Shown: positions 1 through 36,780 of the stretch, piece after piece | Layout: each line of letters begins with the position of its first letter | Numbering within the stretch: position 1 is the stretch's first letter | Assembly: GCA_016931115.1 (NCBI GenBank) | Contig: JAFGFM010000143.1 | Location: 1 to 36,780 of the forward strand | Source of the DNA: Deltaproteobacteria bacterium | GTDB lineage: Bacteria > Desulfobacterota > DSM-4660 > Desulfatiglandales > HGW-15 | Length of the DNA stretch: 36,780 nucleotides | Reading direction: 5' to 3' | Notes under the pieces: generated by a model | What the model was told of the DNA's origin: nothing | The model's input: only the letters and a program-made list of their open reading frames with translations | Databases searched by the model: none | Translations under genes and position numbers: made by a program

Positions 1-2007
1 GAAGATGAAAAGGTAAAGCAGGCATTAAAGGATAGTGAAGAGAGATTCAGGCTTATATCCGAGACACTGCCTGTGGGTGTATTTGAGGCGGATGAAAATG
101 GGTCGCTTTTATATACCAATACCAGGTGGCAGAATATTTTCAGACTATCTTTAATGGAAAGCCTCACTGTTGACTGGCTTAAATTTTTCCATCATGATGA
201 CAGGGAGAGTTTTTCAAAGGAATGGTCTGAATCTCTGAAGGATGTCACAAGTTACTCAAAGGAGTGCAGGATTGTCATTGACCAGACAGAGACCCGCTGG
301 ATAAATGTAAAGTCTTCGCCTGTGTTTTCTGATAAAGGGGTGAGGTATGTAGGGATCATAGAAGACATAACAGACAGGAAAAAGGCAGAAGAGGAGCTTA
401 GAAAGGCAAAGGAGCTGGCAGAATCAGTTAACCAGGCAAAAAGCATTTTTCTTGCCAACATGAGCCATGAGATAAGGACGCCGATGAATGCGATTATCGG
501 CATGACCGGCCTTCTCCTGGACACCCCCCTTAATGATGAACAGAAGGATTTTGCGGAGATAGTCTCACACAGCGCCCATTCACTTTTAAACCTTATAAAT
601 GACATACTGGATTTTTCAAAGATCGAGGCTGGGAAACTTGAGCTTGAAGATATAGACTTTGACCTCCACACCACTGTCGAAAGCGTTGCGGATATGATGG
701 CCATCAAGGCACATGAAAAAGCAATAGAGTTTTCATGTATAATACATCCTCATGTACCCTCAAAGCTGATAGGTGACCCGGGCAGGCTCAGGCAGGTTCT
801 GACCAATCTTTCAGGTAATGCCATAAAATTTACTGCAAAGGGCGGTGTTACAATAAGGGTATCTGTAACAGAAGAGCAGTTAACATCAGTAGCCCTCCTT
901 GTATCAATTGAAGATACAGGCATCGGTATACCGCAGGAGGGTATAGAGAGGCTCTTCAAATCATTTTCACAGGTGGATGCCTCCACAACGAGAAAATATG
1001 GCGGAACCGGTCTTGGGCTTGCCATATCAAAACAGCTTGTGAAAAAGATGGGTGGTGAAATAGGGGTAAAAAGTGAAATAGACAGGGGTTCACAATTCTG
1101 GTTTACAGCAGTATTTAAAAAACAGCCAGGGGCTGCACCCGAAATAATCATTCCGGGTGAGTCTATAAAACCAAAGAAAATTCTTCTTGTTGATAAAAAC
1201 GATTCAAGCAGGGAGAGCATGAGCACCCACATCTCTTCATGGGGCTGTCAATATGATGAGGCATCTACAGGCGCAGAGGCCATTAAAAAAATGGAGAATG
1301 CTGATAGAGAAAATAGGCCATTCCATATATGTATAATAGCCCAGATGCTTGATGACATGAACGGTGAAGAGCTTGGCAGGATCATCAAATCAAAACCCTG
1401 TCTAAAGGATATATCCCTTATCCTTATTGCCTATTTCGGGCTCAGGGGAGATGCAAACCGTATCAAGGAGATAGGTTTTTCCGCCTACCTGCCAAAGCCG
1501 GTAAAGCATTCACAGCTCTTAAGCTGTCTTGAGGCGGTAATAGAAAACAGGGAGTATGCAAAGAAAGACCCTGAAAAAAAGGTGCTTGTTACAAGACATT
1601 CGCTTCTTGATTCTGAAAAGCACAATATTAAAATACTACTTGCAGAGGATAACCCGGTTAACCAGAAACTGGCACTTAAACTCTTTGAAAAATTCGGATA
1701 CAAGGCAGACCCGGTTAATAATGGTCGCGAGGCCATTGAGGCGCTTAAAAAGAATCCATATGATATTGTGTTCATGGATGTGCAGATGCCTGAAATGGAC
1801 GGATTTGAGGCAACAGGGATCATACGCGACCCCCATTCTGGGGTACTTGACTCTAATATACCCATTATAGCAATGACAGCGCATGCCATGAAGGGTGATG
1901 AACAGAAGTGTATTGACCTAGGCATGAGTGATTATATTTCAAAGCCCATAGAGCCACAGATACTGCTGGAAAAAATAAAACACTGGTCAGGGATGATCAG
2001 AAAATGA
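1..2007 (+). CDS. Hybrid sensor histidine kinase (PAS-HisKA-HATPase-REC-REC), 5' end outside window
   Basis: The reading frame is open from base 1, so the N-terminus lies outside the window; the GTG at 73 is only the first internal start-like codon. Residues below are counted from it. A PAS domain (frame from base 1 to about residue 105) is followed by a HisKA dimerisation helix with the phospho-acceptor His132 in an [10 protein letters not shown] box. An HATPase with N-box (LSGNAIKF), DTGIGIP and GGTGLGL motifs follows, then two receiver domains. The second receiver is intact (LLAEDN, Asp569 in [11 protein letters not shown], Lys in SKPIE). The first has Ala423 where the phospho-acceptor Asp belongs and Lys in place of one acidic-pocket residue, so it is probably a pseudoreceiver. 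The family autophosphorylates and relays phosphate through His and Asp. No output regulator is adjacent and the signal is unknown. Confidence 0.93.
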
Positions 2008-2104
2008 TACTGCTTAAAACGATTTTGTCGTATAGCCCATATCATTAGGATGTTTTTTCAATTAACTTTAAAATCGCGCTAAAGCGCCAAAAGGAGGAGT
2101 AATT

Positions 2105-2635
2105 ATGAAAAGGATAAGATGTGCAGGCGGTATATCAGGGATGATCATTGCGGTTTTAACCCTTCTGGCAGTTTCAAATGCAGCCATTGCAGCTGATAAT
2201 GATCTACTGCGTGAGATTCAGGACAGGGAACAGATTTCAAAGCTGATGTGGGATTACGCAAGGGCGCTTGATACTGGTAATGTGGATGCATTTGTCGCCC
2301 TGTTCACAGAGGACGGGCAGTTTGGCCGCGGAGAAAAGGCAGTCAAGGGGAAAAAGGCCCTGCTTGAAATGATGGGGGCGTTCCGGAAGAGCCCTACAGC
2401 AGGTCAGGGAAATACACCTAAGACCGGCGCTATGTATCATATGACCGCTAACCACTATATTGAATTTAAAGACCGGGATCATGCAATTTTTAATGGATAC
2501 TGGATCGCCTTTGTGGCCGGAAGCGGCCAGAATACACAGCCAACAATTGTAGGTGTTGGCCGTGAGGTCAATGAGGTTGTGCGGATAAATGGGAAATGGT
2601 TTATCAAGGTCAGGGATATAATGCCGCAGGATTAG
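2105..2635 (+). CDS. Exported SnoaL/NTF2-like protein
   Basis: The 176-residue product starts with a Sec signal (GGISGMIIAVLTLLAVSNAAIAAD, cleavage probably after AIA). The rest reads as an NTF2-like alpha+beta barrel of the SnoaL_4 type: an N-terminal EIQDREQISKLMWDYARALDTGNVDAFVALFTEDG segment, then HMTANHYIEF, an IFNGYWIAFV strand and a terminal WFIKVRDI strand. The fold binds small hydrophobic ligands or serves as a cone-shaped enzyme scaffold; the substrate here is unknown. The start is set by a strong Shine-Dalgarno (aaggaggag) 6 nt upstream. It appears monocistronic, since a strong hairpin terminator follows at 2654. The fold assignment is good; a biochemical role cannot be given. Confidence 0.85.
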   Translation: MKRIRCAGGISGMIIAVLTLLAVSNAAIAADNDLLREIQDREQISKLMWDYARALDTGNVDAFVALFTEDGQFGRGEKAVKGKKALLEMMGAFRKSPTAGQGNTPKTGAMYHMTANHYIEFKDRDHAIFNGYWIAFVAGSGQNTQPTIVGVGREVNEVVRINGKWFIKVRDIMPQD

Positions 2636-2653
2636 TAATAAAAAATAGATACT

Positions 2654-2688
2654 GCCGGTCTAATTACAATTAGACCGGCGAGTTTTTT
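2654..2688 (+). terminator. Rho-independent terminator after the SnoaL-like gene
   Basis: A perfect 12-bp inverted repeat (gccggtctaatt / aattagaccggc) with 2 nt between the arms is followed within 3 nt by six T residues. It lies 18 nt after the stop codon of the SnoaL-like gene and insulates it from the operon that begins at 2916. Confidence 0.9.
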
Positions 2689-2821
2689 AACCTCAGTTTA
2701 TTTCAAGTCTATCATAAGAATCCAGAAAAAGGGTTTGGTGTTTTTTAGTATTGGTGAAAAAGTTAAATCCAAAAATGTGAAAACAATAAAGAACCAGGGA
2801 ATATGGCGAATAGATTTTATA

Positions 2822-2850
2822 TTGACTTACATTAGTTTGCTCCATATAAT
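2822..2850 (+). promoter_or_regulatory. Sigma70-type promoter of the transglutaminase-like/VWA operon
   Basis: TTGACT (2822-2827), a 17-nt spacer and a perfect TATAAT (2845-2850). Transcription would start near 2857, leaving a leader of about 60 nt before the start codon at 2916, with an aaggag Shine-Dalgarno at 2899-2904. Confidence 0.75.
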
Positions 2851-2915
2851 TTCCTTCATTAAACAAGGTAATGCCTGTCAACCCGGCTCAATATTAATAA
2901 GGAGTGGATGTTGTC

Positions 2916-5180
2916 ATGTTTTATACCTTATCCCTCACTTGTCACCTCTTAAAAAAAAACCGGTTAAACCCATTAACTTTCCCTGAATACTGTGCTTTTG
3001 GCAACACCTGGCGTAATGTAATTTTCATCCTGCTTTTATGCTCAATTTTTACTTTTTATCCACTTCTGGTCATGGCCGCTGATACAGATCCTGCAATAGC
3101 GGCTGTTATTGCTTCTGCCGGAAAATCACCGGAAGCCCTGGTTAAATATGTGAATAGCCGCACCCTTCCGGCCCTGAACCGCCGCATACTGCGCAGCCCT
3201 GCGCAGGTACTGAAGGATGGCAGGGGCAACAGTATCGAACGATCGCGGCTCCTGGCAGCCCTTCTTGATGCAGCCGGTCACCCTGTACGTTTCCGGTGCG
3301 CTGACCTGGATGATGAATCTGCATCAACCCTGATAAAATCTGCCATGCCTGCATCTCCACCCGCAAAATCATGGCCGGAGGATGTGCCTCTGTCAGAACC
3401 TTTAACAGAACCTGCCCTGCTTGATGCAGTTCGCCGCCATACCTGGGTGCAGGTGCTTACTGAAGGTCAATGGCAGGACATTGATCCTTCATTTACAGCA
3501 GCTAAACCGGCCGCTTTTGATTCAGACGAGCGTGTAACCTTTTACAGGTTCTCTCAGACAAGGCTGCCACAGGTGGAATTGACCATTGAGGGAGACAGGA
3601 GCAAGAGACCTGGCGAGTTCGAGGAGCTGCTATGGTGGGATGGTGTGCTTGAATCTATTTCAAATCAACCGCTCTATATCCGGATTTACCCTCGAATCAC
3701 CATTGGAGGAAAGGGAGAGGAGGAAGGGCTCGATCCGGCCCGGCGCCTTGTAGATCCCCTGGCCGGGGGGCAGCCCGAAGAGGAAGAGACAACCCATGAA
3801 CCAGTCACAACGTGGAGGGCAGAGATACTCTCAAATAACGGCATTTTAAAGAACGCTGATATCCCTGCTGCTGGCCCAAATGATGATGGTACACTATTAT
3901 CTCTCCGCCTGCGGTCAAGGATATTTTTTAATGAGGAGGATATTATTGAAGATCTGAGGCCTGTTTCTGCTGCCGATTCTCAAGGCCATCTTCCCATTTT
4001 TCAGCGTCATGCCCTCCTATATTCGACCTCTCTTATTAATCCTCAAGAACTGAAGAACCGGCTATCTGTCTATGCACCGGAGCGTCGTGAAAAAGCCCAT
4101 GCCGATATAGAGCGATTAAGGAAAGAGCTCAAACAGGAGGCCTCAAACAAGGAAACCCTTCTGCAAGCCTCTCTATCATCTGAAGAGCTCCTTGGCATTT
4201 ACAGTGGTCACTTTATTAATCTGGCATATCTGGCCCTTGTTGATCCTATAACAGAAGAGCTTGCAGAGCGTCTTGGTATTTATTCCTATCTTGAAGAACC
4301 CCGGCTTATCATCAACAGCCTTTATAAAGGTAAAAACGGCCATGAAGAGGTAAGCCTTGATCTGCGGCGTGATAAAACAGGTGCTATCGGGCTCTCCGGT
4401 CAGCCTCAACGCATTACTGAGAGTTTTCAGTTCAGTCGGGGCGTGATCAGCTCTGTCCTTGAGGGAAGGCTTATCACCCTTGCAACAGGCAGGCCCGCTC
4501 TCACCACAGCTACGCTGATGAAACTTGCATCACAAGCGAAGATCCAAACGCGTCTCTATTCAATGCATGAACATGAATACCTGGATGAACTGCCACTTCC
4601 AGACAATGTTCGAACAATGCTCAATGAAACACTTGAATCTGGACATGTGGTGATGCTCCCTTTAAGGCCAGTCAATTTTGAGGATATACCCCGCTGGGGC
4701 TGGTGGCAGATAAACCCCCTTACCCGCCATACCATTGGTGTGCTTGATAGCGGCCTGCATCAGGCGGTAATTGAGCGTACCCTTATTGAAACCAAAGGGG
4801 TGCTCAGCAACGAAATGGCCACAGTAATCGGCGCCATAAGCGGTGCTGTTGACACCCAGTTTGCCATAAGTACTATGGTGCTCAAGCATGGCGAACTGAC
4901 CGCCGAGGCGATCCAGGAGGCCAAGGCTTACATGTCCGGTATCGGCGAGGCGCTGTGCCGGGAAGTAAATGTGGAGGCCAAGGTGGGAGGCTCCAAAACA
5001 CTCGCATCAGCATCTATAGAGATGGAAGGGTGTTTCCGTTATGAAGAATCACTTGAAGTCAGCGCCGAGGCAGGAGGTTCAGTGACCCTGATGGACAAGG
5101 GGTGGTGCGAGGCGTTTCAGCGCGGCTTTACATGTGCCTCCATGACAATACTCAACGCATATGCATCACAACAGGATTAA
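2916..5180 (+). CDS. Exported transglutaminase-like superfamily protein, predicted catalytic Cys absent
   Basis: I use ATG 2916 (754 residues), 11 nt after aaggag; an in-frame GTG at 2904 overlaps that Shine-Dalgarno. An unusually long N-terminal stretch precedes the hydrophobic export segment (VIFILLLCSIFTFYPLLVMAA, ending near residue 56). Residues about 60-200 resemble bacterial transglutaminase-like domains: GNSIERSRLLAALLDAAGHPVRF, then HTWVQV (His175) and DIDPSF (Asp190). The GNC motif that normally carries the nucleophile reads GNS (Ser106), so the Cys-His-Asp triad looks incomplete. The long C-terminal part (about residues 210-754) is of unknown fold and rich in acidic and Arg residues. 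It is the first gene of a four-gene exported operon, 42 nt before the next. Possible roles are an inactive binding domain or a Ser variant; neither is established. Confidence 0.75.
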   Translation: MFYTLSLTCHLLKKNRLNPLTFPEYCAFGNTWRNVIFILLLCSIFTFYPLLVMAADTDPAIAAVIASAGKSPEALVKYVNSRTLPALNRRILRSPAQVLKDGRGNSIERSRLLAALLDAAGHPVRFRCADLDDESASTLIKSAMPASPPAKSWPEDVPLSEPLTEPALLDAVRRHTWVQVLTEGQWQDIDPSFTAAKPAAFDSDERVTFYRFSQTRLPQVELTIEGDRSKRPGEFEELLWWDGVLESISNQPLYIRIYPRITIGGKGEEEGLDPARRLVDPLAGGQPEEEETTHEPVTTWRAEILSNNGILKNADIPAAGPNDDGTLLSLRLRSRIFFNEEDIIEDLRPVSAADSQGHLPIFQRHALLYSTSLINPQELKNRLSVYAPERREKAHADIERLRKELKQEASNKETLLQASLSSEELLGIYSGHFINLAYLALVDPITEELAERLGIYSYLEEPRLIINSLYKGKNGHEEVSLDLRRDKTGAIGLSGQPQRITESFQFSRGVISSVLEGRLITLATGRPALTTATLMKLASQAKIQTRLYSMHEHEYLDELPLPDNVRTMLNETLESGHVVMLPLRPVNFEDIPRWGWWQINPLTRHTIGVLDSGLHQAVIERTLIETKGVLSNEMATVIGAISGAVDTQFAISTMVLKHGELTAEAIQEAKAYMSGIGEALCREVNVEAKVGGSKTLASASIEMEGCFRYEESLEVSAEAGGSVTLMDKGWCEAFQRGFTCASMTILNAYASQQD

Positions 5181-5222
5181 ATATATTTTAAATCTGTAAA
5201 CATGAAAAAGGAGGATACACAC

Positions 5223-5999
5223 ATGAATAAAAGGCTATTTTCTATATTCTTTATTTTTGTTTTTTTTCTTTTAACCCAGACAATTGCATTGGCTGATACC
5301 TATATGAAGCAGGTAAAGAGCTCTGATGCATATACCGTGATGGGCCAGACCATACCGGAAAAGACGGAAACCACTGAGACATGGATAGGTGAAAAGGCCA
5401 GCCGGGTTAATCTGCCCGACGGGACATCCACCCTGTTGGTGTTTGCTGAACAAAAGGCTTATGCCCTTAAACATGCTGACCGCACCTATGCGGAGATGCC
5501 CATGAGTATGGATCAAATGATGGATGAGGTAGAAGAGGATATTGATACTGAAGATGAGGAGGATATGGCAGCCTCAAGGGCAATGAGAGATATGGCAGGG
5601 GGCATGATGTCACAGATCAAGATCAGTGTGAGAGATACCGGTGAAAAGGGTAAAACCGGTAAATGGAATGCCCGGAAATACGAGATGATCACCGAGATGG
5701 GTTCCATGGGAAAAAGTGTAGATGAGGTATGGGCAACCGAGGAGCTTAAGGTCGACATGAAAAGCTACTGGAAGGCCAGAAGCATCATGCAGGCACAGCA
5801 GCCCGGGTTTGATAAAATAATGAAGGAGATGGAAAAAATCAAAGGGGTTATTGTCAAGACCATTAGCCGTGCAACAGCCATGGGGACAGAGATAAAAACT
5901 ACAGAAGAGCTTGTTGATTTTTCCAGTAAGCCAGCCCCTGCAGATACCTTTAAGATTCCTTCAGATTACAAAAAGGTCTCCTTTGTTGGCAGGTATTAA
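5223..5999 (+). CDS. Exported DUF4412-like protein
   Basis: Start ATG 5223 is chosen over an in-frame ATG at 5202 because an aaggagg Shine-Dalgarno lies between them and the signal peptide (LFSIFFIFVFFLLTQTIALAD) follows directly. The mature part of about 230 residues begins DTYMKQVKSSDAYTVMGQTIPEKTETTETWIG. It contains LLVFAEQKAYALKHADRTYAEM and a Met/Asp/Glu-rich linker, and ends with an ADTFKIPSDYKKVSF tail, the arrangement seen in DUF4412 proteins. These are periplasmic or outer-membrane-associated, beta-rich proteins of unknown function, perhaps lipoprotein-carrier-like. It sits second in the operon and ends 4 nt before the next start. Confidence 0.8.
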   Translation: MNKRLFSIFFIFVFFLLTQTIALADTYMKQVKSSDAYTVMGQTIPEKTETTETWIGEKASRVNLPDGTSTLLVFAEQKAYALKHADRTYAEMPMSMDQMMDEVEEDIDTEDEEDMAASRAMRDMAGGMMSQIKISVRDTGEKGKTGKWNARKYEMITEMGSMGKSVDEVWATEELKVDMKSYWKARSIMQAQQPGFDKIMKEMEKIKGVIVKTISRATAMGTEIKTTEELVDFSSKPAPADTFKIPSDYKKVSFVGRY

Positions 6000-6003
6000 A
6001 AAT

Positions 6004-6930
6004 ATGCGGCACCTGGCTTTCATAATCGCCTCATGGCTGATAATTGTCCTGATTACCGGGGGCCAGGAGGGTAAAACCAGATGGTTGAATGCACAGGGTA
6101 ATAACCAGCAGGTTGAGTTGACGGTGTTCGATGTCACCCTTGCGCCTCTCCCTGACAAACCTGACCAGATTGAGGTTATAGTCTCCACGGCCTGGCGCAA
6201 TCTGGAGCAGCCTCATGTCATGGATGATATCGAATGGAAGACCACCGGCATGGGAAGCCTGGCAGGTTTTGGCAGATCAAGAAGGCCCACTGGAAGGGAG
6301 GCGGTTCAGCATACAGCCTATCTGGTGCCCCGTATAGGTGATCATGTATATCTGGTCTATGGGGTCGGGGGCATCGCACGCCTTGAAGACGATGAAGAGA
6401 TCAGTCTTCCGCGTCATAACGACGAGGTCGAATGGATATGCCGATTTGAGATTGATAAATCAAAAACCGATGCTTTGCAGCTCGTATTTCTGGATTTCGA
6501 TAACGGCCACATCCATATTCCCCTTACATCAAAGGTGCCATCTCGACAGGGGGCTGCCCCTGCCGCAGAGGCAGCCAATGAATATATACGTGCCAGGCTT
6601 TACAGCTGCTGCCGGACCGGACAATATACAGAAATAGAGCTGGGGTTGATCAGCACCTATTCCGGAAACATGGTAGAGCTTTCTATTCTTGAAGTTGTCC
6701 GGGTTTTGACTGAAGATGGTTCACCTGCCAGTATTGAAAAGATCGCCCCAAAGCTCTGGGAAGAGGAGAGCATGCGAATCCTCCCAGAATGGGAAGAACG
6801 CGGAAGCCTGCGCTTTGGACGCATGGTAAAATGCGGTAAAGGGCGTCTTGAAATCGCACTGCCCGGTCTTGAACCTCTGTTGTTGGCTCTGCCCCCGGAC
6901 AAGACCAAACCATCACCCCAATCAGAATGA
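6004..6930 (+). CDS. Exported protein of unknown function, third gene of the VWA operon
   Basis: I do not recognise this family. The open frame extends upstream into the DUF4412-like gene, but ATG 6004 starts a hydrophobic export segment (MRHLAFIIASWLIIVLITGG) just after that gene's stop, giving 308 residues. Mature sequence appears to be beta-rich: VELTVFDVTLAPLPDKPDQIEVIVS, then DALQLVFLDFDNGHIHIPL, and a C-terminal RMVKCGKGRLEIALPGL. Four Cys residues are present, one pair as YSCCRT. The context predicts it acts outside the cytoplasm together with the transglutaminase-like and VWA proteins. Its stop overlaps a possible ATG (6927) of the next gene, consistent with translational coupling. 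Confidence 0.7.
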   Translation: MRHLAFIIASWLIIVLITGGQEGKTRWLNAQGNNQQVELTVFDVTLAPLPDKPDQIEVIVSTAWRNLEQPHVMDDIEWKTTGMGSLAGFGRSRRPTGREAVQHTAYLVPRIGDHVYLVYGVGGIARLEDDEEISLPRHNDEVEWICRFEIDKSKTDALQLVFLDFDNGHIHIPLTSKVPSRQGAAPAAEAANEYIRARLYSCCRTGQYTEIELGLISTYSGNMVELSILEVVRVLTEDGSPASIEKIAPKLWEEESMRILPEWEERGSLRFGRMVKCGKGRLEIALPGLEPLLLALPPDKTKPSPQSE

Positions 6931-6944
6931 GAAAGGGCTTACCA

Positions 6945-9900
6945 ATGAAAAACTTATTACGCGGGTATGTACTGGTGATTGTCTGTATATGGGGTTGGAC
7001 AGCCCAGGGTGCTGGAATGGCTGAGCCTGTTATGGATCCGCGTTCCCGTGCTGAAGCGGTAATCTGGAGCAATGGTCTGACAGAGATAACCAGCGCATTC
7101 GCACCTGATGATATTGTATCAAGTGGTCTTATTGCCGGGGAAGCTGGCGATTTCCGCGCTGAAATAACACTGAATATTGGCGGCACCTACAGCTCAACCT
7201 CAGGCATACTGTTTGGTTATATCAATGAAAAAGATTTGTGGCTTGCTGGCTTTAACCCTCAAGAAGCCCGTTTTGAAATCCTGCGCCAGACCGGAGAAGA
7301 TGTAGAAATGCTGGCCTCTATAGAGGCTGAGGTAAAAATTGGGGAGAGATTGCTCTTTGAGGTTATAGTTGCCGGAAAAAGGGTAAGCCTTGTACAAAAT
7401 AAAAAAGAACAGCTATCCTTTGAAAACAATAGCCCCATATCAGGCCAGGCTGGGATCGGTTCAATTCGCATCACAGATTTTGAAGTGATCTTTGAGTCAG
7501 TTCAATTTATGAAACCCGATAACTCGCCCCTGTTTATGTTTGATCCTGTGAAACCTTCATGGAAACCTTTCAGGGTTGCCAATCTGACCGAGGGGAAAGG
7601 CGAATGGGACTCTGTCCGAATTTTGCTGCCAGACCCGCAGAGCTCCCCAAAAGGTCCCTTTACTGCCCTGTTGCTAGATGCTAACCCGGTAGGGAAAAGT
7701 TACCGGAGGGAGACCCGAATCCTTACAGGTGCCAAGTTCAGTGGCCTTGGGATGACCGGTCTTGTATTTGGTTTTCGCAATGCAACCCATTACAACCTTC
7801 TCGGGTATAAACCGGAACAAGGCCGCGTTGAGATATGGCACCGATCGGAATCCGGTTTAGAACCTGTGTCAGCAGCAGTCTTTGATACAGAAGAAGAATG
7901 GATCATCCTTTCTATTGAGGCCTCTGGGGATCGTATACGTGTTTTTGCGGATGAACACCCACTTATGGATCTGCGTGATGAACGATTTAAAGGTGATCGC
8001 TCCGGCCTTGCCAGTTATGGTAATGGATTGAAAGGTGCTGTCTGGCATGGTTATACCCTTTCAACAGGAGGTGATCCCCTGCCCCCAAAACTCCAGGATG
8101 ATCTTTTGGCTTATGAATTGGGCACCCGTGCATTACTTCTTGAACCAGCAGATTTTGAAGAGTGGGAGTCCCTTGTTGATCACTCAATCTTAAACCAGGG
8201 ACTCGGTGCATCTTTTTCACTGGCTGAGGCGCGCACTCCTGTAAGTGCGGTTTTTGCCTTTGCCTATCAGCGCCTGGCAAGGATCGAACAGCTTGAGATA
8301 CGCCTGGATGGCCCTGAAGAGATCGGGCCAGTACGTTTTCTGTCATCAATGGAAACCCCCCTTACCGGATTCAGTGAACTCGCGGTAATGAAACCGGTCA
8401 AAGGAGATAAGGAGATTTTAAATATTGACCCGGTAAAGGCCAAGTACCTTCGCATTGAAATCCCCCAGGCAGGTCAAAAAGAGGGGCAGATAGCAGAGAT
8501 TTTTGTAAGAGGATCTTTTCTGGAAAAGGCGGTTCCAGGGCAACCTGCAGTAACATCTCTTGCAGCAGGCAAGGTTTCGCCTGACCGTGAAGAACGTGAA
8601 GTAAATGATACCCCTGAACAGGGCATGCGTCTCACCCCTGACATATGGATAGGGGGTAAGACCGGGTTCGGTGATGTTGACCATTACCGCCTGAACCTGC
8701 CACCACAGGGTGGCCTTGTGAGGCTTTTTGGCCGTAATACCGGGACAATGCCAGCCAGTTATGTACTGCTCAATACAGATGGCAAGGAGGTTAAGCCTGC
8801 AAGTATAGAGCAGACAAAAGAAGCATGGAGCGCTTCCTATAATCTTGGCGGAGGGGTCTTTATACTTCGCGTCATGGGTGACCCCCTTTCATTGACAGTA
8901 CTCTTTGATGACAGCGGCAGCATGGGAGATGCGAGGGATGCCCTTCCCCAGTTATTATTGAAGATCGCCGATAGGGTGGGCCCTGGTCTTCGGATAAAAC
9001 TGATGAAATATGCGGCAACGCCGGTGGAGATTTTTGATTTTATAGAGGACCAAAAGGTGTTAAGAGAGGCGGCCTTAAGAGAGGTCACTGCTGAAGGTGG
9101 CACTGAAACCCTTATAGGGCTTACCGGAGGATTGGAGAGTCTTCAGAATGTCACCGGTAACAGGGCGCTTCTGGTGGCCCTTGATGGTATTGATGGTTTC
9201 GCTGATGAAAATGGCTATATGGATTTTATCAAGGCAGCAGTGACATCCAAAATTCCCATGTACATCATTGGTATCAGTGAGGAGGAAGATTGGGATAATG
9301 AAGACCGGGTGCTTGATTTAAGCGATCGCAACCTCCTTAGCGAACTGGCATGGGTAACAAATGGTCGATTCTTTATTAACCCAGACCTTAACGCATTTGA
9401 GAAGTGTGTTACAGAGGTGCTTAATGCCCTGTCCGGCGCAGTCCCATATCAGGTGCGGGCCGAATATATTGAAGCAGATCTGCCGCCTGAACCACAGGGG
9501 CCGGGAAGCCTTGAGGTGCACCTTTCACCTGGCATTGATAAGGAACAGGTGCGTACTATCGAGATAATCCTTGATGCCTCCAATTCCATGTGGGGGCAGA
9601 TCAATGGAAAGGCAAAGATCGAGATCGCCCGCCAGGTGCTCAGCACACTGATTGAAACCATACCGGACGGATTTCATATGGGGTTACGCATCTATGGTCA
9701 CCGCTGGCCCATAAATGACACAAAGGCATGCAGCGATTCCGAACTGGTAATCCCAATCGGTGCGCCTGACCGGGCCGCCTTGCTGAATACTGTCAAAGGT
9801 ATTTCTCCTAAAGGACGCACCCCTCTAGTCCATTCCCTGCTTCAGACACCACAGGACTTTAAGGGGCACCCGGCCGGAACTGTGATCCTGATTAGTGACG

Positions 9901-10319
9901 GCATCGAGAGCTGTGACGGAAGGATAGATGATGTTGTAAAGGCCCTGCACGCTTCAGGCATTGATCTTAATGTTCATATTATTGGTTTTGATGTAAAGGA
10001 GCGCAGTGCCAGGGAACAACTTGAAACCGCTGCCCATGCACTGGGAGGCAGGTATTTTGATGCAGGAGATGCCCATGCCCTTGCAGCTGCCCTTGAACGT
10101 ACCCTCAAGATTGAATACCATGTGCTCACAGCAGATGGCTCAGTGGTTGCGAGGGGTTTAGCCGGTGGCGAGCCTGTAACACTTGAGGCCGGGGATTATC
10201 GCATAAGGATTCTTCTTGAACCCCTCTTTGCAGAGAGTGCTATTAGTATTGCCCCAGGAAAATCAGCAGTGGTAAAGGTCTTAAGAGACAAGAATGAATG
10301 GAGGATCGAAACAGAGTAA
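6945..10319 (+). CDS. Large exported protein with two von Willebrand factor A domains
   Basis: ATG 6945 follows gaaaggg and opens directly into a signal peptide (LLRGYVLVIVCIWGWTAQGAGMA); ATG 6927, overlapping the upstream stop, is the alternative. The product has 1124 residues. From N to C I read two LamG/concanavalin-like beta regions (about 45-190 and 195-375) and a discoidin-like region (about 395-540). A PPC-like beta domain follows (about 560-645), then two VWA domains (about 647-835 and 870-1060) and a short beta tail. Both VWA domains keep the metal-ion-dependent adhesion site DxSxS (Asp655-Ser657-Ser659; Asp877-Ser879-Ser881). They also keep the TE and DG elements (GGTETL, ALDGID; GRTPL, ISDGIE). 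Such proteins bind ligands or partners through Mg2+. An adhesion or envelope-scaffold role is inferred. Confidence 0.85.
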   Translation: MKNLLRGYVLVIVCIWGWTAQGAGMAEPVMDPRSRAEAVIWSNGLTEITSAFAPDDIVSSGLIAGEAGDFRAEITLNIGGTYSSTSGILFGYINEKDLWLAGFNPQEARFEILRQTGEDVEMLASIEAEVKIGERLLFEVIVAGKRVSLVQNKKEQLSFENNSPISGQAGIGSIRITDFEVIFESVQFMKPDNSPLFMFDPVKPSWKPFRVANLTEGKGEWDSVRILLPDPQSSPKGPFTALLLDANPVGKSYRRETRILTGAKFSGLGMTGLVFGFRNATHYNLLGYKPEQGRVEIWHRSESGLEPVSAAVFDTEEEWIILSIEASGDRIRVFADEHPLMDLRDERFKGDRSGLASYGNGLKGAVWHGYTLSTGGDPLPPKLQDDLLAYELGTRALLLEPADFEEWESLVDHSILNQGLGASFSLAEARTPVSAVFAFAYQRLARIEQLEIRLDGPEEIGPVRFLSSMETPLTGFSELAVMKPVKGDKEILNIDPVKAKYLRIEIPQAGQKEGQIAEIFVRGSFLEKAVPGQPAVTSLAAGKVSPDREEREVNDTPEQGMRLTPDIWIGGKTGFGDVDHYRLNLPPQGGLVRLFGRNTGTMPASYVLLNTDGKEVKPASIEQTKEAWSASYNLGGGVFILRVMGDPLSLTVLFDDSGSMGDARDALPQLLLKIADRVGPGLRIKLMKYAATPVEIFDFIEDQKVLREAALREVTAEGGTETLIGLTGGLESLQNVTGNRALLVALDGIDGFADENGYMDFIKAAVTSKIPMYIIGISEEEDWDNEDRVLDLSDRNLLSELAWVTNGRFFINPDLNAFEKCVTEVLNALSGAVPYQVRAEYIEADLPPEPQGPGSLEVHLSPGIDKEQVRTIEIILDASNSMWGQINGKAKIEIARQVLSTLIETIPDGFHMGLRIYGHRWPINDTKACSDSELVIPIGAPDRAALLNTVKGISPKGRTPLVHSLLQTPQDFKGHPAGTVILISDGIESCDGRIDDVVKALHASGIDLNVHIIGFDVKERSAREQLETAAHALGGRYFDAGDAHALAAALERTLKIEYHVLTADGSVVARGLAGGEPVTLEAGDYRIRILLEPLFAESAISIAPGKSAVVKVLRDKNEWRIETE

Positions 10320-10359
10320 TATATAAATAAACATTGCATCTTTTATGTACTTTATATTG

Positions 10360-10385
10360 CAGGGGCGAATAATTATTCGCCCCTG
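10360..10385. repeat. Perfect 26-bp palindrome after the VWA operon
   Basis: The arms caggggcgaataa and ttattcgcccctg are perfectly complementary with no spacer. It lies 40 nt after the VWA gene stop. There is no T-run on the plus strand, so it is a poor intrinsic terminator. It looks like a dispersed REP-type palindrome, or it may stabilise the 3' end of the operon mRNA. Only one copy is seen in this window. Confidence 0.7.
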
Positions 10386-10450
10386 CCCATTTGTTTAAGT
10401 GTAGGCTTGCCACCAATGCCATTACTCACACACACCAATAGGTGAAGCCT

Positions 10451-10591
10451 TATGAAGAACTATTTTTATATGCATTAAAATTTCTTAAAGTCATTGTCTG
10501 TGGTAAATATTGGAAAATTAAGTCTGTTTGCCACAGCGCAAATAAGAAAATCGGTATTAGAACCCTGCACACCCTTTGCTTTATCTTTCAT
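10451..10591 (-). pseudogene. C-terminal remnant of a PIN-domain (VapC-like) toxin
   Basis: A 46-codon frame reads MKDKAKGVQGSNTDFLICAV and on through ANRLNFPIFTTDNDFKKF. This is the typical C-terminal third of a PIN ribonuclease: an Asp at the start of the helix (NTDFLICAVA), then a strand and the final acidic TTDNDF motif. Upstream in the same frame are stop codons (10618 region), and no N-terminal half with its first catalytic Asp or antitoxin gene is found in any frame. The rest of the 10320-10858 gap shows no other coding signal. I interpret it as a decayed toxin gene. Confidence 0.6.
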
Positions 10592-10780
10592 GAGCGCGTT
10601 CTCTGTTTTTTACAATCATAATCTATTGTACCAAACATCGATAGATGTGATTTACCAAAATCCTAGCATATTTTTTGCCGAAATATTTGTCGAATGATTT
10701 GGGGCTATTTTTTGAGAATAGCGTTTAATAAAAAGGTTTCAGCAGTCAGCCAGGTATTTACAATATATTATAAGCCTTTT

Positions 10781-10807
10781 GCTGGAAGCTGATAGCTGAG
10801 AACTGAC
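10781..10807. repeat. Copy of a gctgatagctga-type dispersed repeat
   Basis: The segment contains gaagctgatagctgagaac. The reverse complement of 28651-28686 contains the closely related gaaagctgatagctgaacg. Both lie in intergenic debris next to remnants (a PIN fragment here, a mutL fragment there). They look like a low-complexity dispersed repeat with no coding capacity. Confidence 0.45.
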
Positions 10808-10858
10808 CTCTTTCATGCTAAAAAATCAGATTTTGAATAAATTCCATCTTTATCACTA

Positions 10859-11270
10859 TTAATTAAAGACCTTATCAAAAAGCCCTCTTACACCCTTTCT
10901 CACCTCATCTACTGTTGCGTTCTTTACCTCATCCCTGGCCGCCTGTCCTACATCCTTTGCATCCTGAGATATGGCATTTTCCGATTCACTGTATTCTTCG
11001 TTTCCAGGGTATTCCTGATCTTCCTGCATCTCATTCATGGCTGAATCCATATCAAACACCTCAGCACCGGAAGGCAATTCAAAAAAGGAATCATCCATTG
11101 ATGCATTCTTAAGGCTCTTTAGCTTCATATCAGTACCCATACGAATCATCACACCGTAGTTGTTCTCCTTGGCAATCCTGTTACTTTTTTCAAGAAGCTG
11201 AGATATCGCCTGCAATGAGAGGCGCTGAAAACAAAAAACAAATACAAACCAACAAAAACTTTTTAAACAT
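10859..11270 (-). pseudogene. Small exported protein with an apparent frameshift after the signal peptide
   Basis: ATG 11270 has an ideal Shine-Dalgarno (aaggag, 5-6 nt upstream) and encodes a textbook signal peptide, MFKKFLLVCICFLFSAPLIA. That frame ends at a TGA (11190-11192). The conserved-looking body (AISQLLEKSNRIAKENNYG onward, about 115 residues, ending at 10859) lies in the next frame, whose only start is a TTG at 11215 without a Shine-Dalgarno. The parsimonious reading is one gene with a 1-nt indel near 11190-11215, either a real mutation or a sequence error. The body is acidic and Met/Glu-rich (DMDSAMNEMQEDQEY) and ends VRKGVRGLFDKVF; the family is not recognised. It starts 27 nt after the sulfatase gene and is probably cotranscribed with it. 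Confidence 0.6.
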
Positions 11271-11297
11271 ATTTTCTCCTTTAATGTGCTTTAACGT

Positions 11298-12950
11298 TTA
11301 TTTACCAATCCCATTTGCATAGGAATCTTCGCTGATAACCTCCATCAGTCTGCAATAATGCCACTCCTTATCTTTAGATGTGAGAGTCCCTGCCTTATAT
11401 TTTTCGCATGTACCAGGTTTTTCAAGGGGATATTCTTCCAGCGGGTCGTTATCAAGATCATAAAAGGTACAGTTTTTATCTTCAAACCCGCCCGCACATA
11501 TCACCTTGTATCTTGCATTACGAGCGCCTACATGCTGTGTTCCATTTGTCATAAGATTTATGGATTCTGAAAGTACAAATCCCCTGTCAGGGTCACGCAC
11601 TCTATCCTTCTTACCAAAAATGATTGGAGACAATGATACAGAATCAAGAGAAACCATCCAATTCCCTTCACTGTTGCTTACCTCTTCAGGTAACTTAAGC
11701 CCGGCAATGGAAAGCACGGTAGAAAAGAGGTCTGCCACATGGATTATTTCGCTATTCTTTGAACCCGCCTTAATCTCCGGACCCTTAATTACCATAGGCA
11801 CAAGCGCCCCGCTTTCAAAGGTAGTACCCTTTCCACGTCCCTTTCTGGTGATATACATATTGTCTATATACTCAAGCCCTTGTCTTTCATACATAGGTGT
11901 GCCGTTATCACTTACAAAAATAACATAGGTATTTGGATCAAGGGCATTTACTGCATCAAGCAGTTTGCCTGTAATGGTATCAAGGGAATTCGTCATTGCC
12001 CTCATAAGTGATTCATCACTGCAATTACCGGCACTGTTAGATCCGAACTGCCCGCCGCATGCCTTCATCTCTTCAATGCTTTTGGCATCCATTGTATCCA
12101 TATTGGGTACGGCCATTGCATTAGGTTGCTGGATAATAGTGGTATGTGACAGGTTATATGCAACCCATGCAAACCAGGGTTTATCAGGGGTTTCCCTTTC
12201 TTTTTTTGTAATCCACTCTATTGCATCAGCAATCTTTACAACAGGTGAATAGTTGGTTGGTGCTATGCCTGGCAAAGACTTGACAGGGGCTTTTTCAGTT
12301 CTCCAGACATTTGCAGGCGTTTCTTCATCCTGGATATGATAGTCATAATCCCAGAAACTCTTTATTGCAGCATGCAGGTTACCCCTGAAAAGATCAAAAC
12401 CAGCCTCCTTTGGCTTCATACCCGGATAATCAGGTCCATTTCCATTTCCCGGAAGCCCTGCCAGATGCCATTTGCCGAATAATGCCGTGCTGTAGCCGCC
12501 TTCATCCTTTAATTTTTTTACGAAGGTGGTATGTTTTTGTGAAAGTGCATCAGCATAGGTGAGCACCTTTGCCTTTTTACCAAAAAGACCGGTAATGATA
12601 GCCGACCTTGTTGGTGAGCAGAAAGGATGCGCCCAGACATTGGTAAATACCATACCCTCACTTGATAGTTTATCAAGCCTCGGGGTGGAGGCAGGAAGCC
12701 CCCTGATGGATTTATATCCTGCATGATTATGGCCTGATGGCCCGTACTTTTTTTCAAGATCATCTATAAGGCCAGGGTACATGCCAGAGGTGACATCAAC
12801 TCCAAAGTCATCAGCAATAATGAGGAGTATGTTGGGCTGTTTTTGTTTTTCAGGTTTATCACCCATCGCCTGCGAAACAGTGCTAAGGCATATAAGCATA
12901 AAAAAGAGTAATAGACATGGGGTTTTTCCGGGTACTATTATTTTTTGCAT
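11298..12950 (-). CDS. Exported arylsulfatase-type sulfatase
   Basis: The 550-residue precursor has a Sec signal (PCLLLFFMLICLSTVSQAMG). The sulfatase fold follows: NILLIIADDFG with metal-binding Asp47-Asp48, and Cys111-Ser-Pro-Thr-Arg115, the C-x-P-x-R site whose Cys is converted to formylglycine. LFGKWHLAGLPGNG and the VIFVSDNGTPMYERQG metal site are also present. The family hydrolyses sulfate esters in the periplasm, but the substrate cannot be predicted from sequence. Activity needs a maturation enzyme (FGE or anSME), and none is encoded in this window. The start is supported by gagaggag upstream of ATG 12950. A small exported protein gene follows closely. Confidence 0.92.
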   Translation of the reverse strand: MQKIIVPGKTPCLLLFFMLICLSTVSQAMGDKPEKQKQPNILLIIADDFGVDVTSGMYPGLIDDLEKKYGPSGHNHAGYKSIRGLPASTPRLDKLSSEGMVFTNVWAHPFCSPTRSAIITGLFGKKAKVLTYADALSQKHTTFVKKLKDEGGYSTALFGKWHLAGLPGNGNGPDYPGMKPKEAGFDLFRGNLHAAIKSFWDYDYHIQDEETPANVWRTEKAPVKSLPGIAPTNYSPVVKIADAIEWITKKERETPDKPWFAWVAYNLSHTTIIQQPNAMAVPNMDTMDAKSIEEMKACGGQFGSNSAGNCSDESLMRAMTNSLDTITGKLLDAVNALDPNTYVIFVSDNGTPMYERQGLEYIDNMYITRKGRGKGTTFESGALVPMVIKGPEIKAGSKNSEIIHVADLFSTVLSIAGLKLPEEVSNSEGNWMVSLDSVSLSPIIFGKKDRVRDPDRGFVLSESINLMTNGTQHVGARNARYKVICAGGFEDKNCTFYDLDNDPLEEYPLEKPGTCEKYKAGTLTSKDKEWHYCRLMEVISEDSYANGIGK

Positions 12951-12974
12951 AGGTATCTCCTCTCTATAAATAGA

Positions 12975-13003
12975 TTAACAAACGATAAAACCACAATTGT
13001 TAA
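12975..13003. promoter_or_regulatory. Inverted repeat upstream of the sulfatase gene, possible operator
   Basis: ttaacaa (12975-12981) and ttgttaa (12997-13003) form a 7-bp dyad with 15 nt between the arms, 25 nt before the sulfatase start on the minus strand. The size and position suit a dimeric repressor or activator site, but no regulator gene is adjacent. Confidence 0.35.
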
Positions 13004-13085
13004 TTTCTCCCTATTTCCTCAGCCGGAGGCATATTATGGCAGCCTTGAAACCTTGTCAAGATCGCACTTTTATACCTTCATAGTA

Positions 13086-13114
13086 TTGACTCATAAATTA
13101 ATAGATACTATTGT
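13086..13114 (+). promoter_or_regulatory. Putative promoter of the cytochrome b/Rieske/cytochrome c operon
   Basis: TTGACT (13086-13091), 17-nt spacer, TATTGT (13109-13114). The predicted leader of about 50 nt contains a short repeat (13142-13160) and no clear Shine-Dalgarno before ATG 13170. Confidence 0.5.
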
Positions 13115-13141
13115 GGCCCTGTTCTAATGAATATTTTTTAT

Positions 13142-13160
13142 TACCTGAATTTTGCATCGG
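13142..13160 (+). repeat. Partial copy of the MITE-like element of 31038-31113
   Basis: tacctgaattttgcatcgg is identical over 19 nt to the minus strand of 31093-31111, and a few further bases match (ttt..gt). It lies in the leader of the cytochrome b gene, 9 nt before its start codon. Confidence 0.55.
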
Positions 13161-13169
13161 ATTTCGTAG

Positions 13170-14450
13170 ATGAATAAAAGCCTGATATTACATTTCAGAC
13201 CCAAAATGGTTGACGCAAGGGCATTAAGGTTTTCCATGACCTTTGGGCTTGGAGGCATGGCCCTGGTACTGGTGTTTATTCTCTTTTTCACAGGGCTTCT
13301 TCTTAAATTTTATTATTTGCCATTTCCGGAAAAGGCGCACGACTCCATCCTCTATATCAGGAACAGTGTCTTATTCGGGGCATTCATCCGCAATATCCAT
13401 TTCTGGTCTGCAAATTTTCTAATTGTTATTACATTTCTCCATTTTTTGAGGGTATTTTTTACATCTGCATTTCATCAGCCAAGGGGTGTTAACTGGATTA
13501 TTGGCCTTGGACTGTTGATAATTGTCCTCTCATTCAATTTTACAGGTTACCTACTGCCGTGGGATCAACTCTCTTTCTGGGCAGTAACCATCTGTACAGG
13601 GATGCTTGAGTATATCCCTCTCACAGGTAAATGGCTTCAGAGTATGACAAGGGGAGGATTAGAGGTGGGCGCGCCCACATTATCTATATTTTTTGCTGCT
13701 CATACAGCATTACTTCCCGGTGCAATGATAATCCTTCTGCCATTCCATTTCTGGCGGGTTCGCAAGGCAGGAGGTATAGCGCTGTCAGAAATTATTGATG
13801 GTGATAAAGAAAAATACAGGGTAAAGGCCATACCTTATCTTTTATTAAGGGAGGTGGTTACTGCCCTTGTCCTGATAGCCCTTATACTTATCTTATCTAT
13901 CATATTCGATGCACCTACAGGGGATAAGGCCAATCCGGGGCTGAGCCCAAATCCATCCAAGGCGCCCTGGTATTTTATGGGGTTTCAGGAGATACTCCTT
14001 CACATACATCCATTTTTTGCAGTATGTATAATCCCTGTAATAATCCTTATCTTTTTATTAGTGTTGCCATTCATAAAATATGTTTCAAACTCTAAAGGTG
14101 TCTGGTTTATATCCGGAAGGGGTAAAAAGAGCGCCTTTTTTTCATTCATCCTTGCCTTGGTTCTATCAATAATTGTTGTTATAACTGATGAGTTCATTCC
14201 TGATTTCTCAGCAATGCTGCCAGGTATACCCATGCTGGTCAGTAACGGTTTAATTCCATGTTTTATAATGGCTCTGGCATTTGCTATTTTTTATTTTTTA
14301 TTGAATAAGATATACAGACCTGACAGGAATGAAAATGTCCAGGCTGTATTTGTATTTATATTTTCCGTGTTCATCACCTTTATGATTACTGGCATATGGT
14401 TCAGAGGATCATCAATGAAACTTGTATGGCCTTGGCTATTGGCAGGTTAA
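13170..14450 (+). CDS. Cytochrome b/b6-type subunit of an alternative bc complex
   Basis: A 426-residue membrane protein with a diheme four-helix N-terminal domain and a C-terminal extension. Haem ligands are His77, His91, His178 and His193. The 14 and 15 residue spacings are those of cytochrome b6, not of mitochondrial cytochrome b. The quinol-site region carries PWDQLSFWAV (FTGYLLPWDQ). The C-terminal part (SPNPSKAPWYFMGFQEILLHIHPF) corresponds to b6f subunit IV, so the b6 and IV modules are fused. It would oxidise quinol and pass electrons to the Rieske protein and low-potential haems. It heads an operon, with the Rieske gene 28 nt downstream. No c1 or cytochrome f gene follows; an octaheme cytochrome takes that place. 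Confidence 0.92.
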   Translation: MNKSLILHFRPKMVDARALRFSMTFGLGGMALVLVFILFFTGLLLKFYYLPFPEKAHDSILYIRNSVLFGAFIRNIHFWSANFLIVITFLHFLRVFFTSAFHQPRGVNWIIGLGLLIIVLSFNFTGYLLPWDQLSFWAVTICTGMLEYIPLTGKWLQSMTRGGLEVGAPTLSIFFAAHTALLPGAMIILLPFHFWRVRKAGGIALSEIIDGDKEKYRVKAIPYLLLREVVTALVLIALILILSIIFDAPTGDKANPGLSPNPSKAPWYFMGFQEILLHIHPFFAVCIIPVIILIFLLVLPFIKYVSNSKGVWFISGRGKKSAFFSFILALVLSIIVVITDEFIPDFSAMLPGIPMLVSNGLIPCFIMALAFAIFYFLLNKIYRPDRNENVQAVFVFIFSVFITFMITGIWFRGSSMKLVWPWLLAG

Positions 14451-14478
14451 CAGATTCAAAGGTTAAAAGGTTTAATGT

Positions 14479-15006
14479 ATGGCAGATACTGATAATAAGG
14501 AAAAATCTAATCTCCAGCCTTCACGCCGGTCTTTCCTGAATACAATCTGGGCCGCACTAGGAATCCTGGCTGCTTTGGAACTGATATTTATGGTATTCAC
14601 CTATCTAGGCAGGAAAAAACCTGGAGCCCAAAAGGAGCAGAGTGAAAGGTTAATCGATGCAGGTATCATTGACAAATATCCTGTGGGTTCAGTCACTGCA
14701 AACATCATGGGTAAATTTTATCTGTGCAGGATGGAGGATGGCGGTTTTATTGCCCTTTCCAGTAAATGTACACATCTGGGTTGCACTGTACCCTGGGATG
14801 ATAAGGGAAAAAGGTTCATATGCCCCTGCCACGGATCATCATTTGATATATCTGGTGCAGTAATATCCTCACCTGCACCAAGACCTCTTGATATGTACCC
14901 GGTGCACATAGAAAATAACACCATAATAGTAGATACCGGCAAACTACTAAAAAGAAATGAATTTCTTAAAACCCAGCTTGTATATACAAAAAAGGTCAGC
15001 AAATGA
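14479..15006 (+). CDS. Rieske [2Fe-2S] protein of the bc complex
   Basis: The 175-residue protein has a twin-arginine motif (SRRSFLN, residues 16-22) before a single membrane anchor (IWAALGILAALELIFMVFTYLG), as in Tat-exported Rieske proteins. The cluster motifs CTHLGC (Cys97, His99, Cys102) and CPCHGSSF (Cys115, Cys117, His118) are intact, as is a PAPRPLDMYPV loop. It would shuttle electrons from quinol at cytochrome b to the cytochrome c subunit. It overlaps the next gene by 4 nt (ATGA), indicating translational coupling. Confidence 0.95.
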   Translation: MADTDNKEKSNLQPSRRSFLNTIWAALGILAALELIFMVFTYLGRKKPGAQKEQSERLIDAGIIDKYPVGSVTANIMGKFYLCRMEDGGFIALSSKCTHLGCTVPWDDKGKRFICPCHGSSFDISGAVISSPAPRPLDMYPVHIENNTIIVDTGKLLKRNEFLKTQLVYTKKVSK

Positions 15007-17312
15007 GGGCATGGAAACTAACAGGCCTCGTGGCAACCATCATTATTACCCTCTCCTTCCCCCTGTACCTTTTCAAGGTGTCGATATTTCCAGATCATAC
15101 TGGCGCTGACCGAATAAAGGATGATAACACCTTTATGGGCTCCATTAAATGTGCAGAGTGCCACAGAAATGAATATGAGAGTTGGAAGGATTCCCATCAT
15201 GATCATGCCATGGAGATAGCCACAAAAGAAACAGTGCTTGGTGATTTCAACAATGCCCTGTTTACAAACAATGGGGTTACAACCAGGTTTTATAAAAAAG
15301 GGAAGCGCTTTTTTGTCAATACATCGGGACCAGATGGCCGAATGATGGATTTCGAGGTAACCTATACCTTTGGATGGTTCCCTTTACAGCAGTATCTTGT
15401 ACCCTTTGATGGGGGGAGGCTCCAGTGCCTGCCCATTGCATGGGACTCACGAGATAATAAATGGTATGACCTAAACGAGGACATTAAGATTGCCCATGAT
15501 GACTGGCTTTACTGGTCAAATGCTGGCCAGAACTGGAACGGGATGTGTGCAGAGTGCCATTCCACAAACCTTAAAAAAAATTATGACCTTAATAGCAATA
15601 CATATAATACTACATGGTCAGACATCGATGTCGGTTGCGAGTCCTGTCATGGCCCCGGTTTTAACCATGTACAATGGGCTGAGACCCCTGAAATGGGGAG
15701 ACCTTTTGTTCAGAACTATAATCTAAAGGTAAAGACCTCAGGGATTTCTTCCTATGAACTTGTGGGTCAATGCGCACCCTGTCACAGCAGGCGCGCTATC
15801 CTGGGGGATTACACCCATTCAGAACCTGACCTCCTTGATGTAATGCTTCCCTCTCTTCTCACACCTGAGCTTTATTTTAATGACGGCCAGATACTTGAAG
15901 AGGTCTATGAATATGGTTCATTTACCCAGAGCAAGATGTATCATCGTGATGTGAAGTGCAGTGACTGCCATGATGTGCACAGCATAAAGCCAATAAAGGA
16001 TGGCAATGCCCTCTGCCTTACATGCCACAGGGCAAATGAGTATGACACATACAACCACCATTTCCATAAAAAAAATGGGGAAACAGGTGAACCCGTCAGG
16101 TCACAGGATGGCTCTATATTATTTGATGTAGGTACCGGTTCTGAGTGCACCAACTGCCATATGCCGGGCAAAAACTATATGGTTATAGACTACAGGCTTG
16201 ACCACAGCCTTCGTGTACCAAGGCCCGATTTGAGTGAAAAGACAGGCGCCCCCAATGCATGCAGCAGATGCCACTCTGATAAGACGAACAAATGGTCTGA
16301 TGAATGGATAACGAAATGGTATGGGCCCGGCAGGAAAGGCCATTATGGCGAAATATTAACTGCCGGAAGGGGTAATGCCCCCGGTGCGTTTGATGATCTC
16401 AAAAAACTGGCGCTTGACTCCCTTTACCCTGTAATTGTAAGGGCCACAGCGTTATCCCTTTTAAGTTCATACCCTTTATCAGAGACATTAAGGGCATATG
16501 AGATATCGCTCATGGATAGTGAACCCATGATAAGAAGGGCAGCAATAGAGTCTCTTAATTCGCTTGAGAATAAGGATAAGGCAAGGCTGATTGTGCCGCT
16601 CTTATATGACCCTGTAAAGGCCGTTCGTATACAGGCGGCATCAGCACTGGCTGGGATTCCACCCGAACTACTGGATAATGATCAGAACAGGGTATTAAAG
16701 AGGGTTACTGATGAATTTATATCAGCAATGGAATACTCAGGGGATTTTTCTTTCGGCAGGTTCAATCTGGGTAATCTATACAGGGCATTAAAGGATAATA
16801 AAAAGGCTATCGGGCATTTTAATGCAGCAGCTCAGATAGATAAACTGTTTTATCCTGCCAGGGTAAACCTTGCCATGCTCTATAACGAGCAGGGTGATAA
16901 GGAAAAGGCAGAAGAGATATTCCGTGACACACTTAAGGATAATCCAAACCTTCATGAAATAGCCTACTCACTTGCCCTGCTTCTCGCTGAAAAAGAGGAA
17001 TATAATGAGGCTGCCATATTTATGGGTAAGGCAGCGAAGAACATGCCCCTTGATGCAAGGGCGCATTATAATTACGGATTGCTCTTACAGTTTATTAACC
17101 TTGACAGGGAATCAGAACTGGAGCTTAAAAAGGCAGTTGATATAGAACCGGGCAATATGGATTTTCTATATGCCCTTTTTGATTTCTATTTTAAGAGGTC
17201 AGAGTTCAATATGGCAAAAGAGATTGCAGATCAAATGATGATGAGGGAACCCGGATCACCCGCAATAAAAGAGATATTGGATATGGTAAGAGGAAGAATA
17301 AAACCGGAATAA
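15003..17312 (+). CDS. Octaheme cytochrome c with HEAT-like and TPR repeats
   Basis: A 769-residue protein with one N-terminal membrane/signal segment (LVATIIITLSFPLYLF). Eight CxxCH haem-binding motifs follow, in order CAECH, CAECH, CESCH, CAPCH, CSDCH, CLTCH, CTNCH and CSRCH, all between residues about 50 and 430. After them comes a HEAT-like helical segment (about 470-560) and then four to five TPRs (about 575-765; for example FGRFNLGNLYRALKDNKKAIGHF). Coupled to cytochrome b and Rieske, it most likely replaces cytochrome c1/f as electron exit. The TPR tail could dock a periplasmic partner or assembly factor. Its haem arrangement resembles the cytochrome c554/OTR/HAO superfamily, but an enzymatic function is not shown. 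No terminator is evident downstream. Confidence 0.93.
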   Translation: MRAWKLTGLVATIIITLSFPLYLFKVSIFPDHTGADRIKDDNTFMGSIKCAECHRNEYESWKDSHHDHAMEIATKETVLGDFNNALFTNNGVTTRFYKKGKRFFVNTSGPDGRMMDFEVTYTFGWFPLQQYLVPFDGGRLQCLPIAWDSRDNKWYDLNEDIKIAHDDWLYWSNAGQNWNGMCAECHSTNLKKNYDLNSNTYNTTWSDIDVGCESCHGPGFNHVQWAETPEMGRPFVQNYNLKVKTSGISSYELVGQCAPCHSRRAILGDYTHSEPDLLDVMLPSLLTPELYFNDGQILEEVYEYGSFTQSKMYHRDVKCSDCHDVHSIKPIKDGNALCLTCHRANEYDTYNHHFHKKNGETGEPVRSQDGSILFDVGTGSECTNCHMPGKNYMVIDYRLDHSLRVPRPDLSEKTGAPNACSRCHSDKTNKWSDEWITKWYGPGRKGHYGEILTAGRGNAPGAFDDLKKLALDSLYPVIVRATALSLLSSYPLSETLRAYEISLMDSEPMIRRAAIESLNSLENKDKARLIVPLLYDPVKAVRIQAASALAGIPPELLDNDQNRVLKRVTDEFISAMEYSGDFSFGRFNLGNLYRALKDNKKAIGHFNAAAQIDKLFYPARVNLAMLYNEQGDKEKAEEIFRDTLKDNPNLHEIAYSLALLLAEKEEYNEAAIFMGKAAKNMPLDARAHYNYGLLLQFINLDRESELELKKAVDIEPGNMDFLYALFDFYFKRSEFNMAKEIADQMMMREPGSPAIKEILDMVRGRIKPE

Positions 17313-17366
17313 AATACTGCTTATCTCTTTAAAAATCATTTTAATACACAACCCCTGCTCATTTTT

Positions 17367-18758
17367 TTATTGCATCTTTTTATATAACCTGTGCATGGCA
17401 TCCACCACACCATCAATCTGTGCATAATCATGAAACAGGTGCGTGGAGATCCTTAAGGCATGGGAATTTTTTGTATCTTCCTTGTGTAGATGAAATTCTG
17501 TAGACCGGATCACATAACCCATCTCCTTTTTAAGGCGGTCAACAAAGTCCTCTATCATTTTTTGATCATTCACATCCTTAAATGGATTAAAGGAGGTAAG
17601 CCCTGATGTGAATTCAGGTATGTCAGGGGAGAATAGCAGCGCGGAACTGCCAAAGCTCTGCTTTATGCTCTTTTTCAGATAAGAACTTAACCCGCAGATG
17701 TATCCCTCAATGCGGTCACGGCCTATCTCCTCCCATAAATCACATGCATCGAGCAGGGCCTGCATGGCAGGATAATTTTCCTGGCCGCGTAACCCGAACT
17801 GGCTTGAAAAATCACTTATCTGTTTGCGGTCATTATTTACTGGCTGTGAGATATATTGATACAGACAGCTGTTCTGAGGCCAAAGCAGGGGGAGGTTTTC
17901 CCCGTGATTTCTGATATACAGTATACCTGTAGCGCCTGGCCCGCACTGCCATTTATGTCCTGATGCAGTGTAAAAATCACACCCTGTCTCCCTGAAATCC
18001 AGCTCAATCATGCCTGCGCAGTGGGCACCATCTACAATCGAGATCAAACCATTTTCCTGGGCCAGTTTACATATGGCCCTGGCCGGAAGGCGAACGCCTG
18101 TTTTATATGGTATATGGGAAAAGAGTATGGCCCTGCTTTTTGGGGTGATATTTTTTTTAAAGGCCTCAACCACCTGATCTCCATGTTCCAGATCAAGTAC
18201 CGGTATCTCTACCTCCCTTAAAACAACCCCAAACCGGTCCTTAAGCACATGAAGGGGTGAAAGGGCAGACACATGTTCGTGGTGTGTAATAAGGATTTCA
18301 TCTCCCCTTTCAAATGGAAGCCCGAAAAGAACAGTATTAAGGCCATCTGTAGTGTTGCGTGTAATTATGATCTCATCCTTTGTGCAGCCGAATTGCATGC
18401 TCAGTTGTTCTCTCTGTTTAATGAGCCCGAAATCCCAGCCCAGTTCATCCGAAAAACCCATTGGGTGACGCGCAACCACCCTGTTGTATCTGTCATAATT
18501 ATCAAGCACTTTTAAAGGCATGGCCCCTGTAGTGCCGATATTCATATAGGTCTGATCAGGATCAAGGATAAACTGCTCCTGTACCCTTTTCCAGAAACTT
18601 TTATCTGAAAGGGCATGGTCGATTGATGGAACCTTTTTTATTGTTGATTGACAGGCGGTGTTAAGGCCTATGGCCCCTCCTGCTGCTGCCAGTCCTGCCA
18701 GCTTGAGAAAATTTCTTCTATCTTTATTCTCTATATGCCTTTCAATTGTTGTCTGCAT
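17367..18758 (-). CDS. Tat-exported PLP-dependent class V aminotransferase-like enzyme
   Basis: The 463-residue precursor starts with a twin-arginine signal (KDRRNFLKLAGLAAAGGAIGL) and a Cys at 36 that could be lipidated, although the lipobox (LNTAC) is imperfect. The rest is a fold-type I PLP enzyme of the class V group (cysteine desulfurase/isopenicillin-N-epimerase-like). Visible motifs are NTTDGLNTVLFGL, HHEHVS, VDGAHCAGM (Asp243, His246) and ASGHKW with Schiff-base Lys269. Members cleave, epimerise or desulfurise amino acids; the substrate here is unknown. Export of a PLP enzyme is uncommon and normally means folding with cofactor before Tat transport. The divergent neighbour encodes a lipoprotein RidA homologue, which suggests reactive imine/enamine chemistry in the periplasm. 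Confidence 0.9.
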   Translation of the reverse strand: MQTTIERHIENKDRRNFLKLAGLAAAGGAIGLNTACQSTIKKVPSIDHALSDKSFWKRVQEQFILDPDQTYMNIGTTGAMPLKVLDNYDRYNRVVARHPMGFSDELGWDFGLIKQREQLSMQFGCTKDEIIITRNTTDGLNTVLFGLPFERGDEILITHHEHVSALSPLHVLKDRFGVVLREVEIPVLDLEHGDQVVEAFKKNITPKSRAILFSHIPYKTGVRLPARAICKLAQENGLISIVDGAHCAGMIELDFRETGCDFYTASGHKWQCGPGATGILYIRNHGENLPLLWPQNSCLYQYISQPVNNDRKQISDFSSQFGLRGQENYPAMQALLDACDLWEEIGRDRIEGYICGLSSYLKKSIKQSFGSSALLFSPDIPEFTSGLTSFNPFKDVNDQKMIEDFVDRLKKEMGYVIRSTEFHLHKEDTKNSHALRISTHLFHDYAQIDGVVDAMHRLYKKMQ

Positions 18759-18943
18759 GATGCCTCCTCATATTAAATTTCGGTCACTGATTAGAGCAGT
18801 TTATTAAAAGTTGACAGGACCTGTTTTTAACAGTATCCCTGAAAATGATAATCGATTTTTATTATTTACTACAGACAGCCAGTATAAATCAATTGAAAGC
18901 TGTCATATAAATATTATGCCTGCATATAAAAAGGAGATATATT

Positions 18944-19393
18944 ATGAGAAAGATGCCTCTATTATTTCTACTCATTTTAGTTTTCACAGGGTGTTCAAAA
19001 CAAACTGATATCCGTGAGATTATATCATCTCCGGATGCGCCGGCGGCAATAGGCCCTTACTCACAGGCAGTGCGTGCCGGTAATACTTTATATCTATCAG
19101 GTCAACTTGGGCTTGACCCGGCAACCGGAAAACTGGCAGGCCAGGATTTTGAAACCCAGGCACGGCAGGCAATAAAAAATCAAAAGGCAATACTTGAGGC
19201 AGCTGGCTTTTCTTTAAAGGATGTGGTGCAATGCCAGGTATTTGTGACTGATATGAAGAGGTACCCTGCATTTAATGCGATATATAAGGAGTATTTTACA
19301 GGCGGTTTTCCGGCCAGGGCAGTGCTGGAGGTTTCCCGCATTCCGGCAGATGGATTGATAGAGATAATGATGACAGCTGTTCACAACAAATAA
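18944..19393 (+). CDS. Lipoprotein RidA-family (YjgF/YER057c/UK114) protein
   Basis: A 149-residue product with a lipoprotein signal (MPLLFLLILVFTGC, lipidated Cys17) followed by a complete RidA domain: AAIGPYSQAVRAGNTLYLSGQ, FPARAVLEVSRIP and GLIEI. The catalytic Arg125 and Glu140 expected for imine/enamine deaminases are present. Cytosolic RidA removes 2-aminoacrylate and related imines made by PLP enzymes; lipidation would place this one in the periplasm. The start is fixed by aaaaggag 7-8 nt upstream of ATG 18944. It is divergent from the exported PLP enzyme with a 185-bp shared intergenic region, so the two may be coregulated. A hairpin terminator follows. Confidence 0.92.
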   Translation: MRKMPLLFLLILVFTGCSKQTDIREIISSPDAPAAIGPYSQAVRAGNTLYLSGQLGLDPATGKLAGQDFETQARQAIKNQKAILEAAGFSLKDVVQCQVFVTDMKRYPAFNAIYKEYFTGGFPARAVLEVSRIPADGLIEIMMTAVHNK

Positions 19394-19435
19394 CATATTT
19401 TAGCTAAAGTAGTTAAGAGGGTTAAATTGAGGAGA

Positions 19436-19468
19436 AAACAGCGAGGGCCGGAGCTGCCTTCGCTGTTT
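19436..19468. terminator. Hairpin between RidA-like and Asp-repeat genes, bidirectional terminator
   Basis: aaacagcgagggc and gccttcgctgttt form a 13-bp stem (one G-T pair) around a 7-nt loop. T-rich sequence lies on the distal side of each arm. It lies between convergent genes and could serve both. Confidence 0.7.
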
Positions 19469-19480
19469 ATTTAGAATAGG

Positions 19481-19786
19481 TTACTGATTCTTTTTGAAAT
19501 TGTCACAAACCCCGTCACCATCTTTATCCACATAATTTGGCCCATGTTTAGTTGCATCTCCTGGGGAGGTATTAGCAGTGGACCTTCGTCTCTGGCCCAT
19601 ACCTTTACCTTTCCCTTTTACACCGGTATTATCACAAATGCCGTCCCCGTCCTTGTCTACATAAGCCATTCCACGTCCGTTACGCATGCCATTTCCGCGG
19701 CCATTACCTGCCCCACCCTGGGCATAGGCCCACGAACCAACAGCCAGAATACAGAGAGCGAAAATAATTGTTGTCATATGTTTCAT
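19481..19786 (-). CDS. Small exported protein with two DKDGDGxCDN calcium-binding-like repeats
   Basis: 101 residues with a Sec signal (MTTIIFALCILAVGSWAYAQ), a Gly/Arg/Asn-rich low-complexity segment and two near-identical motifs, YVDKDGDGICDN and YVDKDGDGVCDN, about 45 residues apart. The DxDxDG loop is the Ca2+-binding signature shared by EF-hand, dockerin and thrombospondin type 3 repeats; each repeat carries one Cys, so a disulfide may link them. The protein is probably periplasmic or secreted and metal-binding. The start is supported by aaggagg upstream of ATG 19786. The 270 bp between this gene and 20057 show no further gene. Confidence 0.85.
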   Translation of the reverse strand: MKHMTTIIFALCILAVGSWAYAQGGAGNGRGNGMRNGRGMAYVDKDGDGICDNTGVKGKGKGMGQRRRSTANTSPGDATKHGPNYVDKDGDGVCDNFKKNQ

Positions 19787-20056
19787 AATGAACCTCCTTT
19801 TAAAACAAATATAAAGTTAACTGTCCCTTAATCATTGCAGGTTTCATTCATGTAGTAACCTGCATTCACCCGGTAATACGAATCTGCATCCAATTTTCTT
19901 TCATTTTTTTTAAAATAAATTATAAAAATTTTCAGGCTGGCAGTGATAGATCGTATTAATGTACCTTATGAATGATATTTATCAATGGTTTATCCCATTA
20001 TTTTTAAACAGATAGCCTGTTTTGGAATAAGTGTAACTTTATGAGTCAAAAATCAA

Positions 20057-20812
20057 CTAATCGTCAGGTGAAGACTGTGGCATATTCATATTATGCCGCC
20101 CTTTTGCTTCACGCGTTTTTCGGCCATGCCAGGGTCGCACCTCACGGGCTTTAAAACTCTCCCCGCCTGTCATGGTGCCAATCAGTTTGATTTCCAGGTC
20201 TGGGGAAGGGCTTAATCTGCCGCGCCATATCGCATTGCTTGCATTAACACTCCAATTTTTCCCATCCAGATCCTTTAAAATAATTATTCCCTCTTTTGAT
20301 ACATCAACTATTTTCCCTGCAAGAAGCCCCTTATCAGGTGACATCCAGACCATCCGGTTATGAAATTCAACGCCTTTATAAAATGAGAGCCTCTCTTCAA
20401 ATACTGATTCCATGCGTTCTGACACCCCCGCTGCATATAATCCGATCCCGCCCAGAATAGAAATTAACACACTCAGTACCACGATGGTAAAGGCACGGTA
20501 ACGATACCCGCCTTGGGTTTGTCTGAAATAATAATATGCAATAATGGAAAAACCTATCATAAACAGGAGCCATAAATAGGGAACAAACAGGAGGATAAAT
20601 TCAGGGATACTTTTTTGAAAATAGTGAAAGAGCTCCCACTCAGCGCTTCTGATCTGAAAAATAACAGCACTGCCAGCAATACTCCCTAAAACAATGGAAA
20701 TCCCAAAGAGCACCCAGACAGTAGATCGCTTTAAAAAAAAGTACCCTTTAGCACGCGGTACAATGCCCTTCTCCCTGATTTTTTTTAATGTTTCCCTGCT
20801 TATATCGTTCAT
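20057..20812 (-). CDS. Membrane protein paired with the ECF sigma factor, possible anti-sigma factor
   Basis: The frame opens at 20875, but that part overlaps the sigma gene. ATG 20812, 7 nt after the sigma stop, gives 251 residues. A cytoplasmic N-terminus of about 35 residues (DISRETLKKIREKGIVPRAK) is followed by three hydrophobic spans (VWVLFGISIVLGSIAGSAVIF; FILLFVPYLWLLFMIGFSII; AFTIVVLSVLISILGGIGLY). A C-terminal domain of about 110 residues has an OB/SH3-like look (VWMSPDKGLLAGKIVDVSKEGIIILKD). Position directly after an ECF sigma gene is typical of anti-sigma factors, but no zinc-binding anti-sigma motif (HxxxCxxC) is present. The role is inferred from context. Confidence 0.65.
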   Translation of the reverse strand: MNDISRETLKKIREKGIVPRAKGYFFLKRSTVWVLFGISIVLGSIAGSAVIFQIRSAEWELFHYFQKSIPEFILLFVPYLWLLFMIGFSIIAYYYFRQTQGGYRYRAFTIVVLSVLISILGGIGLYAAGVSERMESVFEERLSFYKGVEFHNRMVWMSPDKGLLAGKIVDVSKEGIIILKDLDGKNWSVNASNAIWRGRLSPSPDLEIKLIGTMTGGESFKAREVRPWHGRKTREAKGRHNMNMPQSSPDD

Positions 20813-20819
20813 GATTATA

Positions 20820-21428
20820 TTATATCCTATCCAGTTGGTATCGTTCAGCAATTTTTTTAAATTTTTCCCTGGCACGGTTTAATAGTGTTGCTACACTGCC
20901 TGGAGGTTTCCGGAGGATGTCACTGATCTCCTCATAACTGAGTTCTTCAAAATAACGTAACACCAGTATTTCACGATACTTTGGGGCCAACTCACTAAGG
21001 GCTGTTGCCACCTCAGTAGATTTTTCCCTGTTAAGATATTCTGCTTCCAGATTTAATGTGCCTGATAGAAAATTCACGAGTGAGCTGGTCTCATTCCTCT
21101 CATCATCCAGTTCAAAAGTAAGCCGGTCCCGCCTGGTTTTACGATACTGGCTGATGATCTCATTATGGGCGATCCGGTATACCCAGGTTGAAAACTTCAG
21201 ATTAATATCAAACCCGTTAAGGTTGCGGTAAACCTTTATAAAGATATCCTGAAGCAAATCCTCTGCCTCTTCACGGTTGACCTGTGTCATTCGATGGATA
21301 TAGCGAAGCAATAAAGGCTCATACCGCTTCATCAGCAGATAAAATGCATCCTCATCATGAAGGGATTTATTAGCCAGCACTTCATCAGTTGCATGGTCAT
21401 TTGGAATATGTGTTAAAGGCTGTGACAT
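20820..21428 (-). CDS. ECF-type RNA polymerase sigma factor
   Basis: 202 residues with sigma region 2 (DAFYLLMKRYEPLLLRYIHR, then EEAEDLLQDIFIKVYRNL and FSTWVYRIAHNEIISQYRK). Region 4 follows a linker (LSELAPKYREILVLRYFEEL, SYEEISDILRKPPGSVATLLNRAREKFKK, a helix-turn-helix that reads the -35 element). This is the typical two-domain ECF length. It is followed 7 nt later by a three-span membrane protein, the probable regulator. No Shine-Dalgarno is obvious before ATG 21428. The DUF3307 gene ends 43 nt upstream on the same strand, so it may be transcribed from there as well. The target regulon is unknown. Confidence 0.93.
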   Translation of the reverse strand: MSQPLTHIPNDHATDEVLANKSLHDEDAFYLLMKRYEPLLLRYIHRMTQVNREEAEDLLQDIFIKVYRNLNGFDINLKFSTWVYRIAHNEIISQYRKTRRDRLTFELDDERNETSSLVNFLSGTLNLEAEYLNREKSTEVATALSELAPKYREILVLRYFEELSYEEISDILRKPPGSVATLLNRAREKFKKIAERYQLDRI

Positions 21429-21471
21429 GGTTTGTATATATCAGAATATTTTTCTTTTAGCACCTGGGTTA

Positions 21472-22002
21472 TTAACTGATAAATTGGGTAATAATGCACA
21501 GGCTGATCATATGACTTACCTGGTCGAGTATGTTTATCAGCAGCCATATTTTCAGATTATTAAAATTCATCTTTTCAGGGTCTTTCGTCTTTCTCCTGAT
21601 CCACTCTATAAACTCCGACCTTTTAACATGCACCTTGCCTGAACCAAAAAGCCTTTTCTCTATGTTTGACCTGATAACATCAATCAAAACATGAATACAG
21701 AAGAGATAGAGCGCACCTTTTAGCCAATCCTGTATTCCGGGACAGAGGTATAACATAACACCTGCCATAAACCCGTGAATCAGACCATGTATCATCTGGC
21801 CTGATGCCTGGCTTAAACAGCCGGAACCCCTTTTTAAAATGGCAAGTTTATGTGATCCGAAAACAACATCACCCAGAATATGAGCCACTAGCAGAAAGAT
21901 AAATATATACAATGTTAATAAGCCTTCCTCGTGATAATTTATCAGCAGGACAGATCTTAATCCGAAATTTTGAAGCGCATTTTCCTTGTTACAATACTTC
22001 AC
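21472..22002 (-). CDS. DUF3307-family membrane protein
   Basis: The pattern fits DUF3307: IFIFLLVAHILGDVVF at the start, MIHGLIHGFMAGVM, CIHVLIDVIRSNIEKR, and a C-terminal INILDQVSHMISL. Conserved His and Asp residues sit in or beside membrane helices. The function of the family is unknown. The start is uncertain. The longest frame begins at GTG 22002, but residues 1-30 do not resemble the family; a TTG at 21912 with gaggaagg 10 nt upstream would place the first membrane span at the N-terminus, as is usual. It lies in a same-strand series, after the hydrolase and a small ORF and before the ECF sigma gene. Confidence 0.75.
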   Translation of the reverse strand: MKYCNKENALQNFGLRSVLLINYHEEGLLTLYIFIFLLVAHILGDVVFGSHKLAILKRGSGCLSQASGQMIHGLIHGFMAGVMLYLCPGIQDWLKGALYLFCIHVLIDVIRSNIEKRLFGSGKVHVKRSEFIEWIRRKTKDPEKMNFNNLKIWLLINILDQVSHMISLCIITQFIS

Positions 22003-22021
22003 CCATCCTGCAGTTACAACA

Positions 22022-22159
22022 TCAAAACAGTTCCGGCTTCGTTTTGAACAGATAAATCGCCCACCCCAGGGTTTCCCGTCCCCATCTCAGATAGGCTCTC
22101 TTACCCTCACGCACTCGCTTCAGCACGCTCTCCACATCCTGATCATCAGGATTATCCAT
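22022..22159 (-). CDS. Possible 45-residue small protein overlapping the hydrolase stop
   Basis: An ATG within the last codons of the alpha/beta hydrolase gene (8-nt overlap) opens a 45-codon frame. It encodes an acidic start (MDNPDDQDVESVLKRVREG) and an amphipathic/hydrophobic second half (YLRWGRETLGWAIYLF), ending in TGA at 22022, 19 nt before the GTG of the DUF3307 frame. The overlap suggests translational coupling. I do not recognise the sequence. Its charge pattern and position between two same-strand genes favour a real gene, but it could be chance. Confidence 0.4.
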   Translation of the reverse strand: MDNPDDQDVESVLKRVREGKRAYLRWGRETLGWAIYLFKTKPELF

Positions 22160-23171
22160 CACCCAGGTCCATATCTAATATCTCAAGTATCTCACGGTTT
22201 ACAACATTCGGATTACTCCAGTGAACAGCATGTCCTGCTCCCTCTACCACAATATGCTTACTGGTATCGGACCATTTTTTAAGATTAACCTGATTATTCC
22301 ATGCGTCACTGTAGCTACGCAGATATTCTGATGTAATTATTGTCAATGGTATATTTAAATGTCTGTCTGACGCTACCTTTGAGGCATTTGATTCTTTATT
22401 ATTCCCTTCATCCACCTGGTTCTTATTGTTGAACAGCTTCAGGAACATCAATGCATCCAGCTCTTTCAAGCCTGAAGGTGCCGATGCCCAATTATTTCTG
22501 GCAGTACTCAAAGAGGTCGATGAATAGAGCCCGAATCTAAACAACAGTCTGGTAAACCCAATCCGATTTGATATGTAGATCGCGTAATTGCTCAATTTAA
22601 CCCGAACAGATAAGAGGGTTGATGACTTCGCCATATTCACATCCGAATACATATCAGGGTTTGACCCGTCTATGAGGACCAATCCTTTCACTTCATCTGG
22701 GTATCTCTGAGCAAATCTGATCATTTCAAGGGATCCGATGGAATGTCCTACAAGTATATAAGGCGGCTTTTCACCTGACTTTTCCAGTAACTCATGTATC
22801 TCTTGAGTTATATTGTCAATCTCTCTGGGTGTATCAGTTACGTCACTCCATCCATACCCGGGACGATCATAGACAGCTATCCTCGCATATTTCGATATCT
22901 CACTCCATAGAGGATAGAAGTCAGCATATGGACATGGTATTTTCCATCCAGAGGCAAATACCACAGTTGAATCGCCGCTTCCCTTGGAAAAGATATGCAT
23001 ATTGTGCCCATTTACTGAGACAATTTGGCCTACTGATGGATAATTGTTTTTATCAAGCCATTCCCCGATATATTCGTACAAAACACCCACGACTAAAAAT
23101 GCCACTAATATAAATGCAACTAATTTTTTCTTACTTACTGTCCGCTTACTTTCAATCTTGTTGTATTTCAT
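22152..23171 (-). CDS. Membrane-anchored alpha/beta hydrolase
   Basis: ATG 23171 gives 339 residues; a TTG at 23198 would add nine. After a basic N-terminus comes one membrane anchor (LVAFILVAFLVVGVLYEYIG), then an alpha/beta hydrolase domain. The oxyanion region is VVFASGWKIPCPYADFYPLW, followed by AVYDRPGYGWSD, the nucleophile elbow GHSIGS (Ser144), LVLIDGS and the catalytic His314 in GAGHAVHWSNP. Homologues hydrolyse esters or lipids, or act as haloperoxidase-like enzymes; the substrate is unknown. Base composition is more AT-rich than in the sulfatase/cytochrome region. The 458-bp region upstream has no gene. Confidence 0.88.
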   Translation of the reverse strand: MKYNKIESKRTVSKKKLVAFILVAFLVVGVLYEYIGEWLDKNNYPSVGQIVSVNGHNMHIFSKGSGDSTVVFASGWKIPCPYADFYPLWSEISKYARIAVYDRPGYGWSDVTDTPREIDNITQEIHELLEKSGEKPPYILVGHSIGSLEMIRFAQRYPDEVKGLVLIDGSNPDMYSDVNMAKSSTLLSVRVKLSNYAIYISNRIGFTRLLFRFGLYSSTSLSTARNNWASAPSGLKELDALMFLKLFNNKNQVDEGNNKESNASKVASDRHLNIPLTIITSEYLRSYSDAWNNQVNLKKWSDTSKHIVVEGAGHAVHWSNPNVVNREILEILDMDLGDG

Positions 23172-23629
23172 GCTTGTTTCGTCTTGCCTAATTTTCAATT
23201 AATTAAATCCTTTCATGCATAACTGTGAGTCGGGCTAGTCCAGTGAGTCAGGGATAAGGCCATGCTGTTACCCCTTGCTGATTTTACCCATTAATGATTG
23301 CTTTCGACTTTTAACCCTTTCACATTAACATCCAAGTTCTAAAACTGATGAGTTAATTGATGGGATACAATCTAGATAAAAAGGAATATCATCATATGGT
23401 AGAGACCATAGATCATAATATTTTGCTTTTTTCTCTAATGTCCATTAGTTAAAATTATCCATGTGGAAATTGAGACGATGTTCATTATTATTTTATCCTT
23501 TGAGTGATTAAACTGTTAAGCATTGCCCTCTATTCCGCGTAATGCGTATATGGATTGTGTAGGCCTGTCTAACCCCCTTTAATGGGTACACCCATGCTTT
23601 ACCTATTCAATAATTAAAGACCGATACCA
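23172..23629. other. AT-rich intergenic gap between hydrolase and STAND NTPase genes
   Basis: No open frame with a believable start or family was seen on either strand. It holds two small dyads: tatggt/accata (loop agag, about 23395-23410) and atgggt/acccat (23582-23595). The second lies 35 nt after the NTPase stop but has no T-run. It probably contains the hydrolase promoter and the NTPase 3' region, but I cannot assign either precisely. Confidence 0.5.
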
Positions 23630-26600
23630 TTATTTACTCCTAGCAGTAAAGTCTATCCCAATAATCTCTATTTTTTGAATATTCGGGTGTCTATGTATAA
23701 TTTTTTCTAGGTCTTCTTTTAATGCGTTTACAAAATTTAGAAAAGTCATTGATTTGCTATTATGGACATTTCTCCAATTACTTTTTTTACTTCCATTGCA
23801 GACTATTAGAAAAATACCATATCTTGAAACACGCATGTATTGCCCAATAAGTTGTGTCTCAATACGTTCTATCAATTGTTTGTGTGACCATTTGTCGGCA
23901 ATTTTTAATTCAACAGGAACCGGAGCTGTTACCAAGGGGGCATTAAACCTTATATCTGTTCTTGTTGCATCTGCGAATTCCTCTTCAGAGCCAATTGTAT
24001 AAAGAGATCGGGAGGATTTACGCAACCTGTTTGCAAAAACTGTCCGAATTTCTGTTTCGTTTATTAATCTTTTAAGTAAAACGGCTTCACTCTCATCGCC
24101 ATCTTCTATATCATGTTTCAAATCGTCCAATTGATTCAAGGCGATATTAAAAAGATCACTTTCTGTCCGAGGAGTTGTAAGGAGAGAAAGCGAAAATTCT
24201 GCAACAGAACTCTCTTCCCAGGGTTCAAACTCTGAATCTAGAGATACACGTTCTTTTGCCAAAAAATGCATCCTGTCTTTTAAAAATCTTTTTTTAGAAT
24301 TTTTTGACAGGTGAACCAGAATATCATATGAAGTTTTTCCAGGTGTTTTATAAACCAACTCCAATAAACGCGATCGAGCTTCTTGTGCATGGTCACGTTG
24401 GCTTGGTGTATAAACGCCTGTTTTATGGGGATTATCATCTTCTATTTTAAGAAAATCATAGATAAAAGGAACAAGTTCTTGTAACACCTCTATTCTTTCA
24501 TAATCTCTGTAAGGTGCACTGTATCGTCTATCACCATGGCTTGTGAAAGCTGAACAAAAATCCACCATGGTTTCTATTCTCTCTTTTTTGTTTGAAATGC
24601 TTTCAATCAATTTCTTTAGGGCAGAGAAACCTTTCAGCCCGTCTATATAAAATAAAGCAATAAGCCATGTAATTTTTCGTTTTTTTTCTGTAGCGGCCTT
24701 AAACCGGTTAGAGGCAAGTTTTATTAATTGATTATTTATATCCGCTTGTCTTTGCTCCATTAAGATGATTGATATTGCATTGTCAAAAACGATATCATTA
24801 ACAGGCTCTTTTTCCTTGATAAGCTTAAGTATAATGTTTATATACCTTTCTTCTACATCTTTTCCATACCTTAATGCAGACAAAGTATGTGCATGGTTTT
24901 CAGTCGCTGGGTTATCATGAAACTCATATTTTAGTTCATTTTGAATAACCTTTTTAACAATATTAGGAAATGCCCTTTGCAGATCACCAAACCATGATGG
25001 AAAACCATTTAGCTCAAAGAGAGAATAATGGGCGGCTATTTCTGCTTCATCTTTGGTTAATTTACTAGACCATTCTGGATCATCATGCGACTCAATTGAA
25101 AGGCCTGTTAAACCTATTATCCTAGCCCATGGGATAGTACTGCTTGTTCTCCTTTCCGCATAACTAAATGGATCATATTTACGCCAATATGCAACGCAAC
25201 CATCTCGAAAATTTTTTGCCACCTCGAATCCGAATTCTTTTTCAAGAGAATGCCAATTTGAATAACTCCAGCTATGACTTGATCCCTTATTTGTTTCCTT
25301 TAACCGTTCGTAAAGATAAACAGATCGTGAAAATATTTCTCCTTTATGTGCATCACCTAATTTGTTAATTTCACCAGGATTTTTTTTCAGTTCTTCTGCC
25401 CATTCTATACGATTATCCACCTGTTGCTTTTCTCGCCTTTTTTGACTTTGTTTTCTATCTTTCTCACGCTTATTCCATTTTATTTGTTCTTCTGTTAGCG
25501 TTGGGTGTAAAAATTTCAGAAATTCTTTTTCAAGAGAGGGTATCCCTTTGACAGATTGCTTGATACGTTCTCGCAACTTCTTTGGCTTTTTTTCGTTTAC
25601 ATAAACCTGGAATATCGCTGATAAAATGATCAACTTATCAATCGTCTCATCTCTTTTAAAAAAATCATCAAAGAGAATTTCTAAATTATCTATATTTGGA
25701 GTCCAGAAATTATCTATTTCCCAACTTACCTGCCACCAAGAGGTAGGATTATTGCCATTTTTTCTATTCCGTTCTATGCCTATTGCATGCCAGAATAATG
25801 TATACTTAAATTCTTCCCAGGTATTTACGTTTTCAAGAAGTTTTTCCCGGTCATGGAAATAGTAATCGATATTATGTCTGGCAATTATAAAATTTAAAAA
25901 CAGATCCAGTATCATCGGTTCAAGCGAATAATAATATCTCTGCTTTATGAGAATATTTGAGAGTCTTACTGCTACCGGTAACAACCAAAAATATTTATCA
26001 GAGATCTCACAATTGTAAGTATTTATGAATGGTTGTTTCTTAAGAAGGATATATAATCCCTGTATAAGTTTTATAATATCTTTTTCAGATATAACTGCTT
26101 TATCGATCATTTCTTCTAAATGAAATTGAAGGGATATTGATGAGTCTTTATCAGGTTGCTTAACAATCTTAAAAATCTTTAAAAGTTGTGAGATTGATAG
26201 AATGTCAGGAAAGAAGAGACTACAAATTTCCCCAACTAGTGCAGAATCAAGATGGTTAATATCATTACTAAGTGCTTTTACCAGATTTTGTTTCTGCCTG
26301 GTTGTACCACTGGAGGCAACAGCTCGTAGTGCGAGTATCCTGTTATAGTTTTTTATTTGGTTGTCAATAGCAAAAGATATGGCAATTTCTGTGCTGTCGG
26401 ATATCTTTCCCTGCCATATTATTTTTAAAAGCAATGAACAAGTATCATCATTGTTTCTATATTTTTTTAGCAGTTTATTAACTGTGGATGACAATGAAGG
26501 ATCAGCTAGTCGCCTAACCATTGAAATATCAAACGATGTCCCGGTATATTCTCTATCAGAATAATACTCTGCAAACTCAACCAGAAGTGATTTCCTGAAT

Positions 26601-27937
26601 TCTACAGGTAATGAGGATGGATCTCCATGCTCAATAAGAACTTCAGGTGCGATTTTTCGTATCTTGTTTTTTATCTCATCATCCCATAACGCGATCCATG
26701 CAGCTATCGGTCTCATAGAAGGAATAACAACCTCAACACCATACTTCTCGTTAAAAATAATACCTTCTATGAATCGTCTTGATCTACCTAAATTAATGAG
26801 TCTCCTAACCCAACTAGAAGCCAGGTATTCGCGGACAGATCTTTCATGAAACTTTTCAGTGCCATATATTGCCACATCAAAAATTGGTCTATCCAGAAGA
26901 ATTTGTATTTTATCAGATGCCCATTCAGGAAGTGCTTCTTTTGGGTTTATTGATATATTGTCTAATTCACAATCTATCGGTATATCAGGCAGTAGAAAAT
27001 AATTTTTCTTTAATAATGTCACTGCCGCAGCAAGTCGCTCAGCCCCAAATAAAGCATCTTCGGGGGATAAGGGTCTCGCTTCATCACGATTAGGGTCCAT
27101 TTCAATGAGTTTCTTTTGTATATTGAATTCCAGCATTTCATAATGTGAACCAAGTTGATTGTTTGATTTCCAGAAGGAAATTAAATCCAACAGGTCTTGT
27201 GGCCGCTCTGCAAATATTTGCGCATCTGATCTCTCAATCGCTTCAATAAAACTACTTGTATTTTCAATGCCTTTATATGAAGCATACTTTTTTATCTGCT
27301 GGTTATCAAGGGGAGCAAGCTGGAAGACCGCATGATTTTTTGAATCTCTAGTTCTATTGATATGCTCTGTGTTAGTTGAAATATTATCTTCACCTTCTTC
27401 ATCATCTTCAGATTTGATTTTGGGAAAATACCTTAAAAATAAATTTAAATCAGCTGTTGCTCTCCAGTTACTGACCCTGCAAGAAATGAAAATTTTTGCC
27501 CTATCTAAATTATTAACGATAGCACTTGAAAAATGATTAAGTGCCAGTTCATATGCATTTCGTCGGGTTAGTCGTGCCTCATCAACTGAATCCAGAAAGA
27601 AATAGGCTATTTCGTTACACGCCCTCCAGCTATCTAATTCCTGAGATGAACCAATTTCAATAGCACCGTGGAGACCAAAATCATTAATAGCCTCTATCCT
27701 GTAAAAAAAGGCTAATTTATTATCTTTACGTAATTTTTTAGCAGCCTCCATTAATTCTGTAGTTTTACCTGTACCTGGTTCTGCAAGTATTACAACCCTA
27801 TCTTTCTTAAACAACTCATCCCATAAATATTCTTTCCCAATTCCAAATGAAAAAAGAACTCGTACATTCTCAGGGTCATTTTCTTTATCTGCTTCCACAG
27901 GCCAGAATTTTCTATTTAAGTCTATGTAATCGATCAT
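23630..27937 (-). CDS. Giant STAND/NACHT-like NTPase with C-terminal PD-(D/E)xK-like nuclease domain
   Basis: ATG 27937 gives 1435 residues; a TTG at 27976 would add 13. Neither has a clear Shine-Dalgarno. The NTPase is at the N-terminus: Walker A AEPGTGKTT (residues 52-60), Walker B FFLDSVDEA (Asp116, Asp119-Glu120, NACHT-style), and a sensor-like IFISCRVSNWR. FHERSVREYLAS, a motif of NACHT/STAND winged-helix regions, follows near residue 370. A long helical region of about 900 residues, HEAT/TPR-like and including a basic coiled coil (KREKDRKQSQKRREKQ), could be the sensor. The C-terminus reads TDIRF (Asp1328), PVELK (Glu1343, Lys1345) and QLIGQY, the core of a PD-(D/E)xK nuclease. Such proteins act in bacterial immunity by sensing and cleaving; that role is inferred. 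It lies 83 nt after a dCTP deaminase gene. Confidence 0.85.
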   Translation of the reverse strand: MIDYIDLNRKFWPVEADKENDPENVRVLFSFGIGKEYLWDELFKKDRVVILAEPGTGKTTELMEAAKKLRKDNKLAFFYRIEAINDFGLHGAIEIGSSQELDSWRACNEIAYFFLDSVDEARLTRRNAYELALNHFSSAIVNNLDRAKIFISCRVSNWRATADLNLFLRYFPKIKSEDDEEGEDNISTNTEHINRTRDSKNHAVFQLAPLDNQQIKKYASYKGIENTSSFIEAIERSDAQIFAERPQDLLDLISFWKSNNQLGSHYEMLEFNIQKKLIEMDPNRDEARPLSPEDALFGAERLAAAVTLLKKNYFLLPDIPIDCELDNISINPKEALPEWASDKIQILLDRPIFDVAIYGTEKFHERSVREYLASSWVRRLINLGRSRRFIEGIIFNEKYGVEVVIPSMRPIAAWIALWDDEIKNKIRKIAPEVLIEHGDPSSLPVEFRKSLLVEFAEYYSDREYTGTSFDISMVRRLADPSLSSTVNKLLKKYRNNDDTCSLLLKIIWQGKISDSTEIAISFAIDNQIKNYNRILALRAVASSGTTRQKQNLVKALSNDINHLDSALVGEICSLFFPDILSISQLLKIFKIVKQPDKDSSISLQFHLEEMIDKAVISEKDIIKLIQGLYILLKKQPFINTYNCEISDKYFWLLPVAVRLSNILIKQRYYYSLEPMILDLFLNFIIARHNIDYYFHDREKLLENVNTWEEFKYTLFWHAIGIERNRKNGNNPTSWWQVSWEIDNFWTPNIDNLEILFDDFFKRDETIDKLIILSAIFQVYVNEKKPKKLRERIKQSVKGIPSLEKEFLKFLHPTLTEEQIKWNKREKDRKQSQKRREKQQVDNRIEWAEELKKNPGEINKLGDAHKGEIFSRSVYLYERLKETNKGSSHSWSYSNWHSLEKEFGFEVAKNFRDGCVAYWRKYDPFSYAERRTSSTIPWARIIGLTGLSIESHDDPEWSSKLTKDEAEIAAHYSLFELNGFPSWFGDLQRAFPNIVKKVIQNELKYEFHDNPATENHAHTLSALRYGKDVEERYINIILKLIKEKEPVNDIVFDNAISIILMEQRQADINNQLIKLASNRFKAATEKKRKITWLIALFYIDGLKGFSALKKLIESISNKKERIETMVDFCSAFTSHGDRRYSAPYRDYERIEVLQELVPFIYDFLKIEDDNPHKTGVYTPSQRDHAQEARSRLLELVYKTPGKTSYDILVHLSKNSKKRFLKDRMHFLAKERVSLDSEFEPWEESSVAEFSLSLLTTPRTESDLFNIALNQLDDLKHDIEDGDESEAVLLKRLINETEIRTVFANRLRKSSRSLYTIGSEEEFADATRTDIRFNAPLVTAPVPVELKIADKWSHKQLIERIETQLIGQYMRVSRYGIFLIVCNGSKKSNWRNVHNSKSMTFLNFVNALKEDLEKIIHRHPNIQKIEIIGIDFTARSK

Positions 27938-27981
27938 TTTTATGTTTAATTTATTGTTAATACTTTTGAATTTCAATCGGC

Positions 27982-28018
27982 AAAAAAACAGCCAGTCGCA
28001 CTTAATTGCCTGGTTGTG
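27982..28018 (-). terminator. Weak terminator or attenuator between dcd and the NTPase gene
   Basis: On the minus strand acaaccag and ctggctgt pair with one mismatch around a 14-nt loop, followed directly by seven T residues. It lies 2 nt after the dcd stop codon. It may end part of the dcd transcript, so the NTPase would be made at a lower level by read-through or from its own start site. Confidence 0.5.
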
Positions 28019-28020
28019 AC

Positions 28021-28542
28021 TTATTTTTTAAAATCTCTGTACAATAAACTGGGTTGAATGCCATGGTTGTTCTGATATTTACTACTTGAATATTCTTCAT
28101 ATTCCCCTTCAATAGTATGGTAATAAATCTGGCAAACTTCCACACCTGAATAGACTCTTATGGGTTGAATGCTGAATATTTCCAGGGTCCAGAATCCTTT
28201 GAAACCAACGTCACCAAATCCTGCTGTGACATGTATAAAAAGCCCGAGTCTTCCTACTGAGGAACGACCTTCAAGCATAGGAACTAAATTATGTGTTTCG
28301 GTATATTCAATCGTTCTTCCAAGATATAGTCGGCCTGGTTCCAATACCAACCCTTCTTGAGGTATAGATAATTTTGCAAACTTATTAGCTTTTTTCATAT
28401 CAAGTGGAAAATCATCATACACTAAAAGTTCATCATGCAATGACAGGTTGTAGCTATTCGGATTGAGTTTGTTTTTATCATACGGGTCAATGATGATATC
28501 ATTGTCGATCCTTGAAGCTATTTCTTTTCCTGACAGAATCAT
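28021..28542 (-). CDS. dcd: dCTP deaminase (Dcd/DCD-DUT family)
   Basis: 173 residues matching the trimeric dCTP deaminase/dUTPase fold: MILSGKEIASRI start, LNPNSYNLSL, GRLYLGRTIEY, GRSSVGRLGLFIHVTAG (92-108, nucleotide binding) and the catalytic Glu121 in GFWTLEIF. The C-terminal SKYQNNHGIQPSLLYRDF segment closes over the nucleotide. It converts dCTP to dUTP, possibly onward to dUMP. Housekeeping versions feed dTTP synthesis. Related enzymes also act in antiphage defence by draining dCTP, and this one is followed by a STAND NTPase gene in an AT-rich region. Sequence alone does not separate the two roles. Start ATG 28542 has a ggaaaggga Shine-Dalgarno, and a good promoter lies 70 nt upstream. 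Confidence 0.92.
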   Translation of the reverse strand: MILSGKEIASRIDNDIIIDPYDKNKLNPNSYNLSLHDELLVYDDFPLDMKKANKFAKLSIPQEGLVLEPGRLYLGRTIEYTETHNLVPMLEGRSSVGRLGLFIHVTAGFGDVGFKGFWTLEIFSIQPIRVYSGVEVCQIYYHTIEGEYEEYSSSKYQNNHGIQPSLLYRDFKK

Positions 28543-28611
28543 TTATTTCCCTTTCCTTTGCTTCTGATGCGCAACAGGCATTAATACGATTCTTGTTTTG
28601 TAAAATTGGGC

Positions 28612-28640
28612 ATTATTAAAAAGAACCGGTGTCATGTCAA
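28612..28640 (-). promoter_or_regulatory. Sigma70-type promoter of dcd
   Basis: On the minus strand a perfect TTGACA (28635-28640), a 17-nt spacer and AATAAT (28612-28617, five of six matches). The predicted leader is about 63 nt. This is the strongest promoter signal seen for the dcd-NTPase pair. Confidence 0.7.
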
Positions 28641-28650
28641 CAGGATATTA

Positions 28651-28686
28651 TGGAAGCTTTCAGCGTTCAGCTATCAGCTTTCAGCC
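28651..28686. repeat. Second copy of the gctgatagctga-type repeat
   Basis: The minus strand contains gaaagctgatagctgaacg flanked by a further gctgaaagc, matching the segment at 10781-10807. It sits between the dcd promoter and the mutL remnant. Confidence 0.45.
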
Positions 28687-28718
28687 AAATCTTTTTTAAA
28701 TGCCTTTTACTAACCCGC

Positions 28719-28810
28719 TTACCCTATCCTCTTAAACACCTTTTCAAGCTCAGTATAGCTGATCTTTTTATAGACTGGTCTGCCATGCGGGCAGTTGGTT
28801 GCCGGATCAA
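28719..28810 (-). repeat. Detached copy 1 of the mutL 3' end
   Basis: The minus strand encodes DPATNCPHGRPVYKKISY and continues to EKVFKRIG and a stop. It is colinear over 92 bp with the last 30 codons of the intact mutL (32798-32889), with roughly a dozen substitutions and no indel. There is no start codon or upstream mutL sequence. Together with the promoter and repeat at 28612-28686 and the terminator that follows, it fills the 28543-28931 gap. Confidence 0.9.
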
Positions 28811-28876
28811 ATAATAAAAATGGGGCGCTGTTGTTATTAGGTTTTACCATCAAACCTTATAATCTCACAACGCCCC
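28811..28876 (-). terminator. Long imperfect hairpin terminator of the M48 peptidase gene
   Basis: Arms ggggcgctgttgttatt-aggttt (28822 onward) and the complement of aaaccttataatctcacaacgcccc (to 28876) form a stem of about 23 pairs with a few mismatches. On the minus strand it is followed by atttttattattt. It lies 55 nt after the peptidase stop codon. Confidence 0.7.
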
Positions 28877-28931
28877 AGTTTATAACTATTCTTAGGCAAA
28901 CGGATCAACCTGCCTATTTTTTAAACAGCAT

Positions 28932-30284
28932 CTATTGCGACTTCTCTTTTACCACTCCCCAATTTACCAGGCATTGGTATGCATGCTGCGCCTGCTCACC
29001 TTCTGTGACCTGCTTGAGATATCGGGAGTAATCTTCGGCTGATTTTTGCCTGTTGCCCATTCCCTCATAGGCGTAACCCCTGAAAAAAAGAGTGTTAGGA
29101 TTTCCAGGCAGCTTCTTCTCATAGAGATTAAATTCTTCGATTGCATTATCAAACTTCTTCAGTTGGATATGAGAAAGCCCGCTCATATGGTTTGCCTGTG
29201 CCTCACTAGGATATACCTGCCTGGCCTGCTCTGAATATTTAAGCGCCTCGCTATATTTTTTTTGTGTATACTGGCATTTTGCCATCATTACCAGCCCCGC
29301 ATAATCTCCGGGTGCAGCCTTTAATCCCTGCTTCAAAAAGTCTCCCGCCTTGTCATATGATTTAGCAGCCATCTGTTCCTCGGCCTTCTGGAAATTCTCA
29401 ATAGCAGGTTTAAGCTTTCTAAGAGGTGAAGTATTATCCATGTATCGCTCACGATACAGAGGCCTTCCTTTAGCATAACTGAATTCAGTATTAGCAAGTT
29501 TCACCGATGTGTCGTAACGCTCCTGACTCATCGGGTGGGTGGAAAAAAGCACTGAAGATATATTTGAATTTCCTTTGCTGAGGCTGTTCAGCATGGTCGC
29601 AAGCTGTATAGAGCCTTCCGCCCCATAACCTTTTTTCACCAGATATGTCATACCCAGATAATCAGCCTCTCTTTCATTGTCCCGGCTATAGCGTGCCAGA
29701 AGAGCGCCTGCCCCCAGCATGCCCAGTTGACTGGCAAGCTGTCCATAGGTTTCGCTTTTGGTGCCGGCATATACGCTGATTCCTCCCGCTACAGCCTGGA
29801 TAAGTGTGCCTTTTGACATCTGTTGAGCAGTATGCCTGGCATTGACATGACCCATCTCATGACCCAAAAGTGCGGCGAGCGCTGCCTCGCTTTCAAGGGA
29901 AAGGAGGATGCCGCGTGTAGCGGCAATACTCCCGCCTGGAAATGCATAGGCATTGATATAGGTTGCGTTGACCCCCTGAAAGGAATATGGCATTTTGGGC
30001 CGATGGGTATAGGGGGCCATTTCTGCCCCGACCTGCTGAATATAACTATTTAATGCCGCATCCTGTAATATCCCGTAGTCTGAAGAGAACTGATGAGGCG
30101 AATTTTGCCTGTCAACCTGTACCTCCCAGTCCTCTGACACCAGCATCAACTGTTTTTGTCCTGTAACCGGGTTAATCGCACATCCGGCAAGGAGACCGGC
30201 TGACGCCAGGGAAGATATCATTATAAATTCACGTCGGCTGTAAAGACCCTGAGATCCCATTCTACCGGTTGAAAATATTGTCAT
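28932..30284 (-). CDS. Lipoprotein M48-family metallopeptidase with TPRs (BepA/LoiP-like)
   Basis: A 450-residue precursor. A twin-arginine-like SRREFIMISSLASAG leads to the lipobox LLAGC (Cys35). The peptidase domain carries AYAFPGGSIAATRGIL, the zinc site HEMGH (His142, Glu143, His146) and a third ligand Glu206 in EREADYLG, then HPMSQERYD. About 150 C-terminal residues form TPRs (for example YSEALKYSEQARQVYPSEAQANHMSGLSHIQ, split over two helices). The family degrades misfolded outer-membrane proteins or helps their assembly. A good Shine-Dalgarno (agagga) precedes ATG 30284. It lies 32 nt after the OmpA-family lipoprotein gene, so both probably form one envelope operon. Confidence 0.92.
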   Translation of the reverse strand: MTIFSTGRMGSQGLYSRREFIMISSLASAGLLAGCAINPVTGQKQLMLVSEDWEVQVDRQNSPHQFSSDYGILQDAALNSYIQQVGAEMAPYTHRPKMPYSFQGVNATYINAYAFPGGSIAATRGILLSLESEAALAALLGHEMGHVNARHTAQQMSKGTLIQAVAGGISVYAGTKSETYGQLASQLGMLGAGALLARYSRDNEREADYLGMTYLVKKGYGAEGSIQLATMLNSLSKGNSNISSVLFSTHPMSQERYDTSVKLANTEFSYAKGRPLYRERYMDNTSPLRKLKPAIENFQKAEEQMAAKSYDKAGDFLKQGLKAAPGDYAGLVMMAKCQYTQKKYSEALKYSEQARQVYPSEAQANHMSGLSHIQLKKFDNAIEEFNLYEKKLPGNPNTLFFRGYAYEGMGNRQKSAEDYSRYLKQVTEGEQAQHAYQCLVNWGVVKEKSQ

Positions 30285-30316
30285 TAAAAATTCCTCTCAA
30301 TAAAGTTCGCGTATCA

Positions 30317-30976
30317 TCACTGGTTCTGAGGGACACGATTCGGGTCAACAGCGATTTTTATCTCAACCCTGCGGTTCTGTGCCTTGCCGTCCGGGGTTTC
30401 ATTTGATGCTACCGGCCTGGTCTCACCATATCCGATCGATGAAAGGCTTGCGATATTTAAATTTTTTCCCCTGAGGTAGTATTCTGCAGCTTTCACCCGT
30501 TTTTCCGAGAGTGTTTGATTGTATGACTCAGAACCATCAGAGTCGGTATGACCTTCCAGCACAACAATATTTTCAGGATAATTAGAAAAAACACCAGCCA
30601 GCTCATTGAGTTTGGTGGCTTCTGCAGGCTTAATGATATCCTTATCCACATCAAAATTGATCTTCAAAGTGGCTTCAATCTTCTGATTTTCCTGGTCTAC
30701 CTTAACACTTTCCATGCCTTGAACCTGCTCCAGTTCCTTTGCCTGATTATCAAGTCGCCTTCCTATAAGGGCACCCACTGCACCTCCGACGACTCCGCCG
30801 ATTACTGCTCCCCCTGTCCTGTGGTCGGATTGATGCCCGATGATCGCGCCAACTGCTGCGCCTGCTGCGGTACCAATACCTGCCCCTTTTGTTGTTCGTG
30901 TGGTTTCACAACCTGTCGAGCAAAAGAGGCCTAAAATGAAAACTAGAATAATTAACAAACAAATATTTTTTCCCAT
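30317..30976 (-). CDS. OmpA-family peptidoglycan-binding lipoprotein
   Basis: 219 residues: a lipoprotein signal (CLLIILVFILGLFCSTGC, Cys23) and a Gly-zipper segment (GAGIGTAAGAAVGAIIGH and GGAVIGGVVGGAVGALIGRR) that may insert into the membrane. An OmpA C-terminal domain follows: INFDVDKDIIKP, VLEGHTDSDGSESYNQTLSEKRV, IGYGETRPVASN and AQNRRVEI, with the Asp and Arg that bind diaminopimelate. It anchors the outer membrane to peptidoglycan. The Shine-Dalgarno aaaggag precedes ATG 30976. It is the first gene of a likely two-gene unit with the M48 peptidase, and a MITE-like repeat lies in its upstream region. Confidence 0.93.
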   Translation of the reverse strand: MGKNICLLIILVFILGLFCSTGCETTRTTKGAGIGTAAGAAVGAIIGHQSDHRTGGAVIGGVVGGAVGALIGRRLDNQAKELEQVQGMESVKVDQENQKIEATLKINFDVDKDIIKPAEATKLNELAGVFSNYPENIVVLEGHTDSDGSESYNQTLSEKRVKAAEYYLRGKNLNIASLSSIGYGETRPVASNETPDGKAQNRRVEIKIAVDPNRVPQNQ

Positions 30977-31037
30977 ATATGTACTCCTTTATAATGTGTT
31001 TAAAATTAAAATAATTGTTACCGGTTGGACCTGATTT

Positions 31038-31113
31038 AATACCTGAATTTTTAACCAGATATCATTGAGCCTTTATCGCCACACGACAAAGCCCGATGCA
31101 AAATTCAGGTATT
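31038..31113. repeat. MITE-like element with 14-bp perfect terminal inverted repeats
   Basis: aatacctgaatttt (31038-31051) and its exact complement aaaattcaggtatt (31100-31113) enclose 48 nt without coding capacity. One end is duplicated at 13142-13160 (19 identical bases, including sequence internal to the inverted repeat). A short non-autonomous mobile element or a folded RNA is possible. No transposase gene is in the window. Confidence 0.6.
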
Positions 31114-31208
31114 TAGAATTCACTTTTAAAGGATTAAAGTATATGAAGTTGAGTATTGTATGTCAATATAAAGGATTTGGATCACCTACAACATACGATA
31201 TCGCGATT

Positions 31209-31619
31209 TCAGTTTACTTTATCTGGTACAGTATGTACAACCGCAACATCCGTGGCTGAGAAATCAGCACCTTTAAAAAGAAGTGGTTCACCCGAATATT
31301 TTGAAAGGGCATATGAACAACAATCTCCTATATTCAATCCAGCGGGATGTCGTCCTTTACCAAATGTCCTCCAGGCAGTTCTGGCAATTTCTACCTGTCC
31401 CTGTTCCATCCCCACTATCTCAATACCTGCCCTGTTAATAAGCAGGTCGAGTTCTCTGCCACCTGCCTCGCCCTTTTTTGCCTCTATAACAATACTGCTC
31501 TCAAGATATGTAAAGACACTCATCAACCTTTTGGGATCATATGAAATTACTCTGGCAAAGACCTCAGCTTCGGGTTCACCCAGAAGTATGGCAATTAAGG
31601 CAGATGTATCAATAACCAT
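31209..31619 (-). CDS. VapC-type PIN-domain toxin (module A)
   Basis: 136 residues with the PIN ribonuclease acidic set: Asp4 (MVIDTSALIAILLGEPEA), Glu40 (TYLESSIV), Asp99 (NIGDCCSYALSK) and Asp119 (GADFSATDV). The GLNIGDCCSYALS motif is typical of the VapC subgroup that pairs with PSK-type VapB. VapC toxins cleave tRNA or rRNA and stop growth until neutralised. The start overlaps the upstream antitoxin gene by 11 nt, so the two are translationally coupled. No sign of damage. Confidence 0.93.
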   Translation of the reverse strand: MVIDTSALIAILLGEPEAEVFARVISYDPKRLMSVFTYLESSIVIEAKKGEAGGRELDLLINRAGIEIVGMEQGQVEIARTAWRTFGKGRHPAGLNIGDCCSYALSKYSGEPLLFKGADFSATDVAVVHTVPDKVN

Positions 31620-31872
31620 TATTATTCACACCATTATTGTTATAACCCAGGATTTCATCCGGATCTCTTTTATCTATATCAGGAATAGAGCTGCACCTGC
31701 TGGAAATATTCATGATCTCTTTTGCAATATCTGTGTGAGCTGTTCTTCCATGAAGACGTTCAAGCTTATCCTGGAGGGCGTTGATTATAACCTGGGTAAC
31801 ATTCCCCCCATCTATGGCGATGATTTCTTTTGCAAGCTTTTCAGCCTGTGGATTTCTTATACTTAATGCCAT
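31609..31872 (-). CDS. VapB-type antitoxin, PSK-operon transcription-factor family (module A)
   Basis: 87 residues: an N-terminal DNA-binding part (MALSIRNPQAEKLAKEIIAI, then GNVTQVIINALQDKLERL, ribbon-helix-helix-like) and a C-terminal tail (DPDEILGYNNNG) that would wrap around the toxin. The NPQAEKLAKEIA-type start is characteristic of Rv0623-like VapB. Its Shine-Dalgarno (ggaaagga) and promoter with overlapping dyad are clear, consistent with autoregulation by the VapBC complex. The C-terminal half has an odd Asn-rich end (GYNNNGVNNNGY). Confidence 0.88.
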   Translation of the reverse strand: MALSIRNPQAEKLAKEIIAIDGGNVTQVIINALQDKLERLHGRTAHTDIAKEIMNISSRCSSIPDIDKRDPDEILGYNNNGVNNNGY

Positions 31873-31886
31873 AAGCTATTCCTTTC

Positions 31887-31934
31887 CGTATATACATTTG
31901 CCGAAAGTATATACGCCTTGGGAAACATTGTCAA
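31887..31934 (-). promoter_or_regulatory. Promoter and operator of VapBC module A
   Basis: On the minus strand a perfect TTGACA (31929-31934), 17-nt spacer and TATACT (31906-31911). A 9-bp perfect dyad, cgtatatac/gtatatacg (31887-31895 and 31907-31915), overlaps the -10 element. Binding of the VapB dimer there would block RNA polymerase, the usual autoregulation. Confidence 0.8.
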
Positions 31935-31987
31935 CAACTCCTCTTAAATGCAACAATTCATATTGGTGCGATGTCCTGATAGACCAG

Positions 31988-32079
31988 CTACACTATCCTT
32001 TTGAACATCTTTTCCAGTTCAACGTAGCTGATCTTTTTAAAGACTGGTCTGCCATGCGGGCAGTTGGTTGCAAGATCAA
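31988..32079 (-). repeat. Detached copy 2 of the mutL 3' end
   Basis: The minus strand encodes DLATNCPHGRPVFKKISY and continues to EKMFKRIV and TAG, colinear over 92 bp with the intact mutL end and with copy 1. The match with the intact end extends about 8 bp past the stop codon (agaccagc). It lies exactly between the two toxin-antitoxin modules and has no upstream mutL sequence. Confidence 0.92.
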
Positions 32080-32097
32080 TGTTTTAATATCAACTGC

Positions 32098-32126
32098 TTG
32101 ACAAACGGTATACTAAAAAGTATTTT
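32098..32126 (+). promoter_or_regulatory. Promoter of toxin-antitoxin module B
   Basis: A perfect TTGACA (32098-32103), 17-nt spacer and TATTTT (32121-32126). The spacer and -10 contain the dyad atact/agtat, a likely site for antitoxin autoregulation. A ggagg Shine-Dalgarno precedes ATG 32155. Confidence 0.7.
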
Positions 32127-32154
32127 GTTATTACATATTATTTGGAGGTATATC

Positions 32155-32391
32155 ATGATCATAGCAAAGACTACTGAAAAGGGTCACGTTATAATCCCTG
32201 CATCACTCAGGAAGAAGTATGACATTAAAAAGGGAACCAGGATGGCTATATCAGAAGGAGAAGGGAATGTGATTATAATCAAGCCAATTCCGGATGATCC
32301 TATTGAGGCATCAAGGGGTATACTGAAGGGAAATACCTCTCTAACCAAGGCGCTATTAAAAGACCGGGCAGAAGAGGCAAAAAATGGATAA
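32155..32391 (+). CDS. AbrB/SpoVT-type antitoxin (module B)
   Basis: 78 residues; ATG 32155 follows ggagg by 6 nt, whereas the frame extends further upstream without a Shine-Dalgarno. The N-terminus is a swapped-hairpin AbrB domain (KTTEKGHVIIPASLRKKYDIKKGTRMAISEGEGNVIIIKPI, here interrupted only for display by the conserved turns). The C-terminus (GILKGNTSLTKALLKDRAEE) is the toxin-neutralising segment typical of VapB paired with PIN toxins. It overlaps the toxin gene by 8 nt and probably represses its own promoter. Confidence 0.92.
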   Translation: MIIAKTTEKGHVIIPASLRKKYDIKKGTRMAISEGEGNVIIIKPIPDDPIEASRGILKGNTSLTKALLKDRAEEAKNG

Positions 32392-32785
32392 TTCTTATGT
32401 CCTCGACAGCTATGCACTAATCGCACATTTTGAAGATGAAACAAGCGGCGAAAAAGTGAGAAAATTTCTTAAAGCTGCACAAGCCGGAAAGATTAAGCTT
32501 TATTTATCGGTAATTAATCTGGGTGAGATATATTACAATACACATCGAGAGCGTGGCAGTAAAAAGGCTGATGAAGCTGTTTTTATGATTGAACAGTTGC
32601 CTATCACTATTGTGAATGCGGATATGGAAATCACACTTGAAGCAGCAGGGCTGAAAAGTATCCATCCAGTATCCTATGCGGATTGTTTTACAGCAGCCCT
32701 TGGTATAAAGAAAAAGGCTAAAATAATTACCGGTGACCCGGAGTTTAAACTGTTTGGAGATAAGGTAAATGTGGAATGGCTCTAA
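32384..32785 (+). CDS. VapC-type PIN-domain toxin (module B)
   Basis: 133 residues with PIN acidic residues Asp8 (SYVLDSYALIAHFEDE), Glu48 (INLGEIYYN), Asp100 (SYADCFTAALG) and Asp118 (IITGDPEF). The protein is a complete, typical-length endoribonuclease toxin. It is translated by coupling with the AbrB-type antitoxin. It ends 12 nt before the mutL stop codon, in convergent orientation. Its family differs from that of module A (AbrB versus ribbon-helix-helix antitoxin), so the two modules were acquired separately and are not a duplication. Confidence 0.93.
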   Translation: MDNSYVLDSYALIAHFEDETSGEKVRKFLKAAQAGKIKLYLSVINLGEIYYNTHRERGSKKADEAVFMIEQLPITIVNADMEITLEAAGLKSIHPVSYADCFTAALGIKKKAKIITGDPEFKLFGDKVNVEWL

Positions 32786-32797
32786 ATTAAGACCAGC

Positions 32798-34684
32798 CTA
32801 CACTATCCTTTTAAACATCTTTTCAAGTTCAGTATAGCTGATCTTCTTATAGACTGGCCTACCGTGCGGGCAGTTTGTTGCGAGGTCAAGCTGCTGCAAC
32901 TGAGTGAGTAAAAGGCTTATCTCCTTTTCTGTCATCCTCTGCCCTGCCCTTATTGCGCCGTGGCATGCCATAACAGTAAGGAGTTTGTCCATCGCCCCTG
33001 TAGTCGTGAGGTCATCCTCTTCGTGAAGCACAGGGATAAGGTCTTTTAGAAAACTCTCCCAGTTGGAGTTAACAAGAATGGCCGGTACTGCCCTTATGAT
33101 AAAACTGTTTCCGCCAAAGTGCTCTATCTCAAAACCAAGGTTATTGATTTGTTCAAGTTTTTCTTCAAGTATCCTTGTATCCTTATTAGACAGCTCTATA
33201 TCAACAGGTAAAAGAAAATTCTGGCTCTCCATTTTTTTGACCGCATATTTTTGCCTGAGGGTTTCATACACTATCCTTTCATGGGCCGCATGCTGATCTA
33301 TCATTAACAGACCATCCCTATCTTCAAATAGAAGATAGGTGCCCTTGAGTTGCCCAATAATCGAAAGGTTGTCACCGATATTTTCCTGCCTGATTTCTGG
33401 CCTTGCAGGATATGGATCATGGTGAACAGGTTTTTCTTCCCTCACAGGAATTATTACTTCTTGAATTTCCTCCGGTATATATGTCGGCTTTTTATGACTG
33501 AAAAGACCCTGCTGATGCTGTGGAATTGATTCCTTAACTTCAAGTGTTTCTTTAACAGTATTTCCTATCTGATGGTAAACCGGGACAGGCGCATCTTTTT
33601 TTTGCGCTTTATCACCCTCCTGCATTTCAGGGCTGAACAGGGGAGCGGGCCTTTCAATATAAACATCACCTGATGGCCTGAAGGGGTTTATCTGGTCGCC
33701 CAATGCCCTGGCAATGGTTGATGATATGGACTGATAAATGAGCCTCCCATCCTCAAAACGCACCTCCTGTTTTGCAGGATGCACATTGATATCCACAAAT
33801 GCTGGATCAATATCTAAAAAAAGGGCCACTTGAGGGTAACGCCCCTTCATGAGCCGCTGGCCATAGCCCCCTGTTATGGCGCTAAGTACTAGTTTATCCC
33901 TTATGTTCCGGTTATTTACATAGAGATACATGCGGTCACCACGGGTTCTTGAAAACTCAGGCGGAGCCAGATATGCCCTTACAGTAAACCTCTCATGTTC
34001 AAAGCGGGCATCCATAAAAGACTGGGCAACATCTTTACCAAAAAGTGCGGTTAATCTATTGAGTTCAGTCTCTGATGAAGGGAGGTTCAAAATGGCTTTA
34101 CCGGTAAAATTATCAAGTAATTTTATATAGATGCCTGAAAATGGCAAAGCGATCCTTGAAACCGTATCAGTAATCAGGCCAGATTCTGTCTTTTCTGTTT
34201 TAAGGAATTTTTTTCTGGCAGGTGTATTAAAATAGAGGTCTCGTACATCTATTGTTGTGCCTGCAGGGGCACCTGTCTCCTCAACAGACTCTATAACCCC
34301 GCCATTAGCCTTTAGCCTGAATGCAGATATCTGGTCATGGGGCCTGCTGGTTATCTCCATCCTGGAGACAGAGCATATGCTCGGAAGCGCCTCACCCCTG
34401 AACCCCAATGTTTTTATGGTAAATATATCGCTGACTGTTGAGATCTTGCTTGTGGCGTGTCTCTCTATGGCCAGGAGCAGGTCATCCTTGTCCATGCCTG
34501 CCCCATTATCACTAACCCTTATAAGACCGCTACCGCCATCTTCTATGCGAATGGTGATCCTGTCTGCGCCCGAGTCTATGCTGTTATCAAGAAGCTCCCT
34601 TACAACAGATGCAGGTCTATCAATAACCTCACCGGCAGCGATCTGGTTTGCGACATTCTGTGAAAGTTTTTGGATTTTGCCCAT
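32798..34684 (-). CDS. mutL: DNA mismatch repair protein MutL, endonuclease type
   Basis: 628 residues. The N-terminal GHKL ATPase is intact: LSQNVANQIAAGEVIDRPASVV, DNSIDSGA, DNGAGM, RHATSKI and GFRGEALPSI. After a linker of about 100 residues, the C-terminal domain has the metal-dependent endonuclease motif DQHAAHER (463-470). ACHGAIRAGQ and CPHGRP (Cys605-His607) complete the zinc site. Proteins of this type nick the daughter strand in organisms without MutH. Two detached copies of its last 30 codons lie downstream (28719 and 31988). It starts 6 nt after the phospholipase-like gene and lacks a strong Shine-Dalgarno, so coupling is likely. Confidence 0.97.
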   Translation of the reverse strand: MGKIQKLSQNVANQIAAGEVIDRPASVVRELLDNSIDSGADRITIRIEDGGSGLIRVSDNGAGMDKDDLLLAIERHATSKISTVSDIFTIKTLGFRGEALPSICSVSRMEITSRPHDQISAFRLKANGGVIESVEETGAPAGTTIDVRDLYFNTPARKKFLKTEKTESGLITDTVSRIALPFSGIYIKLLDNFTGKAILNLPSSETELNRLTALFGKDVAQSFMDARFEHERFTVRAYLAPPEFSRTRGDRMYLYVNNRNIRDKLVLSAITGGYGQRLMKGRYPQVALFLDIDPAFVDINVHPAKQEVRFEDGRLIYQSISSTIARALGDQINPFRPSGDVYIERPAPLFSPEMQEGDKAQKKDAPVPVYHQIGNTVKETLEVKESIPQHQQGLFSHKKPTYIPEEIQEVIIPVREEKPVHHDPYPARPEIRQENIGDNLSIIGQLKGTYLLFEDRDGLLMIDQHAAHERIVYETLRQKYAVKKMESQNFLLPVDIELSNKDTRILEEKLEQINNLGFEIEHFGGNSFIIRAVPAILVNSNWESFLKDLIPVLHEEDDLTTTGAMDKLLTVMACHGAIRAGQRMTEKEISLLLTQLQQLDLATNCPHGRPVYKKISYTELEKMFKRIV

Positions 34685-34690
34685 GCATGT

Positions 34691-35557
34691 TTATGCAAGT
34701 TCAAGCAGCTCCTTGTCAACAGGAAATTTGCTTTCATGCTGTCTTGTGTTGCGAATCCTTGACATAAAACCGTTTTGGCTTGCCTTCCTGAGATTATCCT
34801 CACCTATCGGGTCATGTGACAGGCATTTTGAAGTACCGGTATTTGAGAGCAGGTCTTTAACCAGCCTGAATGAGAGGTTGAGCATCATGTCTATGTAGGC
34901 AGCCGGTATCTGGTATGGCGAGTGGTTGCATACAAATGAAAACTGCGAAGAGCCATAAAGATAATCAGAGACCTTTACAGACTGTTTAAAAATATGTTTC
35001 TTAGCCCTGAATCCGCCGCTGTTTGCTAATACAGCCGCCTTGAGCATCTTGTCACACTCAAGCTCCTTGCTTGAAAGGATATCCGCAGCCATCTTGAGAT
35101 AAAATGAACCTGTAAATTTGTCAGCAACCGCCTCAGAATAAAAATGGCCCAGTTTTTTAAGCATAATGAACCTGTAGATAAGATCAGGCACAAAATAGTT
35201 GTGAGCCACAACATCAGCAGCCAGATGGGAGAGAAAACCATATGCATATGCGGCCTCCCTCTCACTTTCCGCCTCACCCAGTATGCTAAAGCCTGTCTCC
35301 CAGTTGTGGGAATGGCCCTCTTTTCTTTTGCTTCCCTTGCCTATAAAAAAATCAGCGGCAAGGTTGCCATATATATACTCAAGGGGAAATTGTTTAAGAA
35401 TAGCCGCAATATCAGGCAGGATAAATTTTAATCCATCGAGTATAGAACAGGAGATAACTGTATGTACGGCAGGGCCCCAGGCATATGCATTGTCTGCGAA
35501 GATTATCTGAAAAATAAAAACAATCAGCAACGAAACGAATATATTTAAAAAAATCAT
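34691..35557 (-). CDS. Exported zinc-dependent phospholipase C-like protein
   Basis: 288 residues. The signal peptide (NIFVSLLIVFIFQIIFADNAYA) is followed at once by Trp27-Gly-Pro-Ala-Val-His. An N-terminal Trp right after cleavage is a zinc ligand in clostridial alpha-toxin-type phospholipases. More potential ligands follow: YGNLAADFF, HSHNWETG, AYGFLSHLAADVVAHNYFVPDL and HFYSEAVAD. The order of His and Asp residues fits the zinc-dependent PLC fold, which hydrolyses phospholipid head groups. The C-terminal 90 residues are unlike classical enzymes. A Shine-Dalgarno (gaagga) precedes ATG 35557. Cotranscription with mutL is probable from the 6-nt gap, without an obvious functional link. Confidence 0.85.
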   Translation of the reverse strand: MIFLNIFVSLLIVFIFQIIFADNAYAWGPAVHTVISCSILDGLKFILPDIAAILKQFPLEYIYGNLAADFFIGKGSKRKEGHSHNWETGFSILGEAESEREAAYAYGFLSHLAADVVAHNYFVPDLIYRFIMLKKLGHFYSEAVADKFTGSFYLKMAADILSSKELECDKMLKAAVLANSGGFRAKKHIFKQSVKVSDYLYGSSQFSFVCNHSPYQIPAAYIDMMLNLSFRLVKDLLSNTGTSKCLSHDPIGEDNLRKASQNGFMSRIRNTRQHESKFPVDKELLELA

Positions 35558-35615
35558 TATAAGGCTATGACCTTCCTTCTACTATTTACCCACAGGATGA
35601 GAGCCGCATGAGCTG

Positions 35616-35656
35616 TCCATAAAAAATCGAATAGAAAATAATGATTTTTTTATGGA
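35616..35656. promoter_or_regulatory. AT-rich stem-loop upstream of the phospholipase C-like gene
   Basis: tccataaaaaatc (35616-35628) and gatttttttatgga (35643-35656) pair over 13 bp with one extra T. It lies 59 nt upstream of the phospholipase start (minus strand) in the 365-bp gap before radC. It could be a leader hairpin or a bidirectional terminator. The rest of the gap is very AT-rich, with no gene seen. Confidence 0.4.
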
Positions 35657-35922
35657 TGTAAAGTAAATTTTTCATTACCATGCTGATCATCTTGTAAAAG
35701 CCGGCGAAATATAGCAGAACATTAGAATTAATACCAGTTATTATTTTATTTGTGTCCATTTAAATATTAATTATAAATTATACTTAATTAAAGTTATTAT
35801 TATATATTTAGGATCAACATTATTTTCCCTAAAATTCAAACGCTCTCCACACATCGGATAGCATAAGGTTTATCTTTAGTCTTTTTTTAAGAAAATGACT
35901 CTAAAAAGAGGGGGAATTTTTT

Positions 35923-36651
35923 ATGTCAGAAACAGAAAATCAGGCGCGGGGTGAAGGTCACAGGGAAAGACTCAGGGAACGGTTCATAGAGGGGGGTATA
36001 GAAAGGTTTACAGATGAGGAGGTTATTGAGTTTCTTCTTACACTTGGCACCCCCAGAAAGGATGTAAAACTGGAGGCAAGGGAGGCTCTCAGGCAGTATT
36101 GCACCCTTTCAGGGGTATTATCAGCCCCCCTGGATGAGCTTAAGAAAATAAAAGGGATTGGTGAGAAAAATGTCCTGTACCTTAAACTGGTTCATGAGGT
36201 GGCAGGCCGGTATCTCAGGGACAGGGTTATAAACAGTGCCTTTTTCAACTCTTCAAAGGCGGTATATGAATACCTGTTCCATTCCATGCGTGACCTTAAA
36301 AGGGAGGTATTCAAGGTACTTTTTCTTAACAGAAAGAATGAGCTTGTCTCGGATCAGGATGTTTTTCAGGGCGGGCTTACCGGGAGCGCGGTCTATCCTG
36401 CCGAGATCATGAAACTGGCGCTCAACAGTAATGCGGCTGCAATGGTATTTGTCCACAACCACCCGTCAGGGGACCCGCAGCCATCAGCAGAAGACAGAAA
36501 CCTTACCAGGAACCTTGTGTTTGCATCACAGCTTTTGTCTTTGCAGGTGCTGGATCATATTATTATCGGCAATAACAGGTATTTTAGCTTTGCCGATGAA
36601 GGGGTTATAAAACTCTTTACCGAAGAATACAGAACGAAACTAAATCTATAA
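35923..36651 (+). CDS. radC: RadC family protein (UPF0758, JAB1/MPN+ metalloprotease-like)
   Basis: 242 residues: an N-terminal helix-hairpin-helix segment (KKIKGIGEKNV, about 75-84) and a C-terminal JAMM domain with the metal motif VHNHPSGDPQPSAED (His178, His180, Asp191). The family is named for an old, withdrawn link to DNA repair; its true substrate is unknown. Some family members occur near mobile elements, but this one lies beside a tRNA gene and mutL and looks like the chromosomal copy. A Shine-Dalgarno-like agaggggg precedes ATG 35923. Confidence 0.95.
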   Translation: MSETENQARGEGHRERLRERFIEGGIERFTDEEVIEFLLTLGTPRKDVKLEAREALRQYCTLSGVLSAPLDELKKIKGIGEKNVLYLKLVHEVAGRYLRDRVINSAFFNSSKAVYEYLFHSMRDLKREVFKVLFLNRKNELVSDQDVFQGGLTGSAVYPAEIMKLALNSNAAAMVFVHNHPSGDPQPSAEDRNLTRNLVFASQLLSLQVLDHIIIGNNRYFSFADEGVIKLFTEEYRTKLNL

Positions 36652-36656
36652 AAATC

Positions 36657-36685
36657 TTGACTCTTTTTTATTTATGATGAAAATA
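36657..36685 (+). promoter_or_regulatory. Possible promoter of the tRNA-Leu gene
   Basis: TTGACT (36657-36662), 17-nt spacer and a weak AAAATA (36680-36685), about 10 nt before the mature tRNA 5' end. The -35 is good and the -10 poor. Confidence 0.35.
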
Positions 36686-36695
36686 GACACTCCAT

Positions 36696-36780
36696 GCGAG
36701 AGTGGCGGAACTGGCAGACGCGCTGGACTTAGGATCCAGTGCCGCAAGGTGTAGGGGTTCAAATCCCCTCTCTCGCACCA
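36696..36780 (+). tRNA. tRNA-Leu (anticodon UAG)
   Basis: The acceptor stem gcgagag pairs with ctctcgc, the anticodon stem ctgga pairs with tccag around the loop cttagga (anticodon TAG, reading CUA/CUN Leu codons). The T arm reads gggttcaaatccc, and a long variable arm (tgccgcaaggtgta) marks it as class II. CCA is encoded and is the last three bases of the window. tRNA 3' ends are common integration sites, but the flank is outside the window. Confidence 0.97.

Follow-up and report, generated by a model that had tools for sequence, protein, structure and literature searches.

The large protein encoded directly downstream of a dCTP deaminase gene (dcd) in the window, the whole stretch of 36,780 nucleotides analysed here, is by family assignment a member of the HyoA family, an antiphage NLR-like protein. 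The best explanation of the locus, to which a probability of roughly 80% can be given, is that HyoA would act as a stand-alone defence protein and that the adjoining dcd is a metabolic gene sharing the same transferred block of DNA.

Both genes lie on the minus strand. dcd (28021-28542, 173 aa by ORF call) is followed after 83 nt by hyoA, which, in agreement with the family profile match and the homologue alignments, was read as a 1435-aa NACHT/STAND NTPase with a C-terminal nuclease, from an ATG at 27937 to a stop at 23630 (23630-27937). The longest open reading frame (23630-27976, minus strand) begins at a TTG and encodes 1448 aa; residue numbers given here for HyoA refer to this version and are obtained from those of the 1435-aa protein by adding 13. 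The ORF calls confirmed the coordinates, the gap and the length of about 1435 residues proposed in a preliminary description of this DNA. The clear promoter it placed ahead of dcd was also recovered: a predicted sigma-70-like promoter (28612-28640, minus strand; TTGACA-17-AATAAT, 11/12 matches) is located about 95 nt 5' of dcd and ranked first of 31 in the region, and a similar box is seen at the equivalent place in a sibling genome of the same genus (G001). No terminator was found by a scan between dcd and hyoA, and the hairpin in the gap was no better than those of shuffled sequences (z -0.5).

The large protein matched the NCBIfam model NF058534, 'NACHT domain-containing antiphage protein HyoA', with 1397.7 bits, above the curated cut-off of 1200. 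Residues 20-1446 aligned with positions 1-1430 of the 1430-position profile, so that the match covers the full length, with the same length and domain order. Some HyoA relatives score 1600-1790 bits against about 1400 here, suggesting a divergent member of the family, and one that differs in having dcd ahead of the gene. The EruA model (NF058535) gave 166.6 bits, with partial similarity that runs from the NTPase as far as the C-terminus; as this is far below its cut-off of 1000, EruA is a sister family to which the large protein does not belong. A Pfam scan of the NTPase gave sub-threshold STAND matches only and the PADLOC models gave no match to the protein. A literature search found no paper describing HyoA, so the tested antiphage activity of the family is taken from its NCBIfam name; the names HyoA and EruA are absent from the main text of the DefensePredictor paper. 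On the strength of the family match the antiphage role suggested in the preliminary description is probable. That description knew of no described system with this pair; the large protein is already catalogued. A single-sequence scan of genome contigs detected no hyoA relatives; an alignment-guided scan, in which each species was represented by one genome, detected 195, the best 80 of which came from Pseudomonadota, delta-proteobacterial MAGs, Cyanobacteriota (Leptolyngbya), Planctomycetota, Chlorobiaceae, Spirochaetales and others. Relatives were also present on 62 plasmid records. The present locus extends the range of HyoA, through a divergent member, to a new lineage.

The 627 N-terminal residues from the ATG (26057-27937, minus strand) were modelled with AF2 at a pLDDT of 85.7. 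The model comprises a NACHT/NLR-like NTPase (NBD-HD-WH) and the start of the helical repeats, and resembles NLRC4, NLRP3, NOD2 and Avs4 (Foldseek, down to 5e-8), with a VIA-align Z of 13.9 over 373 residues for NLRC4. Structural alignment of the NTPase core gave Z 9.9 with Avs4 and 9.8 with EfAvs5. Walker A (GTGKT) and Walker B (FFLDSVDEA) motifs are present and their core residues are invariant across the aligned homologues, consistent with the NACHT-type NTPase predicted earlier at this end of the protein. The long helical middle that had been proposed was likewise borne out: armadillo/HEAT-like helices follow the NTPase in the model, and a profile search of PDB sequences matched this region mainly to alpha-repeat proteins.

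The C-terminal 209 residues (23633-24259, minus strand) gave an AF2 model with a pLDDT of 83.5. Foldseek matches were weak (best 1.4e-3); the top rows in VIA-align 2 were OkrAI, BstYI, BamHI, BglII and Can2, at Z 8-8.8. The match to a nuclease is convincing mainly because these top rows are PD-(D/E)xK enzymes and because the catalytic set, E1331, D1341, E1356-x-K1358 and Q1375, is invariant in 76 homologues with identity down to 24%. Asp1328, Glu1343 and Lys1345, which the preliminary description had picked out in a PD-(D/E)xK-like end, correspond to D1341, E1356 and K1358 of this set. The structural Z-scores are middling (best 8.8), which would be compatible with a catalytically dead PD-(D/E)xK fold acting only as a structural or DNA-binding element, but invariance of E, D, E-x-K and Q at such low identity makes this extremely improbable. 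Judged by its residue conservation, the C-terminal domain is likely to be an active nuclease.

By analogy with bNACHT and Avs proteins, HyoA most likely works by sensing, oligomerisation and DNA cutting. The helical middle, and possibly the winged-helix region as well, would sense a phage component or a disturbance caused by the phage, and the N-terminal NACHT NTPase would then oligomerise. The C-terminal PD-(D/E)xK domains, once clustered, would dimerise and cleave the DNA of the phage, the host or both, which would bring the infection to an end. Avs proteins carry their effector ahead of the NTPase. The antiphage STAND NTPases Avs4 and Avs5, whose NTPase core aligns structurally with that of HyoA, have a different sensor, and the nuclease of HyoA is C-terminal. 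bNACHT25, also a NACHT protein, has its PD-(D/E)xK domain at the N-terminus and causes degradation of DNA on phage sensing (PMC12169576). It and bNACHT32 combine the same NACHT and PD-(D/E)xK DNase parts as HyoA and are likely to follow the same logic, although their nuclease is N-terminal (PMC12169576). As the usual order in bacterial NACHT proteins is effector first (PMC12169576), the architecture of HyoA is inverted. The C-terminal position of the nuclease, contrasted with Avs proteins in the preliminary description, was correctly seen, but it is a property of the known HyoA family. In structural terms the family can thus be read as an NLR-like sensor followed at the C-terminal end by a PD-(D/E)xK nuclease, opposite to the arrangement usual in bacterial NLR proteins.

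A block comprising ompA, an M48/TPR protease gene, dcd and hyoA (23328-31173) has 94% nucleotide identity to the sibling genome by blastn. Synonymous divergence (dS) is 0.13-0.19 inside the block and 0.39-0.71 in the adjacent flanking genes; over the wider flanks it is 0.39-1.3 (mutL, plc and radC on one side; duf3307, p149, p463 and cytochrome genes on the other). The lower dS inside suggests that the four genes were recently exchanged between the species or came from a common source, pointing to a recent transfer of the block as a unit, and dcd would adjoin hyoA because both lie on it together with ompA and the M48 protease gene. hyoA and dcd have GC contents of 34.7% and 36.0%, and their neighbours mostly 39-48% (mutL 44.7%, M48 gene 47.7%), which, with the transfer signal, agrees with the AT-rich acquired DNA noted earlier. 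Comparison with the sibling gave dN/dS values of 0.20 for hyoA and 0.07 for dcd, so both genes are under purifying selection and have been kept functional. A second recently exchanged patch was seen at a sulfatase gene (11298-12950), with a dS to the sibling of 0.11 and of 1.3 for its neighbour; mosaicism of this kind is thus not unique to the hyoA block.

dcd matched PF22769 (1.6e-39) and TIGR02274 (109.1 bits, cut-off 92.8), and its best PDB match was the dUMP-forming dCTP deaminase of M. jannaschii (1ogh, 2.9e-21). The closest solved relatives are 1ogh and the dCTP deaminase 2qxx; neither is a defence protein, and both are longer (190-204 aa against 173). The HxTAGxxDxGFxG motif is kept and the TLE of dcd aligns with the TLE of 1ogh, which holds the catalytic Glu. 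On these matches dcd encodes a dCTP deaminase of the dUTPase superfamily, probably a dUMP-forming one. Antiphage dCTP deaminases such as AvcD/DcdV and their relatives are known as members of the zinc cytidine-deaminase superfamily, with a fold unlike that of the dUTPase superfamily; dcd, checked for membership of this antiphage type, matched no PADLOC defence family at E 0.1. The closest four homologues in the phylum (73-75% identity) have no large NTPase adjoining; their neighbours are a CoA ligase gene and M1-peptidase-like, pyrF-, clpB- and purA-like genes, all but the first named by eye from the sequence. The remark in the preliminary description that dcd may simply be housekeeping agrees with these neighbourhoods and with the PADLOC result.

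The genome holds a single dcd, a point on which a check had been proposed; the second PF22769 match is a dUTP diphosphatase (a dut gene elsewhere in the genome). dcd is found in only 2 of 61 close relatives, a rarity that housekeeping genes do not usually show. This patchy distribution, the dut gene, and the existence of similar enzymes on Bacillota megaplasmids (65-67% identity) and of more distant ones on phages would fit an independently acquired accessory cargo on a mobile block, with no role in hyoA function and not required by the host. Such an origin is possible but doubtful, since dcd is the sole copy and is under strong purifying selection (dN/dS 0.07); both points make a use in thymidylate synthesis probable. 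Most likely, therefore, dcd is an ordinary metabolic gene contributing to the thymidylate supply of the host. Of the dcd genes on plasmids and phages, six plasmid loci were read, and these showed neither an annotated giant NTPase of the HyoA kind alongside nor a consistent defence context.

The remaining question is whether the two genes form a system. In the two-layer pairing originally proposed, Dcd would deplete dCTP and the NTPase-nuclease would cut DNA, both being expressed from the dcd promoter. The shared strand, the 83-nt gap, the strong promoter found only ahead of dcd, the AT-richness of both genes, their retention in two species after moving as a block and the absence of dcd otherwise from the family are all compatible with this. 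However, a search by tblastn and with a profile of 24 Dcd sequences found no dcd at the 93 other HyoA loci examined, of which 79 reach 1.5 kb or more upstream. Two HyoA-bearing relatives (G014 and G040) lack dcd and have only a dut-like match, and another (G159) has HyoA plus an unlinked dcd. The relatives of dcd lie in metabolic contexts, dcd has no PADLOC match, and the transferred block also carries the ompA and M48 genes. Joint defence by the two genes is consequently very improbable. It is just as hard to credit that HyoA in this genus recruited a dUMP-forming Dcd as a co-transcribed helper, nuclease and depletion together forming a lineage-specific cassette. More generally, a local functional link between dcd and hyoA is unlikely, and their adjacency as a conserved two-gene defence system is not supported. 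Lack of adjacency elsewhere and a single dcd had been named beforehand as signs against the pairing, and both were largely what was found, the exception being the sibling, the only other genome with the pair. The tempting 'dCTP deaminase + STAND nuclease' system can thus be struck from the list of candidates. Among 131 immediate neighbours of HyoA genes, which include known or candidate defence proteins, no Pfam family was represented by more than three, which leaves HyoA without a fixed partner and probably working alone.

Further features were seen in and around the block. A MazE/AbrB-like antitoxin and PIN toxin pair (VapBC-like, 32068-32785), in keeping with the toxin-antitoxin neighbours noted previously, lies between mutL and a second copy of the mutL 3' end and is missing in the sibling. 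In the sibling, hyoA is directly followed (L006:13025-13943) by genes for a Phd/YefM antitoxin and a ParE toxin and by one that is HicB/CopG-like; the corresponding place in the window is taken by an alpha/beta hydrolase gene. The last 100 bp or so of mutL occur in three directly oriented copies, 86-88% identical (32790-32889, 31981-32079 and 28713-28810), with no further copies elsewhere in the genome; one flanks the MazE-PIN pair and another is found immediately ahead of the dcd promoter. The pattern suggests a site at the mutL 3' end at which insertion or recombination has taken place repeatedly. A resembling case was seen in another genome (G093:C1), where a remnant of 27 residues from the 3' end of dcd (347055-347135) lies about 3 kb behind an intact dcd (343643-344161).
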